Below, in pieces: positions 1 through 64,000 of a stretch of 64,000 bases of DNA; position 1 is the first letter of the stretch, and the number at the start of each line of letters is the position of its first letter. Origin of the DNA: Flavobacterium sp. N3904 (lineage in GTDB: Bacteria > Bacteroidota > Bacteroidia > Flavobacteriales > Flavobacteriaceae); assembly GCF_025947305.1 (NCBI RefSeq), contig NZ_CP110009.1, forward strand, positions 1,178,001 to 1,242,000, written 5' to 3'. The notes under the pieces were generated by a model. It had not been told where the DNA came from. It saw only the letters and a list, made by a program, of their open reading frames with translations, and ran no database searches. A program made the translations under genes and the position numbers.

Positions 1-144
1 ATTCCTATAAAATTAAGTATTTGGGATTATGGGACAAGTCTATTCTTTATTTTATTACTGTCATTTTTACTTATGTATTCCATTTTTTGTTTAAAGTTAG
101 CCTATCAACATTTACAATTTGTGAAAAAATTAAAATTGTCCTAA
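1..144 (+). CDS. C-terminal end of an unidentified membrane protein (5' truncated by window edge)
   Basis: Frame 1 is open from the first base to a TAA whose last base lies three bases before the ATG of the next gene. It encodes 47 residues: a short polar lead, one strongly hydrophobic segment (about residues 14-31, rich in F, L and I), then a basic tail ending VKKLKLS. The tight spacing to the next ORF and the membrane-segment-plus-basic-tail pattern suggest the end of a real membrane protein in the same operon. The family cannot be recognised from the tail. It could be a chance open frame, but an uninterrupted reading frame in such AT-rich DNA argues against that. Confidence 0.55.
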   Translation: MPIKLSIWDYGTSLFFILLLSFLLMYSIFCLKLAYQHLQFVKKLKLS

Positions 145-147
145 TCC

Positions 148-849
148 ATGAAACTTTCAACTCAACAAATAGAAAAATTATATGCCTTCAGTCGTCAGCA
201 TTTAGTAGAATGGTATGATTTACAATCGGAATTAGTTGATCATTTGGCAAACGGCATTGAACAAGAATGGGAACAAAATTCCAATTGTACTTTTGATGAA
301 ATCTTGAACAAAGAATTCAAGAAATTTGGTGTTTTTGGTTTTATGGATGTGGTCGAGGAACGGCAGAAATTCTTAGCCAAAAAATACACTCGGCTCATTT
401 GGAGTTATTACAGAGAATTTTTTGGTTTGCCCAGAATAATATTGACTGTAACTTTAGTATTGGGAGTTCACACTATAAATCATTTATTTAGTAATCGAGA
501 TGTTTTTTCAGCAATTGTAGTTTCTTTTTTTTTGATTTCTATTGTATTTACTTTTAAAAAACGATACGATTTCAAGCAGAAAGCCAAGCAAACAGGCAAG
601 AAATGGCTTTTTGAAGATATCATGCTCAATCGAGTTAGTCTTATGTTGTTTTTTCTACCTTCATTCGTAATAAATTTTTTCAATACTTTTCAAGATAGCT
701 TTGTACCTTCAGGATGGAGTTTAATCCTTGGTGAAATTGCTTTTGTTTTAGTGGTGCTACTTGTTTTTATTCAGTTGATAGTTATACCTAAGAGAGTTGC
801 AACGGAATTAGCAAAAACATATCCAGAATATTCTTTGGCTAAAACGTAA
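148..849 (+). CDS. Uncharacterised four-helix membrane protein
   Basis: The 233-residue product has a soluble, charged N-terminal part (about 1-85) with a helical look. Four hydrophobic segments follow, near residues 92-110, 117-136, 168-186 and 193-218, and the end is basic. I do not recognise the family. The ATG lies three bases after the stop of the preceding partial ORF, so the two are probably translated from one mRNA. A DUF5687 permease-like protein and an ABC ATPase follow in the same direction, which suggests a membrane-transport or membrane-stress operon. No catalytic motif is visible. Confidence 0.75.
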   Translation: MKLSTQQIEKLYAFSRQHLVEWYDLQSELVDHLANGIEQEWEQNSNCTFDEILNKEFKKFGVFGFMDVVEERQKFLAKKYTRLIWSYYREFFGLPRIILTVTLVLGVHTINHLFSNRDVFSAIVVSFFLISIVFTFKKRYDFKQKAKQTGKKWLFEDIMLNRVSLMLFFLPSFVINFFNTFQDSFVPSGWSLILGEIAFVLVVLLVFIQLIVIPKRVATELAKTYPEYSLAKT

Positions 850-896
850 CATTTTCCTACCCCAAACTACTAATTGTAAAACCAAACCAAAAAACC

Positions 897-2360
897 ATGT
901 TTGCAAAATTTATTTATCTCGAATGGAAATCTTTCACGAGATCTGCTTCTTTCGCTTCTAATTTGGCATTGAAAATTCTAATGGGATTTTTAGTCCTTTA
1001 TTTCACCTTAGTTTTTTTAGCATTGGGTGTCGGTGCTTTTTATATTCTTAAGGAAATGAAACTGGATCCTTTGGTAACGATAAACAAATTCCTGATTTAT
1101 TATTTTGTGATGGATTTGATTATTAGACTTTTGCTTCAAGCGATTCCGGTAATGAACATTCGACCATTATTAACCTTGCCTTTCAAACGACCAACGATTG
1201 TACATTTTTCTCTGGGGAAAACTGTTTTGTCTTTTTTTAATGTGGTTCACGCTTTTTTCTTCCTTCCTTTTTGTGCGGTTTTAATATACGAAGGTTACGA
1301 AGCAATTAGTGTTCTATTTTGGTTGATTGGACTTTATTCTCTGGTGTATGCCAATAATTTTTTGAATATTTTATTGAATAACAAAGACAATTTATTGGGA
1401 ATCTTTATAACGGTTGCCTTGATTTTGGCGGGCTGCCAATATTATAAACTTTTTGACATTACCCTTTATACTTACCCCTTCTTTGAAGCATTATTTCATA
1501 CCAAATGGGTTTTTGCAATTCCTGTTTTAGTTTTGGCGGGATTGTATTATTGGACCTACAATTACTTGAAAGGCGATTTGTATCTTGATGCAGGTTTGAC
1601 TGTAAAAAATGATATTGCCAAAACAGAACAGTTAACTTGGCTGAACCAATTTGGAACACTGGGAACGTTCTTAAAAAACGACATTAAATTAATCAAAAGA
1701 AACAAAAGGTCAAAAACAACTGTGGGTTTGAGTATTATGTTCTTGTTTTATGGATTGATTTTTTTCAACAGTAACTCGCATCAACCTGTTGTAATGCAAA
1801 TTTTTGCAGGCATATTTGTTTCGGGTGGTTTCTTAATAACTTTCGGTCAGTTTGTGCCGAGTTGGGATAGTGCCTATTACCAGTTAATGATGACACAAAA
1901 CATTCCGTATCGAGGATATTTAAATTCAAAATGGTGGCTGATGATAATAGGGACAATTGTTTCAACAATTTTGGCTTCGTTTTATTTGTTTTTTGGTTGG
2001 CATGTTTATTTAACGATTGTTGTTGGCGCTATTTATAATATTGGAGTCAATTCTTTAATGGTATTATTAGGAGGCGCTTTTACCAAAACTCCAATTGATT
2101 TGAGCTCTGGAAAAGGAGCCTTTGGAGACAAAAAAGCGTTTAATGTAAAAACAATGCTCATTACCATTCCGCAATTAATATTGCCGGTAGGATTGTACTG
2201 GTTGGGAATTCATTTAATGAACGTTAATCTGGGTCTTGCACTCGTTGCTCTTTTTGGTCTTTTAGGCTTAGCTCTAAAAAATAAGGCTTTTGTATTCATC
2301 GAAAAGATTTACAAAAAAGAGAAATATGCAACTATAGCGGCCTACAAACAAAAAAGTTAA
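897..2360 (+). CDS. DUF5687-family membrane protein, probable ABC exporter permease
   Basis: The 487-residue product is almost entirely hydrophobic, with roughly ten or more predicted membrane spans and short polar loops. The size and composition fit the Bacteroidota DUF5687 family, whose genes typically sit next to an ABC ATPase. Here the ATPase gene starts 50 bases downstream on the same strand. The likely role is the membrane half of an ABC-2-like exporter in the inner membrane. The substrate is unknown. The ATG sits at the beginning of the hydrophobic region with a purine-rich A-run upstream, as is usual in this window. Confidence 0.75.
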   Translation: MFAKFIYLEWKSFTRSASFASNLALKILMGFLVLYFTLVFLALGVGAFYILKEMKLDPLVTINKFLIYYFVMDLIIRLLLQAIPVMNIRPLLTLPFKRPTIVHFSLGKTVLSFFNVVHAFFFLPFCAVLIYEGYEAISVLFWLIGLYSLVYANNFLNILLNNKDNLLGIFITVALILAGCQYYKLFDITLYTYPFFEALFHTKWVFAIPVLVLAGLYYWTYNYLKGDLYLDAGLTVKNDIAKTEQLTWLNQFGTLGTFLKNDIKLIKRNKRSKTTVGLSIMFLFYGLIFFNSNSHQPVVMQIFAGIFVSGGFLITFGQFVPSWDSAYYQLMMTQNIPYRGYLNSKWWLMIIGTIVSTILASFYLFFGWHVYLTIVVGAIYNIGVNSLMVLLGGAFTKTPIDLSSGKGAFGDKKAFNVKTMLITIPQLILPVGLYWLGIHLMNVNLGLALVALFGLLGLALKNKAFVFIEKIYKKEKYATIAAYKQKS

Positions 2361-2410
2361 GGATTAAACAAATTTAGCCAAATAAAGAATCAACGATTAA
2401 ACTTTAAAAA

Positions 2411-3106
2411 ATGATACAAGTAAATAATCTTTCCAAAAAATACAACGACACTTCGGTATTAAATATAGAATCATTAGCAATTCCCAAAGGACAAAGTTTT
2501 GGATTGGTAGGCAATAACGGAGCGGGAAAAACAACTTTTTTCAGTTTGTTATTGGATTTAATTCAGCCTACAACAGGGAATATTATAAACCACGAAATTC
2601 AGGTAAATACCAGCGAGGACTGGAAACCATTCACTGCGTCTTTTCTTGACGAGAGTTTTCTTATAGGATATTTGACTCCCGAAGAATATTTTTATTTCAT
2701 CGGTGATTTGAGAGGTCAGAACAAAGCCGATGTTGATGCTTTATTGGCACAACACGAAGAATTCTTTAATGGTGAGATTCTTAAAAACAAAAAATATTTA
2801 CGCGATTTATCCAAAGGAAACCAAAAGAAAGTGGGCATCATTGCCACTTTGATTGGCAATCCCGAAGTGATTATTTTGGACGAACCTTTTGCCAATTTGG
2901 ACCCAACTACGGTAAACAGACTCAAAAAAATCATCAAAGAGCTGGCTGATAATCCAGAAATTACAGTACTTGTTTCCAGCCATGATTTAATGCATACTGT
3001 TGAGGTTTGTGATCGAATTGTTGCACTCAACAAAGGTGAAGTCGTAAAGGACATTCAGACATCCAAAGAGACTTTACAAGAATTGGAATTGTTTTTTGCT
3101 GTATAA
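2411..3106 (+). CDS. ABC transporter ATP-binding protein
   Basis: This is a 231-residue nucleotide-binding subunit. The Walker A motif GNNGAGKT is at residues 34-41, the signature-like LSKGN at 133-137, and Walker B ending LDEP has catalytic acidic residues D157/E158. A switch histidine lies in the SSHD stretch that follows. The signature is LSKGN rather than LSGGQ, a common variant in exporter-type ATPases with one fused or separate membrane partner. It most likely energises the DUF5687 protein encoded just upstream. Length is normal for a minimal ABC-2 exporter ATPase. Confidence 0.9.
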   Translation: MIQVNNLSKKYNDTSVLNIESLAIPKGQSFGLVGNNGAGKTTFFSLLLDLIQPTTGNIINHEIQVNTSEDWKPFTASFLDESFLIGYLTPEEYFYFIGDLRGQNKADVDALLAQHEEFFNGEILKNKKYLRDLSKGNQKKVGIIATLIGNPEVIILDEPFANLDPTTVNRLKKIIKELADNPEITVLVSSHDLMHTVEVCDRIVALNKGEVVKDIQTSKETLQELELFFAV

Positions 3107-3193
3107 ATTTATATATTTCAAAAAGAAACGTATTTTTACCAGTCATTATACTAAAAACCTTTTTTGAAAGTTTAATGACTTAAACGTTTCCCA

Positions 3194-5824
3194 TTGAATA
3201 GCAATACATCAAAATACATTTTACCTATTGCCTTTTTGTTGTTCTTGATAGCTTGCTCTACCAAGAAAGATACTTTTGTGTCCAGAAACTCTCATGCATT
3301 GAGTACAAAACTTAATATTTTGTATAACGGACAAATTGCTTTGGACAAAGGCGTAAAAGGGATAAATGACAATACAGTAGAAAATTTTTGGAAGCGTTTG
3401 CCTGTTGAAAAAATGCAAATTGTTGATGATGTTCCAAAAGAAGGAAAACCAAAAAATGCTGATTTTGAACTTGCCGAAGCTAAGGCTACTAAAGCCATTC
3501 AGAAACATTCCATGAACATTGGCGGTCGAGAAAAAAATTATCAAATTGATGAAGCTTACCTATTATTGGGAAAAGCCAGATACTATGACCAACGATTTAT
3601 TCCGGCCTTAGACGCATTCAATTATATTCTTTACAAATACCCAAACGGAAGTAATATTTATGAAGCTAAGATTTGGCGCGAAAAAACAAATATTCGTGTA
3701 GGAAATGAGGCTTTGGCGATAAAAAACACTAATAAACTCATTAAAGATAACGAACTCAGCAAGCAAGAATTTGCAGATGCGAATGCCATTTTGGCAAGTG
3801 CTTTTCTAAATATTGAAGAAAAGGATAGTGCTGTAATAAAACTAAAATTGGCCGATAAATATACCAAGATCAATGATGAAAAAGAACGCTATTCTTTTTT
3901 GTTGGGACAACTGTATGAAGAGGCTGGACAAAAAGACAGTGCTATTTATTTTTATCAAAAAGTCATTGATATGAATAGAAAAGCTGAAAGGAAATTTGTT
4001 ATTCAAGCCTACGCCAAAAAAGCAAAACTCTTTAATTATCAAAACTCAGATTTCAATTTATTTGTCGAAAAGTCTAAAAAGATAATGGAAGACAGAGAAA
4101 ATAGACCGTATTTGGATATCATTTATTATAACATTGGAATTTTTTATGACAATAATGATGATATGGATATGGCTTTACAGTATTACAATTTGTCTTTAGA
4201 AACCAAATCTGCCGATCCTTATTTGAATGCTTCGAATTATAGGAATATGGGAAATTTATATTTTAAGCATAACAACTATAGTACTGCGGCAAAATATTAT
4301 GACAAATCGTTGGCGTTATTAGATGTGAAAACAAGAGAATATCTTCAGATCCAAAAAACCAGAAGAAATTTAGATGAGGTAATTATTGATGAGGCAATTG
4401 CCAAAAGAAATGATAGTATTATTAGGGTAGTTAATTTAAAAGAACCCGAGCAAGTTGTTTATTTTGAAAATTATATTCAACAACTAAAAAGCAGAGATGA
4501 GCTTTTGAAAATACTGGCAGATAAGCAAAAAAAGATTGACTCAAATATTGCCATAAATGGCGCAGTAAATACACCAGACGGAGCTATTGCCAAACCAAAT
4601 GGAGGAATACCAAATGCAGCAACAGGAATCGTGCCTCCTGATAATACAGATCCTGCTGCTAAAGGGACAACAAACACTTTTTATTTTTATAACCCAAATA
4701 CGGTCGCTTACGGAAAATTAGAATTTAAAAAGGCATGGGGGAATAGAGCTCAAGGAGGTTATTGGAGGGCTTCTGCAACAAACGATAATACAGCAAATAA
4801 TGCAGGTGCAAATAGTACCGACGCTGTAGTTGATTCTAAAACAACACCAGTAGAGGTGAACGAAAAATACACAACAGCATATTATATAAAGCAACTGCCA
4901 AGTTCACAAAAAGCAATTGATAGTATTGCAAAGGAGAGAAATCTTGCTTATTATCAGCTTGGAATTATTTATAAAGAAAAATTTAAAGAATATACTTTGG
5001 CCAGCAATAGATTGGAGCAATTGTTATTGTTTAATCCAGAAGAAAAATTGATACTTCCAACGAAATACAATTTATATAAGATATACCAAATCACCAATCC
5101 AGCAAAAGCAGAAGCGCTTAAAAACGAAATATCAACTCAATATCCCAACTCTCGTTATGCTCAGATTATAAACAATTCCGGTCCACTCGATGGCATTGCA
5201 AATGAGACTCCGGAAGGGGAATATAAAAAACTATACAGACTGTATGAAGAGGAATATTTCACTTCTGTTTTGCAACAGGTAGATGATTTGATGACCCATT
5301 TTTCTGGAGATCCGATAGTTTCAAAATATGAAATACTAAAAGCCTTTACCATCGGAAAATTGTACGGACTTGCAGCCTATAAAAAAGCGATTCAATACGT
5401 AGCCGATAATTATGCGGCTACAGATGAAGGGAAAAATGCGGAGGAAATTTTAAAAACTCAAATTCCACTTTTGGAGCAAATGACTTTTAGTACTGTCGAA
5501 TCCAAAAATTGGAGAGTAATTTTTAGAGTATCAATTAACGACGAAAAAAGCACTGCTGAAATTGAAAAAAAAATTGGCCTATTCATGGCTAGCGAAAATA
5601 TTGAAAAACTCTATTACACCTGTGATTTTTATAACGAAAAGGAAAGTTTTATTTCAATTAGAGGTATACATACGGAATCTTATGCCAATTTTGTTGCTAT
5701 CCTTTTTGCAGACAATGTTAAATTTAAAATTAACCAACCGGGAATTGTTATTTCAAGCCAGAATTATGAAATAGTTCAGATCAAGAAAAATTTAGAAGAA
5801 TACCTTTCAATAAAAAAGCCGTAA
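3194..5824 (+). CDS. sprE: SprE/PorW-type TPR lipoprotein of gliding motility and type IX secretion
   Basis: This 876-residue lipoprotein starts at a TTG; the only in-frame codons upstream lead straight to a TGA. The signal peptide ends in a lipobox LIAC with the lipidated cysteine at residue 21. Tetratricopeptide-like helices fill about residues 120-420 and recur after 570; between them (about 445-560) lies a low-complexity stretch rich in P, G, N and A. Size and architecture match SprE of F. johnsoniae and PorW of Porphyromonas. Those are cell-envelope lipoproteins needed for secretion through the type IX system and, in gliding species, for motility. The bactofilin gene begins two bases after the stop, so the two are almost certainly co-transcribed. 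The window also encodes a type IX sorting-domain protein, the kind of substrate SprE helps export. Confidence 0.85.
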   Translation: MNSNTSKYILPIAFLLFLIACSTKKDTFVSRNSHALSTKLNILYNGQIALDKGVKGINDNTVENFWKRLPVEKMQIVDDVPKEGKPKNADFELAEAKATKAIQKHSMNIGGREKNYQIDEAYLLLGKARYYDQRFIPALDAFNYILYKYPNGSNIYEAKIWREKTNIRVGNEALAIKNTNKLIKDNELSKQEFADANAILASAFLNIEEKDSAVIKLKLADKYTKINDEKERYSFLLGQLYEEAGQKDSAIYFYQKVIDMNRKAERKFVIQAYAKKAKLFNYQNSDFNLFVEKSKKIMEDRENRPYLDIIYYNIGIFYDNNDDMDMALQYYNLSLETKSADPYLNASNYRNMGNLYFKHNNYSTAAKYYDKSLALLDVKTREYLQIQKTRRNLDEVIIDEAIAKRNDSIIRVVNLKEPEQVVYFENYIQQLKSRDELLKILADKQKKIDSNIAINGAVNTPDGAIAKPNGGIPNAATGIVPPDNTDPAAKGTTNTFYFYNPNTVAYGKLEFKKAWGNRAQGGYWRASATNDNTANNAGANSTDAVVDSKTTPVEVNEKYTTAYYIKQLPSSQKAIDSIAKERNLAYYQLGIIYKEKFKEYTLASNRLEQLLLFNPEEKLILPTKYNLYKIYQITNPAKAEALKNEISTQYPNSRYAQIINNSGPLDGIANETPEGEYKKLYRLYEEEYFTSVLQQVDDLMTHFSGDPIVSKYEILKAFTIGKLYGLAAYKKAIQYVADNYAATDEGKNAEEILKTQIPLLEQMTFSTVESKNWRVIFRVSINDEKSTAEIEKKIGLFMASENIEKLYYTCDFYNEKESFISIRGIHTESYANFVAILFADNVKFKINQPGIVISSQNYEIVQIKKNLEEYLSIKKP

Positions 5825-5826
5825 TT

Positions 5827-6213
5827 ATGTTTGATAAAAAACCAAAATCGTTGACAGATCTTTTAGGGAAAACCAATAGAATCGTGGAAGGAACCCTTAT
5901 AAAAGGAGATATAATTTCGTCCGCTGATTTTAGATTGGATGGAGAACTAATAGGTAATTTTACATCCAATGGCAAATTGGTCATTGGAGGGGCAGGAAGT
6001 GTAAAAGGGGATATTATTTGTAACAATGCTGATATTGAAGGGAAGTTTGAAGGCAAATTGCAAGTAGAAGACACCTTAAATATTAAAGAAACTGCAGTAA
6101 TTATAGGCAATGTTGTTATTGGAAAATTATCTGTAGAACCAGGAGCAGTTTTTAATGCAACCTGTATAATGCAACCCATTCTAGAAAAAGGACTTTCAAA
6201 TGCCGACGAATAA
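5827..6213 (+). CDS. Bactofilin (polymer-forming cytoskeletal protein)
   Basis: The 128-residue product is a bactofilin: a short polar N-terminus, then about 90 residues of right-handed beta-helix with regularly spaced G, V and I (around 21-115), and a short tail. Bactofilins polymerise without nucleotide and scaffold envelope or peptidoglycan enzymes at the inner membrane face. The gene starts two bases after sprE ends and its last 14 bases overlap the next gene. This tight coupling places it in one transcript with sprE and the ATP synthase accessory genes. Linkage to a gliding/secretion lipoprotein suggests a spatial scaffold role, but that is inference. Confidence 0.88.
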   Translation: MFDKKPKSLTDLLGKTNRIVEGTLIKGDIISSADFRLDGELIGNFTSNGKLVIGGAGSVKGDIICNNADIEGKFEGKLQVEDTLNIKETAVIIGNVVIGKLSVEPGAVFNATCIMQPILEKGLSNADE

Positions 6214-6427
6214 AAACAACAAAAACAACTATAATAAATGGTTGGCTTTAATTAATATTCCCATTCAAATGGGAGTCATTATTTTCTTGTTTTCTTATCT
6301 TGGAAATTGGCTAGATACAAATCATCCCAACACAAAAGTATATTACGTAAAAATATTGGTTATGGTTGGTGTTTTTCTGGCACTTTATAATGTAATAAGA
6401 CAAGTAAACGAAATCAATAAAAATTAA
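6200..6427 (+). CDS. AtpZ/AtpI-like ATP synthase accessory membrane protein
   Basis: The 75-residue product has a basic, asparagine-rich N-terminus and two membrane segments (about 16-36 and 48-66). This is the pattern of AtpZ/AtpI (F0F1-ATPase subunit) small proteins that precede atpB in many bacteria and are linked to c-ring assembly or magnesium supply. The start codon lies inside the end of the bactofilin gene (14-base overlap), consistent with translational coupling. Its position upstream of atpB supports the call. Confidence 0.8.
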   Translation: MPTNKNNKNNYNKWLALINIPIQMGVIIFLFSYLGNWLDTNHPNTKVYYVKILVMVGVFLALYNVIRQVNEINKN

Positions 6428-6434
6428 TTGGCAC

Positions 6435-6830
6435 ATGAATTTCAAAAAATTATATCCATACCCTACTTTTTTATGCCTGGTTTTTTTTATTTATGTACTT
6501 CACAAAAGTCTTTTTTATGTTTTAAATATAAAAGACAACGATTTTCATTACTCTCTGGAATTATTATATTTGTTTTTCTTTGTCCTGTCTGCCATTATAT
6601 TTAAAATTCTATTAATTGTAAAAGACAAAAGTTTTGACAATGTCGGAATGTCATTTCTTCTGGCAACAAGTGTTAAAATGATTTTTTGCTATTTGATTTT
6701 AAGACCTTTATTGCAAATTCCTAAATCTTACAACGCAACAGAAAAAATAAATTTTTTCGCACTGTTTATTGTCTTTTTAGCAATTGAGACCCTTTTCACC
6801 ATTCGATTAGTAAACGAAAAGCAATTATGA
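6435..6830 (+). CDS. Small four-span membrane protein between atpZ and atpB
   Basis: This is a 131-residue hydrophobic protein with four predicted spans (about 11-30, 40-60, 72-90 and 105-124). It starts seven bases after the AtpZ-like gene and lies directly upstream of atpB, where many bacteria keep AtpI. I see no sequence motif that proves AtpI homology. It may be a Bacteroidota-specific equivalent that helps assemble the membrane sector; that is inference from position, size and topology only. Confidence 0.7.
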   Translation: MNFKKLYPYPTFLCLVFFIYVLHKSLFYVLNIKDNDFHYSLELLYLFFFVLSAIIFKILLIVKDKSFDNVGMSFLLATSVKMIFCYLILRPLLQIPKSYNATEKINFFALFIVFLAIETLFTIRLVNEKQL

Positions 6831-6874
6831 GCACTTTCGCAGGGCAAATTCTCAAAAATATTTTTTTATATGCT

Positions 6875-6903
6875 TTTGGGTATTAATAAAAAATGTACCT
6901 TTG
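6875..6903 (+). promoter_or_regulatory. Flavobacterial promoter for the atpB operon
   Basis: A TTTG (-33 element) is followed after 17 bases by TACCTTTG, a perfect match to the Bacteroidota -7 consensus TAnnTTTG. Transcription should begin near 6910, giving a leader of about 36 bases before the atpB ATG. It lies in the first sizeable gap after the sprE-bactofilin-atpZ genes, so the main ATP synthase operon can be expressed independently of sprE. Confidence 0.65.
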
Positions 6904-6945
6904 CACCAAATTTTAGAATCGTAAAAAATAAGATATTTAACAGAT

Positions 6946-8100
6946 ATGGTGATTTCAAACAAAGCACTTAGATTTATTATAGCGACTTTCGTTGTATGTC
7001 TTCCTTTTATTAGTTTTGCAAATCCTGAAACGGATACTACAAGCACTCAAACTGTAGTTACTCATGAAGTAACAAAAACAACTCACGAATCACATGCTGA
7101 ACCGACAGATGTGAAATCTAAAATTCAAGCATTTATAAAACACCACGTATTAGATTCTCATGAATTTACATTAGCCGAAGATGAGGTTTCAGGATCTCAC
7201 TATGGTTTTGATTTGCCAATTATTCTTTGGGATAATGGAATTCAATTTTTCTCTTCATCAAAATTTGAGCACGGAGAAGCAGTTGCAGAATCTAACGGAA
7301 ATTTTTATAAAATAAACCACCACGATGGTAAAATCTACAAAACCGATGCTGCAGGAACAATAACCGAAGACGAAAAAACGGGTTTCCCAACAAATGTACG
7401 TCCATTAGATTTTTCGATTACAAAAACAGTTTTATCTATAATGGTTGCAGCACTTTTGATGTTTGTCTTATTCTCAAGTCTTGCAAAATCATATACTAAG
7501 AATAACGGAATCGCTTCTGGTTTTGGAAGAATTTTTGAACCAATTGTATTATATGTACGTGACGAAATTGCCATTCCAAATATTGGTGAGAAGCACTATA
7601 AAAAATATATGAGTTATTTATTGACTATATTTTTCTTTGTATTGTTCTTAAATATTTTTGGTTTAATGCCATTGGGGATTAATGTTACTGGAAACTTGAC
7701 AGTTACTTTTTCATTGGCAATCCTTACTTTTTTAATCACAAATTTTACTGCCAATAAAAATTACTGGGGTCATATTTTCTGGATGCCAGGTGTACCAAAA
7801 GTAATGCGTATCGTTTTAGCTCCGATTGAGCTATTAGGAGTTTTTATTAAACCATTTTCATTGATGATACGTTTGTATGCCAACATTTTTGCTGGACATA
7901 TTGTATTGATGAGTATTATTGGTTTGATGTTTATTTTCAAAAGCTGGTTAGGAAGCAGTTTGTCATTTGGTTTGTCATTTGCGCTTTCTATTCTTGAAAT
8001 ATTGGTTGCGTTTTTACAAGCGTATATATTCACGATGTTGTCTGCTTTGTACTTTGGTGCAGCAGTAGAAGAGCATCACCATGAGGAAGCTCATCACTAA
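6946..8100 (+). CDS. atpB: F-type ATP synthase subunit a
   Basis: The 384-residue product is the proton-channel subunit a of the F0 sector. The C-terminal two thirds hold the usual membrane helices, with the essential arginine R309 in the MIRLYANIFAGH motif. The N-terminus is unusually long, as in other Bacteroidota: a signal-like hydrophobic stretch (about 5-24), then roughly 140 polar residues rich in T, H, D and E that would face the periplasm. The C-terminus is histidine- and glutamate-rich. A strong promoter lies just upstream, and atpE follows after a 96-base gap with a large hairpin. Confidence 0.96.
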   Translation: MVISNKALRFIIATFVVCLPFISFANPETDTTSTQTVVTHEVTKTTHESHAEPTDVKSKIQAFIKHHVLDSHEFTLAEDEVSGSHYGFDLPIILWDNGIQFFSSSKFEHGEAVAESNGNFYKINHHDGKIYKTDAAGTITEDEKTGFPTNVRPLDFSITKTVLSIMVAALLMFVLFSSLAKSYTKNNGIASGFGRIFEPIVLYVRDEIAIPNIGEKHYKKYMSYLLTIFFFVLFLNIFGLMPLGINVTGNLTVTFSLAILTFLITNFTANKNYWGHIFWMPGVPKVMRIVLAPIELLGVFIKPFSLMIRLYANIFAGHIVLMSIIGLMFIFKSWLGSSLSFGLSFALSILEILVAFLQAYIFTMLSALYFGAAVEEHHHEEAHH

Positions 8101-8103
8101 AAT

Positions 8104-8159
8104 GTTTAACCGTTAGTATGTTTAATCGATTCGACGATTTAGCACATTAACGATTCAAC
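8104..8159 (+). repeat. Imperfect 25-bp-arm hairpin between atpB and atpE
   Basis: Two 25-base arms (8104-8128 and 8135-8159) pair with about six mismatches, several of them G-U, around a 6-base loop. The arms are built from GTTTAAnCG-like units. There is no U-tract, so it is not a classical terminator. It may stabilise or process the mRNA upstream of the c-subunit gene, which must be made in excess. Confidence 0.55.
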
Positions 8160-8196
8160 AATAAAAAAGAATGTTTAATTTTTAATTATATATATT

Positions 8197-8388
8197 ATGG
8201 AAATTCCACAAATCGTAGGAGCAGGATTGATCGTTATCGGAGCAGGTTTAGGTATTGGTAGAATTGGTGGTTCAGCAATGGACGCTATTGCTCGTCAACC
8301 AGAAGCTTCTGGAAAAATCCAAACTGCAATGCTTATTGCAGCTGCACTTATTGAAGGTATTGGTTTTGCTGCGTTATTCGCATCTTAA
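8197..8388 (+). CDS. atpE: F-type ATP synthase subunit c
   Basis: This 63-residue hairpin protein has two membrane helices. The first carries the glycine-rich GAGLGIGRIGG packing motif (about 16-25), and the RQPE loop (33-36) contacts the F1 stalk. The ion-carrying glutamate is E53 in ALIEGIGF. The absence of the polar side chains typical of sodium rings suggests proton coupling. Length is at the short end of the family. It lies between a hairpin spacer and a terminator-like hairpin, an arrangement that could raise its mRNA level relative to neighbours. Confidence 0.95.
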   Translation: MEIPQIVGAGLIVIGAGLGIGRIGGSAMDAIARQPEASGKIQTAMLIAAALIEGIGFAALFAS

Positions 8389-8403
8389 TTAAAACTAAAA
8401 AAG

Positions 8404-8438
8404 CAATAGTTACAACGGTTGGTTGTAACTATTGTTTT
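8404..8438 (+). terminator. Hairpin after atpE, possible attenuator or stability element
   Basis: The arms CAATAGTTACAAC and GTTGTAACTATTG form a perfect 13-bp stem with a 5-base loop, followed by a short T-run. It sits between atpE and atpF inside the operon. It could end part of the transcription or protect the 3' end of an atpE mRNA. Confidence 0.6.
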
Positions 8439-8518
8439 AATTAAATGTTGAAAATTATATTAAACAGATTAAATTTTATTTTTTTAAAATACAATTTACA
8501 ATTTACAATTTATAAAAA

Positions 8519-9019
8519 ATGGAAAAGTTAATAAATCAGTTTGAGTTAGGTTTGTTCTTCTGGCAAGTATTAATATTTGTTGGGTTAATATTCTTATTGA
8601 AAAAATTCGCTTGGAAACCTATTCTTGATGCAGTAAACGATAGAGAAGAAGGGATTAAAAATGCATTACTTTCTGCTGAAAATGCTAGAAAAGAAATGCA
8701 AAATTTACAAGCAGACAACCAACGTATTTTACAGGAAGCAAGATTGGAGCGTGACACCATGCTTAAAGAAGCTCGTGAAATGAAAGATAAAATGGTTGAC
8801 GATGCTAAAACTGAAGCTCAAGTTCAAGGTCAAAAAATGATTGATCAAGCTAAAGCGGCTATTGAAAGTGAAAAAAATGCAGCTATGGCTGAATTGAAAT
8901 TACATGTTTCTACATTGTCTCTTAGCATTGCTGAAAAAATATTAAAAGATGAACTGTCTAACAAAGAAGCTCAAACAAAATTGGTTGAGAAATTGTTAGG
9001 TGACGTAAAATTGAATTAA
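8519..9019 (+). CDS. atpF: F-type ATP synthase subunit b
   Basis: The 166-residue product has one N-terminal membrane helix (about 10-27). A long, highly charged alpha-helix follows (about 35-150), rich in A, E, K and Q, as expected for the peripheral stalk that holds F1 to F0. Length fits the family. A 130-base gap precedes it with a hairpin and an ACAATTT tandem stretch. The atpH gene begins two bases after the stop, indicating translational coupling. Confidence 0.95.
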   Translation: MEKLINQFELGLFFWQVLIFVGLIFLLKKFAWKPILDAVNDREEGIKNALLSAENARKEMQNLQADNQRILQEARLERDTMLKEAREMKDKMVDDAKTEAQVQGQKMIDQAKAAIESEKNAAMAELKLHVSTLSLSIAEKILKDELSNKEAQTKLVEKLLGDVKLN

Positions 9020-9021
9020 TC

Positions 9022-9555
9022 ATGGCAAGTACTAGAGCAGCAATTCGTTATGCAACCGCAATTTTAGATTTATCCAATTCAAAAGGGGTGTCTGAAGCTG
9101 TGAATAATGACATGAAATCTATTGCTTCAACGATTAAGGGAAATGTGGAATTGAGTACTTTTATTCAAAACCCAACCATTAAAGTAGAAGTGAAAGAGAA
9201 AGCACTTTTAGAAGTTTTTGCTACTGTTGATAACGTAACCAAAGGTTTGCTTCATTTGTTATTTGAAAACAAAAGATTCGAAATTCTGGATGTTATCGCT
9301 GCAGAGTATAGTAAATTGTTTGATATCATGAATAATGTTGAAGTGGCCAAAGTAACTACAGCTGTTGCTATGGATGCTGCGCTTGAAGCTAAAGTTTTGG
9401 CTAAAATAGCAACATTGTCTGATAAAAAAATTACAATTGAAAACATTGTAGACCCTGCTATTATCGGAGGATTTATATTAAGAATAGGCGATCAGCAGTA
9501 TAATGCTTCTGTTGCCAACAGATTACAAATATTAAAAAGAGAGTTAAGTAATTAG
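9022..9555 (+). CDS. atpH: F-type ATP synthase subunit delta
   Basis: The 177-residue OSCP/delta subunit has the typical opening with conserved RYA (ASTRAAIRYA). A helical N-domain is followed by a C-terminal region ending in the family GGFxxRxGDxxxDxS-like stretch (here IIGGFILRIGDQQYNAS). It links subunit b to the top of F1. The gene lies two bases after atpF and 37 bases before atpA. Confidence 0.95.
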   Translation: MASTRAAIRYATAILDLSNSKGVSEAVNNDMKSIASTIKGNVELSTFIQNPTIKVEVKEKALLEVFATVDNVTKGLLHLLFENKRFEILDVIAAEYSKLFDIMNNVEVAKVTTAVAMDAALEAKVLAKIATLSDKKITIENIVDPAIIGGFILRIGDQQYNASVANRLQILKRELSN

Positions 9556-9592
9556 TTTTATTACACATTAAGTGTCTAAATTATAAATTAAG

Positions 9593-11170
9593 ATGGCGGA
9601 AATCAAACCTGCTGAAATTTCAGCAATATTAAGAAAGCAAGTCGAAGGTTTTGAATCTGGTGCTACGCTAGAGGAAGTAGGAACAGTACTTCAAGTTGGA
9701 GATGGTATTGCTCTTATTTATGGGCTTTCAAATGTTCAATACGGTGAATTGGTTGAATTCGAAAACGGATTAGAGGCAATCGTTTTGAACCTTGAACAAG
9801 ACAATGTTGGGGTGGTACTTTTAGGACCTTCAACAGGAATCAAAGAAGGATCTACTGCAAAAAGAACACAACGTATTGCTTCCCTTAAAACAGGTGAAGG
9901 AATGGTAGGACGTGTAGTTAACACTCTTGGTTTTCCAATTGATGGAAAAGGACCAATTGGGGGTGAATTATTCGAAATGCCATTGGAAAGAAAAGCTCCT
10001 GGAGTTATCTTCCGTCAACCAGTTACTGAACCATTGCAAACAGGAGTAAAAGCAGTTGATGCTATGATCCCAGTAGGTCGTGGACAACGTGAGTTGGTTA
10101 TTGGTGACCGTCAAACAGGTAAATCTACTGTTTGTATTGACACTATCTTAAATCAAAAAGAATTTTACGATGCTGGGAAACCAGTATTCTGTATATATGT
10201 TGCTATTGGTCAAAAAGCTTCTACTGTTGCAGGAATTGCAAAAATGTTGGAAGAAAAAGGAGCAATGGCGTATACTGTAATCGTTGCTGCAAATGCATCT
10301 GATCCAGCTCCTATGCAAGTTTACGCTCCTTTCGCAGGTGCTGCAATTGGAGAATATTTTAGAGATTCAGGTCGTCCTGCTTTGATTGTCTATGATGATT
10401 TATCTAAACAAGCAGTTGCTTACCGTGAGGTTTCTCTTTTATTAAGAAGACCACCGGGACGTGAAGCATATCCTGGAGACGTTTTTTACTTACACAGTCG
10501 TTTATTAGAGCGTGCTTGTAAAGTAATTGCTGATGATGGAATTGCAAAAGACATGAACGATTTACCAGATTCTTTGAAAGGAATTGTTAAAGGTGGAGGT
10601 TCTTTGACTGCATTGCCAATTATTGAAACTCAAGCGGGTGACGTTTCTGCATATATCCCAACAAACGTAATTTCGATTACAGATGGTCAAATTTTCTTGG
10701 ATGGAGATTTGTTTAACTCTGGGGTCCGTCCAGCGATTAACGTTGGTATTTCTGTATCTCGTGTTGGAGGTAATGCTCAAATTAAATCAATGAAAAAAGT
10801 AGCAGGTACTTTGAAATTGGATCAAGCGCAATTCCGTGAATTGGAAGCATTTGCTAAATTCGGTTCTGACCTTGATGCGGTTACATTGAACGTAATTGAA
10901 AAAGGAAAAAGAAACGTTGAAATCTTAAAACAAGGTTTGAATGACCCTTATACAGTTGAAGACCAAGTTGCTATTATCTATGCTGGATCTAAAAACTTAT
11001 TGAGAAATGTTCCTGTGAATAAAGTGAAAGAATTTGAGAAAGATTTCTTGGAATTCTTGAACAACAAACACAGAGCTACTCTTGATGCTTTGAAAGCAGG
11101 AAAATTAACAGATGAAATTACAGATGTATTGGAGACTGTTGCAAAAGAAATTTCAGCGAAATATAACTAA
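9593..11170 (+). CDS. atpA: F-type ATP synthase subunit alpha
   Basis: This is the 525-residue non-catalytic nucleotide-binding subunit of F1. Walker [10 protein letters not shown] is at residues 171-179, and downstream are the PGREAYPGD stretch and the ISVSRVGG motif with the conserved arginine. Full length and uninterrupted. It is followed by a 71-base gap with a long imperfect hairpin and then atpG. The beta (atpD) and epsilon (atpC) genes are not next to it, as is common in Bacteroidota, where they form a separate locus. Confidence 0.97.
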
Positions 11171-11172
11171 TC

Positions 11173-11233
11173 TAGTGAATAGTGAAAAGTGAGTAGTTTT
11201 GACTATTTACTTTTCACAAATCACTCTTCACTA
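11173..11233 (+). repeat. Long imperfect hairpin between atpA and atpG built of TAGTGAA-like units
   Basis: The left arm (11173-11196) and right arm (about 11203-11233) carry TAGTGAA and GTGAAAAGT units in inverted order, with a bulge of about seven bases. It fills nearly the whole intergenic gap. There is no terminator T-run. It belongs to the same kind of structured spacer seen between other genes here, but the sequence family is different. Confidence 0.6.
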
Positions 11234-11241
11234 TAAATAAA

Positions 11242-12102
11242 ATGGCAAACTTAAAGGAAATCCGTAATAGAATTACTTCCATTTCATCTACGATGCAGAT
11301 TACATCGGCAATGAAAATGGTTTCTGCAGCAAAGCTAAAGAAAGCACAAGATGCAATCACAGCAATGCGCCCTTATGCCGAAAAATTAACGGAATTATTA
11401 CAAAATCTATCCGCTTCACTTGATGGTGATGTTGGTGGAGAATTTACTACACAACGTGAGGTAAAAAAAGTTTTAATTGTTGCCATCACTTCGAATAGAG
11501 GTTTGTGTGGTGCTTTTAACACGAACGTAATTAAGGAAGCTAAAAACCGTTCTGAATATTATGCCGGTAAACAAGTGGATATTTTTGCTATCGGTAAAAA
11601 AGGAAACGATATTTTGTCAAAAACTTTGAATGTAATTGACAATAAAAGTTCAATTTTTGATTATTTAACTTTTGATAATGTTGCTGTTATTGCAGAAAAG
11701 TTGACTCAAAAATTTGTTTCAGGTGAATACGACAGAATTGAATTGGTTTACAATCAATTTAAAAACGCAGCTACTCAAATTGTACAAACAGAACAATTTT
11801 TGCCATTAGCTCCTATTCAATCAGATAAACCCGTTTCGACTGGTGATTACATTTTCGAACCTGCAAAGGACGAAATTGTTTTGACTTTGATTCCAAAAGC
11901 GTTAAAAACACAATTGTACAAAGGTATTCGTGATTCATTTGCATCAGAGCATGGAGCGCGTATGACTGCAATGCACAAAGCAACAGACAATGCAACAGAC
12001 TTGAGAGATCAATTGAAATTGACTTACAATAAAGCACGTCAGGCTGCGATTACCAATGAAATCCTTGAGATTGTTGGTGGAGCAGAAGCTTTGAAAGGAT
12101 AA
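11242..12102 (+). CDS. atpG: F-type ATP synthase subunit gamma
   Basis: The 286-residue central shaft of F1 has the conserved N-terminal helix (ending TSAMKMVSAAKLKKAQ) and the C-terminal helix with ARQAAITNEILEIVGGAEAL. The middle holds the Rossmann-like domain with SNRGLCGAFN. Full length. It is the last gene of the operon; a clear terminator follows after about 25 bases, so no atpD/atpC follows. Confidence 0.96.
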   Translation: MANLKEIRNRITSISSTMQITSAMKMVSAAKLKKAQDAITAMRPYAEKLTELLQNLSASLDGDVGGEFTTQREVKKVLIVAITSNRGLCGAFNTNVIKEAKNRSEYYAGKQVDIFAIGKKGNDILSKTLNVIDNKSSIFDYLTFDNVAVIAEKLTQKFVSGEYDRIELVYNQFKNAATQIVQTEQFLPLAPIQSDKPVSTGDYIFEPAKDEIVLTLIPKALKTQLYKGIRDSFASEHGARMTAMHKATDNATDLRDQLKLTYNKARQAAITNEILEIVGGAEALKG

Positions 12103-12125
12103 GAATTTATCTTTCTAAATATATA

Positions 12126-12156
12126 AGAGTTCCGCATTGCGGGACTCTTTTTTTTT
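12126..12156 (+). terminator. Rho-independent terminator of the atp operon
   Basis: A 10-bp stem (AGAGTTCCGC with GCGGGACTCT, one G-U pair) and 3-base loop run into nine T residues. It ends the transcript that includes atpG. Confidence 0.85.
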
Positions 12157-12186
12157 GATTAAATTTAAACTTAAAAAGATTTAAAA

Positions 12187-12624
12187 TTGGAAATAATAGA
12201 ACTCACTACCGCTCCAGAAATGCTCGCTCAAATTGAAGTGATGCGACACTTGTATCCCAACCTTACTCTGGAAAAATACGAATCTTATTTGCAGGAAATG
12301 GTTCCCCATAATTACAAACAGATAGCTGTTTTTGAAAACGGTAACTGCGTTGGTTTATCTGGTTTTTGGACAGCTATCAAGCTTTGGACAGGGAAATATA
12401 TTGAAATTGATAATTTCATAGTTCATTCGGAACACCGCTCTAAAGGGATTGGAAAAATGATGACCGATTATATAGATGTTAAAGCACAAGCTGAAGGTTG
12501 TACCGCCATTGTTTTGGATGCTTTCACGGGTAATTTTACTGCCCATCGTTTTTATTACAATCAAGGATATGTGCCAAAGGGGTTTCATTTTCTAAAAATG
12601 TTAAATGAAGAGGGATTAACTTAG
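12187..12624 (+). CDS. GNAT-family N-acetyltransferase
   Basis: The 145-residue protein has the GNAT fold. The acetyl-CoA loop motif is near residues 84-92 (HRSKGIGKMM, matching the Q/RxxGxG/A pattern), followed by the beta-bulge strand around CTAIVLDAF and the HRFYYNQGY terminal motif. The start is a TTG; no closer ATG preserves the first strand. It stands alone between the atp terminator and the next cluster. The acceptor substrate cannot be read from sequence. Confidence 0.85.
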   Translation: MEIIELTTAPEMLAQIEVMRHLYPNLTLEKYESYLQEMVPHNYKQIAVFENGNCVGLSGFWTAIKLWTGKYIEIDNFIVHSEHRSKGIGKMMTDYIDVKAQAEGCTAIVLDAFTGNFTAHRFYYNQGYVPKGFHFLKMLNEEGLT

Positions 12625-12751
12625 TTGAAATTACAGGTTACTTATTGAAAAAGTTTATATTTATATTTTTATTTTAGTAACTTTTTAACAAGATAAGCGT
12701 ATAATAGTAGAAAATACTTTATAACTCTAATTCAGATTAAACAATATACAA

Positions 12752-13426
12752 ATGGCAAAAGAAAGTTTTAATTGGAAAGGTCTTTTTATTAATGAAGAAA
12801 CTGAAGTACCAGTGGAAGTAAATAAATCCCAAGCTCCAATAAATCCCCCTACCAGTGAAATCACTAAATTTCCAAATCACGCCACTCAACCTATTTCCTC
12901 GGATTCTATTTCCAATCCTTTTTTAAAAGAAATATTTGAAGTTTATGATAAAGGCTTTGAGTCTTTGAATGCTTCTGGTTTTGATTTTTTTGAACTGTAT
13001 AAGTCTGTTGTGGCTGTTGGAATTACAAATCCTCAGAGTTATCAAATGGCTTTTACAATGGGAAAAACAATTCAACCAGATTTGACAAAACAATTTCTTC
13101 TTGAAAAAGCAAATTTTTATGTGACAGAGATTGAAAAAGTGTATGCTAAATATGATACTATTGGTAAAACTAAAAAATCAGATTTAGAGAATAATTTGAC
13201 CAAGGAGAAATACAATCTTTCCAAAAACATTGAAGAATTAAATACTAAGATACTTCAGCTTCAAAATGAATTGGAAACTAAGAAAGCAGAATTTCAAAAA
13301 ATGGATTCTAATAATATAGAGCAGTTTTCAGAAATTAGATTGAAAATGGAAGCAAACGATTTGGCCAAACATAAAATCTTAGATTCAATAAATACAGTAG
13401 TAACAGGAATTAATCAATATTTATAA
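12752..13426 (+). CDS. Uncharacterised soluble coiled-coil protein, first gene of the AAA/ABC/OmpA cluster
   Basis: The 224-residue product has no signal peptide or membrane segment. Residues 1-55 are proline- and serine-rich and probably disordered. Residues 60-110 look like a compact helical domain (FLKEIFEVYDKGFESLN onward), and about 135-205 form a heptad-patterned coiled coil rich in E, K, L and N. I do not recognise the family. The next gene starts three bases after its stop and encodes a membrane-anchored coiled-coil protein, so the two may bind each other. It opens a run of six same-strand genes ending in a CbbX-like AAA+ ATPase. Confidence 0.75.
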   Translation: MAKESFNWKGLFINEETEVPVEVNKSQAPINPPTSEITKFPNHATQPISSDSISNPFLKEIFEVYDKGFESLNASGFDFFELYKSVVAVGITNPQSYQMAFTMGKTIQPDLTKQFLLEKANFYVTEIEKVYAKYDTIGKTKKSDLENNLTKEKYNLSKNIEELNTKILQLQNELETKKAEFQKMDSNNIEQFSEIRLKMEANDLAKHKILDSINTVVTGINQYL

Positions 13427-13429
13427 TTA

Positions 13430-14551
13430 ATGGACAAATTCGAACAAGAAAAAAGCACACTATTATCACTTCCAATATTAAAACATTTTGACGAGTCAAA
13501 AGGTGAAATTGCTTTAAAATCAGGTGCTTTAAAGAAAGGCGAACAGACCTTATTTTGGGGTTTGGCATTGGGTTTATTGGGTATTGGAGGATATTTAACT
13601 TGGACATATATTATTCCACCACTTTTTACAATGTTGGGACAAGCGATTGCTTTATCGGCGACAGGTGTTTTTTTGGTTTTTTTAGTAATGATGTTCCCAG
13701 TTATTATGAAAGGATTAAGGTTTGCGACCAAGAATCTTCACAAAGCATTAATTCAAAGTAATCCTTTTAATGAATTGGAAGAGCAAAAACAAAAAATGAT
13801 AAAAAATCGTGAAGTTTTTAAGAACACCAAGGCTAAACTGAAAGGTCTTAAAAATGAAATGGAAATCGAAGCCAGTAAATCTGAAAAAGAAGCCAAATCA
13901 TTTCAAGAAGACGTTTTGAGTCTTAAACGCCAGTGTGAAAAATTAAAATCGGCAATGGATGAAATGGTTAGATTGAGTGGAGTTGGCGCTAAAGATACTG
14001 ATGAATATGTTGCTCTTCAAAGTGAATTGGCCCGAAAGCTAAGTGATTCTCAAAGGATTTCTACACAATATGAACAGAGCAAAAATTTTATTCAAAAATA
14101 TGGGGTTCGTGCCAATGTATTAGGTAAAATGGATAGAAAATTGACTTTGGCAGGAACAGCAATTGATATAAAAATTGCCGATTTTGATGCTACAGTTACA
14201 ATGCTTCAAAAAGAATATGAGTTTGCCAGAAATGCAAAAGAAGCAACGGAAAGTGCCAAAAGTGCGATGATGTTTACCAAAGATTGGGAATTGGAATATG
14301 CATTAGAGGTCGTAACATCTACAATAGCATTAGATATTGCCAGAACTTCTGAAAATTTGATTGATATTGATGCACTTACTTCTAAATATTCTGTAGATAA
14401 TGATGAGTTGTATTCCAGATTAGATTCATTGGCAGATGAAATTAAAACAGGAGACAACACTATTCCTGATTCAACGAAATATTCGAGTCCAAATTATAAA
14501 ATGACCAAAGAAGACAAAATGTCCAGTGGTGGTTTTGGAGATATTTTTTAA
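13430..14551 (+). CDS. Membrane-anchored coiled-coil protein of unknown function
   Basis: The 373-residue product has a 40-residue cytoplasmic lead, then two adjacent membrane helices (about 42-64 and 69-93). A long charged coiled-coil region follows (about 105-215), then further helices to residue 335 and a glycine-rich tail (SSGGFGDIF). The coiled coil and spacing superficially resemble PspA/toxic-anion-resistance-type helical proteins, but I see no diagnostic motif. It starts three bases after the previous coiled-coil gene and ends 25 bases before the SBP-OmpA gene. It would present a large helical domain to the cytoplasm, a plausible docking site for the cluster's AAA+ ATPase (inference). 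Confidence 0.75.
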   Translation: MDKFEQEKSTLLSLPILKHFDESKGEIALKSGALKKGEQTLFWGLALGLLGIGGYLTWTYIIPPLFTMLGQAIALSATGVFLVFLVMMFPVIMKGLRFATKNLHKALIQSNPFNELEEQKQKMIKNREVFKNTKAKLKGLKNEMEIEASKSEKEAKSFQEDVLSLKRQCEKLKSAMDEMVRLSGVGAKDTDEYVALQSELARKLSDSQRISTQYEQSKNFIQKYGVRANVLGKMDRKLTLAGTAIDIKIADFDATVTMLQKEYEFARNAKEATESAKSAMMFTKDWELEYALEVVTSTIALDIARTSENLIDIDALTSKYSVDNDELYSRLDSLADEIKTGDNTIPDSTKYSSPNYKMTKEDKMSSGGFGDIF

Positions 14552-14576
14552 TACATAATTTAATTTTAAAAATAAA

Positions 14577-16391
14577 ATGGGAAAAATTTTAAGAACGGAA
14601 AAGTTAACCACTTTTTCAGAATTATTGATTGTTATTGTGGCAATAGGAGGAATTTTAGGAGCAGTTTATTATATTTCTCCGGGAATCAAAACAGCTATTT
14701 CAAAACAATTAAATGGGATTGAATTAAATGGTACCGATGTAAATAATGTTACCAATGCTGAAAAAATTGAACTTCCGTCTACTGAAATATCTTCAGACGT
14801 AAGTAGTAAACCTTTAGTAAGAATTGCAGGATATGCATGGAATGCTCAGTCAGGAATTATAGTTTCTAATGGAGGACCAAAAACAACAAAAGGATCCTTG
14901 ATGGAAAAAAACGGAGTTAATCTTGAAATTATACGTCAAGACTGGCTTTCGGAATTACGTAACATGCAAATGAAATTTATCGAAGAATTTGATAAAGGAG
15001 AAGCTTTTCCTTCTTCAGATAAAAGCGTTTTTGCTGTTATGATTATGGGCGATGGAGCACCATTTTATATTAGCTCTGTTCAAAAATCATTAGACGAAAA
15101 ATACGGAAAAGATAAATATCACTTGCAGGTAATGGGTGTTGTGGGTATGAGTTATGGTGAAGATAAATTAATCGGACCACCAAGTTGGAAATCAGATCCA
15201 AAATCAATGAAAGGCGCTGTGATTTCAGCTGTTCTTGGAGATGGTGACTGGGTTACGACTGTAAATTATTGTTTTGCAAATGGATTGAAAGTAAATCCAG
15301 ATCCTACAACTTATGATGCGGATGCAGTAAATATTTATCCTTCAGAAAATGATGACTATATCAAATCAGCTGAAGAGTTAATCAAATCTCAAACAACAGG
15401 TTGGACTGTTACTTTGAAAGAAGTGGTAAACGGAAAATTAACAGGAAAATCAGTAAACAGAAAAATTGACGGTTGTGCGACTTGGACACCTGGAGATAAA
15501 ACGGTTTTTGATAAACTTTCCGGTTTTGTTGATATTGTTTCTACTAAAGAATTCAACAATCAAATGCCGACAGCACTTATTGGTGTGAAAGAATGGGCTG
15601 TTAAAAACCCTGATATTGTTTCAAATATTTTGAAATCGGCTTTGACAGCTTCTAATCAAATGAAAAATTATGAAGACTGGAAGGTAAGAGCATCTGAAGC
15701 AGTGGCTACTACTTACAATATGGAAACTCCTGAATATTGGTACAAAATGTTTAAAGGACAGCAAGCAACAAAAGGCGGATTGACTTATAATATGGGAGGA
15801 TCAAAAGTGTTCAATTATGCCGATGCGATGCAGTATTTTGGGATGTCAGATGGTGTAAACAGATACAAATCAGTGTACAATCAAGTTTCAGGATATTTAA
15901 CTGAATTGAATCCGTTTGGATTTAATGAAAATGTTGGAGCTGTAGTTCCTTATGATCAAGCAGTAAATTTATTCTTCCTTAAAAATATCAATGATATCGA
16001 ATCAACTTCTGCAGATAAAGCAGATTATACTACACAAGCGACTGAGGTTATGGCTTCCGGTGAATGGAAAATAAATTTTAGTTCAGGAAGTGCTACAGTT
16101 CAAAACAGTTCTAATAAAGATTTAGAAAAAATTTATAATCTTTTGATTCAAGCTGAGAATAGTAAATTAACGATTGTTGGACATACTGATAACGTTGGAA
16201 GTAGTCAAGCCAATTTAGCTTTATCAAAAAGCAGAGCACAAGCTGTTGTTGATTATTTGAAACAAAAAGGTATTCCAGAAAATCGTTTCCAATTAATTGA
16301 CGGTAAAGGTCAAAATGAACCAGTTGCTGATAATAATTCAGAATCTGGTAAATCTAAAAACCGTAGAGTTGTAATTACGTTCTTGAAATAA
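14577..16391 (+). CDS. Substrate-binding protein fused to an OmpA-type peptidoglycan-binding domain
   Basis: This 604-residue fusion has one N-terminal membrane helix (about 13-33). A type-2 periplasmic binding-protein domain of the nitrate/sulfonate/taurine kind (about 78-450) follows, then a C-terminal OmpA-like domain (about 490-604). The OmpA domain keeps the residues that grip peptidoglycan: D538 in GHTDNVGS and R596/R597 in the NRRV motif. The protein would be tethered to the inner membrane and to the cell wall, with the ligand-binding domain between. An ABC permease and ATPase follow after a terminator-like hairpin. I infer a wall-anchored receptor for that ABC pair; the ligand is unknown, and the binding domain may have become a sensor. 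Confidence 0.85.
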   Translation: MGKILRTEKLTTFSELLIVIVAIGGILGAVYYISPGIKTAISKQLNGIELNGTDVNNVTNAEKIELPSTEISSDVSSKPLVRIAGYAWNAQSGIIVSNGGPKTTKGSLMEKNGVNLEIIRQDWLSELRNMQMKFIEEFDKGEAFPSSDKSVFAVMIMGDGAPFYISSVQKSLDEKYGKDKYHLQVMGVVGMSYGEDKLIGPPSWKSDPKSMKGAVISAVLGDGDWVTTVNYCFANGLKVNPDPTTYDADAVNIYPSENDDYIKSAEELIKSQTTGWTVTLKEVVNGKLTGKSVNRKIDGCATWTPGDKTVFDKLSGFVDIVSTKEFNNQMPTALIGVKEWAVKNPDIVSNILKSALTASNQMKNYEDWKVRASEAVATTYNMETPEYWYKMFKGQQATKGGLTYNMGGSKVFNYADAMQYFGMSDGVNRYKSVYNQVSGYLTELNPFGFNENVGAVVPYDQAVNLFFLKNINDIESTSADKADYTTQATEVMASGEWKINFSSGSATVQNSSNKDLEKIYNLLIQAENSKLTIVGHTDNVGSSQANLALSKSRAQAVVDYLKQKGIPENRFQLIDGKGQNEPVADNNSESGKSKNRRVVITFLK

Positions 16392-16402
16392 ACATACATT
16401 TT

Positions 16403-16453
16403 AGCAAAGACACAGAGAATCCATTAGTGGATAGCTGTGTCTTTGCTTTTTTA
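16403..16453 (+). terminator. Strong hairpin terminator inside the six-gene cluster
   Basis: The arms AGCAAAGACACAG and CTGTGTCTTTGCT form a 13-bp stem around an inner mini-hairpin, followed by a T-run. It separates the binding-protein gene from the permease gene 10 bases further on. Partial read-through would give more receptor than transporter, a known feature of ABC operons. Confidence 0.8.
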
Positions 16454-16463
16454 AAATACTTTT

Positions 16464-17234
16464 ATGATAAAAATTTTTATCCCTTTTGAAAAATTATCTA
16501 AAACCAACAAAACATTAATTTTATTGGGTTGGTTGATTCTTTTGATTGTAATTTGGTTTATAGGTACTTCAGGGACAAAACATCTTTTTCCGTCCCCAAG
16601 TCAAGTTTTAACTGGATTTACAGATTTGTATAATGAAGGTTTGGTAGTGCATATTGCACATTCGTTGCAATTATGTTTCTTATCCATATTTTTGGCAACC
16701 ATAATCTCATTGATTTTTGCCTATTCTTGGCCGATTCCGCTTTTAAAATCAATTTCAGAATTTGTAACTAAATTTCGTTTTCTACCTTTTACCGGATTGT
16801 CGTTTTATATCACAATGGTAATTCACGAAGCGAGAACAATGCAAGTTTGGATTTTGGTAATATTTTTGACTACATTCTTGACAACTTCATTAATTGCGGT
16901 TATCAAAGACATTCCACAAGAAGAATTCGACCATGCCAAAACTTTAAAATGCAGTAGATTAGAAGTACTTTGGCAAGTTATTATTCTGGGAAGACTGGAT
17001 TATGTTATTGATGTAATTAGACAAAACCTAGCGATTACATGGATGATGCTAGTTACAGTAGAATCAATAGTTGTGGCTTCTGGGGGATTAGGATTTTTGA
17101 TAAAAAACTCAGACAAATTCATGAATACTGGCCGAATAATAGCACTTCAAATTATTATTTTGTTAATAGGATTGGGACTGGATGCTGGGATTAATTTTTT
17201 AAGGAAAACAATATTTAGATATTCAAAAATATAA
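16464..17234 (+). CDS. ABC transporter permease, nitrate/sulfonate/taurine type
   Basis: The 256-residue permease has six predicted membrane helices. The cytoplasmic EAA coupling loop is near residues 152-174 (EEFDHAKTLKCSRLEVLWQV). Size and loop match the SsuC/TauC/NrtB class of importers, which work as homodimers. It starts 10 bases after a terminator hairpin and five bases before the ATPase gene. Its partner receptor is presumably the SBP-OmpA fusion upstream. Confidence 0.88.
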   Translation: MIKIFIPFEKLSKTNKTLILLGWLILLIVIWFIGTSGTKHLFPSPSQVLTGFTDLYNEGLVVHIAHSLQLCFLSIFLATIISLIFAYSWPIPLLKSISEFVTKFRFLPFTGLSFYITMVIHEARTMQVWILVIFLTTFLTTSLIAVIKDIPQEEFDHAKTLKCSRLEVLWQVIILGRLDYVIDVIRQNLAITWMMLVTVESIVVASGGLGFLIKNSDKFMNTGRIIALQIIILLIGLGLDAGINFLRKTIFRYSKI

Positions 17235-17239
17235 GTTAT

Positions 17240-18070
17240 ATGAAACACGAATATAAAGAAACGCTTTTATATGTTGAAAATCTTAGTGTTGCCTATGATG
17301 ACACTGTTATTATAAAAGACATAAACCTTACTGAAAAGGATGTAATACGTGAAGGAGTTGATTGTACAGGGCAAGTCATAGCATTTGTGGGAAGATCAGG
17401 AAGAGGAAAATCTACTTTTTTCAAGGCGTTAACAGGATTGGTTCCTTGTACGGATGGAAAAATATTGATTCGCGACTTTGAAAATAAAGAACCAAATGCA
17501 GCCAAACTTGTTAAAGAAGGCGATATTGGTTTTGTAGATCAAAAATACACTTTGTTCAGACACAAAACGGTTCATCAAGCACTGAAGTTTTCATTAAGAA
17601 AAACGACTCTTTCGGATACTGAAAAAGAAAGTAAAATAAAAGAGTATGTAAAAGTATGGGGCTTAGAAAATTGTATTGATAAATATCCTAATGAACTTTC
17701 CGGAGGACAAAGACAAAGAACAGCAATTATAGAACAGTTGTTTTCTTCGGATAATTTTATTGTATTGGATGAACCTTTCTCTGGTTTGGATGTTGGGAAT
17801 ATTGAAGAAGTAAAAAAATCGTTTGCTTTACTTTGTAAAACTTCAGATTACAATACCGTTATATTTTCTACACATGATATTGAATTAGCTTTGGAATTGG
17901 CACAATCCATTTATGTAATTGGACATCCAACTATCAATGGAAAACAAGAAAAATATGGAACCATAGTTGCGAAGTATGACCTTAGAGACATTGGATTGGC
18001 TTGGACAGAATTTGGCGAAGGACATAGAAAATTGTGCAAAGAGATTGTGCATCAAATGATGATTTCATAA
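17240..18070 (+). CDS. ABC transporter ATP-binding protein, nitrate/sulfonate type
   Basis: The 276-residue ATPase has Walker A GRSGRGKS at residues 51-58 and signature LSGGQRQR from 153. Walker B acidic residues are D177/E178 and the H-loop is in STHD. About 45 extra residues at the C-terminus extend past the core (from about 232) and could be regulatory. The gene directly follows the permease gene, and the pair forms a complete importer engine with the SBP-OmpA protein. Confidence 0.93.
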   Translation: MKHEYKETLLYVENLSVAYDDTVIIKDINLTEKDVIREGVDCTGQVIAFVGRSGRGKSTFFKALTGLVPCTDGKILIRDFENKEPNAAKLVKEGDIGFVDQKYTLFRHKTVHQALKFSLRKTTLSDTEKESKIKEYVKVWGLENCIDKYPNELSGGQRQRTAIIEQLFSSDNFIVLDEPFSGLDVGNIEEVKKSFALLCKTSDYNTVIFSTHDIELALELAQSIYVIGHPTINGKQEKYGTIVAKYDLRDIGLAWTEFGEGHRKLCKEIVHQMMIS

Positions 18071-18142
18071 TAAAGTGTACTTTAAAAATGTAATTCATTC
18101 TGTTTCTATACTATTTTAGAACCAGAAATAAACATAAGAACA

Positions 18143-19573
18143 ATGGCTTTTACTGCTTCATTTATTCAAGAATTAAGAGAAGAAACTTCAAAAATCCTTG
18201 CCATTTGTGCTGAATTAAACAAAGAGGATTTATTTATTCAGAAAATAAATGAAGTGGTAATTTCAAACAATCAAAACGGACTGTTGCTAAAGGCAGAACA
18301 TTTTTTTCTATCAGACTGTATAGCAATGTACAATCTGTGTTTGGGGAAAGAAAATGATAAAGCCAGATTCACTTTAGCTTATTATTATGATGTTTTACGG
18401 AATTCCAGTTTTGCTGATGAAAAAGAAGTTATTAATTTAAACACTTTAGTTGTTACAGAAAACTTCAAAAAGCATATTTCAAAAATTAGAAATGACAACA
18501 GCTTACTTGGGTTAAAACCAAATGAGCAAAAATACTTTATTCCAGGTGTTTTATTGGAAATCAACGATCCTAAATACGAATGGATTTTAGATAAATATCA
18601 AAATTTTCTTCAGTATTCTTTTGATATTACTTTTAAGAATAGAAAGGATTTTGAAACATTTATTGGTTTTAAAGGGAAGGATAAAAAAAATGAAAATTCG
18701 GATCTCACCTCTATTTCGGAGAATGATTCTTTGGAAATTGTACTTCAGGAATTAGAACAATTAATAGGATTGGAGGAAGTAAAAAAAGATGTTTATGAAC
18801 TGATAAACCTTTTGGAAGTCCAAAAAAAACGTTCTTCTGAAGGATTAAAAAACATTGAGGTTACTTTACATACGGTTTTTTTGGGACCTCCGGGAACTGG
18901 AAAAACATCGGTTGCCAGACTTTTGAGCAGGATATTTAAACATTTAGGTTTTTTGTCAAAGGGTCAAATGTATGAAACAGACAGGGAAGGAATGGTTGCG
19001 GGCTATGTAGGACAAACGGCTCCAAAAGTAGACAAAGTCGTTGAAGAAAGTTTGGGAGGTGTATTGTTTATTGACGAGGCATATGCATTGACTCAAAATG
19101 CTTTGGGTAATGATTATGGTTCTGAAGCGGTTAATACTTTATTGAAAAGAATGGAAGATCATCGTGGCGATTTGGCAGTCGTTGTGGCTGGATATACGGA
19201 ACCAATGAAAGATTTTGTGGAATCAAATCCAGGATTGCGCTCTCGATTCAATCGCTTTTTTCGTTTTAATCATTTTTCTCCGGAACAATTATTTTTAATT
19301 TTTGAAAATTTTTGCAAAAGTTCTGATTTTATAATTGATTCGTATGCCAAAGAAAAACTAACAGATACTTTTGAATTGCTGTATTCAAAAAAGGATGAAA
19401 ATTTTGGGAATGCAAGAGTAGTTCGTAATTTATTTGAAAAATGCGTTCAAAATCAAGCTAATAGAATAGTAAATTTACCTTCACTTAATCAGGAAATATT
19501 AAAAACTTTCACCGAGGCAGATATTCCCGAACCTAAAGAAACCCAAAGACAAGTCAGTTTTTTTCAAGAATAG
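18143..19573 (+). CDS. CbbX/CfxQ-like AAA+ ATPase
   Basis: The 476-residue protein has an uncharacterised N-terminal half (1-205) and a CbbX-type AAA+ module (about 207-450). Walker A GPPGTGKT is at 248-255, Walker B VLFIDEA has D311/E312, and a pore-loop-like GMVAGYVGQT stretch lies between. The sensor and arginine-finger region follows (NPGLRSRFNRFFRF). CbbX proteins remodel other proteins; the classical one reactivates Rubisco, which is not expected in this organism. Its place at the end of the ABC/OmpA cluster suggests it remodels a cluster protein, perhaps one of the coiled-coil proteins. The N-terminal half may be the adaptor. Confidence 0.88.
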   Translation: MAFTASFIQELREETSKILAICAELNKEDLFIQKINEVVISNNQNGLLLKAEHFFLSDCIAMYNLCLGKENDKARFTLAYYYDVLRNSSFADEKEVINLNTLVVTENFKKHISKIRNDNSLLGLKPNEQKYFIPGVLLEINDPKYEWILDKYQNFLQYSFDITFKNRKDFETFIGFKGKDKKNENSDLTSISENDSLEIVLQELEQLIGLEEVKKDVYELINLLEVQKKRSSEGLKNIEVTLHTVFLGPPGTGKTSVARLLSRIFKHLGFLSKGQMYETDREGMVAGYVGQTAPKVDKVVEESLGGVLFIDEAYALTQNALGNDYGSEAVNTLLKRMEDHRGDLAVVVAGYTEPMKDFVESNPGLRSRFNRFFRFNHFSPEQLFLIFENFCKSSDFIIDSYAKEKLTDTFELLYSKKDENFGNARVVRNLFEKCVQNQANRIVNLPSLNQEILKTFTEADIPEPKETQRQVSFFQE

Positions 19574-19703
19574 ACTAACCTTAAGAAAAACAATTGTTTT
19601 CGTTTCGCTGCCTCTAAGGGTTTTCTATGTATATCGAAATTGATTGCAGTAAACTATCTTAAGACACTAAATCATTTTTCAACTTTATTCAACCACAAAA
19701 CAC

Positions 19704-19733
19704 AAAAAATAACCAAAGAATTGGTTATTTTTG
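19704..19733 (+). terminator. Terminator of the AAA/ABC/OmpA cluster
   Basis: The arms AAAAATAACCAA and TTGGTTATTTTT form a 12-bp stem with loop AGAA, ending in a T-rich stretch. It lies between the AAA+ gene and the flippase. It also argues that the flippase does not begin at the far-upstream TTG at 19640, because that reading frame would run through this hairpin. Confidence 0.75.
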
Positions 19734-19762
19734 TTTTTATAATAATTAACATAAAAATAATT

Positions 19763-21232
19763 TTGGGATTATATAAAAAGCTTTTTAAACAAACTGCCAT
19801 TTATGGACTTGCGACAGTAATACCTAGGATGTTTGGTTTCCTTTTGGTTCCTTTATATACGGGTTTATTGCCAAAAGAAGCCTATGGAGTATTATCCATA
19901 ATTTATGCATATGTGATTTTTTTCAATGTCATATTGGCTTACGGTTTGGAAACTGCTTTTTTTAGGTTCTACAATAAGGAAACAAACAAAGAAAGTGTGA
20001 TAGAAACGACTATGGTTTCTATTTTTTGGTCTACTATTCTATTTGTTTTCGTATCCTTACTTTTACGAAATACATTAGCGCTTGCTGCTGGTGTTGATGT
20101 TCAATATATCACGTACACTATATGGATTTTAGCCCTTGATGCTTTAGTAATAATTCCTTTTTCCAAGTTGAGAGCCAACCAACGACCAAAATTTTATGCC
20201 TTAATAAAAATAGGTAATGTTATTGTCAATCTTAGTTTCAATTTGTTCTTTTTATTGTATTTGCCAAAAGTGGCCGTTTCGCAACCGGATAGTTTTCTAA
20301 GTTCTGTTTTCATTGAAAATTTTCAGTTAGGTTACATTTTTCTGGCCAATATCATTGCCAGTTTTCTAACTTTTGTGGTGCTTTTCCCAGACTATTTTAC
20401 AATAAAATGGAAATTTGATTCTGAACTTTGGAAAAGGATGATGCGTTATGGATTGCCTATTATGATTGCGGGAATTGCCTTTGCCATCAACGAACAATTT
20501 GACAAAATCCTTTTGGGTAAATTATTACCGGCTAACATAGCTGCAGAGCAAGTGGGGGTGTATTCTGCCTGTTATAAGTTAGGACTTTTTATGGTTTTGT
20601 ACAGGACGGCATATACCTTAGGAATCGAGCCATTCTTTTTCAGCCATGCATCCAATGAGAATGCGCAACAAACGTATGCGACGGTTACCAAATATTTCGT
20701 GATTTTTGGTTCCTTTATTCTATTGTCTGTAATTGTATTTGCCGATCTTTTAAAACAAGTTATGATTCCAAATTCTTCCTATTGGGAAGCGATGAAAGTG
20801 GTTCCGTTAATTATTTTGGCCAATTTTTTTCTTGGAATTTACACGAACCTTTCCGTTTGGTACAAACTCATCGATAAGACTTATGTCGGGGCTTATATTT
20901 CAATAGTTGGTGCCGTGGTAACATTGGTATTAAACTATCTATTGATTCCCAAATACAGTTATTATGGCTCGGCAATTGCGACGATTTCTGCATACGGTAG
21001 CATGATGTTTATTTCTTATTATCTCGGAAACAAATATTATCCAATCCCTTACGACAAGAAAAAAATAGGAGGTTATTTAGGATTATCTATCGGTTTTTCA
21101 TGTATTTCTTTTTATGGTTTTAGGGAGAATTATTATGTTGGAATTTTACTTTTAGGGATATTTATGGGCTTTATCTATTATAATGAAAAAGAAATGCTGT
21201 TACGAATTTTAAAACGTCCAACTAAAAATTAG
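19763..21232 (+). CDS. Polysaccharide flippase (MATE/Wzx-like)
   Basis: The product is an oligosaccharide flippase of the MOP superfamily, about 489 residues with 12-14 membrane helices. Such proteins move lipid-linked sugar units across the inner membrane for envelope polysaccharide assembly. The frame is open from a TTG at 19640, but that segment contains a terminator hairpin and looks non-coding. The protein-like sequence begins at the TTG at 19763 (GLYKKLFKQTAIYGLATVIPRM), so that start is preferred. It heads a run of cell-envelope genes with dut and a sugar nucleotidyltransferase, a frequent order in Flavobacteriia. Confidence 0.87.
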   Translation: MGLYKKLFKQTAIYGLATVIPRMFGFLLVPLYTGLLPKEAYGVLSIIYAYVIFFNVILAYGLETAFFRFYNKETNKESVIETTMVSIFWSTILFVFVSLLLRNTLALAAGVDVQYITYTIWILALDALVIIPFSKLRANQRPKFYALIKIGNVIVNLSFNLFFLLYLPKVAVSQPDSFLSSVFIENFQLGYIFLANIIASFLTFVVLFPDYFTIKWKFDSELWKRMMRYGLPIMIAGIAFAINEQFDKILLGKLLPANIAAEQVGVYSACYKLGLFMVLYRTAYTLGIEPFFFSHASNENAQQTYATVTKYFVIFGSFILLSVIVFADLLKQVMIPNSSYWEAMKVVPLIILANFFLGIYTNLSVWYKLIDKTYVGAYISIVGAVVTLVLNYLLIPKYSYYGSAIATISAYGSMMFISYYLGNKYYPIPYDKKKIGGYLGLSIGFSCISFYGFRENYYVGILLLGIFMGFIYYNEKEMLLRILKRPTKN

Positions 21233-21328
21233 GAGCTATTTCCTGCTATCCGTTACAATCTTTCCCTTTTTAAAGAAAAAAGGAAAAGGATGCCGTTTCC
21301 ATCAGGGCTAGGCCAGACCGCAATCAAC
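21233..21328 (+). repeat. Flavobacterial-type dispersed intergenic repeat with internal hairpin
   Basis: The element begins AGGAGCTATTTCCTGCTATC and ends near GCCGTTTCCATCAGGGCTAG. Between them is a hairpin pairing a CTTTCCCTTTTT stretch with AAAAAAGGAAAAG. From memory this resembles a repeat scattered between genes in Flavobacterium genomes; only one copy is in this window. It lies right after the flippase stop and may also serve as its terminator. Confidence 0.6.
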
Positions 21329-21348
21329 ATATTTATATTAAAAAAATA

Positions 21349-21783
21349 ATGACAATTAACATCATCAACAAATCACAGCATGCATTGCCTAATTATGAAA
21401 CCATAGCTTCGGCAGGAATGGATTTAAGAGCTAATTTATCTGAAGCTATAACATTACAACCTTTGGAAAGAACCATTGTAAAAACAGGTCTTTTTATAGA
21501 ATTGCCTATTGGTTATGAAGCTCAAGTCAGGCCCAGAAGCGGATTGGCTGCAAAAAATGGGATAACCGTTCTTAATGCTCCCGGAACAGTCGATGCCGAT
21601 TATAGAGGCGAAATCGGAGTAATTTTAGTAAATTTATCCAACGATCCATTTGTTATTGAAAACGGAGAACGCATTGCCCAACTGATCATCGCCAAACACG
21701 AACGCGCCGAATGGATTGAAGTTAAGGAATTAAACGAAACTTCAAGAGGAACAGGCGGATTTGGGAGTACGGGAGTGAAGTAG
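21349..21783 (+). CDS. dut: dUTP diphosphatase (dUTPase)
   Basis: The 144-residue trimeric dUTPase converts dUTP to dUMP and pyrophosphate, which keeps uracil out of DNA and feeds thymidylate synthesis. All five family motifs are present: [20 protein letters not shown], the [12 protein letters not shown] region with the catalytic aspartate, RIAQLII, and the C-terminal [10 protein letters not shown]. Full length. It sits between the flippase and the nucleotidyltransferase gene. Confidence 0.97.
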
Positions 21784-21929
21784 TTTGCAGTATTTAGTAG
21801 CAGATTACAGAATACAAAAAAAGAGAATGAGTAGTAAATGAATCTACTTTTAATCTTTTAAAAATAGAATAATAATATAGCTTAGTGTACTTTTAAACCG
21901 TACAATTTGCAATAAAATAACCAAACCAA

Positions 21930-22940
21930 ATGAAAATAATCGTACCAATGGCAGGACGCGGATCACGTCTTCGCCCACATACCTTAACCATTCCTAAGCC
22001 TTTAATTCCCGTTGCCGGAAAACCGATCGTACACCGTTTGGTCGAAGATATCGCGGGAGTTTTAAATCAGGATATTGAAGAAATTGCTTTCATCATTCAC
22101 GAAAGTTTTGGAAAAAAGGTAGAAGAAGATTTAGTTGCAATTGCCCAAAAGTTAGGTGCAAAAGGAACTATTTATTATCAAAATGAAGCGCTTGGAACCG
22201 GTCACGCTATTATGTGCGCCAAAGATTCTTTGAGCGGACCAGCTGTTATAGCTTATGCCGACACTTTAATTCGCGCCAAATTTGATTTAGACGCCAATGC
22301 CGATAGTGTAATTTGGGTAAAACAAGTAGATCAGCCAGAAGCGTTTGGTGTAGTAAGTTTAAATGAAGCCAATGAAATAATTGAATTGGTTGAAAAACCA
22401 AAAGAGTTTGTTTCAGACCTTGCCGTTATCGGAATTTATTATTTTAAAGATATCGCCATCTTAAAAAACGAACTTCAATCAGTGTTGGATAATAACATTA
22501 TTCATGGGGGAGAATATCAAATAAATGATGGAATAAAACAAATGATGGCCAAAGGCATGAAATTTGTTCCTGGAAAAGTAGACGAATGGATGGATTGTGG
22601 TAATAAAGATGTTACTGTAGAAACCAATTCCAGGATGTTAGGTTTTCTGCACAATGACGGAATCAATCTGGTGGATTCATCTGTTAAGCTAGAGAATTCG
22701 ACGATTATTCCGCCTTGCTATATTGGAAAAGATGTAATTTTAATCAACGCTACTGTTGGACCAAATGTATCTTTGGGAGATGCTTGTCACATTCAAAACA
22801 GCACAATTCAAAACAGTTTGATACAAACGCATTCGCATATAAAAAACGCCATTTTAGACAATGCCATGATCGGAAATCATGCTAGTTTTGATGGTAATTT
22901 TAAGCATATAAGCATAGGTGATTATTCGGTTTTAGAATAA
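21930..22940 (+). CDS. Sugar-phosphate nucleotidyltransferase with left-handed beta-helix tail
   Basis: The 336-residue enzyme has an N-terminal nucleotidyltransferase domain. The signature AGRGSRLRPHT...PKPLIPVAGKPI is near residues 8-34, the metal-binding aspartate is in YADT, and WMDCGN is near 218-223. The C-terminal part (about 245-336) shows the hexapeptide-like pattern of a left-handed beta-helix, as in GlmU or bifunctional sugar pyrophosphorylases. It activates a sugar-1-phosphate, probably with dTTP or UTP, for envelope glycans. The exact sugar cannot be told from sequence. It is followed by a terminator. Confidence 0.88.
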   Translation: MKIIVPMAGRGSRLRPHTLTIPKPLIPVAGKPIVHRLVEDIAGVLNQDIEEIAFIIHESFGKKVEEDLVAIAQKLGAKGTIYYQNEALGTGHAIMCAKDSLSGPAVIAYADTLIRAKFDLDANADSVIWVKQVDQPEAFGVVSLNEANEIIELVEKPKEFVSDLAVIGIYYFKDIAILKNELQSVLDNNIIHGGEYQINDGIKQMMAKGMKFVPGKVDEWMDCGNKDVTVETNSRMLGFLHNDGINLVDSSVKLENSTIIPPCYIGKDVILINATVGPNVSLGDACHIQNSTIQNSLIQTHSHIKNAILDNAMIGNHASFDGNFKHISIGDYSVLE

Positions 22941-22967
22941 ACAAAAACCAACATTTAATAAATATCA

Positions 22968-23012
22968 AGCAGCATTATTTAAGTTTTTATTATGCTGCTT
23001 TGTTGTTTTTTT
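22968..23012 (+). terminator. Terminator after the nucleotidyltransferase gene
   Basis: The arms AAGCAGCAT and ATGCTGCTT pair across a 16-base loop, followed by a T-rich run (TTGTTGTTTTTTTA). Confidence 0.7.
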
Positions 23013-23071
23013 AATTTATTTTGCAAAGTCAACTGTATTGTTGATTTTGTTTTTAAAGATTTCTTTTTTCA

Positions 23072-24424
23072 ATGATAAAAAAATGGACTTTCCTATTTGC
23101 GTTTTCTCTTTTGCTTAGCAATACTGTTACGGTATTGGCACAAGCCGAACCTGAGGAAATTAAAGTGGAGAGTGACAAATTTCAAGATTTTTTTTATGAA
23201 TCTTTATTTCAAAAAAGCATTGAAAACTACGATAAATCATTAGCGGCTTTAGAACAATGTGCAAAACTAAAACCCAATGATGCAACGGTTTATTTTGAAA
23301 TGGGAAAAAATTATTTGGCTTCCAAAGATTATAAAAATGCTTATTCCTCTTTTGAGCACGCAACACAAATTGACGCCAGCAACAAATGGTTTTGGGTTGG
23401 AATGTACGATGTGTGTTATCAAACTAAAGATTTTAACCAAGCGATAATAATTGTACAAAAAATTATTCCATTTGATCCGGAATACAAAGAAGATTTGGTT
23501 TCCCTTTATATGGCAACCCGACAGTTTGATAAAGCGCTTGCCGGTATAAACGAATTGAACGAAAAAACAGGAAAGACTGACAGGCGCGAAATGTACAAAA
23601 TGGAAATCTTATCTGAAGGGAAATATCAAAACACAGAGATTGGTAATTTAATAGATCAAATCAACAAAAACCCAAAAGAAGAATCAAATTATATTGCTTT
23701 GATTTTTTTGTATTCTAATAGTAATGAAGAAGCAAAAGCAACGGAAATATCTAAAAAATTAGAAAAAGAAATTCCGGAATCGGTTTGGGCGCAAGTGAGT
23801 TTATTCAAAAGTTATTTAGAGCAGAATGACGGAGTAAATGCTGTAAAAGCGATGAACATTGTTTTGGCAAGTCCCAAAATTGATTCAAAAATAAAACACA
23901 GAATTCTGAATGAGTTTTTGCTTTTCACCAATTCAAATCCACAGTTTATTCCAGATTTGGACAATGCAATTGGGTATTTTAAAACAGATAAGGAAGTAAA
24001 TGTAGCCAAAGAGATAGGGAAGTTTTATCACAATAAAAAGCAATGGGAAAATGCCATTAAATATTATGATTTATCCGAGAAGAACAGCGCTGAGATTGAC
24101 TTAGAGACAAATTTACTTTGGCTTCAAGCCAACACAGAATTGAAACAGTTTGATCAAGTAAATAAAAAAGCATTGGCCATGATTGATACTTTTCCTGCTG
24201 AACCACAGTTTTATTATTATGCAGGAATGGCCTACAATCAGTTGCAACAGTATAAAAAAGCAAAAGAGGTATTGGAAATGGGCCTGGATTATGTGGTAGA
24301 AAATAAGGCTTTAGAAATTAACTTTAACATTCAGCTTGGAGAAGCGTTTAATGGTTTGGGAGATCAGAACAAGAAAGAGTTGTATTTCAATAAAGCCAAT
24401 CAATTAATTAAAGAAAAAAAATAA
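23072..24424 (+). CDS. Secreted TPR protein of unknown function
   Basis: The 450-residue protein has an N-terminal signal peptide (about 1-23, ending VLAQA) and tetratricopeptide repeats over nearly the whole mature length (for example AALEQCAKLKPNDATVYFEM and KAKEVLEMGLDYV). It is probably periplasmic or outer-membrane-associated and acts by protein-protein binding. Its last base is the first base of the next gene's ATG, so it is translationally coupled to the DUF4292 lipoprotein. The conserved neighbourhood with LytM/EnvC proteins suggests a role in cell-wall or envelope assembly. Confidence 0.85.
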   Translation: MIKKWTFLFAFSLLLSNTVTVLAQAEPEEIKVESDKFQDFFYESLFQKSIENYDKSLAALEQCAKLKPNDATVYFEMGKNYLASKDYKNAYSSFEHATQIDASNKWFWVGMYDVCYQTKDFNQAIIIVQKIIPFDPEYKEDLVSLYMATRQFDKALAGINELNEKTGKTDRREMYKMEILSEGKYQNTEIGNLIDQINKNPKEESNYIALIFLYSNSNEEAKATEISKKLEKEIPESVWAQVSLFKSYLEQNDGVNAVKAMNIVLASPKIDSKIKHRILNEFLLFTNSNPQFIPDLDNAIGYFKTDKEVNVAKEIGKFYHNKKQWENAIKYYDLSEKNSAEIDLETNLLWLQANTELKQFDQVNKKALAMIDTFPAEPQFYYYAGMAYNQLQQYKKAKEVLEMGLDYVVENKALEINFNIQLGEAFNGLGDQNKKELYFNKANQLIKEKK

Positions 24425-25227
24425 TGAATCGATTTTTAATAAGAGTACTTTTTGTTTTAGTGGTTTGCATAAGCAGTTCGTTAACACTCGTGTCCTGCAA
24501 AGCAAAAGCAAAAGTGGTAACAGAGAATAAAAATACAGATTCAAACCGTATGAATACGAAACGAATTATAGAAAACTATTATTCCAATAAAAGTGACTTT
24601 ACCACATTGTACATCAAAGCCAATGTAAAATATAGCGATGAAAAGCAGACTCAAAACGTAACTGCCGAAATCAAAATTAAAAAGGACGAACAAATTTTAG
24701 TTAGCATTCGTTTTCTTGGAATAACGATGGCCAAAGCATCAATAACACCAACAGTAGTGAGTTATTACGAAAAAATAGGAGGAACTTATTTTGAAGGTGA
24801 TTTTAGTTCATTAAGTCAATGGCTTGGAACAGATTTGGATTATGCAAAAGTTCAAAACATGTTGATTGGCCAAACAATGGACGATTTAACAAAAGGGAAA
24901 TACCAAGATTCATTGGTAGATCAAACCTATAGATTGGAAGACATTTCGAATGGAACAACCAAGAAATATTTCTTTTTTGATATGGAGAAATTTTTATTAA
25001 ACAAACAGGAAATTACCCAAACTGATAAAAACAGAATGATACAAGTTTCTTATTCGGATTATAAAATATACAATGAATCTCAATTTCCATCAACCGTTTT
25101 TATAAATGCAGAACAAGAAAAGGGAAAAACCGAAATTAGTTTGGGATACAATGCAATAACCATCAACGAAGAACTTACTTTTCCATATAGTGTTCCAAAT
25201 GGTTATAAAAGAATATTAATTAAGTAA
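24424..25227 (+). CDS. DUF4292-family lipoprotein
   Basis: The 267-residue product has a signal peptide and a lipobox-like end LVSC with the cysteine at residue 26. A basic, polar linker follows, then a beta-rich domain that fits the Bacteroidota DUF4292 family, which resembles LolA/LolB-like lipid-handling folds. It is probably anchored in an outer or inner membrane leaflet. The start overlaps the stop of the TPR gene by one base, and the first EnvC-like gene follows after 23 bases. Function is unproven. Confidence 0.85.
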   Translation: MNRFLIRVLFVLVVCISSSLTLVSCKAKAKVVTENKNTDSNRMNTKRIIENYYSNKSDFTTLYIKANVKYSDEKQTQNVTAEIKIKKDEQILVSIRFLGITMAKASITPTVVSYYEKIGGTYFEGDFSSLSQWLGTDLDYAKVQNMLIGQTMDDLTKGKYQDSLVDQTYRLEDISNGTTKKYFFFDMEKFLLNKQEITQTDKNRMIQVSYSDYKIYNESQFPSTVFINAEQEKGKTEISLGYNAITINEELTFPYSVPNGYKRILIK

Positions 25228-25250
25228 ATTTGAACAAATATAATTGTACA

Positions 25251-26495
25251 ATGCGAAAATTTCTCTTAAGTCTAATTTTTTTATGTCTGACCTCAGTAAT
25301 TTGGGGGCAAGAAACGCAACAAGAAAAATTAGAAAAACGAAAAGCCGAGATTCAACAAGAAATATTGGATAACGAAAAAATGTTGCAAACGGTAAAGAAA
25401 AAAGAAAAATCGGCCGTAAGCGTGATTATTTTGCAAAGCAATAAAATCAAACTCAAAGAAAAATTGATTTATACTACAGAGAAACAAACTAAGATTCTCA
25501 GTAATGACATGTATATCAATCAGATGAAAATTAATAAATTGAATCGGGAGTTGGTAATTCTGAAGGAAGATTACGCCAAGATGATTGTCAAGTCGTACAA
25601 AAGTAGATCTGAGCAAAGCCGAGCCATGTTTTTATTGTCCTCAGAGAATTTCCTGCAGGCCTACAAAAGAGCACAGTATATGAAACAATATACGAGCTAT
25701 AGAAAAATGCAAGGCGAAGAAATAAAATCAAAAACCAATGAACTTTTAGGATTTAATGAAAAACTGAATGTTCAAAAAGCAGCCAAAAAGAAATTATTAG
25801 CCGAAAACACCAAAGAGAAATTATCCCTCGAAAAGGAAAAAAGGGAACAATTAAAATTGGTTAATGCGATAAAAAAAGACAAGAAAAAAATCACGAACGA
25901 AATCAAAAAGAAGCAACAGGAATCAAGAGCTATTGATAGACAAATTGATCGATTGATTCGAGAAGCCATTGCTGAAGCAAATAGAAAAGCAGCAACAGAA
26001 AACGCAAAAGCAAATCCGAATGCTCCCGTTCCTGCTTATACATCTTCCAAAATTGTATTAACAGCCGAATCAAAAATTTTGGCAGATAATTTTAGAGCCA
26101 ATAGAGGAAAATTACCTTGGCCAGTAGAGAAAGGTTTTGTGTCGCTAGGATTTGGCGATCAGCCACATCCTGTTTATCCAAGCCTTGTCATACATAATAG
26201 CGGAGTGGAAATCACCACTGAACAAGGGGCATATGCGAGAGCGGTTTTTGGCGGAGAAGTGACCAGTGTTATTGTTTTGTCTCCAGTAAACAAAGCAGTT
26301 GTAGTGCAACATGGGGATTGTTTTACAGTGTATCAAAATCTAAGTTCAGTTTCGGTAAGCAAGGGAGATAAAGTAAATATTAAACAAAATTTAGGAAAAA
26401 TAAGAACCAATGGAGAAGGGAAAACCATCTTGAAGTTTACTATTTCACAAAACACCACTTATAATAATCCTGCAACTTGGTTGTATAACATGTAA
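25251..26495 (+). CDS. EnvC-like LytM-domain protein, probable amidase activator (copy 1)
   Basis: The frame opens at a TTG at 25230, but the ATG at 25251 directly precedes a clean signal peptide (MRKFLLSLIFLCLTSVIWGQ), so that start is used; the product is about 414 residues. A long coiled coil (about 20-250) rich in K, E and Q leads to a C-terminal LytM/M23 domain (about 290-414). Key zinc ligands are missing: the usual HxGxD is HNSGVE, and the YxHL motif is YQNL. As in E. coli EnvC, it should bind and activate a peptidoglycan amidase rather than cut the wall itself. A close paralogue follows. Confidence 0.88.
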   Translation: MRKFLLSLIFLCLTSVIWGQETQQEKLEKRKAEIQQEILDNEKMLQTVKKKEKSAVSVIILQSNKIKLKEKLIYTTEKQTKILSNDMYINQMKINKLNRELVILKEDYAKMIVKSYKSRSEQSRAMFLLSSENFLQAYKRAQYMKQYTSYRKMQGEEIKSKTNELLGFNEKLNVQKAAKKKLLAENTKEKLSLEKEKREQLKLVNAIKKDKKKITNEIKKKQQESRAIDRQIDRLIREAIAEANRKAATENAKANPNAPVPAYTSSKIVLTAESKILADNFRANRGKLPWPVEKGFVSLGFGDQPHPVYPSLVIHNSGVEITTEQGAYARAVFGGEVTSVIVLSPVNKAVVVQHGDCFTVYQNLSSVSVSKGDKVNIKQNLGKIRTNGEGKTILKFTISQNTTYNNPATWLYNM

Positions 26496-26596
26496 CCGTA
26501 TTGCTCAAACAGACACAGCACTATTTTATTTGCCAGAATAAAGTAATGCTGTTTTTTAAAAATATCATTCATTAAGTTAGCACTATATATATTAAG

Positions 26597-28024
26597 ATGT
26601 TAAAATATTTTCTAAGCCTTATTTTTCTAATTACATCGACTTTTCTTTGGAGTCAAGACAATCAACAAAAAAAATTAGAAGAGCGAAAAGCCCAAATTCA
26701 AAAAGAGATTCGAGAAAACGAAAGCAAATTGCAAACGGTTAAGAAACAAGAAAAAACAGCAACCAAAGCTATTGTCCTGCAAAAAAATAAAATCAAACTT
26801 AAAGAAGAACTGATATCTACAACCGAAAAGCAAACAAAGTTTCTGGGAAATACTATCTATATAAATCAGCTTCACATCAATAAGTTAGAAAGAGAACTTT
26901 TATTGTTAAAAGAAGATTACGCCAAAATGATTGTGCAATCATATAAAAGCAGGTCTGAGGAAAGTCGGGCGATGTTTTTATTGTCTTCGGAGAGTTTTTT
27001 GCAAGCCTATAAAAGGGCTCAGTACATGAAACAATACACAAATTACAGAAGACAGCAAGGGCAGGAGATACAGTCTAGAACAAATCAGCTTTATGCTTTT
27101 ATAGCCAAATTGGATGTTCAAAAAAGCGCCAAAGAACAGCTCATTAGCGAAAATGACAAAGAACGTTTGTCTTTGGAAAAAGAAAAGCAAGAACAACAAA
27201 GGCTAGTTGATTCATTAAAAAAAGATAAAAATAAAATTATTGCCGATATCAAGAAAAAGCAGCAAGAAGCCAAAGCAATAGATAAGAAAATAGATAGATT
27301 AATTCGCAAGGCCATAGCCGAGGCAAACAGAAAAGCAGCCAGAGAAAAAGCGGCCAGAGAAAAGGCCAAAGCAGATGCAATAGCCAAAGCCAATGAATTG
27401 GAAAGAACCAAGGCATTAGCAAAAAAGAAGGAAATTGAAAAAGCCAATGCGATTGCAGCTGCAAAAGCCAAAGCCAATTCGAAACCGGCACCAAAACCAA
27501 TTCCCATTCCAAAAGAGGTAGAAAAAGCAATTGCAAAAGAAACAACCGTTGCTCCAGCAGTCGCTGTTTCTTCATCCAAAATGGTTTTGACATCAGACGG
27601 CAAAATAGACTCGGATAATTTTAAAGCCAATAAAGGAAAATTGCCTTGGCCGGTAGAGCGAGGTTATATTTCATTAGGATTTGGAGATCAGGCACATCCC
27701 GTTTACAAAACATTGGTAATTCATAATAGCGGACTCGAATTTTCTACAGATTCTGGATCAAGTGCAAGAGCCGTTTTTGCAGGAGAGGTAGCCAGTGTTA
27801 TAATTATTTCTCCAGTTAATAAAGTGGTGATGTTGCAACATGGTGACTTTTTCACTTTGTATCAAAACCTTAGTTCTGTCAGTGTAAGCAAAGGCGATAA
27901 AGTAAGCACCAGACAAAGCTTAGGAAAAATAAGAACCAATGGAGAGGGAAAAACAATACTGAAATTTGCCATCACACAAAACACTACTTATGCCAATCCC
28001 AGAGCCTGGCTTGCGGGTAAATAG
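26597..28024 (+). CDS. EnvC-like LytM-domain protein, probable amidase activator (copy 2)
   Basis: This 475-residue tandem paralogue of the preceding protein has a signal peptide ending FLWSQ, a coiled coil and a LytM domain. It carries an extra stretch of roughly 60 residues rich in A, K and P between coil and LytM domain (about 250-325). The zinc ligands are again degenerate (HNSGLE and YQNL). The two proteins are near-identical over much of the coil (for example YAKMIVQSYKSRSEESRAMF), so this is a gene duplication. The extended linker could set a different reach or partner. Confidence 0.88.
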   Translation: MLKYFLSLIFLITSTFLWSQDNQQKKLEERKAQIQKEIRENESKLQTVKKQEKTATKAIVLQKNKIKLKEELISTTEKQTKFLGNTIYINQLHINKLERELLLLKEDYAKMIVQSYKSRSEESRAMFLLSSESFLQAYKRAQYMKQYTNYRRQQGQEIQSRTNQLYAFIAKLDVQKSAKEQLISENDKERLSLEKEKQEQQRLVDSLKKDKNKIIADIKKKQQEAKAIDKKIDRLIRKAIAEANRKAAREKAAREKAKADAIAKANELERTKALAKKKEIEKANAIAAAKAKANSKPAPKPIPIPKEVEKAIAKETTVAPAVAVSSSKMVLTSDGKIDSDNFKANKGKLPWPVERGYISLGFGDQAHPVYKTLVIHNSGLEFSTDSGSSARAVFAGEVASVIIISPVNKVVMLQHGDFFTLYQNLSSVSVSKGDKVSTRQSLGKIRTNGEGKTILKFAITQNTTYANPRAWLAGK

Positions 28025-28072
28025 CAGTAAAAAAATTAAGAATAATTAAACAGTCTTCTGAAAAATTAAAAT

Positions 28073-28080
28073 TATATTTG
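28073..28080 (+). promoter_or_regulatory. Possible -7 element for the Bax1-like gene
   Basis: TATATTTG matches TAnnTTTG and lies 22 bases before the ATG; no good -33 TTG is seen at the right spacing. Confidence 0.4.
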
Positions 28081-28102
28081 ATAAAATTAAAATCTAATAA
28101 AT

Positions 28103-28864
28103 ATGAATTCGAATAATCCTTTTTTAAATAATAAAACTTTTTCAACAGCAGTTTCAAGAAAAGACGAAGTTCATCATGCTACGATTATTGATGACAACCA
28201 AGACATGACCTTGGCAGGTACAATGAATAAAAGTTTGATTCTTTTTTTCCTGCTTATCGCTTCGGCAACAGTTATTTGGTGGGCTACTTTTAACGGAATG
28301 AACCCAATTGTTCCTGCTTTTGGCGGAGCAATCGTTGGATTAATTTTGGTCGTAATCGCAGCTTTCAAACCACAATATTCTCCATATTTAGCTCCTGGTT
28401 ATGCCTTGTTTGAAGGGTTGTTCATAGGCGGAATCTCTGCTATATTTGAAACACAATATCCTGGAATTGTAACGCAAGCCGTTGGAGCGACTTTTGTTAC
28501 TTTTGCTGTTTGTTTGGGATTGTACAAATATAAAATTGTAAAAGTAACAGAACAATTCAAATCGGTCGTTATGGCTGCCACACTTGCCATTGCTACTTAT
28601 TATTTGATTTCTTGGGTATTTTCAATGTTTACCAGTTTTACACCGGTGCATTATGGAAATTCTATGATGAGTATTGGTATTAGTGTTTTTGTAATTGTAA
28701 TTGCAGCTTTAAATTTATTCTTGGATTTTGACAGAATAGAAAAAGGAGCAGAGCAAAAAATGCCAAAATATATGGAATGGTACGGTGCCATGGGATTAAT
28801 GGTTACACTCGTTTGGTTGTATATCGAATTCTTAAGATTGCTTTCAAAATTGTCTAAAAAATAA
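28103..28864 (+). CDS. Bax inhibitor-1/YccA-family membrane protein
   Basis: The 253-residue product has a polar N-terminus (1-45), then seven predicted membrane helices. It shows the Bax1-family pattern, with acidic residues in the last helices (for example FLDFDRIEKGAEQKMPKYMEWYGAMG). Bacterial members are inner-membrane proteins; YccA inhibits FtsH proteolysis, and the YetJ group leaks calcium in a pH-dependent way. Which role applies here is unknown. A terminator follows at once, so it is a single-gene unit. Confidence 0.88.
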   Translation: MNSNNPFLNNKTFSTAVSRKDEVHHATIIDDNQDMTLAGTMNKSLILFFLLIASATVIWWATFNGMNPIVPAFGGAIVGLILVVIAAFKPQYSPYLAPGYALFEGLFIGGISAIFETQYPGIVTQAVGATFVTFAVCLGLYKYKIVKVTEQFKSVVMAATLAIATYYLISWVFSMFTSFTPVHYGNSMMSIGISVFVIVIAALNLFLDFDRIEKGAEQKMPKYMEWYGAMGLMVTLVWLYIEFLRLLSKLSKK

Positions 28865-28887
28865 GATTTAAAATTATTTTATAAATT

Positions 28888-28918
28888 ATACCCTTCCTTA
28901 CCGAAGGGTATTTTTTTT
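28888..28918 (+). terminator. Terminator after the Bax1-like gene
   Basis: The arms ATACCCTTC and GAAGGGTAT form a perfect 9-bp stem with a 6-base loop, followed by eight T residues. Confidence 0.85.
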
Positions 28919-29003
28919 GGATTTAAGTTTGTGAAATAATACTAATTCAATTTTAAAAATTTATTTATAAAGCGAATAAATGGATTCATACCTGTCAAAT
29001 CAT

Positions 29004-29011
29004 TAAATTTG
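29004..29011 (+). promoter_or_regulatory. Possible -7 element for hflX
   Basis: TAAATTTG matches TAnnTTTG and lies 17 bases upstream of the hflX ATG. The -33 side is weak. Confidence 0.4.
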
Positions 29012-29028
29012 TATCCTTATTTAAAGAC

Positions 29029-30270
29029 ATGTTAGAAAAAGAAACAATAAATTTCGAAAAAACAGCCATAGTTGGAATTGTGACCCAAAACCAAAGTGAA
29101 GAGAAACTCAATGAATATCTTGACGAATTGGAGTTTTTGACATTTACCGCAGGGGGGGAAGTAGTCAAACGCTTTTCGCAAAAGATGGAAAGACCAAATC
29201 CCAAAACCTTTGTGGGAACAGGAAAAATAGAGGAGATTAATCTTTTTGTAAAAGAGAATGATATCTCAACGCTTGTTTTTGATGATGAATTATCGCCTTC
29301 GCAACAAAAGAATATCTCCAGAATAATCGATTGTAAAATCCTTGACAGAACACACTTAATCCTTGATATTTTTGCTCAAAGAGCCGAAACCTCTTATGCA
29401 AGAACACAAGTAGAACTGGCGCAATGCCAATATTTACTACCTAGACTTTCTGGAATGTGGACACACTTAGAACGCCAAAAAGGAGGTATTGGAATGCGCG
29501 GACCTGGAGAAACGGAGATAGAAACCGACAGACGTATTGTTCGGGATCGTATAGCGTTATTGAAAGAGAAGATCAAAACAATCGACAAACAAATGGGTGT
29601 GCAACGAAGTAATCGTGGCGCAATGGTTCGCGTGGCTTTGGTAGGCTATACCAATGTTGGAAAATCGACTTTGATGAATGCGGTTGGAAAAAGTGATGTA
29701 TTTGTTGAAAACAAACTTTTTGCTACACTCGATACGACAGTTCGAAAAGTAGTGATCAAAAACTTACCTTTCTTGCTTTCGGATACTGTTGGGTTTATTA
29801 GAAAATTGCCAACCCAACTGGTTGATTCGTTTAAGAGTACATTAGACGAAGTTCGAGAAGCCGATTTGCTACTGCATATTGTAGATATTTCGCATCCGGA
29901 ATTTGAAGATCATATTGAATCGGTAAACCAAACGTTGCTTGATATTAAAGCCAATGACAAACCAGTTATCATGGTTTTCAACAAGATTGATGCCTACAAA
30001 CATTTGACCATTGATGAAGATGATTTAATGACCGAAAAGACACCAAGACATTTTACGTTGGAGGAATGGAAACAAACTTGGATGCACCGATTGGGTGGCG
30101 AAAAAGCTTTGTTTATTTCGGCAACAAATAAAGAAAATTTTGAAGAATTCAGGGAACGGGTTTACGAAGCTGTTCGACAAATTCACATTACTCGTTTTCC
30201 ATACAATAAGTTTTTATATCCCGATTATAAAGATGCAATTGAGAAGGAAGATAAAGAAGAGAATGAATAA
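29029..30270 (+). CDS. hflX: Ribosome-associated GTPase HflX
   Basis: The 413-residue HflX has an N-terminal nucleotide-binding/ribosome domain (about 1-180) with the signature LPRLSGMWTHLERQKGGIG and RGPGETEIETDRR. The G domain has G1 GYTNVGKST (206-214), G3 DTVGF and G4 NKID. HflX splits stalled or stressed ribosomes. A run of seven Gs occurs in codons 42-44, but the frame is intact. The C-terminus is very acidic and short. A perfect bidirectional terminator follows. Confidence 0.96.
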   Translation: MLEKETINFEKTAIVGIVTQNQSEEKLNEYLDELEFLTFTAGGEVVKRFSQKMERPNPKTFVGTGKIEEINLFVKENDISTLVFDDELSPSQQKNISRIIDCKILDRTHLILDIFAQRAETSYARTQVELAQCQYLLPRLSGMWTHLERQKGGIGMRGPGETEIETDRRIVRDRIALLKEKIKTIDKQMGVQRSNRGAMVRVALVGYTNVGKSTLMNAVGKSDVFVENKLFATLDTTVRKVVIKNLPFLLSDTVGFIRKLPTQLVDSFKSTLDEVREADLLLHIVDISHPEFEDHIESVNQTLLDIKANDKPVIMVFNKIDAYKHLTIDEDDLMTEKTPRHFTLEEWKQTWMHRLGGEKALFISATNKENFEEFRERVYEAVRQIHITRFPYNKFLYPDYKDAIEKEDKEENE

Positions 30271-30274
30271 AATA

Positions 30275-30314
30275 TAGAAAAGACCTTTTAGAATCATCTA
30301 AAAGGTCTTTTCTA
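30275..30314. terminator. Perfect 18-bp bidirectional terminator between hflX and the DUF3078 gene
   Basis: Arms of 18 bases (30275-30292 and 30297-30314), beginning TAGAAAAGACC, pair perfectly around loop ATCA. It serves the convergent genes on both strands. Confidence 0.9.
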
Positions 30315-30319
30315 TTGCA

Positions 30320-31249
30320 TTAAAAATCATAATTAACACCTACACCAAATACTTCTTTAGTTTGGAAACCTGCAAAAGCATCATCATCATAAATAGCTTG
30401 AAAATTAAAATTAGCCGATAATATTTTGTTGATTTTCATTACAATGTTAATAGTATAATTAATGTCAATGTTCTGTGGGTCTTTGAGATAATTAGAATAT
30501 AAATTCAACAGATTTTCGGCAGTAACATTTTCCATAATCTTAAATTTATAGTAGGCAGATGCATTAAAACCGAGTTGATATAACATACTTTTATTAGCAG
30601 CAACTCCAAAATAACTGTAATCGACATATCCAGGAACCGATGTATAGGCATTGTCTACAAAAGTTAATCTTGATGTTAAAGGAGCTAAATTTATTTTGAA
30701 ATCTTCATTCTTTTTCCAAAACATTCCCGGACCAAAAAGCAAATAACCGGGAGACATAAAGTTGGTATTTTCTTCTCTTACTTCGGCACCATTGGCATCT
30801 TGAGAATAAAAATATCCTTTGGTAAATTGGGTCCTAAAATTGACTAAAAAGGAATAATACCAATAGCCTTTTGCTTTTTTTGCCAATAATGAATTGATTT
30901 CAAGTTGATCATCGGTTTTCTTTTCAAAACTTGAATTTTGCGTTTGAAGTAAACCATAGGATGCAATAATTCTGTTTTCCCAGGTGTAATCCTTTTTTTT
31001 ATAATCCAGTTTATAATCAGCACCTAAATTACCTGAAAAACTATTTTCTCCCCCGGCAATCCAGTTATTAAAATTGGCTTGATTAAAAAGGAATGTAACT
31101 TTACCTTTAGACTTCCAACCATCTTTGATTGTGTCCTCTAAAACTTTGGCTGCATCTTCAGTTTTTTTTATTAAATCTTTTTCTGAGGATTGGGCATAAA
31201 ATAACGATGAAAGGGGTAGCAAAAAGGCTAACAGGATAAATTTTTTCAT
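30320..31249 (-). CDS. DUF3078-family outer-membrane-type protein
   Basis: The 309-residue product has a signal peptide ending LFYAQ. A beta-strand-rich body follows with alternating aromatic residues (WKSKGKVTFLFNQANFNNW, then WYYSFLVNFRTQF), ending in an aromatic residue (VGVNYDF), as outer-membrane barrels do. This fits the Bacteroidota DUF3078 family, of unknown function. It is the last gene of the minus-strand run after the suf genes and has its own likely promoter, so it may not belong to that operon. Confidence 0.85.
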   Translation of the reverse strand: MKKFILLAFLLPLSSLFYAQSSEKDLIKKTEDAAKVLEDTIKDGWKSKGKVTFLFNQANFNNWIAGGENSFSGNLGADYKLDYKKKDYTWENRIIASYGLLQTQNSSFEKKTDDQLEINSLLAKKAKGYWYYSFLVNFRTQFTKGYFYSQDANGAEVREENTNFMSPGYLLFGPGMFWKKNEDFKINLAPLTSRLTFVDNAYTSVPGYVDYSYFGVAANKSMLYQLGFNASAYYKFKIMENVTAENLLNLYSNYLKDPQNIDINYTINIVMKINKILSANFNFQAIYDDDAFAGFQTKEVFGVGVNYDF

Positions 31250-31271
31250 TGTAAGAGTATTAGTTATAACA

Positions 31272-31279
31272 CAAATATA
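31272..31279 (-). promoter_or_regulatory. Possible -7 element for the DUF3078 gene
   Basis: On the minus strand the bases read TATATTTG, a match to TAnnTTTG, 22 bases before the ATG. Confidence 0.45.
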
Positions 31280-31316
31280 ATAAAAAGAATAAAGCCTTAT
31301 TATTCAAGGAATTAAA

Positions 31317-31826
31317 TTATTTTTTTGGTGATTTGTACAAGGGAACAGCTGAACACGCTTCTCCATACATGATGCTTCTGGCGTAAGGCTGTAAATATTG
31401 TGCTGCCAAAACGTATGCGCGCATCGGGACAGGTTTTCTGGAACAGCCTTTTATGATAACGGGTTTGTCCTGATAAACGGTATAGTCAATCTTTGCAAGT
31501 AATTCTTCATACAAAGCCGAATCCAAATCTTCTATATATCCATTGATTATTTTCTTGGCATAAGGAGCCAAATGCATGGTGACTAAAATGATTGCCCACT
31601 TTGGGATAATGGCATCTGTCCCACAAGAAACAGCAACATATTGGTCTTTATACTGAGACCAATCCTGACTGTTAAGTTGTTCTCTAAAGTCTTTTTCTTT
31701 TAACAAAAAGCCTTCAAAAAGCCATTGTGAAATATCGATTTGCACACGAACTCCGGCCGGATAATAGTCTTCAAGATCGAAAACTTCCAGAACGCTATTC
31801 GCTACTTTATTGATTATTTCTTCCAT
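31317..31826 (-). CDS. DUF2480-family protein linked to the suf genes
   Basis: The 169-residue cytoplasmic protein fits the Bacteroidota DUF2480 family. It contains ISQWLFEGFLLKEKDFREQL and the conserved cysteine-containing stretches AVSCGTDAIIP and IKGCSRKPVPM. No characterised activity is known to me. Its constant company with SUF genes in Flavobacteriia suggests a role around iron-sulfur assembly; the conserved cysteines would fit, but that is inference. A GTTTAAAG-type spacer separates it from sufT. Confidence 0.85.
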   Translation of the reverse strand: MEEIINKVANSVLEVFDLEDYYPAGVRVQIDISQWLFEGFLLKEKDFREQLNSQDWSQYKDQYVAVSCGTDAIIPKWAIILVTMHLAPYAKKIINGYIEDLDSALYEELLAKIDYTVYQDKPVIIKGCSRKPVPMRAYVLAAQYLQPYARSIMYGEACSAVPLYKSPKK

Positions 31827-31828
31827 TT

Positions 31829-31886
31829 CTAAAAGTTTAAAAGATTTAAAAGTTTAAAGTTGCACAACCTTAAACTTTGAACAAAT
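31829..31886 (-). repeat. GTTTAAAG-type palindromic spacer (copy 1, before the DUF2480 gene)
   Basis: Repeated AGTTTAAA units on one side and CTTAAACTTTGAACAAAT on the other form an inverted repeat around GTTGCACAAC. It fills the gap between sufT and the DUF2480 start codon. It is of the same family as the spacers near sufD, sufC and sufB. Confidence 0.6.
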
Positions 31887-31887
31887 T

Positions 31888-32211
31888 TTACAACATCCCT
31901 AATTCTAATTTTGCTTCTTCGCTCATCAAATCTTTGCTCCATGGTGGATCAAAAGTGATTTCTACTTCAGCATCTTTCACATGTTCTATTGATTTTATTT
32001 TTTCTTCTACTTCTCTTGGCAAACTCTCAGCTACCGGACAGTTTGGCGAAGTAAGCGTCATGAGAACCTTTACTTCATAATCTGTATTGACCATTACGTC
32101 ATAAATCAATCCCAATTCATAGATATCTACAGGAATCTCTGGATCGTAAATGGTTTTCAATTTTGCTACAATAGATTCTCCTAATTCTGCGGTATTTATT
32201 TCTTGACTCAT
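31888..32211 (-). CDS. sufT: SufT/MIP18-family iron-sulfur assembly factor (DUF59)
   Basis: The 107-residue DUF59 protein has the family motif DPEIPVDIYELGLIYDV (about 23-39) and the reactive cysteine C58 in TSPNCPVAESLP. Such proteins help mature iron-sulfur proteins. The gene lies six bases after sufE, in the standard flavobacterial order sufS-sufE-sufT. Confidence 0.92.
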   Translation of the reverse strand: MSQEINTAELGESIVAKLKTIYDPEIPVDIYELGLIYDVMVNTDYEVKVLMTLTSPNCPVAESLPREVEEKIKSIEHVKDAEVEITFDPPWSKDLMSEEAKLELGML

Positions 32212-32217
32212 ATCGGT

Positions 32218-32640
32218 TTAATTTTTTTTAGCATCGAATGCCAAAGCATACATTTTAATATTTTTTATCATTGAAACCAATCCGTTGGCTCTTGTTGGCG
32301 AAAGATGTTCTTTCAATCCTATTTCGTCAATAAAATCGGTATCGGCGTTTAATATATCCGTTGCATTTTGGTTTGAAAAAGCCCGGATTAAAATTGCGAT
32401 TATTCCTTTGGTTAAAATAGCGTCACTATCGGCTGTAAAGACAATTTTGTCACCATTTTGCTCTCCTTGCAACCACACTTTGGATTGACATCCTTTGATC
32501 AGATTGTTGTCAGTTTTGAATTCTTCTTTGATTAAAGGAAGATTTTTACCCAAATCAATAATGTATTCGTATCGTTGCATCCAGTCGTCAAACATGGAGA
32601 ATTCGTCTATAATTTCGTTTTGTATTTCTTTTATTGTCAT
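32218..32640 (-). CDS. sufE: Cysteine desulfuration protein SufE
   Basis: The 140-residue sulfur acceptor has its active cysteine C51 in the motif IKGCQSKVWL. It takes persulfide from SufS and passes it to SufBCD. Full length for the family. Its ATG overlaps the stop of the preceding small gene by four bases (ATGA), so the two are translationally coupled. Confidence 0.95.
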   Translation of the reverse strand: MTIKEIQNEIIDEFSMFDDWMQRYEYIIDLGKNLPLIKEEFKTDNNLIKGCQSKVWLQGEQNGDKIVFTADSDAILTKGIIAILIRAFSNQNATDILNADTDFIDEIGLKEHLSPTRANGLVSMIKNIKMYALAFDAKKN

Positions 32641-33065
32641 TCTTCTTTTTTTGAAAAGGATAGTATTGTGTTTACTAATTTCTTTATTTTCTCGGGAGGA
32701 AATCCATTGTCGAAAGTTTGGCTTTCATATGTTTTTCCTTTATAGGTAATTTTCAAATTGGCCATTGCCGCTCCATCATGAAAACGCTTTTCGGTAGGTG
32801 CCTTCAAACTCTGAATTTCCTCCAAATTCACCTTTTGGAATTCCTTGATTAAACTACTCCATTGGGCATCGGTAAGCGAATTGGAAACGGGCTTTCCATC
32901 TCTTGTATTCGTAACTGCTACCGTTTTGTTTTCTACAACAGTGTTGTTATACAATCCTCTTGAATTGGCCGTGTATTCGATTTTGGCAGTTTCCATATCC
33001 AGGTTCTGACTTTGGCAACTTTTTCCAAGAAACAACGTTAAAAACAAGAGTGATACAATTTTCAT
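32637..33065 (-). CDS. Small exported protein between sufS and sufE
   Basis: The 142-residue product begins with a signal peptide and a cysteine at residue 17 (FLGKSCQSQ) that may be lipidated, although the lipobox is not canonical. The mature part is a compact alpha/beta sequence with LTDAQWSSLIKEFQKVNLEEI and KITYKGKTYESQTFDNGFPP. I do not recognise a characterised family. An envelope protein embedded and translationally coupled inside an iron-sulfur operon is unusual. Confidence 0.75.
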   Translation of the reverse strand: MKIVSLLFLTLFLGKSCQSQNLDMETAKIEYTANSRGLYNNTVVENKTVAVTNTRDGKPVSNSLTDAQWSSLIKEFQKVNLEEIQSLKAPTEKRFHDGAAMANLKITYKGKTYESQTFDNGFPPEKIKKLVNTILSFSKKEE

Positions 33066-33077
33066 AAAGTTTTGGTT

Positions 33078-34292
33078 TTAAGACAACATCATTTTAGCTT
33101 TTTTTACTGCATCGACCATTATGTCTATTTCTTCTTTGGTATTGTAAAAAGAAAATGATGCTCTTATTGTTCCTGGAATTTCAAAGAAATTCATAATCGG
33201 CTGGGCACAATGGTGACCTGTTCTTACCGCGATTCCCAATTTGTCAATGATGGTTCCAATATCGTAGGGATGAATGCCTTCTATATTAAAAGAGACAACC
33301 GAAGTTTTTTCTGTTGACGTTCCATAAATTTTTAAACCTTCGATTTCTAATAATCGCTTTGTGGCGTGATCCAATAAGTCTAATTCTTGCTTTTGAATGT
33401 TTTCAAACCCAATTTCATTCATATAATCAATGGCAGTTCCTAGAACTATTCCACCTGCAATATTAGGTGTTCCGGCTTCAAATTTATGAGGTAAATCGGC
33501 ATAAGTTGTTTTTTCGAAAGTCACTTCTTTGATCATTTCTCCGCCACCTTGATACGGCGGTAATTTATTCAACCAAGCTTCTTTTCCGTACAAAATTCCG
33601 GTTCCTGTTGGACCACACATTTTGTGTCCCGAAAAAGCATAAAAATCACAATCCAATGCCTGAACATCGGGTTTTAAATGTGGTACTGCCTGTGCGCCAT
33701 CAATCAGAATCGCTGCTCCAACTTCGTGTGCTTTGTCAATCATATATTTGATAGGATTGATTGTTCCCAGAGCATTCGAAATATGGTTTACTGTTACAAT
33801 TTTAGTTTTTGGAGAAAGCAATTTATCGTATTCGCTCATGATCAATTCCCCGTTTTCATTCATCGGAATGACTTTGAGTGTGGCTCCTGTTTTTTCACAA
33901 AGCATTTGCCAAGGCACAATATTACTGTGGTGTTCCAATGCAGAAACCAACACTTCATCACCCGGTTTTAGGATGGAAGCAAATCCATTGGCCACGAGGT
34001 TGATGCCAAAAGTAGTTCCCGAAGTAAAAAGTACTTCGTGAAGAAATTTTGCATTAATATGATTTTGCACTTTCGCTCGGGAAATTTCATAAGCATCTGT
34101 TGCCAGTTGGCTTAATGTATGAACACCCCTATGAATGTTTGCATTGATTTCCTGATAATACTTTGCAATCGCATCAATAACCACTTGCGGTTTTTGTGAA
34201 GTGGCACCATTATCGAAATATACTAAAGGCTTTCCGTTTACTTTTTGTGAAAGAATAGGAAAGTCGGCTCTTATTTTTTGAATATCTAACAT
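33078..34292 (-). CDS. sufS: Cysteine desulfurase SufS
   Basis: The 404-residue PLP enzyme releases sulfur from cysteine as a persulfide. The PLP lysine is K224 in FSGHKMCGPTG and the persulfide cysteine is C362 in TGHHCAQP (group II spacing). Full length. It begins a minus-strand unit sufS-small exported protein-sufE-sufT-DUF2480, separated from sufABCD by two genes on the opposite strand. Confidence 0.96.
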   Translation of the reverse strand: MLDIQKIRADFPILSQKVNGKPLVYFDNGATSQKPQVVIDAIAKYYQEINANIHRGVHTLSQLATDAYEISRAKVQNHINAKFLHEVLFTSGTTFGINLVANGFASILKPGDEVLVSALEHHSNIVPWQMLCEKTGATLKVIPMNENGELIMSEYDKLLSPKTKIVTVNHISNALGTINPIKYMIDKAHEVGAAILIDGAQAVPHLKPDVQALDCDFYAFSGHKMCGPTGTGILYGKEAWLNKLPPYQGGGEMIKEVTFEKTTYADLPHKFEAGTPNIAGGIVLGTAIDYMNEIGFENIQKQELDLLDHATKRLLEIEGLKIYGTSTEKTSVVSFNIEGIHPYDIGTIIDKLGIAVRTGHHCAQPIMNFFEIPGTIRASFSFYNTKEEIDIMVDAVKKAKMMLS

Positions 34293-34318
34293 TTCTTTAT
34301 TTAGAATTTTTCTAAATA

Positions 34319-34326
34319 CAAAAGTA
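34319..34326 (-). promoter_or_regulatory. Possible -7 element for the sufS unit
   Basis: The minus strand reads TACTTTTG, a match to TAnnTTTG, 26 bases before the sufS ATG. The sufS unit needs its own promoter because the genes just upstream run the other way. Confidence 0.5.
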
Positions 34327-34463
34327 ATACAATTGATTTAGTTTTTTAAGAAACATTAGTTAATAATTGCAAAAAGATAGTAAGTCTAACTTAATTGATT
34401 GATAATCGATTATAATTTTTTTGTATTGTTTTTTTTACTAAATTGGTGTAATTATCTTTCATT

Positions 34464-35810
34464 ATGAAAAAATATTTTAGAATAAGTGCCTTTGTTTTTT
34501 TGGTATTCTTGGGTTATTTTGGTTTTACCAATTATCCTAAACTAGAGTTGATATCTGGATTTTCGGCCAAAAGTGTGGCTTCTGGTCATTTTATTGCCAA
34601 TCATACTCAAAATTTCATTGAGCAAAATGATGATGCTTTTGATGTAATTGATTGGGCTACCAATGAAATCAATGAGTCTGGAAAATTTGCCACCTCCACG
34701 GTTTTTGGTTTAAAAAAGAGAAAAGCGATTTATCGGGTAGGATTGGGAGCCACATTAATCAACGATGATTTTGATATTGCCAAACCGTATGAAATTCCCA
34801 AAAGAATACAAACAAAAAACAACTTGACTTTTCCTTATGGCGAATTAGAACCCAAAGACACTGTTTTTGCCAACGTGGATTACGCTAAATTGAATGAGGC
34901 TGTTGCCAATGCATTTGATACCAAAGGGAATAATTATAAAAGAACACGCTCAGTTTTGGTTATTTATAAAGACAAAATCATTGCTGAGAAATATGCTGAT
35001 GGTTTTACAAAAAACAATGTTATTCTGGGTTGGTCTATGACCAAGAGCATTACGGGAACACTTTTTGGAATACTTCAAAAACAAGGGCGATATGATATTT
35101 ATAAACCTGCTCCCATTGCCGAATGGCAAAATGACAATCGAAAATACATTACGACCAATGATTTGCTCCACATGAATTCGGGTTTGGAGTGGGAGGAGGA
35201 GTATGATAAAATTAGCGATGCAACGCAAATGCTTTTTCATGATAAAGATATGTCTCGTACACAATTATTAAAGCCATCCATTTACAAACCCAACTCACAT
35301 TGGAATTACTCTTCCGGAACGACAAATTTATTATCTGGAATTTTGCGAAAGCAGTTCAAAACACATCAAGAATACTTGGATTTTTGGTATTCGGCTTTGA
35401 TCGATAAAATAGGAATGCATTCAATGCTTGTTGAAACGGATATGGCAGGGAATTATGTTGGATCGTCTTATGGTTGGGCAACCACAAGAGATTGGTCCAA
35501 ATTGGGATTGTTGTATTTGCACGAAGGTAATTGGAACGGAGAACAATTATTTGATCCCAGTTGGGCAAAGTATGTTTCAACACCCACAAACACTTCTCAC
35601 GGAAGATATGGTGCGCAATTTTGGCTCAATGCTGGTAGTCATTTTCCAGATGCTCCAAGAGATATGTATTATTGTAGCGGTTTCCAAGGGCAAATGGTAG
35701 CCATCATTCCGTCTATGGATTTGGTAATTGTAAGGATGGGTCTGACAGAAGAACCTCAATTTGATTTTAATGGATTGTTGATTGGAATTGTGGGGAGTGT
35801 GAGAAAATAA
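34464..35810 (+). CDS. Serine hydrolase of the beta-lactamase / class C family
   Basis: The 448-residue protein has an N-terminal membrane anchor or signal (about 5-24). An N-terminal region is followed by a class C beta-lactamase-like domain (about 145-440), with SxxK nucleophile S191/K194 (SMTK) and a Y282-S-S element in place of YxN. Many relatives are esterases or peptidases of cell-wall or small-molecule amides rather than antibiotic resistance enzymes. It lies on the plus strand between sufD and sufS and is divergent from sufS, so it appears inserted in the suf locus. Confidence 0.87.
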   Translation: MKKYFRISAFVFLVFLGYFGFTNYPKLELISGFSAKSVASGHFIANHTQNFIEQNDDAFDVIDWATNEINESGKFATSTVFGLKKRKAIYRVGLGATLINDDFDIAKPYEIPKRIQTKNNLTFPYGELEPKDTVFANVDYAKLNEAVANAFDTKGNNYKRTRSVLVIYKDKIIAEKYADGFTKNNVILGWSMTKSITGTLFGILQKQGRYDIYKPAPIAEWQNDNRKYITTNDLLHMNSGLEWEEEYDKISDATQMLFHDKDMSRTQLLKPSIYKPNSHWNYSSGTTNLLSGILRKQFKTHQEYLDFWYSALIDKIGMHSMLVETDMAGNYVGSSYGWATTRDWSKLGLLYLHEGNWNGEQLFDPSWAKYVSTPTNTSHGRYGAQFWLNAGSHFPDAPRDMYYCSGFQGQMVAIIPSMDLVIVRMGLTEEPQFDFNGLLIGIVGSVRK

Positions 35811-35820
35811 ATGTGTTTTT

Positions 35821-36003
35821 ATGGATAAAATTTTAAAATCAATTCTAGTATTGATTATTGGAGTTGTGGTTACTTTACTGTCGCTTGTCTTTTTGATTAG
35901 GATAATTCCTTATCTTGGGAAAGTTTTTTTATTTCTAGGTTTAGGGATGATTTTATTTGGGTTCTTCTCATTAATATTTGGCTTATTTGAAAAAAATCAA
36001 TAA
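35821..36003 (+). CDS. 60-residue two-span membrane protein
   Basis: The 60-residue product has two hydrophobic helices (about 6-28 and 32-52) and a short polar end. It starts ten bases after the serine hydrolase gene and is followed by a terminator, so it looks like the second gene of that small operon. No family is recognised. Confidence 0.6.
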   Translation: MDKILKSILVLIIGVVVTLLSLVFLIRIIPYLGKVFLFLGLGMILFGFFSLIFGLFEKNQ

Positions 36004-36005
36004 AA

Positions 36006-36036
36006 AAACCCGATAGATTTTATGCCTATCGGGTTT
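36006..36036. terminator. Bidirectional terminator between the small membrane gene and sufD
   Basis: The arms AAACCCGATAG and CTATCGGGTTT form an 11-bp stem with a 9-base loop, with A-rich and T-rich flanks. It serves the convergent transcripts from both sides, so sufD transcription should stop here rather than continue to sufS. Confidence 0.85.
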
Positions 36037-36055
36037 CAATTATATTAATATTGTA

Positions 36056-37372
36056 TTACAAATCAAATCCGATTTTAACACCCAATTTGTTAGCGATAAT
36101 AGTGGTAATTCGTTGTTTCAATTCAGGTATTTTGATGTTTTCGATAACGGCATTCGAGAAAGCGTACATCAATAATGCTTTGGCTTCTTTTTTCGGGATT
36201 CCACGTTGTTGCATGTAGAACATAGCGGTTTCATCCAATTGCCCGATGGTACAACCGTGAGAGCATTTTACGTCGTCGGCAAAAATTTCCAGTTGAGGTT
36301 TGGCGTTAATGGTTGCTTTGTCGCTCAAAAGTATATTATTGCTTTTTTGGAAAGCGTTTGTTTTTTGGGCTTCTCTTTCTACATATACTTTTCCGTTGAA
36401 AACTCCAGTGGAACGGTCGGTAAAAATGCCTTTATAATCTTGAAAGCTTTCACAGTTTGGCGTTGCGTGGTTTACCAAAGTATAATGATCAACATGTTGA
36501 TTGCCTCCAATAATTGTAATGCCGTTTAAGGTGCTCGTCAAACGTTCTCCGAAGTGGTAGAAATTCAAATTGTTTCTAGTTAGGTTTCCGCCAAAAGAGA
36601 AAGTATGCACTGAAACGTGACTTTCTTGTTTTTGGGAAACATACGTATTGTCAATTAAATTGGCTTCTAGGTTGTCATTTTGAATTTTGTAATAATCCAC
36701 AATCGCTCTTTTTTGAGCAAAAATCTCGGTAACCGAATTGGTTAATACTGGATTTTCGTTCAAACTTTGATGGCGTTCTATGATTTGTACATGTGAGTTT
36801 TCACCAACAATAACCAAGTTTCTAGGTTGAACCAAAAGAGCCGTTTCGCTTCCTGTAGAGAAATACATAATCTCAATAGGTTTGTCGGCCACTTTGCTTT
36901 TCGGGATATTGATATAAGCTCCTTCATTGGCGAAAGCCGTATTCAAGGATGTCAAACTCTCCTCTTTACTAGCCACTTTATTGAAGTAATTGTCAATAAC
37001 CATTTTGTATTTTGGTTTGTTTAATGCCGATGACATTAAGCAAACATCAATTCCGTCGTGAGTAGTTGAAGACAAATGCGAACTAAAAACACCGTCTACA
37101 AAAACTACTTTATAGGTGTCTATTTCGTGTAAAAAGTATTTTTTTACATCGCTATATTGGATTGCATTTTCTGTTTTTGGAAAAACGCTAAAGTCATTTT
37201 TTAAAATTGCATTTAGCGAAGTGTATTTCCAGCTTTCTTCTTTTTTGGATGGAAATCCTTTATTTTCGAAGTTTTTTATAGCAGCTGTTCTCACATCGTG
37301 AAGTTCGGAATGAACATCGATGCGCTCTTCAAAAGCCATAAAAGACGATAGTAATTTTTCTTTTAATTCCAT
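36056..37372 (-). CDS. sufD: Fe-S cluster assembly scaffold protein SufD
   Basis: The 438-residue SufD is the partner of SufB in the SufBC2D complex. The SufBD domain fills about residues 170-410, with the C-terminal CSHGCTIGQLDE motif (FADDVKCSHGCTIG). Full length. It is the last gene of the sufA-sufB-sufC-sufD part of the locus, and a bidirectional terminator lies just downstream. Confidence 0.95.
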   Translation of the reverse strand: MELKEKLLSSFMAFEERIDVHSELHDVRTAAIKNFENKGFPSKKEESWKYTSLNAILKNDFSVFPKTENAIQYSDVKKYFLHEIDTYKVVFVDGVFSSHLSSTTHDGIDVCLMSSALNKPKYKMVIDNYFNKVASKEESLTSLNTAFANEGAYINIPKSKVADKPIEIMYFSTGSETALLVQPRNLVIVGENSHVQIIERHQSLNENPVLTNSVTEIFAQKRAIVDYYKIQNDNLEANLIDNTYVSQKQESHVSVHTFSFGGNLTRNNLNFYHFGERLTSTLNGITIIGGNQHVDHYTLVNHATPNCESFQDYKGIFTDRSTGVFNGKVYVEREAQKTNAFQKSNNILLSDKATINAKPQLEIFADDVKCSHGCTIGQLDETAMFYMQQRGIPKKEAKALLMYAFSNAVIENIKIPELKQRITTIIANKLGVKIGFDL

Positions 37373-37384
37373 ATTCTTTAATTG

Positions 37385-37450
37385 TTTAAAGTTTAAGGTT
37401 TAAAAGTTTAAAGTTAGCTCGAGTCAACTTTAAACTTTAGACTTTAAACA
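37385..37450 (-). repeat. GTTTAAAG-type palindromic spacer (copy 2, between sufC and sufD)
   Basis: A run of GTTTAAAG-like units and its inverted counterpart CTTTAAAC fold around AGCTCGAGT. It takes up most of the sufC-sufD gap and precedes the sufD ATG closely in the mRNA. Confidence 0.65.
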
Positions 37451-37455
37451 AATTT

Positions 37456-38208
37456 TTAAGCTTCTTGTTCTTGTTTAATCCAATCGTATCCTTTTTCTTC
37501 CAGTTCATGCGCTAATTCTGCTCCACCAGATTTTACAATTTTTCCATTGTAAAGCACGTGCACAAAATCCGGAACGATATAATCCAATAATCTTTGATAG
37601 TGCGTAATTACGATGACAGCATTTTTATCGCTTTTCAATTTGTTTACCCCATTTGCAACAATTCTCAATGCATCAATGTCAAGACCAGAATCGGTTTCGT
37701 CAAGGATAGCTAGTTTTGGTTCAAGCATCGCCATTTGGAAAATTTCGTTACGTTTTTTCTCTCCTCCAGAAAACCCTTCATTAAGGGAACGGGAAAGAAA
37801 CTTTCTGTCGATTTCTAATAACTCAGATTTTTCACGAATCAATTTCAACATTTCATTTGCTGGCATTTCTTCTAGACCTTTAGCTTTACGAGTTTCGTTG
37901 ATTGCGGATCTCATAAAGTTGGTTACCGAAACTCCCGGTATTTCGACTGGATATTGGAACGAAAGGAAAACACCTTTGTGTGCTCTTTCTTCTGGAGCTA
38001 ATTCAGCAAGATCTTCTCCGTCCAAAATTACTTCACCATCGGTTACTTCGTAATTTTCGTTTCCGGCAATGATAGCCGAAAGTGTACTTTTACCAGCACC
38101 ATTTGGCCCCATTATGGCATGAACTTCTCCCGCTTTTACTTCAAGGTTTATCCCTTTTAATATTTCTTTGTCACCTATAGAGGCGTGTAAATTTTTTATA
38201 CTAAGCAT
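37456..38208 (-). CDS. sufC: Fe-S cluster assembly ATPase SufC
   Basis: This is a 250-residue soluble ABC ATPase. Walker [10 protein letters not shown] is near residues 34-42, the signature-like FSGGEKKR and Walker [12 protein letters not shown] follow, with the SufC-type H-loop ITHYQRLL. It powers the SufBC2D scaffold. It is separated from sufB by a four-helix-bundle ORF. Confidence 0.96.
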
Positions 38209-38217
38209 GTTTTTTTT

Positions 38218-38240
38218 GTTTAAAGTTTAAAGTTTAAAGT
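38218..38240 (-). repeat. GTTTAAAG direct repeats (copy 3, upstream of sufC)
   Basis: Three GTTTAAA units in tandem on the plus strand lie ten bases from the sufC start codon. They form the left border of the four-helix-bundle ORF segment. Confidence 0.55.
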
Positions 38241-38248
38241 TCTCATGG

Positions 38249-38638
38249 TTACTGAAACTTTGTACCTTTAAAATCTTTTTTGTTTAAATATGATATAAAA
38301 TTATTTATTTTTCCACTCAACTTTTCATATTCAAAAATTAAGCTTTCTAATTTTTCTTGATTGATATAATCATTATCAAAAACTCTGTAAAGTTGAGATC
38401 TTGATTCTCCAGCAGATCCTTTTGCTATCGATAAAAATTGTCGAAATTCTAAATTTCCATTTCTTTCAAATCCTTCGGCTATATTATCCATAATAGAACC
38501 CGAAGAAGCTTTAATTTGATCTTTTAGCCGAAAGTCTGTTTTTAAATTTGTTTCCTTGGAAATTACAATTACTTCTTTCGATAATTTTCTAGCATCTTGC
38601 CAAATTTCTAAATCTTCAAATCTTTTTATTGTAGCCAT
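38249..38638 (-). CDS. Four-helix-bundle protein (23S rRNA intervening-sequence / Avd type) inserted between sufB and sufC
   Basis: The 129-residue product has the family hallmarks: FEDLEIWQDARKLSKEV at the start, then DQIKASSGSIMDNIAEGF and FRQFLSIAKGSAGESRSQL. These proteins form pentameric four-helix barrels. They are encoded in intervening sequences of 23S rRNA genes, in diversity-generating retroelements (Avd) and as scattered single ORFs. Function is unknown here. It is flanked on both sides by GTTTAAAG repeats, interrupts the suf gene order, and would be co-transcribed with the suf genes. Confidence 0.9.
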   Translation of the reverse strand: MATIKRFEDLEIWQDARKLSKEVIVISKETNLKTDFRLKDQIKASSGSIMDNIAEGFERNGNLEFRQFLSIAKGSAGESRSQLYRVFDNDYINQEKLESLIFEYEKLSGKINNFISYLNKKDFKGTKFQ

Positions 38639-38645
38639 ATATTTT

Positions 38646-38713
38646 GTTTAAAGTTATTTTGTTTAAGGTTTTTAAAGTTAAGTGACTCAACTTTAAACCT
38701 TAAACTTTAAACA
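38646..38713 (-). repeat. GTTTAAAG-type palindromic spacer (copy 4, between sufB and the four-helix-bundle ORF)
   Basis: The left part with GTTTAAGG and TTTAAAGTT and the right part CAACTTTAAACC form a long inverted repeat around AAGTGACT. It closely resembles the sufC-sufD spacer. Confidence 0.65.
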
Positions 38714-38720
38714 AATATAA

Positions 38721-40169
38721 TTATCCTACAGAACCTTCCAATGAAATTTCCAATAATTTCTGTGCTTCAACAGCAAACTCCATTGGTAATTTATTCAACA
38801 CATCTTTACTGAAACCGTTTACAATAAGCGCAATTGCTTTTTCGGTTGGAATTCCACGTTGGTTGCAATAGAAAACTTGGTCTTCACCGATTTTACTGGT
38901 TGTTGCTTCGTGCTCTACTTTGGCTGTTGGATTTTTACTTTCGATATACGGAAAAGTATGTGCTCCGCAATGATTACCCATCAAAAGTGAATCACATTGC
39001 GAAAAGTTTCGTGCATTTTCTGCTCTTGCCCCAATTTGAACCAAACCTCTATAACTGTTTTGTGATTTTCCTGCAGAAATACCTTTAGAAATAATGGTTG
39101 ATTTGGTGTTTTTACCCAAATGAATCATCTTGGTCCCAGTATCGGCTTGTTGGTAATTATTGGTAACCGCAATCGAATAAAATTCTCCTACTGAGTTGTC
39201 TCCTTTTAAAATTACGGAAGGATACTTCCATGTGATTGCAGATCCGGTTTCTACTTGTGTCCAGGAGATTTTTGCGTTTTTCTCACAGAATCCTCTTTTG
39301 GTCACAAAATTGAAAACTCCGCCTTTACCTTCTTTATTTCCAGGATACCAGTTTTGAACGGTAGAATATTTTATTTCGGCATCGTCCAAAGCGATCAATT
39401 CTACAACTGCGGCATGCAATTGATTTTCATCACGAGTAGGAGCAGTACATCCTTCTAAGTAAGAAACGTAACTGCCTTCGTCAGCCACTAATAATGTTCT
39501 TTCAAATTGTCCGGTCCCAGCTTGATTGATTCTAAAATAAGTCGAAAGTTCCATAGGGCAACGAACCCCTTTTGGAATATAACAGAAAGATCCGTCTGAG
39601 AAAACAGCAGAATTCAAAGCGGCATAAAAATTATCTTTTTGAGGAACAACAGTCCCCAAGTATTTACGAACTAAGTCTGGATATTCACGAATAGCTTCGG
39701 AAATACTCATGAAGATAATTCCTTTTTCGGCTAATGTCTTTTTGAATGTAGTTGCTACCGAAACCGAGTCAACCACGATATCCATCGCAACATTATTCAT
39801 CATTTTTTGCTCATCAACAGAGATCCCTAACTTTTTGTACATTTCCAAAAGTTCAGGATCTACATCATCAAGGGTTTTGTTTGGATCTGCTTTTTTTGGA
39901 GCAGAGTAATAGGATATGGCTTGAAAATCCGGTTTTTGATATTTAACGTTTGCCCATTCTGGTTCTATCATTTCTTCCCAAGCGCGAAAAGCCTCGATAC
40001 GCCAATCGGTCATCCATTGTGGTTCGTCTTTCTTCTTGGATATAGCACGAACAATATCTTCATTTAGACCAATAGGAAACGTCTCCGAATCCAATTCAGT
40101 ATAGAATCCGTACTCATATTCTTTGGTCTCTAATTCGATTTTTAAATCGTCTTCGGTGTATTTTGACAT
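38721..40169 (-). CDS. sufB: Fe-S cluster assembly scaffold protein SufB
   Basis: This is the 482-residue SufB. The frame is open seven codons further upstream, but [10 protein letters not shown] at 40169 is the usual start. It contains CEKNAKISW, the conserved scaffold cysteine region [19 protein letters not shown], and the C-terminal [19 protein letters not shown] motif shared by SufB proteins. Full length. It follows sufA by 83 bases. Confidence 0.96.
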
Positions 40170-40252
40170 AGTTTTATTTTTTAAAACCATTAAGAAAATA
40201 AGGTTTAATTAACTTAATTTCTTTATGGTTTAAATCTTTTTTATTTCATTCT

Positions 40253-40582
40253 TTATAGAGAAAAACTTTCCCCACAACCGCAGGTTCTACTCGCATTTGG
40301 ATTATTAAAAACGAAACCTTTTCCGTTTAATCCTCCAGAAAACTCTAGTATGGTTCCCGCTAAATATAAGAATGATTTTTTTTCGACAGCAATAGTGATG
40401 TCGTTGTCAATGAATATTTTATCGTCATCACCTTTGTTTTTGTCAAATTTTAAATCATAAGACAAACCAGAGCAACCACCGCTTTTTACGCCTACTCTCA
40501 CGTAGTCTACAGCAGCATCAAAACCATCATCTTTCATCAAATCGATGATTTTCTTTTTGGCAGTATCAGAAACTTGTATCAT
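40253..40582 (-). CDS. sufA: HesB/IscA/SufA-family iron-sulfur carrier
   Basis: The 109-residue A-type carrier has the three cluster-binding cysteines C37 (SGGCSG), C101 and C103 (TCGCGESF), with the classical C-x63-CxC spacing. It is the first gene of the suf operon and has a 5' leader of roughly 115 bases containing a short open reading frame. Confidence 0.95.
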   Translation of the reverse strand: MIQVSDTAKKKIIDLMKDDGFDAAVDYVRVGVKSGGCSGLSYDLKFDKNKGDDDKIFIDNDITIAVEKKSFLYLAGTILEFSGGLNGKGFVFNNPNASRTCGCGESFSL

Positions 40583-40636
40583 GTGTTAGTGTTTATGTTT
40601 TTATATTTTAGGGTTAATCAGCTAAGAAAGGATTTT

Positions 40637-40666
40637 TTAGAAAAAGAATCCAATTTTCAACAGCAT
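40637..40666 (-). CDS. Possible 9-residue leader ORF in the sufA 5' region
   Basis: On the minus strand an AAGGAG sits five bases before an ATG that opens MLLKIGFFF and a stop, about 55 bases before sufA. A canonical Shine-Dalgarno sequence is rare in this window, which makes the tiny ORF stand out. It could be a leader peptide or chance. Confidence 0.3.
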   Translation of the reverse strand: MLLKIGFFF

Positions 40667-40702
40667 CTTTACTCCTTATCTTTATTTCGTCTAAATTAAC
40701 CG

Positions 40703-40710
40703 CAAAGATA
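40703..40710 (-). promoter_or_regulatory. -7 element of the suf operon promoter
   Basis: The minus strand reads TATCTTTG, a perfect TAnnTTTG. Transcription would start near 40696, leaving a leader of about 115 bases before sufA. The -33 side is only a loose TTATG about 20 bases away. Confidence 0.55.
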
Positions 40711-40745
40711 CTATATAAAATGCTTTTTCCCATAACTGATAACAT

Positions 40746-40783
40746 TTATATAACTAATGACAAAATAGAATTTTGTTATATAA
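40746..40783. promoter_or_regulatory. Inverted repeat upstream of the suf promoter, possible operator
   Basis: TTATATAAC and GTTATATAA are perfect 9-base arms (40746-40754 and 40775-40783), with a nested CAAAATAGAATTTTG palindrome beside the right arm. It lies about 36-73 bases upstream of the -7 box, in the divergent gap with the metallo-hydrolase gene. A regulator that senses iron or iron-sulfur status is a plausible binder, but none is identified. Confidence 0.4.
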
Positions 40784-40847
40784 GCCTAGAATTAAGCCAT
40801 AGGATTTTGCTAAATTGCAGTATTTTTTAAAACTTTAAAATATACTA

Positions 40848-41705
40848 ATGAAATTATATCCTATAGAAACAGGTAATTTTAAACTCGATGGCGGTGCAAT
40901 GTTTGGTGTGGTGCCCAAAACCATTTGGAATAAAACCAATCCTGCCGATGAAAATAATTTAATCGATATTGCCGCCAGATGCTTGTTGATTGAAGATGGA
41001 AACCGATTAATTTTGATTGATACAGGAATGGGAAGCAAACAATCCGACAAGTTTTTTGGGTATTACTCGCTTTGGGGAACGCATTCTATGGATAAATCGT
41101 TAGCTCAATATGGTTTTCATCGCGATAATATTACCGATGTTTTTATGACGCATTTGCATTTTGACCATTGTGGAGGAAGTGTACAATGGAACAAAGACAA
41201 AACCGGTTACGAACCCGCTTTCAAAAACGCTAAGTTCTGGAGTAACGAAAATCATTGGGAATGGGCTACCAAACCGAATATGAGAGAGAAAGCCTCTTTT
41301 TTGTCCGAGAATATTTTACCAATGCAGGAAAGTGGCCAGCTGCATTTTATCTCGAAACCCGATGGAGATTTTGCCATTTCACAAGAGTTGGGATTTGGAA
41401 TTTTTTATGCCGACGGTCATACCGAAAAGCAAATGATTCCGCATATTCAATACCAAGATAAAACCATTGTTTTTTGCGCCGATTTATTGGCCACAGCCGG
41501 ACACTTGCCTTTGCCATATGTAATGGGATATGATACGAGACCGTTATTGACGATGCCCGAAAAATCAAAATTCCTCAACGCGGCTGCCGATAATAATTGC
41601 TATTTGTTTTTGGAACACGATGCGCATAACGAAATCATTACAGTGCAGCATACCGACAGAGGAGTGAGATTGAAAGAGGTATTTAGTTGTTCGGATGTTT
41701 TCTAG
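40848..41705 (+). CDS. Metallo-beta-lactamase-fold hydrolase
   Basis: The 285-residue MBL-fold enzyme has the metal-binding motif H102-L-H104-F-D106-H107 (THLHFDHCGG). Further ligands lie in the ADGHTEKQM region and ELHDA-like EHDAHNE. This subfamily resembles lactonases and quorum-quenching hydrolases, but the substrate is not deducible. It is divergent from the suf operon, and a convergent terminator follows. Confidence 0.9.
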   Translation: MKLYPIETGNFKLDGGAMFGVVPKTIWNKTNPADENNLIDIAARCLLIEDGNRLILIDTGMGSKQSDKFFGYYSLWGTHSMDKSLAQYGFHRDNITDVFMTHLHFDHCGGSVQWNKDKTGYEPAFKNAKFWSNENHWEWATKPNMREKASFLSENILPMQESGQLHFISKPDGDFAISQELGFGIFYADGHTEKQMIPHIQYQDKTIVFCADLLATAGHLPLPYVMGYDTRPLLTMPEKSKFLNAAADNNCYLFLEHDAHNEIITVQHTDRGVRLKEVFSCSDVF

Positions 41706-41737
41706 AAGAGGAATAAAGTAATTCTAAAAGTAAAACC

Positions 41738-41769
41738 CCCCATTTTCATAGACTTGAAAATGGGGATTT
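41738..41769. terminator. Terminator between the MBL hydrolase and the NCS2 permease genes
   Basis: The arms CCCCATTTTCA and TGAAAATGGGG form an 11-bp stem with a 6-base loop. It serves the two convergent genes. The stem is nearly the same as the one on the other side of the NCS2 gene. Confidence 0.85.
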
Positions 41770-41775
41770 CATTTG

Positions 41776-43083
41776 TTATTTCATTTGTGCAATTACAATG
41801 CTTATTATTGAAAATACCCCAACACCCCACATCATTGGCGTTACTTCTTTGGTGTTTTTGGTAAATAAAGCCAAGATAATATAGCAGGCAAATCCATAAG
41901 CTATTCCGTTGCTGATGCTATAAGTGAGCGGCATCATAATCATGGTTAAAAAGGCGGGGACACCAATATGTAAATCAGTAAAATTGATTCTGGATAAATG
42001 TTTGGACATATAGATTCCAACGAGGACCAAAGCCGGTGCTGTCGCATAAGCAGGAACAATTGTAATTATAGGCGAAAAAAACAATGCCAAAAAGAAAAAT
42101 AACGCCACAAATACAGAACTTAATCCAGTTTTGGCTCCATTGGCAATTCCTGTGGCCGATTCGATAAACACTACGGTGTTACTTGTTCCCAAAATACCGC
42201 TACACATTGTTGCAATACCATCGGCTTCCAATACTTTTTTGAGATGGGGCATTTTCCCGTTTTTACCAACTAGATTTGCCTCATAAGAACAAGCAATGGC
42301 AGTTCCGATAGAATCAAATAAGCTTACAAATAGAAATGAAAAAATTGCGGATGCAAAACTTAGTTTTAAAACACCCAAGATATTTAGTTGTCCAAAAATG
42401 GGTGTAATAGATGGAGGTAGCGAAAATAGGTGAGTTGGTAAATGAACACTAGGATCAAATCCGATCCCTAAACAAGTTCCTATTATTATTCCAATCAAGA
42501 TAGCACCTTTTACTTTGTAAATTTCTAAAATTACGGTTATTAATAGAGTTAGCAAACCAATTACAACAGCTGGGGTAAATTTACCCAATGTGACCAAAGT
42601 GTCAGGGTGGGCAACAATAAGACCTAATTGTTTGAACCCGATAAAGGCAATAAAAAAACCAACACCACATCCCATAGCCACTTGCAAAGAGGGAGGAATA
42701 GCCTCTACGATTTTATGTCGGACTCCAAAAAAGGATATTATTGTAAAAAACACTCCCGATAGAAAAACAACACCCAATGCATCTTGCCAGGAAACGCCTT
42801 GTCCCAAAACCAGGGTAAAGGCAAACATAGCGTTTAGTCCCATGCCAGGTGCCATGGCAAAGGGAACTTTTGCCCAAATTCCAACTAATAAAGTGCCAAA
42901 AATAGCTGCAATACAAGTAACCGAAATAAGCGCTTCTTTTGGCATTCCCGTCATCGACAGTATGTTTGGGTTTACAAAAATGATATAAGCCATTGACAAA
43001 AAGGTAACCAAACCGCCAAGAGCTTCTTGTTTTACCGAAGTTTCACGTTCTTTTATTTTAAAGTAATCTTGTATTTTACCCAT
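41776..43083 (-). CDS. NCS2-family purine permease (guanine/hypoxanthine type)
   Basis: The 435-residue transporter has about 12-14 membrane helices. The family stretches LGGLVTFLSMAYIIFVNP at the N-terminus and AMAPGMGLNAMFAF identify it, as do SLFDSIGTAIA and GTSNTVVFIESATGIANGAKTGL. These match the AzgA/PbuG branch of proton-coupled purine importers. It stands alone between two similar hairpin terminators. Confidence 0.93.
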   Translation of the reverse strand: MGKIQDYFKIKERETSVKQEALGGLVTFLSMAYIIFVNPNILSMTGMPKEALISVTCIAAIFGTLLVGIWAKVPFAMAPGMGLNAMFAFTLVLGQGVSWQDALGVVFLSGVFFTIISFFGVRHKIVEAIPPSLQVAMGCGVGFFIAFIGFKQLGLIVAHPDTLVTLGKFTPAVVIGLLTLLITVILEIYKVKGAILIGIIIGTCLGIGFDPSVHLPTHLFSLPPSITPIFGQLNILGVLKLSFASAIFSFLFVSLFDSIGTAIACSYEANLVGKNGKMPHLKKVLEADGIATMCSGILGTSNTVVFIESATGIANGAKTGLSSVFVALFFFLALFFSPIITIVPAYATAPALVLVGIYMSKHLSRINFTDLHIGVPAFLTMIMMPLTYSISNGIAYGFACYIILALFTKNTKEVTPMMWGVGVFSIISIVIAQMK

Positions 43084-43134
43084 TTGGTTTTCGATTTATT
43101 ATCAAGGAATCATATAATTTTTTATTGAAGTACT

Positions 43135-43142
43135 CAAATTTA
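43135..43142 (-). promoter_or_regulatory. Possible -7 element for the NCS2 permease gene
   Basis: The minus strand reads TAAATTTG, a match to TAnnTTTG, about 50 bases before the start codon. Confidence 0.4.
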
Positions 43143-43155
43143 CGATAAAAAACAA

Positions 43156-43189
43156 AACCCCCATTTTCAAATGAATGAAAATGGGGGTT
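43156..43189 (-). terminator. Terminator of the LRR gene
   Basis: Perfect 14-bp arms, starting AACCCCCATTTTCA, fold around a 6-base loop AATGAA, with a T-rich stretch on the minus strand. It lies just after the LRR gene stop. Confidence 0.85.
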
Positions 43190-43210
43190 ATTGATTGTAA
43201 TGAATATAAA

Positions 43211-46200
43211 CTATTCTACTATAATTTTTTTGGCAGTATGGGCGCCTTCACTTTCTAAATAAATATAATAAAGACCACTTGCGAATCCCTCCAAATGTAA
43301 TGTGTTATTATTCGCTCCTGAAGTAAATGTTGTTGTTTTTACTAGTTTCCCTAAAGCATCATAAACGGTTACTTTTTCTAGCATAATATTGTCAATATGC
43401 AATTCCTTTTTTGTAGGAATAGGATATATAGCGATTTTGTCAAAAACAGAATCTTCAATTCCTAATGCAGAACAAGTTGACGAATAGGTTGCTGTAGCGT
43501 CTTTTATATTCGCCCAATGTGCATTTGAATAAGCTTCATCGTCTACTTTTATACATTCAAGTTTACTGTTGTTTATAAAACTGCAGTATAGGTTAGTTGC
43601 AGTTGTTTTACTAGTTACAGGAGGTAGTACAAAGTTTTTGTTATTACCGTTTTGAACATTTATTGCCGTAAGCTGATTATTATCTACATTTATAACCTCT
43701 ATTTTTTTATTTTGAGATAAATCTAAGTTAGTTAACAGATTTCCATAACCACTTACAAACCATAATTCCTTATTATTTGTAAGATCTATTTCTGTTATTT
43801 TGTTATTCTCAAAGCCTAATCTCTTAAGATTTATATTTTGAGATAAATCTACTGAAGTAATTTGATTCTTTGAAAGTTCAAGAGTATGTATTTTAGTATT
43901 TTTACTTATATCAATACTTGTTAAATTATTATCTAAAACCCCTATATTTTCAAGCATTAGATTTTTGCTTAAATCAATAGTTGTGATATTGTTACGATCA
44001 CAAAAAAAGTATATTAATGCTGTAAAATCTTGTAGTCCTGTTAAATCTGAAATATTGCTATCAGCAACATCTAAAAATATAACTTGGTTAATACTGGCAG
44101 TCTGTATTTTTCCATTTTTACCATCTTTATCAATTTCTAAGGCGATTAATTTTTCCTCAAAATAAGAATCTGGAATCAATGTATATGTGATACAAGGTGT
44201 TGAACTATATGTTGTAATTTTATCTATTGCCATATCCCAATTAGCCATTGAATAGGCTGCATCATCAACAAGTATACAGGTTAATTTTGGATTTTCTGTA
44301 AAATTTCCGAACATCATGCTTTGCATGTTGGTATTATTTCCATTTTGAATATTCAAATAAGTTAAACTGTTATTAGAACATTCTAACTGTTTCAGAGATT
44401 TGTTTACTGATACATCCAGTGTTGTCAATAGATTAAAACTAGAGCTCAAAACAGTTAAAGCTGTATTCTGTGTAAGGTCTAAATTTGCTATTTTATTGAC
44501 ACTGCAGTATAATTTGTCTAAACTTTGGTTTTTTGAAACATCCAAAGCGGTAAGAGCATTATTGCCACAGGTCAGCGAAGTTATCATTCTAAAATCATGT
44601 ATTCCTGTTAAGTCTGTTATTCCACTATTGGAGACATCCAAAGTACCTACATTGTATATACTCGCAGAAAGAACTTTACCGTTTTTACCATCTTTGTCAA
44701 TACCTAGTGCGATTAGTTTTTCCTCAAATTTTGCGTCTGGAATAGTAGTATAAGTATTTGATAAAGCGATACAATCTGAAGAATACCCTGCTGTGGCATC
44801 TTTGGCTTCCCAATTGCTATTACAAAAAGTAGCGTTGTCTACTTGAATACATATAAGATTTGGATTTTGGGCCAAATTTGCAAAATACATTCGTTTCATA
44901 TTAACGTTATTACCGTTTTTCAGATTCAAAGAAGTCAAGTTGTTAGTGTAGCAATTAATTTCGGTTAAACTAGTATTCTTTGATACATCAAGAGAAGTAA
45001 GTACATTTTCTGATGCGTTTAATTTATTCAAAACTAAATTTTTGGAAACATCAATACTTGTTAATTTATTAGCATTACAATACAAATCGGTTAAAGCTGC
45101 ATTTTTTGTAACATTCAAAACAGTTAATGCATTATCACTACAATCCAAATAATTCAAAGAAACAAAATCTTCAATACCAGTTAAACTGGCAATATTGCTA
45201 CTGTATACTTCAAGAGAGGTAAGAGAGGCTACACTTTCTGTTTTCACTTTTCCATTTTTTCCATCGATATCAATTCCTAATGCAATTAATTTGTCTTCAA
45301 AATTTGAATCTGGAATTAAAGTGTAAGGAGTACAATCTGTATTAAAAGTTGCTGTAGTATCTTTTTTACTCGACCAGTTTGTATCTGCATAATTGATATC
45401 ATCTACCAGAATACATTTTAGATTTGGGTTATTGTTTAAATAGATATTTGCATTGGTTAACAAAGTGTTTTTTCCGTTTTTTAAATTTAAACTCAAAAGT
45501 TTGTTAAACCTACAAGAAAAAATAGTCAACGCCACATTTTTAGAAACATCCAATGTCGTTAATTGATTATTGCTACATTCAAAATAATTTAATGTCACAT
45601 TTTTGGAAACATCCAAGGTTGTTAATGCATTGTCGTTACAAGTCAAATAAGTCATTGCTTTGAAATCCTGAATCCCTGTTAAGTCAGCAATTGAACTTGA
45701 AGAAATATCTAATGAAGTCAAAGAGGCTATACTCTCTGTTGCTACTTTTCCATTTTTACCGTCTTTATCAATTCCTAGAGCGATTAATTTATCTTCAAAT
45801 TTAGCGTCTGGAATTAGGGTGTAAATCGTACAATCGAGATTAAAAGTTGCACTAATATCTTTTTTGCTTGTCCAATTGGCATCAGAATAAACAATATCAT
45901 CAACTTGAATACACTTAAGATTAGGGTTGTTAACAAAGTTAGAATACGTTAAATCTAGAATTGTATTCGCACCATTTTTCAGATTCAAGTAAATTAGCTG
46001 ATTATTTTCACAAGCTAACTCTGTTATCAAAGGGTTTTTTGAAACGTCAAGACTTGTAATTTTATTATTTAAACAATCTAATAATTCTAATTTAGTATTT
46101 TTAGAAATATCAATTGTTGTAAGTTCATTAAAATGACACATCAACCCTTTTAAATTAATGTTTTGAGAGATATCTAAGTCTGTTATTTTATTATTGTGAC

Positions 46201-47842
46201 AATAAAAATTTATCAAAGCCACATTTTTTGTGACATTTAAAGTGGTTAATTGATTCGAGTTACAAATCAAGGAAGTCAAAGCTACATTTTTGGTAACATC
46301 AAGAGAGATTAATTTATTAGTTGCACAATTTAAAGATGTTAATGCCACAAAATCTTGAATTCCTGTCAAGTCAGCAATAGAACTATGCGAAATATTCAAA
46401 GAAGTTAAAGTAGCAATACTTTGAGTAACTACTTTTCCATTTTTGCCATCGATATCAATTCCTAGAGCAATCAATTTGTCTTCAAAATTATTATCCGGAA
46501 TCATTGTATAAGGTGTACAATCGGTATTAAAACTTGCTGCGGCATCTTTTTTGTTTGACCAGTTAGTGTCAGAATAGACAACATCATCTACAAGGATGCA
46601 TTTTAGATTTGGGTTAGATGATAGATTTATATTAGTATTGGTTAACAAAGTATTTTTCCCGTTTTTTAGATTCAAACTCGTAAGATTATTTGAGTAGCAA
46701 TACAATTTAGACAAAGCAACATTTTTAGTAATATCTAAAGTGATCAATTGATTTCCTTCACATTCCAATTCGTTTAATCCTAAATTTTTAGAAACATCTA
46801 GAGAGGTTAATTGATTAATCGAACAATTCAAAGATGTTAAAGCTGTATTTTTAGAAATATCCAAAGCGGTTAATTGATTGGACTGACACCATAAATTTTG
46901 CAATGCAAGATTTTTAGAAATATCCAAAGCGGTTAATTCGTTGCCGTAACAAAATAAAGACTGCAAAAACAAATTTTTAGAAACATCCAAATTAGTTAAT
47001 TGATTGAATACACACCATAACCATTTTAAATTCAGATTTTTATAAATATCCAAGCTGGTTAATTTATTGGAATAACAAGATAAGTTATTCAAATCTGTAT
47101 TTTTAGAAACATCCAAACTGCTTAATTGATTAGAAGAACAGTTCAAATAAGTCAAAGCCACAAAATCCTGAATCCCCGTTAAGTCAGCTATAGAACTTGA
47201 AGAAACATCCAATGAAGTCAATTTGTTAACATTGTTGGTCAACACTTTTCCATCTGCTACACTAGAGTCAATCCCCAATGCAATCAATTTGTTCTCAAAA
47301 TTCACATCGGGAATAAGCGTATATTGTTCTGTTCCTTGAATGTACACTTGCACATCATCAATCAATACATTAAATGCTGCAGCATCAAAAGAATATAAGG
47401 AAATACTCAAGTCATACGACAAATTTTGGTCTGGAGTAAAAGTGGTCTCTTTTACGGACCAGTTGTTATCTGTTGCAAAAGTGCTACTCGACAGTGTTGT
47501 TGCACTCCCGTTTTGACTAATGTTTAAACTTATGGGGTGATCACCGCTATAGTTACTGTTTAGATACTTGTACTTAAATTTCACAGTATAAGTAGTTCCA
47601 GCTGTCAAAGGGACTTGAGCTATTATTTTTGGTTTAGTGGTGCTGTTTGCTATAGACAGTTTTGCACTATTACTTCCTTCGGTGTAAGAGGAAGTGTTTT
47701 GGGTGATACTGTTTTCTATCGTCCAGTTGGATAATGTGGTGCTATTTGTCCAATTTTCAAATCCACCATTGGGAACCAAATTGGTTTGTGCATAAGTATA
47801 AAATGATGCTAAAAATAGCAAAATAAGTAATTTTGTTTTCAT
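43211..47842 (-). CDS. Giant modular leucine-rich-repeat protein with type IX sorting domain
   Basis: The 1543-residue secreted protein has a signal peptide ending YTYAQ and a carbohydrate-binding-like jelly-roll domain (about 20-170). Six large modules follow, and a C-terminal type IX sorting domain (about 1470-1543, IYPIPTKKELHI to the final KKIIVE). Each module opens with an IPDxxFExKLIALGID segment, then leucine-rich repeats of about 21 residues (LTSLDVSKNxxLxxLxCxxN), and closes with a NLKCIxVDD...W cap. The number of LRRs differs between modules. It should be exported through the type IX system and attached to the surface or released; adhesion or ligand binding is likely, but no ligand is known. 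Confidence 0.92.
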   Translation of the reverse strand: MKTKLLILLFLASFYTYAQTNLVPNGGFENWTNSTTLSNWTIENSITQNTSSYTEGSNSAKLSIANSTTKPKIIAQVPLTAGTTYTVKFKYKYLNSNYSGDHPISLNISQNGSATTLSSSTFATDNNWSVKETTFTPDQNLSYDLSISLYSFDAAAFNVLIDDVQVYIQGTEQYTLIPDVNFENKLIALGIDSSVADGKVLTNNVNKLTSLDVSSSSIADLTGIQDFVALTYLNCSSNQLSSLDVSKNTDLNNLSCYSNKLTSLDIYKNLNLKWLWCVFNQLTNLDVSKNLFLQSLFCYGNELTALDISKNLALQNLWCQSNQLTALDISKNTALTSLNCSINQLTSLDVSKNLGLNELECEGNQLITLDITKNVALSKLYCYSNNLTSLNLKNGKNTLLTNTNINLSSNPNLKCILVDDVVYSDTNWSNKKDAAASFNTDCTPYTMIPDNNFEDKLIALGIDIDGKNGKVVTQSIATLTSLNISHSSIADLTGIQDFVALTSLNCATNKLISLDVTKNVALTSLICNSNQLTTLNVTKNVALINFYCHNNKITDLDISQNINLKGLMCHFNELTTIDISKNTKLELLDCLNNKITSLDVSKNPLITELACENNQLIYLNLKNGANTILDLTYSNFVNNPNLKCIQVDDIVYSDANWTSKKDISATFNLDCTIYTLIPDAKFEDKLIALGIDKDGKNGKVATESIASLTSLDISSSSIADLTGIQDFKAMTYLTCNDNALTTLDVSKNVTLNYFECSNNQLTTLDVSKNVALTIFSCRFNKLLSLNLKNGKNTLLTNANIYLNNNPNLKCILVDDINYADTNWSSKKDTTATFNTDCTPYTLIPDSNFEDKLIALGIDIDGKNGKVKTESVASLTSLEVYSSNIASLTGIEDFVSLNYLDCSDNALTVLNVTKNAALTDLYCNANKLTSIDVSKNLVLNKLNASENVLTSLDVSKNTSLTEINCYTNNLTSLNLKNGNNVNMKRMYFANLAQNPNLICIQVDNATFCNSNWEAKDATAGYSSDCIALSNTYTTIPDAKFEEKLIALGIDKDGKNGKVLSASIYNVGTLDVSNSGITDLTGIHDFRMITSLTCGNNALTALDVSKNQSLDKLYCSVNKIANLDLTQNTALTVLSSSFNLLTTLDVSVNKSLKQLECSNNSLTYLNIQNGNNTNMQSMMFGNFTENPKLTCILVDDAAYSMANWDMAIDKITTYSSTPCITYTLIPDSYFEEKLIALEIDKDGKNGKIQTASINQVIFLDVADSNISDLTGLQDFTALIYFFCDRNNITTIDLSKNLMLENIGVLDNNLTSIDISKNTKIHTLELSKNQITSVDLSQNINLKRLGFENNKITEIDLTNNKELWFVSGYGNLLTNLDLSQNKKIEVINVDNNQLTAINVQNGNNKNFVLPPVTSKTTATNLYCSFINNSKLECIKVDDEAYSNAHWANIKDATATYSSTCSALGIEDSVFDKIAIYPIPTKKELHIDNIMLEKVTVYDALGKLVKTTTFTSGANNNTLHLEGFASGLYYIYLESEGAHTAKKIIVE
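43490..47330 (-). repeat. Six tandem modules of 0.5-0.8 kb within the LRR gene
   Basis: The module-opening motif recurs near 47330, 46512, 45825, 45327, 44755 and 44190 (minus-strand order), so unit lengths vary from about 500 to 820 bases. Differences come from the number of LRR units inside. The DNA is similar enough between modules that recombination could change module number. Confidence 0.85.
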
Positions 47843-47870
47843 CGGTTATGGCTTTTGTTATAAGGCATCG

Positions 47871-47878
47871 CAAGAGTA
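47871..47878 (-). promoter_or_regulatory. Possible -7 element for the LRR gene
   Basis: The minus strand reads TACTCTTG, one mismatch from TAnnTTTG, with a TTG 22 bases upstream of it. It lies 28 bases before the ATG. Confidence 0.4.
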
Positions 47879-47988
47879 CGAAATTTAATTAACTTTCTTA
47901 CAATTTTTTCTCAGAATATCCTACGCATTTTGTTTTTTCTAACAAAATTCTTATACAAACGCATATTATCCTAAAAAACCGTTAACGA

Positions 47989-48022
47989 TTGCATAATATG
48001 TAATTTACTTCGACTATTTTTG
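47989..48022 (+). promoter_or_regulatory. Flavobacterial promoter for the subtilase gene
   Basis: TTG, a 23-base spacer and TATTTTTG fit the Bacteroidota promoter pattern. Transcription would begin near 48029, giving a leader of about 26 bases before the ATG. Confidence 0.5.
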
Positions 48023-48054
48023 AAGTTGATTAGCAAACTGGAAAACCTTTACAC

Positions 48055-49650
48055 ATGAAAAGAACAAACTTAACTTCATTAACATTACTTGTGGCTTTGT
48101 CTTTATGCCTTTCGGCCAATGCCCAAACATCAACTAATTATACTGCCAAAAAAGGCAAACTAAGCGAAACCGAATTGCAGCGTTGGTCACATCTGGATCT
48201 GGCCAAAGACAGTATTCCGGGAATGAGTGTCGATAAAGCCTATGCCGAATTACTTAAAGGTAAAAAAAGCGTTAAAGTAATTGTCGGAATCGTAGATTCT
48301 GGAGTAGATATAGACCACGAAGATTTAAAAGCCGTGATTTGGACCAACAAAAAAGAGATTGCTGGAAACGGCATCGACGACGACAAAAACGGTTATATCG
48401 ATGATATTCACGGTTGGAACTTTCTTGGAAATTCAGGAAAAGAAACGCTCGAAATGACCCGTATTATAAAAAAAGTCGATGACGGATCAGCCACTTACAA
48501 AAGCGCTCTGGCCGCTTACGAGGACAAATACAGTAAAGCTCTCAAAGACAAACAGCAAGTAGACTTCTTGATGGCTGCCGACAAGTCGATTCAAGTAAAT
48601 TTGAATAAAGAAGTGTATACCGTAGAAGATTTGAATGGGATTGTAACCACAGACCCAGATTTGACCAAAAACAAAATGGTAATGACACGCGTCTTAACCA
48701 ATGCCGGCCCTGATTTCAGAATACAATTAAAAGAATACAAAGACTATGTAGATGGCCAAATCAATTATAATCTAAACAAAGAATTTGATGGTCGAAAAGT
48801 GGTTGGCGACAATCCGGAAGACATCAAAAATACCAAATACGGGAACAATACCGTTTATGGTCCAGACAAAGAAGAAGCGCTTCATGGAACACATGTTGCC
48901 GGAATAATTGCTCAGGTAAGAGGCAACAATATTGGCGGTGACGGAATTGCAAATAATGTCGAGATCATGGCCATAAGAGCTGTGCCAGATGGTGACGAGT
49001 ATGACAAAGATATTGCATTGGCGATTCGTTATGCTGTTGATAATGGTGCCAAAGTAATCAACGGAAGTTTTGGAAAAAGTTATTCGCCACATAAACAATG
49101 GGTTTATGACGCTATAAAATATGCCGAAAAGAAAGACGTATTATTTGTTCATGCCGCAGGTAATGATGGCAATAATATCGATTTGGATTCAAATGCTAAT
49201 TTCCCTAATGATTCTGATGATAATAAAAAAGAATTTGCAGCCAATGTTTTGACTGTTGGAGCTTTAAACACGGTTTACGGAGAAGGTGTAGTTGCCGAGT
49301 TTTCAAATTATGGTACATTCAACGTAGATGTTTATGCTCCCGGAACAGAAATTTATGCAACAGTTCCTAATAATAAATTCAAATACGAACAAGGAACATC
49401 GATGGCATCACCAAATGCTGCCGGAGTTGCCGCATTAATCCGTTCGTATTATCCAAAATTATCAGCCAAACAAGTAAAACAAATCATTATGGATTCGGGA
49501 ACACCGCTTCCTGCGATGGTAGTTCTGGGTGAAAATCCAAATCCGAATCAAGAACCAGTGGCGGTTCTATCGGCTCAATCATCGAAATCAGCCAAAATGG
49601 TCAATGCTTACAATGCATTACTTATGGCAGAAAAAATATCCAAGAAATAA
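48055..49650 (+). CDS. S8-family serine peptidase (subtilase)
   Basis: The 531-residue secreted subtilisin-like protease has a signal peptide ending ANAQ at about residue 24. The catalytic triad is D81 (GIVDSGVD), H277 (HGTHVAG) and S449 (GTSMASPNAAG). About 195 residues separate D and H, far more than in subtilisin, so a large insert follows the first catalytic residue. No type IX sorting domain is visible at the C-terminus, so it probably stays periplasmic or leaves by another route. A terminator follows at once. Confidence 0.93.
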   Translation: MKRTNLTSLTLLVALSLCLSANAQTSTNYTAKKGKLSETELQRWSHLDLAKDSIPGMSVDKAYAELLKGKKSVKVIVGIVDSGVDIDHEDLKAVIWTNKKEIAGNGIDDDKNGYIDDIHGWNFLGNSGKETLEMTRIIKKVDDGSATYKSALAAYEDKYSKALKDKQQVDFLMAADKSIQVNLNKEVYTVEDLNGIVTTDPDLTKNKMVMTRVLTNAGPDFRIQLKEYKDYVDGQINYNLNKEFDGRKVVGDNPEDIKNTKYGNNTVYGPDKEEALHGTHVAGIIAQVRGNNIGGDGIANNVEIMAIRAVPDGDEYDKDIALAIRYAVDNGAKVINGSFGKSYSPHKQWVYDAIKYAEKKDVLFVHAAGNDGNNIDLDSNANFPNDSDDNKKEFAANVLTVGALNTVYGEGVVAEFSNYGTFNVDVYAPGTEIYATVPNNKFKYEQGTSMASPNAAGVAALIRSYYPKLSAKQVKQIIMDSGTPLPAMVVLGENPNPNQEPVAVLSAQSSKSAKMVNAYNALLMAEKISKK

Positions 49651-49670
49651 ATCCTACTAGTATTAATCCA

Positions 49671-49703
49671 ATGGAAGAGCTTCCCCCGCTCTTCCATTTT
49701 TTA
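49671..49703 (+). terminator. Terminator between the subtilase and M1 peptidase genes
   Basis: The arms ATGGAAGAGC and GCTCTTCCAT form a perfect 10-bp stem with a 7-base loop TTCCCCC, then a T-run. The T-run ends only about ten bases before the ATG of the M1 gene, leaving no room for a promoter after it. Confidence 0.88.
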
Positions 49704-49713
49704 TTTAAAAACC

Positions 49714-51588
49714 ATGCGCAAATACTTTTTATTAATTTCCTTCACTTTAAGTTTTGGTACTCTTTTTGCCCAAAAAACATGCTACTGGCAACAACAGGCA
49801 GATTACAAAATGGATGTTACTATGGACGTCAAAAACTATCAGTACAAAGGAAAACAAGAACTGGTTTACACTAATAATTCGTCAGATACGTTGAAGAAAG
49901 TATATTATCATTTATTCAACAATGCCTTTCAACCTGGAAGCGAAATGGATGCCAGACTCCAAACCATTAAAGATCCTGATGGGCGTATGGTAACCAAAAT
50001 AAAAGTAGATGGCAAAGACGTAAAAGAAAGCCGAATCAAAAATCTTAAACCGGACGAAATTGGATATTTGAAAATTTCTAATTTCAAACAAGATGGTGTT
50101 ACTGCTGTTGCCAAAGAAGTGGGTACAATACTCGAAGTGACTTTGACAAAACCGATTTTACCAAATTCAAAAACCACCTTTACACTTGACTTTGACGGTC
50201 AGGTTCCGGTGCAAATTCGTCGTTCAGGACGCAATAATGTAGAAGGAGTAGAATTATCTATGGCACAATGGTACCCAAAAATAGCTGAGTTTGATCCAGA
50301 AGGTTGGCATGCCGATCCTTATATTGCTAGAGAATTTCATGGAGTTTGGGGCAATTTTGATGTTGCTATTACAATTGACAAAGACTATGTTTTGGGAGGA
50401 TCGGGCTATTTGCAAAACCCAAACGAAATAGGGCATGGCTACCAGGACGCAGGCGTTGCAGTAGTTTATCCCAAGAAAACAAAGACTTTGACTTGGCATT
50501 TTAACGCACCAATGGTACATGATTTTACTTGGGCTGCCGATAAAAATTATGCCCATGATGTAGTCAAAGGACCAAACAATGTCGATTTGCATTTTATATA
50601 CAAAAACACACCAGCCGTTGTCGAAAACTGGAAAAAACTGGAACCTTTGATGGTTGAGGTTATGGCTTTTTACAACAAAACTGTTGGTGATTATCCGTAT
50701 AAACAATATTCGTTTATACAAGCTGGTGATGGCGGAATGGAATATGCCATGTGTACTTTGATGCTAGGAAACGGCAAACTTGAAGGTATTTTAGGAACCG
50801 CGACACATGAGTTGGGACATTCTTGGTTTCAACATGTTTTAGCATCAAACGAATCCAAACATCCCTGGATGGATGAAGGATTTACAACCTATATCGAAAA
50901 TCTGGCAATGAATGAATTGGCGGTTCAGAAAGAAGAAAATCCATTCAAAGGAGATTATGCAGCTTATTATAAATTAGTAGAATCAGGCAAAGAGCAGCCA
51001 CAATCAACGCACGGAGATCGTTATGATGAAAACCGTCCTTATAGTATTTCCTCTTATGTAAAAGGCTGTCTTTTCTTGTCGCAATTGGGTTATGTAATTG
51101 GCCAGGATAATTTGGATAAAACGGTGAAAAAATATTATCAGGATTTCAAATTCAAACATCCAACGCCCAATGATATCAAAAGAACGGCCGAACGTGTTTC
51201 GGGAGCCAACCTCGATTGGTATTTGGTCGATTGGACAGAAACGTTAAATACAATCGATTACGGAATAAAAGACGTCAAAGAAAACACCGACAAAACAACC
51301 GTAACTTTAGAACGAATAGGCAGAATGCCAATGCCTATCGATCTATTGGTAGAATATACCGATGGCACAAAAGAGAGTTTTTATATCCCGTTGCGCATGA
51401 TGAGTTTCGAAAAAGAAAACCCAACGCCTGCCATTACGAGAACCGTTCTCAACGATTGGGCTTGGACGTATCCTACTTTCGAATTTAACATCTCAAAACC
51501 TAAGACTACAATCAAAAAAATAACAATTGATCCAAGTGGTTTAATGGCAGATGTGAAACAAAGTAATAATGTTTATGAATTGAAGTAG
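49714..51588 (+). CDS. M1-family zinc aminopeptidase
   Basis: The 624-residue protein has a signal peptide ending FGTLFAQ. An M1 N-domain is followed by the catalytic domain with substrate motif GGMEYAMCT and zinc site H365-E366-L-G-H369 plus E388 (HEXXH-x18-E). The C-terminal region is beta-rich. It should trim N-terminal residues from peptides outside the cytoplasm, which fits its neighbour, a secreted subtilase. Because a terminator sits just before its start, expression depends on read-through or a promoter inside the subtilase gene or the hairpin. Confidence 0.93.
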   Translation: MRKYFLLISFTLSFGTLFAQKTCYWQQQADYKMDVTMDVKNYQYKGKQELVYTNNSSDTLKKVYYHLFNNAFQPGSEMDARLQTIKDPDGRMVTKIKVDGKDVKESRIKNLKPDEIGYLKISNFKQDGVTAVAKEVGTILEVTLTKPILPNSKTTFTLDFDGQVPVQIRRSGRNNVEGVELSMAQWYPKIAEFDPEGWHADPYIAREFHGVWGNFDVAITIDKDYVLGGSGYLQNPNEIGHGYQDAGVAVVYPKKTKTLTWHFNAPMVHDFTWAADKNYAHDVVKGPNNVDLHFIYKNTPAVVENWKKLEPLMVEVMAFYNKTVGDYPYKQYSFIQAGDGGMEYAMCTLMLGNGKLEGILGTATHELGHSWFQHVLASNESKHPWMDEGFTTYIENLAMNELAVQKEENPFKGDYAAYYKLVESGKEQPQSTHGDRYDENRPYSISSYVKGCLFLSQLGYVIGQDNLDKTVKKYYQDFKFKHPTPNDIKRTAERVSGANLDWYLVDWTETLNTIDYGIKDVKENTDKTTVTLERIGRMPMPIDLLVEYTDGTKESFYIPLRMMSFEKENPTPAITRTVLNDWAWTYPTFEFNISKPKTTIKKITIDPSGLMADVKQSNNVYELK

Positions 51589-51608
51589 TACTTCATTAAA
51601 CTTAATTG

Positions 51609-51651
51609 AAAGGCTCTTTTAAAACACAACGTTTTAGAAGAGCCTTTTTTG
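51609..51651 (+). terminator. Terminator of the M1 peptidase gene
   Basis: AAAGGCTCTT and its inverse AAGAGCCTTT, with further pairing of TTTTAAAAC/GTTTTA inside, form a long stem followed by T residues. Confidence 0.85.
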
Positions 51652-51661
51652 TAAAAATTTA

Positions 51662-51785
51662 TCAGGAGGTGCCCCCATTGAGCAAAGGGGCTTACTTATA
51701 GCATCGATTATAAAGCCCCTTTACTTCAACAGGGTCGGGCTATTTGCGCTACTTCGGTAGCCAGCGTCTATCCCTCACCCGAAAC
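51662..51785. repeat. Structured dispersed repeat, copy A
   Basis: A 124-bp element that starts AGGAGGTGCCCCCATTGAG on the plus strand and ends CTATCCCTCACCC. Its reverse complement matches copy B at 56205-56319 over nearly the full length. Two stems are retained in both copies: GCTAC/GTAGC at 51748-51761, and AAAGGGGCT/AGCCCCTTT. With the preceding terminator it accounts for most of the 298-base gap between the convergent M1 and DUF418 genes; nothing else was seen there. Confidence 0.75.
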
Positions 51786-51886
51786 ATCTGCATTAGAATA
51801 AACTTAGAAATTTAGAGTTATCAATGAGATTTCACTTCAGATAATAGGAAGTTTTCTCAATAACTTTTAAACGTTTTAAAAAAGTC

Positions 51887-53101
51887 TTAAAGCTCAACAA
51901 CCACAGCCTCTGATTCTTTTGAGACAGTTTCGGATGGGATTTTCTGAAACGGAAATAATTTTCTGTAACTCAATACTCTCCACAACCACTCAACCGGACC
52001 ATAATTGAATTTGGAAAGCCACCATTTGCTAACAAACAATTGAATAATAAATACCGAAACGGCCAATACAAAATAAAACCAATAAGGTAAGGTATCGTAT
52101 AATTTTAACCCAACTCCGGAGAAAACAAGAAAAGCAATTGTATTTTGTACAATATAATTGGTCAAGGTCATTTTGCCCGAAAGTCTAAAATAATCAAATA
52201 TGGTTTTTAGTTTATTGTTGCAATAAAGCAGACAAATTCCCGAGGCAATAAAAAGCATGGTGCACATTATTAACCACGAACCCGGCTTAAAATAAGTTGG
52301 AAAAACAAGGTCGTTGAACATCACTATCTTAAAAATAAAAAACAACACAAGACCAAGAACCAAACTGAAAGAAAATATTTTTTTTAAGGTTTTCTTTAAT
52401 TCCGGCAAACGATTAAAAAAGTCTGTTTTTTGAGCATAAAAACCCAACAGCATGCACGCAAACATCAGAATGTGAACAGATATTGCGTAAGTAAAGCTTA
52501 GAATTTGACCGTAATAGGTTCCCAGTAAATTAAATTTAAATACATCGAACCAGTTACTGGAATGGTACAACAGCAGGTATTTAGGTTCAGTATACACGTC
52601 TGGCACCACATATATTAACGTGTTGACAAAGCCCCAGACAAAAGGAATCGTCAGGAATAAAAAAAGACTTAAGCGAAGAATTGTTTTGGCAGAACTTTTA
52701 TAAAACAATAATAAAACAAGTCCGAGAAAAGCATAGTCCTTTAAAATATCTCCCAACCAAATCGCCGAATTGATAAAGGATAATGCAAAAAGAATCAACA
52801 TACGCCATGCAAAAAAGCCAACAGGATTCTTGCCTTTACTCGCCACATTCTGAATTAAGATCGCAAATCCATAACCAAACAATATACTCAATAATGTCCA
52901 GGATTTTGCTGCAAAAAAATATTCATGAATGTCGCTCAGAACTTGCGAAAAAGCATTTTTGGTATTGGGACCAACTGCGGAACCAATATATTTATAATCA
53001 ACATAATTGCCTATTACAACGCCCAGCAACGCCCAGCCTCTTAGAATATCAACAATTGCAGTTCTTTTATTATCTTCAATCGGTTGATAGGAATGGGTCA
53101 T
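51887..53101 (-). CDS. DUF418-family membrane protein
   Basis: The 404-residue polytopic protein has roughly ten membrane helices. The family opening is DILRGWALLGVVIGNY and the C-terminal DUF418 core is GPVEWLWRVLSYRK near residues 365-380. Members resemble acyltransferase-3 type membrane proteins and are otherwise uncharacterised. It follows the glucosidase gene on the minus strand, but a terminator lies between them, so it is probably a separate transcript. Confidence 0.85.
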   Translation of the reverse strand: MTHSYQPIEDNKRTAIVDILRGWALLGVVIGNYVDYKYIGSAVGPNTKNAFSQVLSDIHEYFFAAKSWTLLSILFGYGFAILIQNVASKGKNPVGFFAWRMLILFALSFINSAIWLGDILKDYAFLGLVLLLFYKSSAKTILRLSLFLFLTIPFVWGFVNTLIYVVPDVYTEPKYLLLYHSSNWFDVFKFNLLGTYYGQILSFTYAISVHILMFACMLLGFYAQKTDFFNRLPELKKTLKKIFSFSLVLGLVLFFIFKIVMFNDLVFPTYFKPGSWLIMCTMLFIASGICLLYCNNKLKTIFDYFRLSGKMTLTNYIVQNTIAFLVFSGVGLKLYDTLPYWFYFVLAVSVFIIQLFVSKWWLSKFNYGPVEWLWRVLSYRKLFPFQKIPSETVSKESEAVVVEL

Positions 53102-53193
53102 ATTTTAAAGTTAGGTTAGGATATTATTTTTTAAACAAGAGGTAAATGTAAGATAAGCTGAACCGATATTTATTTTTCTTATGGGTAAAATTA

Positions 53194-53231
53194 TAAAAAA
53201 AAACCAACAAGATTTTTTAAATTCTTGTTGG
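53194..53231 (-). terminator. Terminator of the glucosidase gene
   Basis: On the minus strand CCAACAAGA and TCTTGTTGG pair (9 bp) around a 10-base loop, followed by nine T residues. It lies about 60 bases past the stop codon. Confidence 0.85.
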
Positions 53232-53289
53232 CAATTCTATTTTAAAAATAAATCTCTTTATGCAAACATCGATTTTTTCATATGAAATA

Positions 53290-55950
53290 TTATTCTTCTT
53301 TGGTGTGCAAATGCCTAATAATTTCAGCGATAAGTCCCGTCCATCCTGTTTGATGATTGGCGCCAAGCCCTTTGCCAGTATCGCCATCAAAATACTCAAA
53401 ATACAAGTGATTTTTGTTAAAAAGAGTATCCTCCTGAAATTTCTTGTATTCGCCATACATTGGAATTTTTTTATTGGCATCCGGAATAAACAGCGCTAAG
53501 AGTCTTTTGGCAACACCTTCGGCGGCATGATTGATGCTCATCATTTTTCCGGAATTGGTAGGAAACTCTACTTTGAAATCTTTTCCATAATAGGAGTCAA
53601 ATTTTTCTAAAGAATCCAAAATCAAATAATTCATCGGGAACCAAATTGGTCCTCTCCAATTCGAGTTTCCTCCAAACATATCACCAGTGGCTTCGGCCGG
53701 GGTGTAATCAACTTGTACGGTTCCGCCATCGTGAGTAAATTTGTACGGATGATCTTTGTGGTATTTGGACAATGATCGAACACCAAAATCCGACAAAAAC
53801 TCTTTTTCGTCAAACATGCGTTTCATGATCATTTTCATTCGATGTCCCCTAAGGATTGAAAGCAAACGGGTTTCTCCTTTTCCGGGATGGTACCAACTGG
53901 AAACTAAACTGGCTAAGTCTGGACGATTTTTTAATACCCATTCTACACGGCGTTTAAAAGCAGGAAGTTTTTCCAATAATTCGGCATTTAAAACTTCGAC
54001 AGCAAACAACGGAATTAATCCCACCATCGAACGGATTTTTAACAATTCAGCATTGCCATTTGGTTTATGAAGCATATCGTAGTAAAACTGATCGTCCTCG
54101 TCCCAAAGGTTAAGTTTATTGTCACCCATAGATTGCATCGCGCCCGCAATATGAAGAAAATGTTCAAAAAACTTGGAGGCCATTTCTTGATATACGGGAT
54201 TTTTCAATGAGATTTCACAGGCAATTCGCAACATATTTAAGCTGTACATGGCCATCCATCCGGTACCGTCTGCTTGTTCTAAATGCCCTCCAGTTGGTAA
54301 ATCGGCAGAGCGGTCGAATACCCCAATATTATCCATTCCGAGGAATCCACCCCCGAATATGTTATTACCATTTTCATCTTTCAGATTGACCCACCAAGTA
54401 AAATTTAAAAGCAGTTTATGAAAAATACGTTCCAGAAAAACTGTGTCTCCAACACCGCCATTGGCTTCTTTATCAATTTCATAAACTTTCCAGGTTGCCC
54501 AGGCATGAACAGGAGGATTGACATCTGAGAATGACCATTCATAAGCAGGAATTTGCCCATTGGGATGCATGTAATATTCCCTTAAGATAACGGTTAATTG
54601 CCTTTTGGCAAAATCAGGATCCAATCTGGCCAAAGGCAAAGTATGAAAAGCCAAATCCCATGCCGCAAACCAAGGGTATTCCCATTTGTCGGGCATTGAC
54701 AGAATGTTGGCGGTATACATGTGTTTCCAAGAACTATTTCTACCTTCTTTTCTATTGGCATCAGGCCTTGGTGTAGAAGGGTCGCCTTTTAACCATTCGT
54801 AAACATTATAATAATACCATTGTTTGGTCCAAAGCATTCCTGCATAGGCCTGACGCTGTATCGATTTTAATTTTTCGTCTGTAATCCCTTTTTGAATTGT
54901 GTCATAAAATTCATCAGCTTCAGCTAGACGTTTTTCAAAAATAGCATCAAAATCTTCAAAAGCATCATCCGGTGTGGTATTCGTAAAACGCAAACGATAG
55001 ACTTTTTTACCAAATGCCGGAATAATGTCTTCAAATTTTACAGCAGCTTTAGTGCCTGTCTCTTCGGGATTTATAGTTCCCTTTTTTTTGTTTACTACAT
55101 AATCATTAATTCCGTCTTTGGTAAAAAGAGTAGGATTAGGAGATTTATAAAGTTTTTCAAAATTGGTCTCATTTTCGCAGAATAAAAGTTCATCTGCATG
55201 TTCTGCATACAATTTAAAGTGGCCAACCAAACGATGGTCAATTTCGATTGTGGAGCTTCCCGTTGCCGTTAATGTCGGTTTGTGTTTGTAACTTTCATAC
55301 CCCCAACTCCACGTATTTCTGAACCAAAGTGTAGGTAATACGGTAATGGGAGCTGCGATTTTTGAACGATTCTCTACTGTTACTTTGATCAATATATCTT
55401 GCTCATCTTCTTTGGCATATTCCATGGAAATATCAAAATAGGCATCCTGATCAAAAATTCCAGTATCGAGTAATTCGTATTCAGGTTCTAGTCGCGTTCT
55501 TTTTTTACTTTCCTTGATTAGCTTTTCATACGGAAAAGCGGTTTGGGGATACTTATAAAGCATCTTTTGGTAGGAATGCGTTGGTGTGGAATCCTGGTAA
55601 AAATAAATTTCTTTAACATCTTCCCCGTGATTGGATTCTGCGGGTGTTAACCCAAAAAAACGCTCTTTTAGAATGTGGTCGTTGTGATTCCAAAAGGCAA
55701 AAGCAAAACAGATATGTTGTTTGTTGTCTGATATTCCGCCAATACCCTCTTCTCCCCATCTATAGGCTTTGGAACGCGCCATATCATGGGTTACACTACC
55801 CCATGCATATCCGCTTTGAGAATAATCTTCACGGACGGTTCCCCACTGTCTTTCTGTTAGATAGGGACCCCATTTTTTCCAGCCCTTATTGTCTATTCTT
55901 AGTTTTAGCCGCGCTTTTTCTGCGTTAGTTTCTACATCTCTTTCTGGCAT
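53290..55950 (-). CDS. GH63/MGH1-like glucosidase
   Basis: The 886-residue enzyme is of the mannosyl-oligosaccharide-glucosidase-like (GH63) group. It has a beta-sandwich N-part (about 1-330) and an (alpha/alpha)6-barrel catalytic part (about 350-880), with typical stretches such as PWFAAWDLAFHTLPLARLDPDFAKRQL and GGFLGMDNIGVFDRS. The C-terminal FEYFDGDTGKGLGANHQTGW is characteristic of the family. No signal peptide is seen, so it is probably cytoplasmic and acts on glucosides or glucosyl-containing solutes; the exact substrate is unknown. Confidence 0.9.
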   Translation of the reverse strand: MPERDVETNAEKARLKLRIDNKGWKKWGPYLTERQWGTVREDYSQSGYAWGSVTHDMARSKAYRWGEEGIGGISDNKQHICFAFAFWNHNDHILKERFFGLTPAESNHGEDVKEIYFYQDSTPTHSYQKMLYKYPQTAFPYEKLIKESKKRTRLEPEYELLDTGIFDQDAYFDISMEYAKEDEQDILIKVTVENRSKIAAPITVLPTLWFRNTWSWGYESYKHKPTLTATGSSTIEIDHRLVGHFKLYAEHADELLFCENETNFEKLYKSPNPTLFTKDGINDYVVNKKKGTINPEETGTKAAVKFEDIIPAFGKKVYRLRFTNTTPDDAFEDFDAIFEKRLAEADEFYDTIQKGITDEKLKSIQRQAYAGMLWTKQWYYYNVYEWLKGDPSTPRPDANRKEGRNSSWKHMYTANILSMPDKWEYPWFAAWDLAFHTLPLARLDPDFAKRQLTVILREYYMHPNGQIPAYEWSFSDVNPPVHAWATWKVYEIDKEANGGVGDTVFLERIFHKLLLNFTWWVNLKDENGNNIFGGGFLGMDNIGVFDRSADLPTGGHLEQADGTGWMAMYSLNMLRIACEISLKNPVYQEMASKFFEHFLHIAGAMQSMGDNKLNLWDEDDQFYYDMLHKPNGNAELLKIRSMVGLIPLFAVEVLNAELLEKLPAFKRRVEWVLKNRPDLASLVSSWYHPGKGETRLLSILRGHRMKMIMKRMFDEKEFLSDFGVRSLSKYHKDHPYKFTHDGGTVQVDYTPAEATGDMFGGNSNWRGPIWFPMNYLILDSLEKFDSYYGKDFKVEFPTNSGKMMSINHAAEGVAKRLLALFIPDANKKIPMYGEYKKFQEDTLFNKNHLYFEYFDGDTGKGLGANHQTGWTGLIAEIIRHLHTKEE

Positions 55951-56204
55951 ACCCTTTCTGTTTTGATTCTATTTCGCAATTTATATAAAACGAGCTTAAA
56001 AACAGCTATAGAATTGGCAAAAATCATCAGAGATAATTAATGAAAAGTTATTTATGAATTGTTTTATTATTTTATGTACAGAATTGGGAGAAAACTCAGA
56101 ATTTGCTTAAATTTTATTTTATAACAGTTTCACCACAATAGTGAGTGGATGGTTTGTGGAAATAGGTTCTTTTAACCAAAAATATCTTTGGAACACTGCT
56201 GCCG
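55951..56204. other. Intergenic gap without a gene, upstream of the glucosidase gene
   Basis: No credible ORF is seen. The region is AT-rich with no clear promoter match. Together with repeat copy B, which begins at 56205, it makes up the only gap longer than 300 bases in the window (55951-56337). Confidence 0.6.
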
Positions 56205-56319
56205 AGTGAGGGATGGGCTAAGCTACCGTAGTAGCAGTAACAGCCCGACCCCGTTGAGGAAAGGGGCTGTATAAGCAGCACCAAAAGCAAGCCCCTTTTC
56301 TCGATGGGGGCACTCCTTA
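56205..56319. repeat. Structured dispersed repeat, copy B
   Basis: A 115-bp element with GAGTGAGGGATGGGCTAAG at its start and GGGGGCACTCCTTA at its end; it matches the reverse complement of copy A. Stems GCTAC/GTAGC (56222-56235) and GAGGAAAGGGGCT/AGCCCCTTTTCTC are kept. Relative to the neighbouring SDR gene it lies downstream, in the same orientation that copy A has to the M1 gene. Confidence 0.75.
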
Positions 56320-56337
56320 ATGAAGATTATGGGTGTG

Positions 56338-57300
56338 TTATTGAATGTCGGTGTTGTATTGAGGACTTAGATTTTTTAGCATATCGACGGTCATCATTTC
56401 CAGATCAAATTCGTGTTTCCAACCCCAGTCTTCTCTGGCGCGGGAGTCATCTATGCTGGCAGGCCAGCTGTCGGCTATTTTTTGACGGAAGTCGGGAACA
56501 TAAGTTACCTCCAATTCTGGGATGTGTTTTTTGATTTCGGCAGCAATTTCGGTTGGGGTAAAACTCATCGCAGCCAGATTATAGGAAGAACGAATCTTGA
56601 TTTGTTCTGTCGGCACTTTCATAATGTTGATGGTTGCGGCAATGGCATCATCCATGTACATCATGGGCATTTTGGTTTCGGAGGTCAAAAAACATTCGTA
56701 TTTGCCATCGCTCAAGGCTTTGTGATAAATATCTACCGCATAATCTGTGGTTCCTCCGCCAGGCAAAGTGGTCCAGCTGATTAGGCCTGGGTAACGAATG
56801 CTTCGAACATCGACACCAAAAATGTTGTGATAGTATTCACACCATCTTTCGCCAGATTGCTTGCTGATTCCGTAAACGGTGGAAGGCTCCATTATGGTGT
56901 ATTGTGGGGTATTTTCTTTAGGAGTTGTTGGCCCAAAAACGGCAATACTGGAAGGCCAAAATATCTTTTTTATTTTTCCGGCTTTGGCCAAATTCAAAAC
57001 GTGAAATAATGAGTTCATGTTCAAATCCCAAGCAAAAGCAGGGTTTTTTTCGGCTGTTGCAGAGAGTAGTGCGGCCATCAAATAGACATCGGTGATTTGG
57101 TGCATTTCTACCAAATGTTCGATTTGGTTAAAATCCAAGGCATTGACTACTTCAAAAGGTCCTGAATTTACGACATCGTTATTCAGTTTTCGGATATCCG
57201 AAGCGATAACATTGTCAGTGCCATAAATCGCTCTAAGTTGATGAGTCAATTCAGTTCCAATTTGCCCGCAGGCGCCTATAATCAATATTTTTGGATTCAT
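56338..57300 (-). CDS. L-threonine 3-dehydrogenase-like SDR (GalE-type fold)
   Basis: The 320-residue extended short-chain dehydrogenase starts at MNPKILIIGACGQIG; a longer frame begins 24 codons earlier but adds an implausible lead. It has the NAD-binding glycines G9, G12 and G15, and catalytic Y143/K147 (YGISK). The sequence FWPSSIAVFGPTTPKENTPQ, with GLISWTTLPGGGTTDYAVDIYHKAL, is typical of the bacterial GalE-like threonine 3-dehydrogenases described from flavobacteria. It would oxidise threonine to 2-amino-3-ketobutyrate with NAD. A UDP-sugar epimerase role is less likely. Confidence 0.88.
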   Translation of the reverse strand: MNPKILIIGACGQIGTELTHQLRAIYGTDNVIASDIRKLNNDVVNSGPFEVVNALDFNQIEHLVEMHQITDVYLMAALLSATAEKNPAFAWDLNMNSLFHVLNLAKAGKIKKIFWPSSIAVFGPTTPKENTPQYTIMEPSTVYGISKQSGERWCEYYHNIFGVDVRSIRYPGLISWTTLPGGGTTDYAVDIYHKALSDGKYECFLTSETKMPMMYMDDAIAATINIMKVPTEQIKIRSSYNLAAMSFTPTEIAAEIKKHIPELEVTYVPDFRQKIADSWPASIDDSRAREDWGWKHEFDLEMMTVDMLKNLSPQYNTDIQ

Positions 57301-57430
57301 CGTACGTTGTTTTGAAATGCAAATATAACGATTTCGTAAATTATGAGAAATAAAGATAGTAATTTTTATCAATATTGTAAAAATAGAGGCAAAATTGCCA
57401 AAAGCTCGTAATTCTTCATGTTATAATTTT

Positions 57431-57510
57431 TGATTACTATTGCCATTGAAATTGATTTTTGCTATTGCTATTACTATTGTGATTGCCATTGATATTCTGA
57501 TTGTCATTGT
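57431..57510 (+). repeat. Short degenerate ATTGCCATTG-type repeats upstream of a lipoprotein gene
   Basis: About eight imperfect units such as CTATTGCCATTG, GCTATTGCTATT and GATTGCCATTG follow one another. The last TTG of the array is also the -33 element of the next promoter. Confidence 0.6.
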
Positions 57511-57530
57511 AAATTTACTTTGTAACTTTG
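57501..57530 (+). promoter_or_regulatory. Flavobacterial promoter for the lipoprotein-mfd unit
   Basis: TTG, a 19-base spacer and TAACTTTG match the consensus exactly. Transcription should start near 57537, 13 bases before the ATG. Confidence 0.7.
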
Positions 57531-57549
57531 TGGTTCAAATATTTTAGAA

Positions 57550-58191
57550 ATGAACAAGAAATTAACGCTGCTCTTTTTGGTGCTATTTATGCAGTTTTCG
57601 TGTAAAAATAATAATGAAGAACGTATAGCCGATAACCTAAGAGATACTAAAAAGAAAGAATTAATTTTTACTACGATAAATAAAGGCTGGACCTTTTATG
57701 ATACCCCTATTAATCCAACTTCTGAAGCATACTTAGCGACTTGGCCAGAATGGCGCGCCTTTATGGCTGAGTTGGCGGTTAAACCAAAAAAAACAATTGG
57801 TGCTTTTCAAAAGAAAGCAAAGGCCTTATCTGCCAAAGCAATGGCTTTGAATACCAATATACCGTCTCAATTTGACACACCACAGATAAGAAGCAGAATT
57901 GCCACTTTGATCACACAAGTACGAATGTTGGATTTATATATCAATCTCGATAAAGTTTCAGACAAAAAAGTGACCAAACTGGTTGCAGAGATAAACCTGG
58001 AGCTAGTTTCTTTGCAAAGACAAATGGATAAGATAGTAGAGAAAAGCAAAATTCCTATGGAAGTTGGGGAGTCAGAATTATTGCAAATGCTGGATACCGC
58101 AAGAGCTATTCCTTCGGGAAACCCAACTATACCGGGTAATCCTGGAGGTGCAACTATTCCAAAAAATCCAAATACACCGCACGTTGAGTAA
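57550..58191 (+). CDS. Putative lipoprotein preceding mfd
   Basis: The 213-residue product has a signal peptide ending MQFSC with the likely lipidated cysteine at residue 18. A mainly helical, lysine-rich body follows, then a glycine/proline/asparagine-rich tail (about 190-213, with repeated NPG-like turns). I do not recognise a characterised family. Its last codons overlap the mfd start by eight bases, so the two are translationally coupled. An envelope lipoprotein coupled to a DNA-repair helicase is odd; co-expression may be incidental. Confidence 0.8.
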   Translation: MNKKLTLLFLVLFMQFSCKNNNEERIADNLRDTKKKELIFTTINKGWTFYDTPINPTSEAYLATWPEWRAFMAELAVKPKKTIGAFQKKAKALSAKAMALNTNIPSQFDTPQIRSRIATLITQVRMLDLYINLDKVSDKKVTKLVAEINLELVSLQRQMDKIVEKSKIPMEVGESELLQMLDTARAIPSGNPTIPGNPGGATIPKNPNTPHVE

Positions 58192-61100
58192 ATCTGCTAT
58201 ATACTCGGTTTATGATTCTTCTCCCAAAACGGCACAGATTACAACTCGTTTGCTGGAAAATAATTCTGTAAAAATGCAATTGGAGGGCTTGTTGGGATCG
58301 GCTGTTTCGTTTGTGATTCAGTCGCTTTTTAAGAAAACAGAATTACCCTTTTTAATTGTATTTAATACTAAAGAAGAAGCTGCTTATTATTTGAACGATT
58401 TGGAGCAAATGATTGGCGAACAGGATGTGTTGTTTTACCCCGGTTCGTTTCGCCGTCCCTACCAAATTGAAGAAACGGACAATGCTAATGTTTTGCTTCG
58501 TTCCGAGGTACTCAACCGAATCAATTCCCGAAAAAAACCAGCCATAATTGTTACCTATCCCGAGGCTCTTTTCGAAAAAGTCGTGACTCGAAAAAATTTG
58601 GATAAAAACACCCTGAAAGTAAGTTTGGGCGATAAAATTTCGATTGATTTCCTAAATGAAGTTTTATTCGAATACGAATTCAAAAGAGTTGATTTTATAA
58701 CAGAACCAGGTGAATTCTCCGTTCGGGGAGGAATTGTCGACGTATTTTCGTTTTCGAATGACAATCCGTACCGAATAGAGTTTTTTGGGAATGAAGTCGA
58801 AAGCATCCGTAGTTTTGATGTAGGCACTCAATTGTCATTAGAAAAGCAGAAAAAAATCACCATTATACCAAATGTTGAAAATAAAATTTTTCAGGAAAAC
58901 AGAGAAAGCTTTCTGGATTATATAGCTGAAAGAACGGTTTTGTTTTTTCAAAATACCGAGAATCTTTTATACGAATTGGACAAGCAATTTGGCAGAGCCG
59001 AAGAAGCATTTGAGAAATTGTCCAAAGATATCAAACACGCTACGCCAGAACAATTGTTTCTGAACCAAAAAGCATTTGTAAAAAGAGCTTTGGATTTTTC
59101 GGTAGTAGAATTCAATTCAAAACCTGTTTTCAAAATAGCCAAGAAGTTTGAATTCCACATTCAGCCGCAACCATCGTTCAATAAACAATTTGATTTGCTG
59201 TTGAATAATCTGAGTGAGAATCAATTTAATGGATTCAAAAATTATTTATTTTGTTCGAACGAAGCACAGGCCAAACGCTTTCACGATATATTTGAAACCT
59301 TAGACGAAACAAATTCAGAGAATATCCGCAAACAATACAAGACCATTGTTTTGCCTTTGTACGAAGGTTTCATAGATACCGAAAACCAAATTGTCTGTTA
59401 TACCGATCATCAAATTTTTGAACGCTACCATAAATTTAGCATAAAAAATGGCTATTCGAAAAAGCAGAATCTAACGTTAAAAGAACTCACAACGTTATCC
59501 GTAGGTGATTATGTAACGCACATCGACCACGGAATCGGAAAGTTTGGAGGGTTGCAAAAAATTCAGGTTGAAGGCAAAACACAGGAAGCGATTAAACTGG
59601 TGTATGCCGATAATGATATTGTGTATGTGAGTATTCACTCGCTGCACAAAATTTCGAAATACAACGGAAAAGACGGAACGCCCCCAAAAATTTATAAATT
59701 AGGTTCGAATGCATGGAAGGTTTTAAAACAAAAAACTAAAGCAAGAGTCAAATATATTGCATTCAATTTGATTCAATTGTATGCCAAACGTCGATTGGAA
59801 AAAGGTTTCCAATTTGCTCCCGACAGTTATTTACAAAACGAATTGGAAAGTTCGTTTATCTACGAAGACACACCCGACCAAACCAAATCGACCCAAGAAG
59901 TCAAAGCCGATATGGAAAGTGAGCGCCCGATGGATCGCTTGGTTTGCGGAGATGTTGGATTTGGTAAAACTGAAGTTGCTATTCGTGCTGCTTTCAAGGC
60001 GGTGGACAATTCAAAACAAGTGGCGGTCTTGGTTCCAACGACTATTTTGGCGTACCAACATTTTCGAACTTTCAGCGAAAGATTAAAAGATATGCCGGTT
60101 TCTATCGGTTATTTAAACCGCTTCAGAACTGCCAAACAAAAAGCCGAAACCCTGAAACAATTGGCCGAAGGCAAACTGGACATAGTGATTGGCACACATC
60201 AATTGGTTAACAAAAATGTAGTTTTCAAAGACCTTGGATTATTGATTGTCGATGAGGAACAAAAATTTGGGGTTAATGTAAAAGACAAACTCAAAACCAT
60301 TGCTGCCAATGTTGATACCTTGACTTTGACGGCAACGCCAATTCCGAGAACCTTGCAGTTTTCGTTGATGGCGGCAAGAGATTTATCGGTAATTACGACA
60401 CCTCCGCCAAACAGATATCCTATAGAAACCAATGTGGTTGGTTTTAATGAAGAACTGATTCGAGATGCGATTTCGTATGAAATTCAGCGCAACGGACAGG
60501 TTTTCTTCATTAATAACCGAATCGAAAACATAAAGGAATTTGCCGGAATGATTCAGCGCTTAGTGCCCAATGCCCGAGTGGGAATTGGACACGGACAAAT
60601 GGAAGGCGCTAAACTCGAGGAATTGATGCTCGCCTTTATGAACGGTGAGTTCGATGTTTTGGTAGCGACCACCATTATCGAAAGTGGATTGGACGTTCCG
60701 AATGCAAATACCATTTTCATTAATAATGCCAATAATTTTGGTCTGTCAGATTTACATCAAATGCGCGGTCGAGTAGGACGTAGCAACAAGAAAGCGTTTT
60801 GTTATTTCATTTGCCCGCCCTATTCTCACATGACCGAAGATGCCCGTAAACGAATTCAGGCGTTGGAACAATTCAGCGAGTTGGGAAGCGGATTGAATAT
60901 TGCGATGAAAGATCTCGAAATTCGTGGTGCGGGAGATTTATTGGGAGGAGAGCAAAGCGGTTTCATCAACGATATTGGATTTGACACCTACCAAAAAATC
61001 ATGAACGAGGCTATTGAGGAATTGAAGGAAAACGAATTTAAGGATTTATACCCCGAAGAAAGCAATATCGAAACCAAAGAATATGTAAAAGACCTGCAAA

Positions 61101-61552
61101 TCGACACCGATTTTGAGTTGTTGTTTTCAGACGAATACATCAATAATGTAACCGAACGTTTGAGTTTATACAACGAGTTGAGTGCTGTGAAAAATGAAGA
61201 AGAACTCATTGTTTTTCAAAACAAACTGATTGATCGTTTTGGCCCAATGCCGCCAAGAGCACTTGCTTTAATGAACAGCATCCGCATCAAATGGATTGCA
61301 ACCAAAGTTGGAATTGAAAAATTGGTAATGAAAAAAGGCAAGATGATTGGTTACTTCGTCTCCGATCAACAATCGGATTATTATCATTCGACACGTTTTC
61401 ATAAAGTGATTCAGTTTGTGCAAAAAAACAGTACTATTTGTGTAATGAAAGAAAAGCAAACTCCAGCAGGATTACGACTTTTATTGACTTTTGATAATGT
61501 GAAGAATACAAGGAGGGCTTTGGAATTGATGAAGTTGTTGGGAGGGGAATAA
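58184..61552 (+). CDS. mfd: Transcription-repair coupling factor Mfd
   Basis: The 1122-residue helicase releases stalled RNA polymerase and recruits UvrA. The frame is open from 58064, but the region before 58184 encodes the lipoprotein in another frame, so the TTG at 58184 (SKSAIYSVYDSSPK) is preferred. UvrB-like region is near 60-200, the RNA-polymerase-interacting domain near 440-510, and the RecG-like helicase has Walker A GDVGFGKT (589-596) and D690-E-E-Q693. The C-terminal TRCF domain ends ALELMKLLGGE. A diverged copy of its last 19 codons is found about 930 bases downstream. Confidence 0.95.
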   Translation: MSKSAIYSVYDSSPKTAQITTRLLENNSVKMQLEGLLGSAVSFVIQSLFKKTELPFLIVFNTKEEAAYYLNDLEQMIGEQDVLFYPGSFRRPYQIEETDNANVLLRSEVLNRINSRKKPAIIVTYPEALFEKVVTRKNLDKNTLKVSLGDKISIDFLNEVLFEYEFKRVDFITEPGEFSVRGGIVDVFSFSNDNPYRIEFFGNEVESIRSFDVGTQLSLEKQKKITIIPNVENKIFQENRESFLDYIAERTVLFFQNTENLLYELDKQFGRAEEAFEKLSKDIKHATPEQLFLNQKAFVKRALDFSVVEFNSKPVFKIAKKFEFHIQPQPSFNKQFDLLLNNLSENQFNGFKNYLFCSNEAQAKRFHDIFETLDETNSENIRKQYKTIVLPLYEGFIDTENQIVCYTDHQIFERYHKFSIKNGYSKKQNLTLKELTTLSVGDYVTHIDHGIGKFGGLQKIQVEGKTQEAIKLVYADNDIVYVSIHSLHKISKYNGKDGTPPKIYKLGSNAWKVLKQKTKARVKYIAFNLIQLYAKRRLEKGFQFAPDSYLQNELESSFIYEDTPDQTKSTQEVKADMESERPMDRLVCGDVGFGKTEVAIRAAFKAVDNSKQVAVLVPTTILAYQHFRTFSERLKDMPVSIGYLNRFRTAKQKAETLKQLAEGKLDIVIGTHQLVNKNVVFKDLGLLIVDEEQKFGVNVKDKLKTIAANVDTLTLTATPIPRTLQFSLMAARDLSVITTPPPNRYPIETNVVGFNEELIRDAISYEIQRNGQVFFINNRIENIKEFAGMIQRLVPNARVGIGHGQMEGAKLEELMLAFMNGEFDVLVATTIIESGLDVPNANTIFINNANNFGLSDLHQMRGRVGRSNKKAFCYFICPPYSHMTEDARKRIQALEQFSELGSGLNIAMKDLEIRGAGDLLGGEQSGFINDIGFDTYQKIMNEAIEELKENEFKDLYPEESNIETKEYVKDLQIDTDFELLFSDEYINNVTERLSLYNELSAVKNEEELIVFQNKLIDRFGPMPPRALALMNSIRIKWIATKVGIEKLVMKKGKMIGYFVSDQQSDYYHSTRFHKVIQFVQKNSTICVMKEKQTPAGLRLLLTFDNVKNTRRALELMKLLGGE

Positions 61553-61596
61553 AATAATGACTTGGTCAATTAAAAACAGACTAAATAAATATATTT

Positions 61597-62385
61597 ATGA
61601 AAACAAAACATTCAACATTCCTACTCCTTTTTTCAGCCCTATTATTTATTAACTGGAATACCTTTCAAGAGAAATGGATACCAGAAAAACATTCGAACTA
61701 TACAATATTTTACACATCAAACGATATACAAAATAAAAAGGAATATAATAAACTTGTTGAGAGTGGGATCATTTCTGTAAAAAAGTTTTTTAATTCATCC
61801 TACTCCAAAAAATTTAACGTTTATATTCATCCTAATAGAAAATCATTAGACAGTACTTGGCAAAAAGATTGGAACATGCCGGATTTTAAATCGGAGTGTT
61901 GGATGGTGGCTAGCGGCGTTGGTACAAAATTAGATGTTATTTCCCCTAAGCTTTGGGACAAAGAAGCCTGTGAGCATATTTATTCGCAAACAACAAACAC
62001 ACAACAGTTAATAACTCATGAATTAGTTCACGTTTATCATGGACAATTAAATACTAGCCCAGACTTTAGTAATGTGGAAGGAATAGATTGGTTTGTTGAA
62101 GGTTTGGCGACATTTGCTTCCGGACAATGTGATTCAACCCGCATAAAAGAAGTAAAAAAAGCAATTAATGAGAATAAAATCCCCAAAAGCTTGGATGATT
62201 TTTGGACAGGTAAAATTAAGTACGGCCTTTCTGGTTCTGTTGTCATGTTTATAGATCATAAGTATGGACGACTTAAACTTAAGGAAATTTTAGAGACAAA
62301 TAAAAAAACAGAACTTTTATCGATACTTAGAACCACTGAGCCCGAATTATTAGAAGAGTGGAAAAAGTATATTCAAAGTTTATAA
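61597..62385 (+). CDS. Putative secreted zinc metalloprotease (gluzincin-like)
   Basis: The 262-residue product has a signal-like hydrophobic N-terminus (about 8-22). The zinc motif is H141-E142-L-V-H145, and a downstream glutamate is E168 in WFVEGLATF (HEXXH-x22-E). That layout fits the MA-like peptidase group. The substrate is unknown. It lies between mfd and a second copy of the mfd tail, so it may have arrived by recombination at the mfd end. Confidence 0.8.
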   Translation: MKTKHSTFLLLFSALLFINWNTFQEKWIPEKHSNYTIFYTSNDIQNKKEYNKLVESGIISVKKFFNSSYSKKFNVYIHPNRKSLDSTWQKDWNMPDFKSECWMVASGVGTKLDVISPKLWDKEACEHIYSQTTNTQQLITHELVHVYHGQLNTSPDFSNVEGIDWFVEGLATFASGQCDSTRIKEVKKAINENKIPKSLDDFWTGKIKYGLSGSVVMFIDHKYGRLKLKEILETNKKTELLSILRTTEPELLEEWKKYIQSL

Positions 62386-62421
62386 TACCAAACCCAAATA
62401 ATTCGCAGAACATTTTCATAT

Positions 62422-62478
62422 AATGTGAAAAATACGAGAAGAGCTTTGGAACTGAAGGAGATGCTGGGAGGGGAATAA
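62422..62478 (+). pseudogene. Detached second copy of the mfd 3' end
   Basis: Nineteen codons encode NVKNTRRALELKEMLGGE and a stop. The corresponding mfd end (61496-61552) encodes NVKNTRRALELMKLLGGE. By my count 48 of 57 bases agree, and six of the nine differences are silent. The few bases upstream also look alike, but no longer mfd segment is present and there is no start. Confidence 0.8.
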
Positions 62479-62583
62479 AAGGAAGTTTTGTTCGTAATTT
62501 ACTTTTTTTAGTCTAAATTGTATTCATTCTTTATAAAACGATTTTGTTTATAGTTCCATTTTTCAATAAAAATAGTATCCCCT

Positions 62584-63267
62584 ATGAAAAAAACAATCTT
62601 AGTAGTTGCACTTTTGATAGTTACCTTTTCTACGACTTATGCGCAAGAAATAAGTTTTGAAATCCCCGATTACAACTTAATCAAGAAAAATATTGAAGAT
62701 AAAAACTCCAATTATTATTATCCCAAATTATTGGAAAGAATGATTGCTAATGATACATTATTGACTAACGAGGATTATAGACATTTGTATTTTGGATATG
62801 TTTTTAATTCAAAATACGATGCTTATTTTAGGTCGCCAGACGAAGAAAAATTGAAAAAATATTTAAGTAGTGATACCATAGCCAAAAAGGATTATGACGA
62901 AATAATAAAATTAGCAGAACATTCCATAACTGTATTCCCTTTTGATTTACGGCAAATGAATTATCTCGGTTATGTTTATCACTTAAAAGGAGATAATGTA
63001 GCCGCAATAAAAATATCAAATCGATTTCAGAATATTTTGAAAGCAATATTGTCATCAGGAAATGGAGAAAAATGCGAAACGGGTTTTAATGTAATATCGG
63101 TCAGTCACGAATATGTTTTCTTGAATATGTTTCGATTAGAATCCAGATCACAAAGCCTGGTTGGTGATTGTGATTATTTGGCTTTTGAAAAAGGAAAGTA
63201 CAGCATAGACGGGATGTATTTTAATATCAAAAAGATGTTAGAAAACGAAGCAAAACATTTTAAATGA
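62584..63267 (+). CDS. DUF4919-family exported protein
   Basis: The 227-residue product has a signal peptide ending STTYAQ and a helical body with the DUF4919 features: DYNLIKKNIEDKNSNYYYPKL and LTNEDYRHLYFGYVF, then LAEHSITVFPFDLRQMNYLGYVYHLKGD. Function is unknown. It stands alone, 106 bases past the mfd-tail remnant. Confidence 0.85.
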   Translation: MKKTILVVALLIVTFSTTYAQEISFEIPDYNLIKKNIEDKNSNYYYPKLLERMIANDTLLTNEDYRHLYFGYVFNSKYDAYFRSPDEEKLKKYLSSDTIAKKDYDEIIKLAEHSITVFPFDLRQMNYLGYVYHLKGDNVAAIKISNRFQNILKAILSSGNGEKCETGFNVISVSHEYVFLNMFRLESRSQSLVGDCDYLAFEKGKYSIDGMYFNIKKMLENEAKHFK

Positions 63268-63324
63268 AATTTTAACTTGGAATTTGAAAAAAAGGAGTTT
63301 CCACAGAATTACAATTTTAATTTC

Positions 63325-63332
63325 TATATTTG
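63325..63332 (+). promoter_or_regulatory. Possible -7 element for the AraC-type regulator gene
   Basis: TATATTTG matches TAnnTTTG, 21 bases before the ATG; no matching -33 was found. Confidence 0.4.
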
Positions 63333-63353
63333 ATTTTTACAAATTCATTTTTC

Positions 63354-64000
63354 ATGAAATTAAAATCAATTGAAGAGTTCTATCAGGAAATTTCTGGAGA
63401 CTCTGGTACAGAATCGAATGCATTATTACCCAAAGGAATTCAAAAAGAAATCGGACATTTCAATGTTTTCAGCACCAAAGAACTTTACGAAAGGCTAAAG
63501 GAAAAACCGGTGATGCCTTATGACCGAAGAGCCTATTATAAAATAAGCTTGATACAAGGGAAAAATAGAGTGGAGTATGCAGATCGGATAATTGAAATTG
63601 AAGAGAATGCTCTTTTGTTTGCAACACCCAAAATCCCGTATAATTATGTTCCAAAGGATACACAACAATCGGGGCATTTTTGTGTTTTTACTGGTGAGTT
63701 TTTGACCAAGGACAAGAGCGGAATCGACTTGGATAAGCTGCCAATTTTTCAAACGGATGGCTATCCTGTTTTTCAGCTGACACAGGAAGAGTCTGATACA
63801 ATTGAGTTAATTTTCAAAAAGATACATCAGGAAATCAATTCCGATTATGTGTATAAATACGATTTGATTCGGAACTATGTGGCGGAGCTGATTCATTTTG
63901 GACAAAAGCTTCAACCCGTCACGGCTTTGTATTCTAAGCACAATTCGGCTGCCAGAGTCTCTTCCTTATTTGCAGAATTACTCGAAAGACAATTCCCAAT
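63354..64000 (+). CDS. AraC-family transcriptional regulator, N-terminal part (cut by window edge)
   Basis: The open frame runs to the end of the window: 215 residues beginning MKLKSIEEFYQEISGD. It contains a cupin-like N-domain (ENALLFATPKIPYNYVP, then GHFCVFTGEFL) and the start of the DNA-binding half (SRVSSLF-like ARVSSLFAELLERQFP). The two helix-turn-helix motifs must lie beyond the edge. Such regulators are common in Flavobacterium and often act on nearby genes; none can be assigned here. Confidence 0.85.
   Translation, partial: MKLKSIEEFYQEISGDSGTESNALLPKGIQKEIGHFNVFSTKELYERLKEKPVMPYDRRAYYKISLIQGKNRVEYADRIIEIEENALLFATPKIPYNYVPKDTQQSGHFCVFTGEFLTKDKSGIDLDKLPIFQTDGYPVFQLTQEESDTIELIFKKIHQEINSDYVYKYDLIRNYVAELIHFGQKLQPVTALYSKHNSAARVSSLFAELLERQFP

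Follow-up and report, generated by a model that had tools for sequence, protein, structure and literature searches.

The window analysed here is a stretch of 64,000 nucleotides from Flavobacterium sp. N3904 (NZ_CP110009.1). At positions 12752-19573 it carries six adjacent open reading frames, all on the + strand (Table 1), separated by gaps of 3, 25, 72, 5 and 72 bases along the row. These coordinates confirm the closely packed same-strand genes described in an earlier note on this DNA. The genes flanking the cassette, as read, resemble housekeeping genes.

Table 1. Features of the cassette and its left edge (positions of the window)
Feature	Coordinates	Strand	Description
cc1	12752..13426	+	224 aa, soluble helical/coiled-coil protein
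cc2	13430..14551	+	373 aa, membrane-anchored; sister members of the family PspA-related (link of the window copy indirect)
SBP-OmpA	14577..16391	+	604 aa; N-terminal TM anchor, TauA/SsuA-related solute-binding region, C-terminal OmpA domain
Hairpin with T-run, between SBP-OmpA and permease	16405..16452	+	found by reading the sequence
ABC importer permease, TauC/SsuC-like	16464..17234	+	256 aa; PF00528 at cut-off
ABC importer ATPase	17240..18070	+	276 aa; Pfam ABC_tran and motifs
AAA+ ATPase, SpoVK/EccA/CbbX kind, helical N-domain	18143..19573	+	476 aa; accessory gene
Terminator-like hairpin 3' of atpG, left of the cassette site	12125..12149	+	terminator scan; chance-level count

The terminator scan found 3 candidates against a shuffled mean of 3.2, and the counts of both the promoter and the terminator scans were at chance level. 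The hairpin between SBP-OmpA and the permease is absent from the scan list. Hairpins were seen by eye at the same gap in six other loci examined, five of them with a different stem, and the window hairpin might perhaps terminate transcription in part and so favour SBP over the permease.

We then compared the six proteins with known families. The domain calls of the earlier note were borne out by Pfam for OmpA, BPD_transp_1, ABC_tran, AAA and AAA_lid_6, but not for the SBP half, which matched no SBP family when searched alone and whose profile had no SBP among the matches listed against solved structures (PDB). The OmpA domain (PF00691) scored 75 bits (cut-off 27.2) and was matched in 52/52 SBP-OmpA members at E ≤ 0.1; in the window protein it contains the OmpA motif N-x2-LS-x2-RA-x2-V, and D538 and R553 are invariant across 52 aligned rows. 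A TM-like segment occupies residues 9-38. The SBP part has a mean column identity of 78% (14 bacterial plus viral rows) and, in window-type proteins, contains stretches absent from the Lak-type SBP. NMT1_2 was above its cut-off in 2/2 phage SBPs, and the Lak-type SBP profile matched TauA at 1.1e-12, SsuA at 1.7e-12, and taurine, sulfonate and nitrate-type structures. The window SBP matched this Lak-type profile at 96.4% (E 1.1e-9, a figure with no shuffled control beside it), which ties it distantly, and through its phage relatives only, to TauA/SsuA proteins.

The permease reached BPD_transp_1 (PF00528) with 26.4 bits, borderline at a cut-off of 26.4, and its best NCBIfam names were TauC, SaoP and NtrB, all under their cut-offs. 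The ATPase scored 87 bits with ABC_tran (cut-off 25) and contains GRSGRGKS (Walker A), LSGGQ (the ABC signature) and FIVLDEP (Walker B). The AAA+ protein matched AAA (64.2 bits, cut-off 21.2) and AAA_lid_6 (67.4, cut-off 24.3), the AAA match lying at 245-375 only; the N-domains of four relatives gave no AAA match at E ≤ 0.1. This protein had been called CbbX-like, a family assignment rejected on the CbbX cut-off (TIGR02880, 214.7 against 459.25). SpoVK (TIGR02881) scored best at 251.1, still below 422.95, and EccA (TIGR03922) gave 232.1 without reaching 466.65. A TerB-like N-domain was also considered, with one sub-threshold match (L052, E 0.058) and none in three other N-domains. We considered a defence-system identity as well: PADLOC on the six proteins returned matches to OmpA and the ATPase and one weak cc2 match (PDC-M13B, E 0.0022). 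For Zorya, ZorB matches were confined to the OmpA part, and ZorA was found in none of the six proteins at E ≤ 0.01.

From the sequences and AF2 models, cc1 comprises a short N-terminal helix (WKGLFI), a disordered linker, a helical domain and a long terminal helix (mean pLDDT 80.1), and cc2 comprises a TM region, a long helical hairpin and a C-terminal GGFGDIF (mean pLDDT 69.9, higher in the hairpin). Neither window protein had a Pfam family above its cut-off. PspA_IM30 (PF04012) did not match the window cc2 at E ≤ 1, and a search of the whole genome with this model returned nothing at E ≤ 1, which we counted against a scaffold reading. Nor was it among the best 25 of 48 Pfam families for 53 cc2-family members, in which LMBR1 matched 7/53 (best E 2.5e-5) and UPF0242 5/53.

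Matches to PspA_IM30 were found in sister cassettes. A subtype-2 cc2 adjoining an SBP-OmpA gene matched at E 9.5e-8 (33.1 bits, cut-off 33.9), and four of five subtype-2-like cc2 proteins matched at E 4e-8 to 5.5e-5 (29.5, 33.5, 30.9 and 23.3 bits, all below the cut-off of 33.9), the fifth (L158) giving none. Three of these four matches come from one genus, which we counted against the link. The model also matched cc2 of L205, L193, L190 and L013 at 8e-5 to 2.5e-3 and that of L116 at E 0.06 only; LR756501 and Lak-B5 cc2 gave nothing at E ≤ 0.05.

The family alignments took in 64/110 (cc1), 52/113 (cc2) and 51/127 (SBP) locus proteins, each with the window sequence added. Profiles were compared by hhalign. 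Subtype-2 or LR756501/Lak cc2 matched PspA at 88-96% (E 3e-6 to 3e-9), with a maximum of 0.7% among 20 column-shuffled controls. Window-family cc2 matched subtype 2 at 97-98% with the TM part and at 46% (E 2e-4) with the membrane part removed; directly against PspA it reached 16.7% (bacterial rows 7.5%, viral rows 1.7%), and cc1 gave no signal (6%). A fold search with the cc2 model gave VIPP1 (7o3w) a Z of 11.3, which unrelated coiled coils equalled. Vipp1 and CHMP4B rows were present but did not stand out in Foldseek/VIA on cc2 and VIA on cc1, and PDB profile searches with both proteins had no PspA or Vipp1 row among the matches listed. On profile comparison, PspA (ESCRT-III superfamily) has relatives in the cc2 proteins of sister cassettes and of Lak-type phages. 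The window's own cc2 appears to be linked to PspA indirectly, and this link leans on the TM region, since the match falls to 46% without it and PspA has no such region.

We next examined how the genes are conserved across 132 loci (80 bacterial and 52 viral). Five genes, namely cc1, cc2, SBP-OmpA, permease and ABC ATPase, form a core that keeps one order and strand in 109/109 loci holding all five, indicating conservation beyond chance. Loci without flanking room were excluded from counts of gene presence; among those with room on both sides, tblastn found all five genes in 41/42 viral and 63/69 bacterial loci, and cc1 was present in 65/75 bacterial and 45/47 viral loci with upstream room. The halves can also occur apart: SBP, permease and ATPase stood without detectable cc2 in 9/9 Saprospiraceae/Neolewinella genomes searched, cc2 without the importer in G228, and SBP-OmpA alone in L139. 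Median dN/dS per gene was 0.03-0.08 in bacteria (79-192 pairs) and 0.03-0.10 in phages (10-34 pairs); the cassette is under purifying selection in the tested set. The collection scans used short peptide patterns and 80 of 90 relatives were kept, so they are not exhaustive.

The AAA+ gene was found in 50/80 bacterial loci, mainly of Flavobacteriaceae, and in 0/52 viral loci; it was also absent from 18 further viral loci, four subtype-2 bacterial loci, and Chitinophagaceae and Saprospiraceae loci. In a genus survey, SBP and the AAA+ N-domain occurred in the identical 18/199 genomes, with at most 15 first-look candidates scored per genome in the N-domain scan (5 and 7 in two further scans). The proposal that the genes form one unit is upheld by the five-gene synteny and by this coupling, the AAA+ gene joining the core mainly in Flavobacteriaceae. 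As a minimal unit, all six genes are ruled out by the AAA+-free loci and by the importer loci lacking cc2. Within the genus the cassette is present or absent at one fixed site, which makes its role testable; one carrier is F. saccharophilum DSM 1811 (locus L023).

The five-gene core is also carried by huge phages: LR756500, LR756501, Lak and IMG/VR contigs up to 512 kb. The LR756500 copies of the five genes show 36-64% identity, LR756501 and Lak-B5 carry more divergent copies in an unchanged order, and among 18 further phage loci examined, 13/13 with all five genes keep order and strand. In the SBP tree, from which rows shorter than 560 aa were left out and for which two loci yielded no ORF, 49/51 viral rows fell in one clade (SH-aLRT 99). 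Each viral locus covers 9 kb (or 6-7 kb) of surrounding sequence rather than a whole genome, and the loci outnumber independent phages because copies are included (L111 = L112, L123 = L142 and L199 = L203, with the L137 SBP identical to that of LR756500). A terminase match was found in 10/23 records, including three named phage records, and none in 13/23; the same model matched 11/14 control bacterial genomes, which we counted against it. Viral scans with the single LR756501 SBP found no locus, and those with the Lak-B5 SBP and with cc2 found two loci each. Among the papers listed in searches of a mainly open-access literature, the original Lak phage papers apart, none reports the core in huge phages. 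The words 'transporter', 'ABC' and 'OmpA' are absent from the PMC7162821 main text, as are 'OmpA', 'permease' and 'transporter' from the passages of PMC7824862 consulted.

Taken together, we propose, with a probability of about 0.46 and from sequence comparison, that the cassette may build an ABC importer that is tethered to peptidoglycan and sits on a PspA-like membrane scaffold, which a SpoVK-like AAA+ protein would recycle in Flavobacteriaceae. SBP-OmpA would be anchored at both ends, in the inner membrane through its N-terminus and in peptidoglycan through its C-terminus, and would supply the permease and ATPase with a small ligand, which might be a sulfonate-like anion. Beneath the importer, cc2 with cc1 would assemble on the cytoplasmic face and, in the manner of PspA during envelope stress, steady or shape the membrane there. 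In cassettes that have it, the AAA+ protein may dismantle the cc1/cc2 polymer as Vps4 does ESCRT-III; since sister cassettes encode a PspA-related cc2, the earlier idea that a coiled-coil protein is its partner becomes somewhat more plausible.

The phage five-gene version would keep the envelope of the infected cell working or alter it against other phages. As the cassette occurs in both Bacteroidota chromosomes and giant phages, phages may carry a host-envelope upkeep kit. More tentatively than the general proposal, we suggest that Bacteroidota huge phages, in at least two sets, may carry a long-kept, selected PspA/ESCRT-III-type scaffold with a wall-tethered importer, with which they would keep or remodel the envelope of the infected host in the face of membrane-depolarising defences, leakage or competing phages. 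If true, phages would encode their own relative of the 'phage shock' response, and envelope upkeep would be added to huge-phage functions. The phage copies also give the question of a PspA-like scaffold with an importer an infection readout.

The cassette could instead be an ordinary TauABC/SsuABC-like nutrient importer, with cc1 and cc2 merely holding the complex and phages feeding the host a scarce S- or N-containing anion. The structures matched by the Lak-type SBP profile, the NCBIfam permease names, the trio kept without cc2 in Saprospiraceae/Neolewinella and a hairpin that would suit SBP excess all agree with this. To our knowledge, however, an OmpA tether and a PspA-related partner are not parts of such importers, which counts against it. 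Moreover, phages rarely dispense with cc1 and cc2, given their retention in 45 of the 47 viral loci with upstream room and in L116, which has both in another subtype, and we regard a plain nutrient importer as rather unlikely. Less likely still is a force- or signal-transmitting ABC system, comparable to FtsEX or Tol-Pal, which would respond to a ligand or to the wall by driving the coiled-coil scaffold, serving in phages as a superinfection-exclusion or anti-abortive device. An SBP protein apparently anchored at both ends, the strong conservation of its SBP part and the stretches not shared with the Lak-type SBP, a single fixed site that is either occupied or empty, and carriage by phages would fit such a system, but the permease belongs with the BPD_transp_1 importers, the PADLOC result was limited to OmpA, the ATPase and one weak cc2 match, and the flanking genes look like housekeeping genes. 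Chance adjacency of unrelated genes, although the two halves can occur apart, is hardly tenable, being contradicted by the same order in 109/109 and 13/13 loci from several bacterial families and two phage sets and by AAA+ and SBP sharing the same 18/199 genomes.

Compared with known systems, the wall-tethered importer and scaffold that we favour share with TauABC/SsuABC the SBP relation (via phage relatives) and the type of permease and ATPase, but differ by the TM anchor and OmpA domain of the SBP, the scaffold genes and the extra conserved SBP stretches. Subtype-2 and Lak-type cc2 align with PspA/IM30/Vipp1 (PF04012) from about the DP motif on, whereas cassette cc2 differs by its TM anchor, and the window copy is missed by the PspA model and reached indirectly by profiles. 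With SpoVK/EccA/CbbX the AAA+ protein shares the AAA module and AAA_lid_6, yet it stays under all three NCBIfam cut-offs and has its own helical N-domain. The likeness to Vps4/ESCRT-III is an AAA+ gene adjoining a gene of a seemingly ESCRT-III/PspA-related family, although the cassette AAA+ is from another family and is missing in many members.

The closest precedent is a 2024 comparative-genomics paper in mSystems (first author Ravi). In one paragraph, PMC11237479 describes operons, with OGG56892.1 as an example, in which a PspA/Snf7 protein bearing a TM segment is joined by AAA+, ABC ATPase, permease and PBPB-OmpA, and infers membrane remodelling tied to solute transport; the statement that no described system has this composition therefore does not stand. 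No experiment on this operon type was found in the literature consulted. Phage carriage, the AAA+-free five-gene core and the within-genus coupling of AAA+ and cassette are absent from the consulted part of PMC11237479. As described there, the likeness lies in gene composition and in the inference on remodelling and transport. The AAA+ protein of those operons is described as having two AAA domains, the first inactive, whereas that of the window has one AAA domain, preceded by a helical domain in which no AAA match was found; cc1 is not recognisable as PspA, and the fit of the window to the composition rests on the indirect PspA link of cc2. On this comparison, the window appears to hold a compact version of the operon type outlined in PMC11237479.

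The window comes from a source contig that is a single contig of 4.38 Mb, and its closest named relatives are Flavobacterium. It carries six plus-strand genes in the order coiled-coil gene 1 (cc1), coiled-coil gene 2 (cc2), SBP-OmpA, permease, ABC ATPase and AAA+, with intergenic gaps of 3-72 bases. Walker A, Walker B and LSGGQ motifs are present in the ABC ATPase, GPPGTGKT and FIDEA in the AAA+ protein, and an OmpA motif in the OmpA part of SBP-OmpA. We compared the site with 12 genomes of the genus that lack the SBP: in 10 of them, no more than about 0.6 kb separates the flippase from atpG and/or the GNAT gene, and in 8 of these 12 cassette-free genomes the GNAT gene adjoins the flippase. 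Within the genus it is one chromosomal site with two states, cassette present or absent. A hairpin with a T-run was seen by eye between SBP-OmpA and the permease, and the same gap held a hairpin in all six other loci inspected, with a different stem in five; this element may give an excess of SBP over permease. By eye, the cc2 C-terminus (GGFGDIF) also resembles the cc1 N-terminus (WKGLFI; GFKDLF in the phage record LR756500), and from sequence the two are perhaps copies of one docking motif.

Features around and within the cassette site of the window
Feature	Position	Relation to cassette	Recognised by
ATP synthase genes	atpG at 11242	flank	reading the sequence
GNAT gene	12187-12624	flank of the site	domain search
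Hairpin with T-run	16405-16452	between SBP-OmpA and permease	eye
Polysaccharide flippase	19640	other flank	domain search

The earlier note had treated all six genes as one unit. A pattern-based scan with the SBP part, run on GTDB species genomes and then on IMG/VR, kept 80 bacterial loci, most of them from Flavobacterium and others from further Flavobacteriaceae, Chitinophagaceae and Saprospiraceae, and 52 viral loci. Where a locus had room on both sides, tblastn recovered all five core genes (every gene except AAA+) in 63 of 69 bacterial and 41 of 42 viral cases, and order and strand were invariant in 109/109 five-gene loci among the 132 compared. The conserved unit is this five-gene core; AAA+ occurred in 50/80 bacterial and 0/52 viral loci. 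The AAA+ gene lay downstream in 39 of these 50 and upstream of cc1 in 11, and its carriers include a few loci with labels outside Flavobacteriaceae, namely Pedobacter L030, Marivirga L050 and the MAGs L045 and L060. Within the genus, 18 of 199 genomes carried the SBP, and exactly these 18 carried the AAA+ N-domain; in a phylum sample of 395 genomes, 8 had the SBP, 7 had cc2 and 4 had the AAA+ N-domain. One of the seven cc2 matches (G335, E 3.6e-4), in a genome with no other cassette gene, looks spurious. AAA+ was also absent from the 18 loci of a second viral set and, by tblastn of whole records, from LR756500, LR756501 and Lak-B5.

Partial and hybrid cassettes were also observed. Ten bacterial loci with upstream room lacked cc1/cc2, and a search covering the genomes of nine of them (Saprospiraceae, Neolewinella; the tenth locus is L069) found no cc2 at E<=0.001, with three Chitinophagaceae controls positive. 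Genome G228 has a stand-alone cc2 adjoining a 168-aa multi-TM protein (L160, 9332-11061), importer absent; relatives of this TM protein (best E 3e-20) occur in 11 marine-type bacterial loci (L049-L059), upstream of SBP-OmpA in ten. The viral contig L116 (6977-10626) is a hybrid in which an SBP-OmpA of the window type stands with cc1/cc2 of subtype 2, the sister bacterial cassette type, which means that both cc2 kinds occupy the same place. On another viral contig, L139 (8824-10638), SBP-OmpA is present and cc1, cc2, permease and ATPase are absent from the surrounding stretch compared. Three MAG contigs labelled Limnohabitans (L045), Thermoanaerobaculia (L069) and Leptospirales (L092) carry SBPs that group among Bacteroidota rows, and are perhaps mis-binned.

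Searching GenBank phages by tblastn, we found a full-length SBP-OmpA match of 63.6% identity in LR756500 (462 kb), and weaker half-length matches in LR756501, in LR756503 (735 kb) and in 12 Prevotella Lak records. The order of the five genes is kept in LR756500, with identities to the window of 36, 51, 64, 52 and 57%. LR756501 and Lak-B5 share this order, some of their genes being too divergent for tblastn with window proteins and assigned by Pfam, alignment or position; small extra ORFs are interspersed in Lak-B5. The second viral set, found with Lak/LR756501 SBPs on contigs up to 512 kb, had five genes in 13/18 loci, in identical order in all 13. A terminase model matched 10 of 23 records (LR756500, LR756501, Lak-B5 and seven contigs from IMG/VR, 206-369 kb long) and missed 13, including L137, whose SBP is identical to that of LR756500; it also matched 11/14 control bacterial genomes. 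Therefore, the named records and large contigs have good support as phages, and single short viral contigs have less. In the SBP tree, 49/51 viral rows formed one clade (SH-aLRT 99), and viral L099 and L104 fell beside the Chitinophagaceae/Saprospiraceae group (83). Median dN/dS was 0.03-0.10 for phage pairs and 0.03-0.08 for bacterial pairs, computed for window-type loci only and from non-independent pairs. We regard the parts, their order and this selection as established, and homology as graded gene by gene. Downstream of the phage cassette ATPase, a protein cluster recurs in 32 loci, built by single linkage and possibly mixing families; one member (L107, 12697-13605) has a UVR motif over cut-off.

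We then assessed whether cc2 is related to PspA. PspA_IM30 matched neither the window cc2 nor any other protein of its genome at E<=1. Among 99 genomes of the class, it gave a subtype-2 cc2 adjoining SBP-OmpA in G110 (33.1 bits against a cut-off of 33.9, E 9.5e-8) and a second cc1-cc2 pair in G685. Of five subtype-2-like cc2, it matched four with E-values from 4e-8 to 5.5e-5, all under the cut-off; three of the four belong to one genus. In profile comparison, window-family cc2 scored 97-98% against subtype 2, and subtype-2 or LR756501/Lak cc2 scored 88-96% against PspA, with controls at most 0.7% (20 column-shuffled) and 6.6% (reversed and atpF). A Bacteroidota PspA model matched phage cc2 of L205 (8e-5), L193, L190, L195, L194 and Lak-B5 (2.5e-3), and a subtype-2 model matched window-type viral cc2 at 5e-7 to 9e-4. 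However, window-family cc2 scored 16.7% against PspA directly (viral rows alone 1.7%) and, with the TM part removed, 46% against subtype 2; both count against the link. The AF2 model of cc2 shows a long helical hairpin besides a TM region, and a fold search was not decisive. For cc1, profile comparison gave no PspA signal.

The window SBP had no SBP match in Pfam or PDB profile searches, and its profile matched that of the Lak type (the kind of LR756501 and Lak phages) at 96.4% (E 1.1e-9). The Lak-type profile matched the taurine-binding TauA (1.1e-12) and SsuA (1.7e-12). Window-type SBPs conserve the stretches MGDGAPFYIS, GDGDWV and WTPGDK, so their ligand need not be a sulfonate.

Taken as a mechanism, the importer would be tethered to the cell wall above a putative cc1/cc2 polymer, and AAA+, where present, would act in recycling; in phages, the cassette might serve envelope upkeep or exclusion. 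In the main text of PMC11237479, 'viral' occurs twice, and 'virus' and 'bacteriophage' do not occur. Since many members lack AAA+, the putative cc1/cc2 scaffold must also function without it. That paper, which names the corresponding question for PspA as open, describes operons that join PspA/Snf7-TM, AAA+, ABC ATPase, permease and PBPB-OmpA.

What the first reader, a model, noticed from the sequence alone, without database searches (positions are those of the whole stretch)
62422..62478. A second, diverged mfd 3' end behind the gene that follows mfd
The last 19 codons of mfd are repeated 930 bases downstream with 48 of 57 bases equal; six of nine changes are silent. Mostly silent divergence means this copy evolved as part of a working mfd, not as a decaying local duplicate. 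A natural reading is that a segment carrying the zinc-protease gene integrated or recombined at the mfd end, leaving two different mfd tails on either side (like attL/attR).
Basis: partly seen in the sequence, partly recalled or inferred. Interest (0 to 1): 0.65.

Follow-up and report, generated by a model that had tools for sequence, protein, structure and literature searches.

The report
Imported gene leaves two mfd tails
In this Flavobacterium a foreign protease gene was slipped in behind the DNA-repair gene mfd with its own copy of the last stretch of mfd, pushing the old gene end downstream, and at least eight related species show the same scar with other cargo, often toxin-antitoxin or phage-defence genes, so the end of mfd is a recurrent docking place for new genes without any visible mobile element.

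Summary
The last 57 bases of mfd (61496-61552) recur at 62422-62478 with 48 of 57 equal; random sequence reaches at most 33. Of the nine differences, six are silent. In one relative (G094) mfd runs straight into the DUF4919 gene, with no protease and one tail, so the downstream copy occupies the old mfd end. The protease is at mfd only here; 3 of the other 397 genomes searched carry an ortholog. The pattern is not unique. At least eight other Flavobacterium species carry one or two further mfd tails, same strand, 0.6-7 kb downstream, with cargo in between: DarTG, YafQ and HigBA-type modules, a RelE-like pair, a radical-SAM/C39 peptide cluster. In seven species the tails differ by 61 silent and 18 replacing changes, too silent for a duplicate that decayed in place. 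Repeat length varies from 38 to 237 bp and no integrase was seen, which argues against attL/attR. Best reading: one-sided homologous recombination in mfd that imports tail plus cargo. Closest known kind: insertion with long target duplication.

The parts
58064..61552 (+). mfd (transcription-repair coupling factor); exact start codon uncertain (TTG 58064 to ATG 58274)
   Evidence: TIGR00580 equivalog 986.8 bits, cut-off 800; Pfam UvrB_inter, CarD_TRCF_RID, DEAD, Helicase_C, TRCF; ORF
61494..61552 (+). tail 1: the mfd 3' end now in use (VKNTRRALELMKLLGGE*); carries an E->K change not seen in 20 relatives; inferred to have arrived with the cargo
61597..62385 (+). cargo: 262-aa protein with hydrophobic N-terminus, predicted HExxH zinc protease (HELVH)
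   Evidence: Pfam Peptidase_MA_2 2.4e-5, Peptidase_M9 1.4e-4, both below cut-off; flagellinolysin model 6.7e-6, below cut-off; no PADLOC match; no plasmid or phage match
62386..62419 (+). 34-bp right junction between the cargo stop codon and tail 2; no detectable similarity to mfd
   Evidence: alignment; sequence
62420..62478 (+). tail 2: displaced, truncated former mfd 3' end, not translated (NVKNTRRALELKEMLGGE*)
   Evidence: 48/57, chance maximum 33; position matches the mfd end of G094 relative to the DUF4919 gene
62479..62583 (+). former mfd-DUF4919 spacer (105 bp here, 81 bp in G094)
62584..63267 (+). DUF4919 gene, direct right neighbour of mfd in G094
   Evidence: PF16266 6.5e-65; 82% aa identity to the G094 gene that starts 82 bp after its mfd

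Best explanation
The old arrangement was mfd followed by the DUF4919 gene. DNA from another Flavobacterium-like cell that carried its own mfd 3' end with the protease gene behind it recombined into the locus. On the left it joined by homology inside mfd, so mfd stayed intact but took the donor's last codons (tail 1). On the right it joined by an illegitimate or very short-homology junction inside the recipient's own mfd end, leaving the recipient's last ~59 bases (tail 2) stranded in front of DUF4919. The event is recurrent: the slot behind mfd turns over rapidly in the genus, and at least eight other species carry the same scar with other cargo, two of them with two cargo-plus-tail units in a row. 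Shown: the repeat, its extra copies in other species, the empty site, the native spacing of the last tail, the cargo, the mostly silent divergence in the pooled cases. Inferred: direction (gain, not loss), import of tail 1 from outside, and the recombination route (linear DNA with one homologous end, or a single crossover by a circle that holds tail plus cargo).
For: G094: single tail, DUF4919 starts 82 bp after mfd, no protease, synteny continues past DUF4919. Native spacing of the last tail in five other species: G141 tail to c12 gene 57 bp, relative G040 49 bp; G138 and G028 tail to yraN about 5 bp, relative G064 7 bp; G319 tail to kinase gene 170 bp, relatives G051/G005 151/130 bp; G089 tail to c12 gene 85 bp, relatives 48-109 bp. 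Seven-species pool 61 silent to 18 replacing, expected silent share 0.385 for duplicate-then-decay, P = 3e-12. Extra tails in 9 of 121 mfd sequences surveyed, all on the mfd strand; in the evenly drawn part 5 of 100, against 2 of 855 other genes, P = 2e-4, or 1.4e-3 with this window left out. First ORF behind mfd falls in 64 families in 120 genomes, 38 singletons; 1-18 families behind eight neighbouring genes. Protease in 4 of 398 genomes, with relatives up to 75% identical in other Bacteroidota MAGs.
Against: For this window only one empty-site relative was found; recombination between the two tails would restore a single tail, so G094 could be a loss. Tail 2 is too short to place by sequence; clearest exception G319, where it sits closer to sister species than tail 1. 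G028/G138 tails do not show the silent excess (7 to 8). No donor with mfd followed by the protease was found. No jump in identity marks a left breakpoint in mfd. Shared junction positions (six tail copies in four species start within about 11 bp of each other) hint at some site preference.
Confidence: 0.62

Rival explanations
1. Insertion with long target duplication in place: a cargo module inserted into mfd and copied the last 40-240 bases of its target, as described for restriction-modification genes; the tails were identical at first and drifted apart.
For: Repeat length is long and variable as in that class (PMC3874152). Some pairs are nearly identical: G153 97.8% over 228 bp, G138 98.8% and 97.1%. 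A second gene (517 aa) in G029 and G142 has a 54-bp tail copy that matches its own species' tail (94%, 100%) with a candidate-defence pair between.
Against: The silent excess in the seven-species pool, clearest in G319 11:0 and G394 10:1; in this window tail 1, not tail 2, holds the E->K change unique among 20 relatives.
Confidence: 0.2
2. Site-specific integration (attL/attR) by a tyrosine or serine recombinase whose element carries a copy of the mfd end.
For: The gene end is restored and the old end displaced, as with islands in tRNA and protein gene ends; six tail copies in four species start within about 11 bp.
Against: No recombinase was seen among the cargo ORFs; left edges range from about 38 to 237 bp before the end; no tRNA nearby.
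Confidence: 0.08
3. Whole-locus replacement by ordinary double crossover from a donor that already had both tails; the scar arose elsewhere.
For: The slot is a turnover hotspot; shared cargo behind mfd in different species (RelE-like pair in G068, G141, G246; HTH gene in G146 and G394).
Against: Does not explain how the two tails arose; no other species with the protease at mfd was found.
Confidence: 0.1

Closest known systems
Insertion with long target duplication (Nobusato et al. 2000, cited in PMC1643837 and PMC3874152; H. pylori restriction-modification genes)
   Same: Small cargo without its own transposase, flanked by long direct repeats of the target of variable length (order of 100 bp); cargo often of the addiction type.
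   Different: Here the repeats sit at the end of one core gene in many species, keep that gene whole, are mostly diverged in a silent-biased way, and can be stacked.
Homology-facilitated illegitimate recombination (PMC3240628)
   Same: One homologous and one illegitimate end; would give a restored gene plus a truncated second copy.
   Different: Known from laboratory transformation and conjugation; here inferred from scars only.
Turnover hotspots without mobile elements that show recombination in flanking core genes (PMC5635113)
   Same: A core-gene interval with rapid gene turnover and no visible element.
   Different: The tail repeats give a physical record of single events, which the hotspot statistics do not.
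Genomic islands in gene 3' ends (attL/attR)
   Same: Gene end restored by the element, old end displaced.
   Different: No integrase seen, no fixed core, variable repeat length.

Membership tests
Insertion with long target duplication | Cargo flanked by direct repeats of the target sequence, tens to hundreds of bp | tested here: met
   38-237 bp repeats in nine species
[quoted passage not shown]
   G094 for this window; G040, G064, G051/G005 for other cases
Insertion with long target duplication | Both repeats derive from the same target molecule | tested here: inconclusive
   silent-biased divergence speaks against it in the seven-species pool, near-identity for it in G153 and G138
Homology-facilitated illegitimate recombination | One homologous junction | tested here: inconclusive
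   mfd is continuous on the left but no breakpoint was located
Homology-facilitated illegitimate recombination | One illegitimate junction with little or no homology | tested here: met
   abrupt, variable left edges of tail 2, often within a few bases of the cargo stop codon
attL/attR islands | Recombinase gene in the element | tested here: not met
   no integrase noticed among cargo ORFs of nine species; not every cargo ORF was run against a family library
attL/attR islands | Constant crossover core | tested here: not met
   tail 2 starts at model positions 89-96, 143, 152, 224-235, 275 in different species
HGT hotspot | Many different genes in one core-gene interval | tested here: met
   64 families in first place behind mfd in 120 genomes

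The most novel reading that the evidence does not exclude
Cargo plus mfd tail is a portable unit: a circle or fragment that uses the end of a host core gene as its homology arm, docks by the host's own recombination, repairs the gene as it lands, and stacks into arrays (two units in G138 and G028). It would be an integrase-free counterpart of islands at tRNA genes, used for toxin-antitoxin and defence modules.
Probability: 0.18. Interest if true: 0.8.

Novelty: new variant of a known kind. Interest (0 to 1): 0.55.

Why it matters
How bacteria take up single genes or small defence and toxin-antitoxin modules without a visible mobile element is an open question; hotspots are known statistically, but single events rarely leave a readable trace. 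The mfd tails are such a trace: they mark the event, the old site and the cargo. They make it possible to test whether defence modules ride on the homology of a core gene, and they give a simple search rule (a gene end repeated downstream on the same strand) that already picked out DarTG, several toxin-antitoxin pairs and a candidate defence pair.

Tried and rejected
Chance similarity: rejected (48/57 against a maximum of 33). Local tandem paralogue: rejected, only the gene end is repeated and only for mfd in 464 kb of this genome. Assembly artefact: unlikely, G000 is one contig and eight other species show the pattern. Mapping a breakpoint in mfd: the near relatives are about equally distant (80-93%), a bump of similarity to G150 at 60850-61300 is not conclusive. 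Co-transfer of mfd with shared cargo: no rise of identity towards the mfd end in pairs with shared cargo. Deciding native against imported tail by sequence alone: too short, clearest exception G319. Finding a donor with mfd followed by the protease: none in 398 genomes of the genus nor among seven loci in the named genome collection. Plasmid or phage origin of the protease: no match. Literature on mfd as an integration site: nothing relevant found.

Full report
What is there. mfd ends at 61552. A 262-aa gene, probably a secreted zinc protease, follows at 61597-62385, and then, at 62420-62478, comes a second copy of the last 59 bases of mfd, 85% identical. Six of the nine differences are silent. 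After another 105 bases comes a DUF4919 gene. In 464 kb of this genome (365 genes) no other gene end, stop codon included, is repeated downstream on its own strand.

Which end is the old one. In relative G094 mfd is followed after 81 bases by the same DUF4919 gene (82% identical) and then by the same next gene; there is no protease and only one mfd end. The second tail of the window therefore sits where the mfd end of G094 sits. In a search of 398 genomes of the genus the protease has full-length relatives (66-73%) in three other species only; in two of them it lies between the same two unrelated genes, not at mfd. The named genome collection gave seven relatives, mostly in MAGs of other Bacteroidota and up to 75% identical; plasmids and phages gave none. 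The gene is sporadic, which suggests horizontal movement.

The pattern recurs. The same DNA search showed second copies of the mfd end behind mfd in other species. A profile of the last 330 bases of mfd, run over the downstream DNA of 121 mfd loci (95 with at least 9 kb), together with each species' own tail, gave nine species with extra tails: the window, G153, G394, G246, G319, G089, G138, G028 and G141; G138 and G028 have two each. All lie on the mfd strand. Four of the nine (G153, G246, G319, G394) entered the survey because they had been flagged beforehand; in the evenly drawn part the count is 5 of 100 mfd genes against 2 of 855 other genes (P = 2e-4; 1.4e-3 without the window). The first gene behind mfd belongs to 64 families in 120 genomes, 38 of them seen once, against 1-18 families behind eight neighbouring genes. 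The end of mfd is thus a turnover hotspot.

Cargo. G153: DarT and DarG (Pfam and PADLOC). G138 and G028: a YafQ-type pair, then a tail, then a HigB/HigA-type pair, then a tail. G246 and G141: a small RelE-like pair named from its layout (77 and 99-100 aa, antitoxin only weakly like TIGR02574). G319: C39-type ABC exporter, radical SAM enzyme, a short peptide, an outer membrane receptor and an HTH gene; G089: receptor, GLPGLI-type gene, HTH gene. G394: HTH gene and unknown genes. No integrase was noticed, though not every ORF was run against a library.

Native position of the last tail elsewhere. In G141 the last tail is 57 bases from the c12 gene; in its relative G040 mfd is 49 bases from it. 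In G138 and G028 the last tail is about 5 bases from yraN; in G064 mfd is 7. In G319 the last tail is 170 bases from a kinase gene; in G051 and G005 mfd is 151 and 130. In G089 it is 85 bases from c12; in relatives 48-109. In each case the cargo lies between a new end and the old end of mfd.

Imported or duplicated. If the tail had been duplicated in place, the stranded copy would decay freely and about 39% of all differences should be silent. Pooled over seven species 61 are silent and 18 are not (P = 3e-12); the window alone gives 6 to 3 (P = 0.08), and G138/G028 show no excess. In the window it is the tail in use that has a replacement (E to K) not seen in 20 relatives, while the stranded tail keeps states common among them at five of the nine sites. 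In G319 the stranded tail is closer to the sister species (91%, 89%) than the tail in use (85%, 84%). So in most cases the two ends diverged while both were working, that is, in different cells. Nearly identical pairs (G153, G138) fit recent events or donors of the same species.

Mechanism. The repeats are 38 to 237 bases long, with edges that often fall within a few bases of the cargo's last stop codon. This fits one homologous joint in mfd and one illegitimate joint, the anatomy of homology-facilitated illegitimate recombination (PMC3240628), or a single crossover by a circle with tail and cargo. It does not fit a fixed att core, although six tail copies in four species start within about 11 bases of one another in an A-rich stretch, so some preference is possible. 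I found no left breakpoint in mfd.

Known relatives. Insertion with long, variable target duplications of about 100 bp is described for restriction-modification systems (PMC1643837, PMC3874152), and hotspots without mobile elements but with recombination in flanking core genes are described (PMC5635113). I found no paper that names the mfd end as such a site, in a library that lacks most subscription journals. I file this as a new variant of a known kind: same scar, but on one core gene across a genus, with silent-biased divergence of the repeats and with stacking.

Limits. There is one empty-site genome for the window, and tail-to-tail recombination could recreate such a site. 398 of a larger number of species were searched, and the first search was made with the window's own tail, so diverged cases were missed. 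Names of relatives are withheld, so they are given by handle.

Noticed in passing
L205 (G029) and L224 (G142), about 1.8 kb behind a 517-aa gene ending TTSLPLAQGIKFDL: The last 54 bp of this other gene are repeated downstream (94% and 100% to the same species' own tail) with a HipA-like plus HIRAN gene pair between, matching PADLOC candidate system PDC-M03. A second gene end with the same scar.
   Followed up: partly
L190 and L189 (G138, G028), left of both extra tails: The two unrelated toxin-antitoxin units share about 25 bp (TTTTTCTCTTATTNGCAATATC) just before each mfd tail; a possible unit boundary.
   Followed up: partly
L188 and L191 (G319, G089), cargo-tail junction: Two otherwise different cargos end in related HTH genes that join the mfd tail at the same nucleotide (AAACAAA/AATGAAAG).
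   Followed up: partly
window 25251-26495: 414-aa ORF whose 3' region (not the stop) is repeated 1.4 kb downstream at 80%; likely a tandem paralogue.
   Followed up: no
window 60850-61300: mfd is most similar to G150 here (92%) although G150 is among the more distant relatives over much of the rest of the gene; possible mosaic segment.
   Followed up: partly
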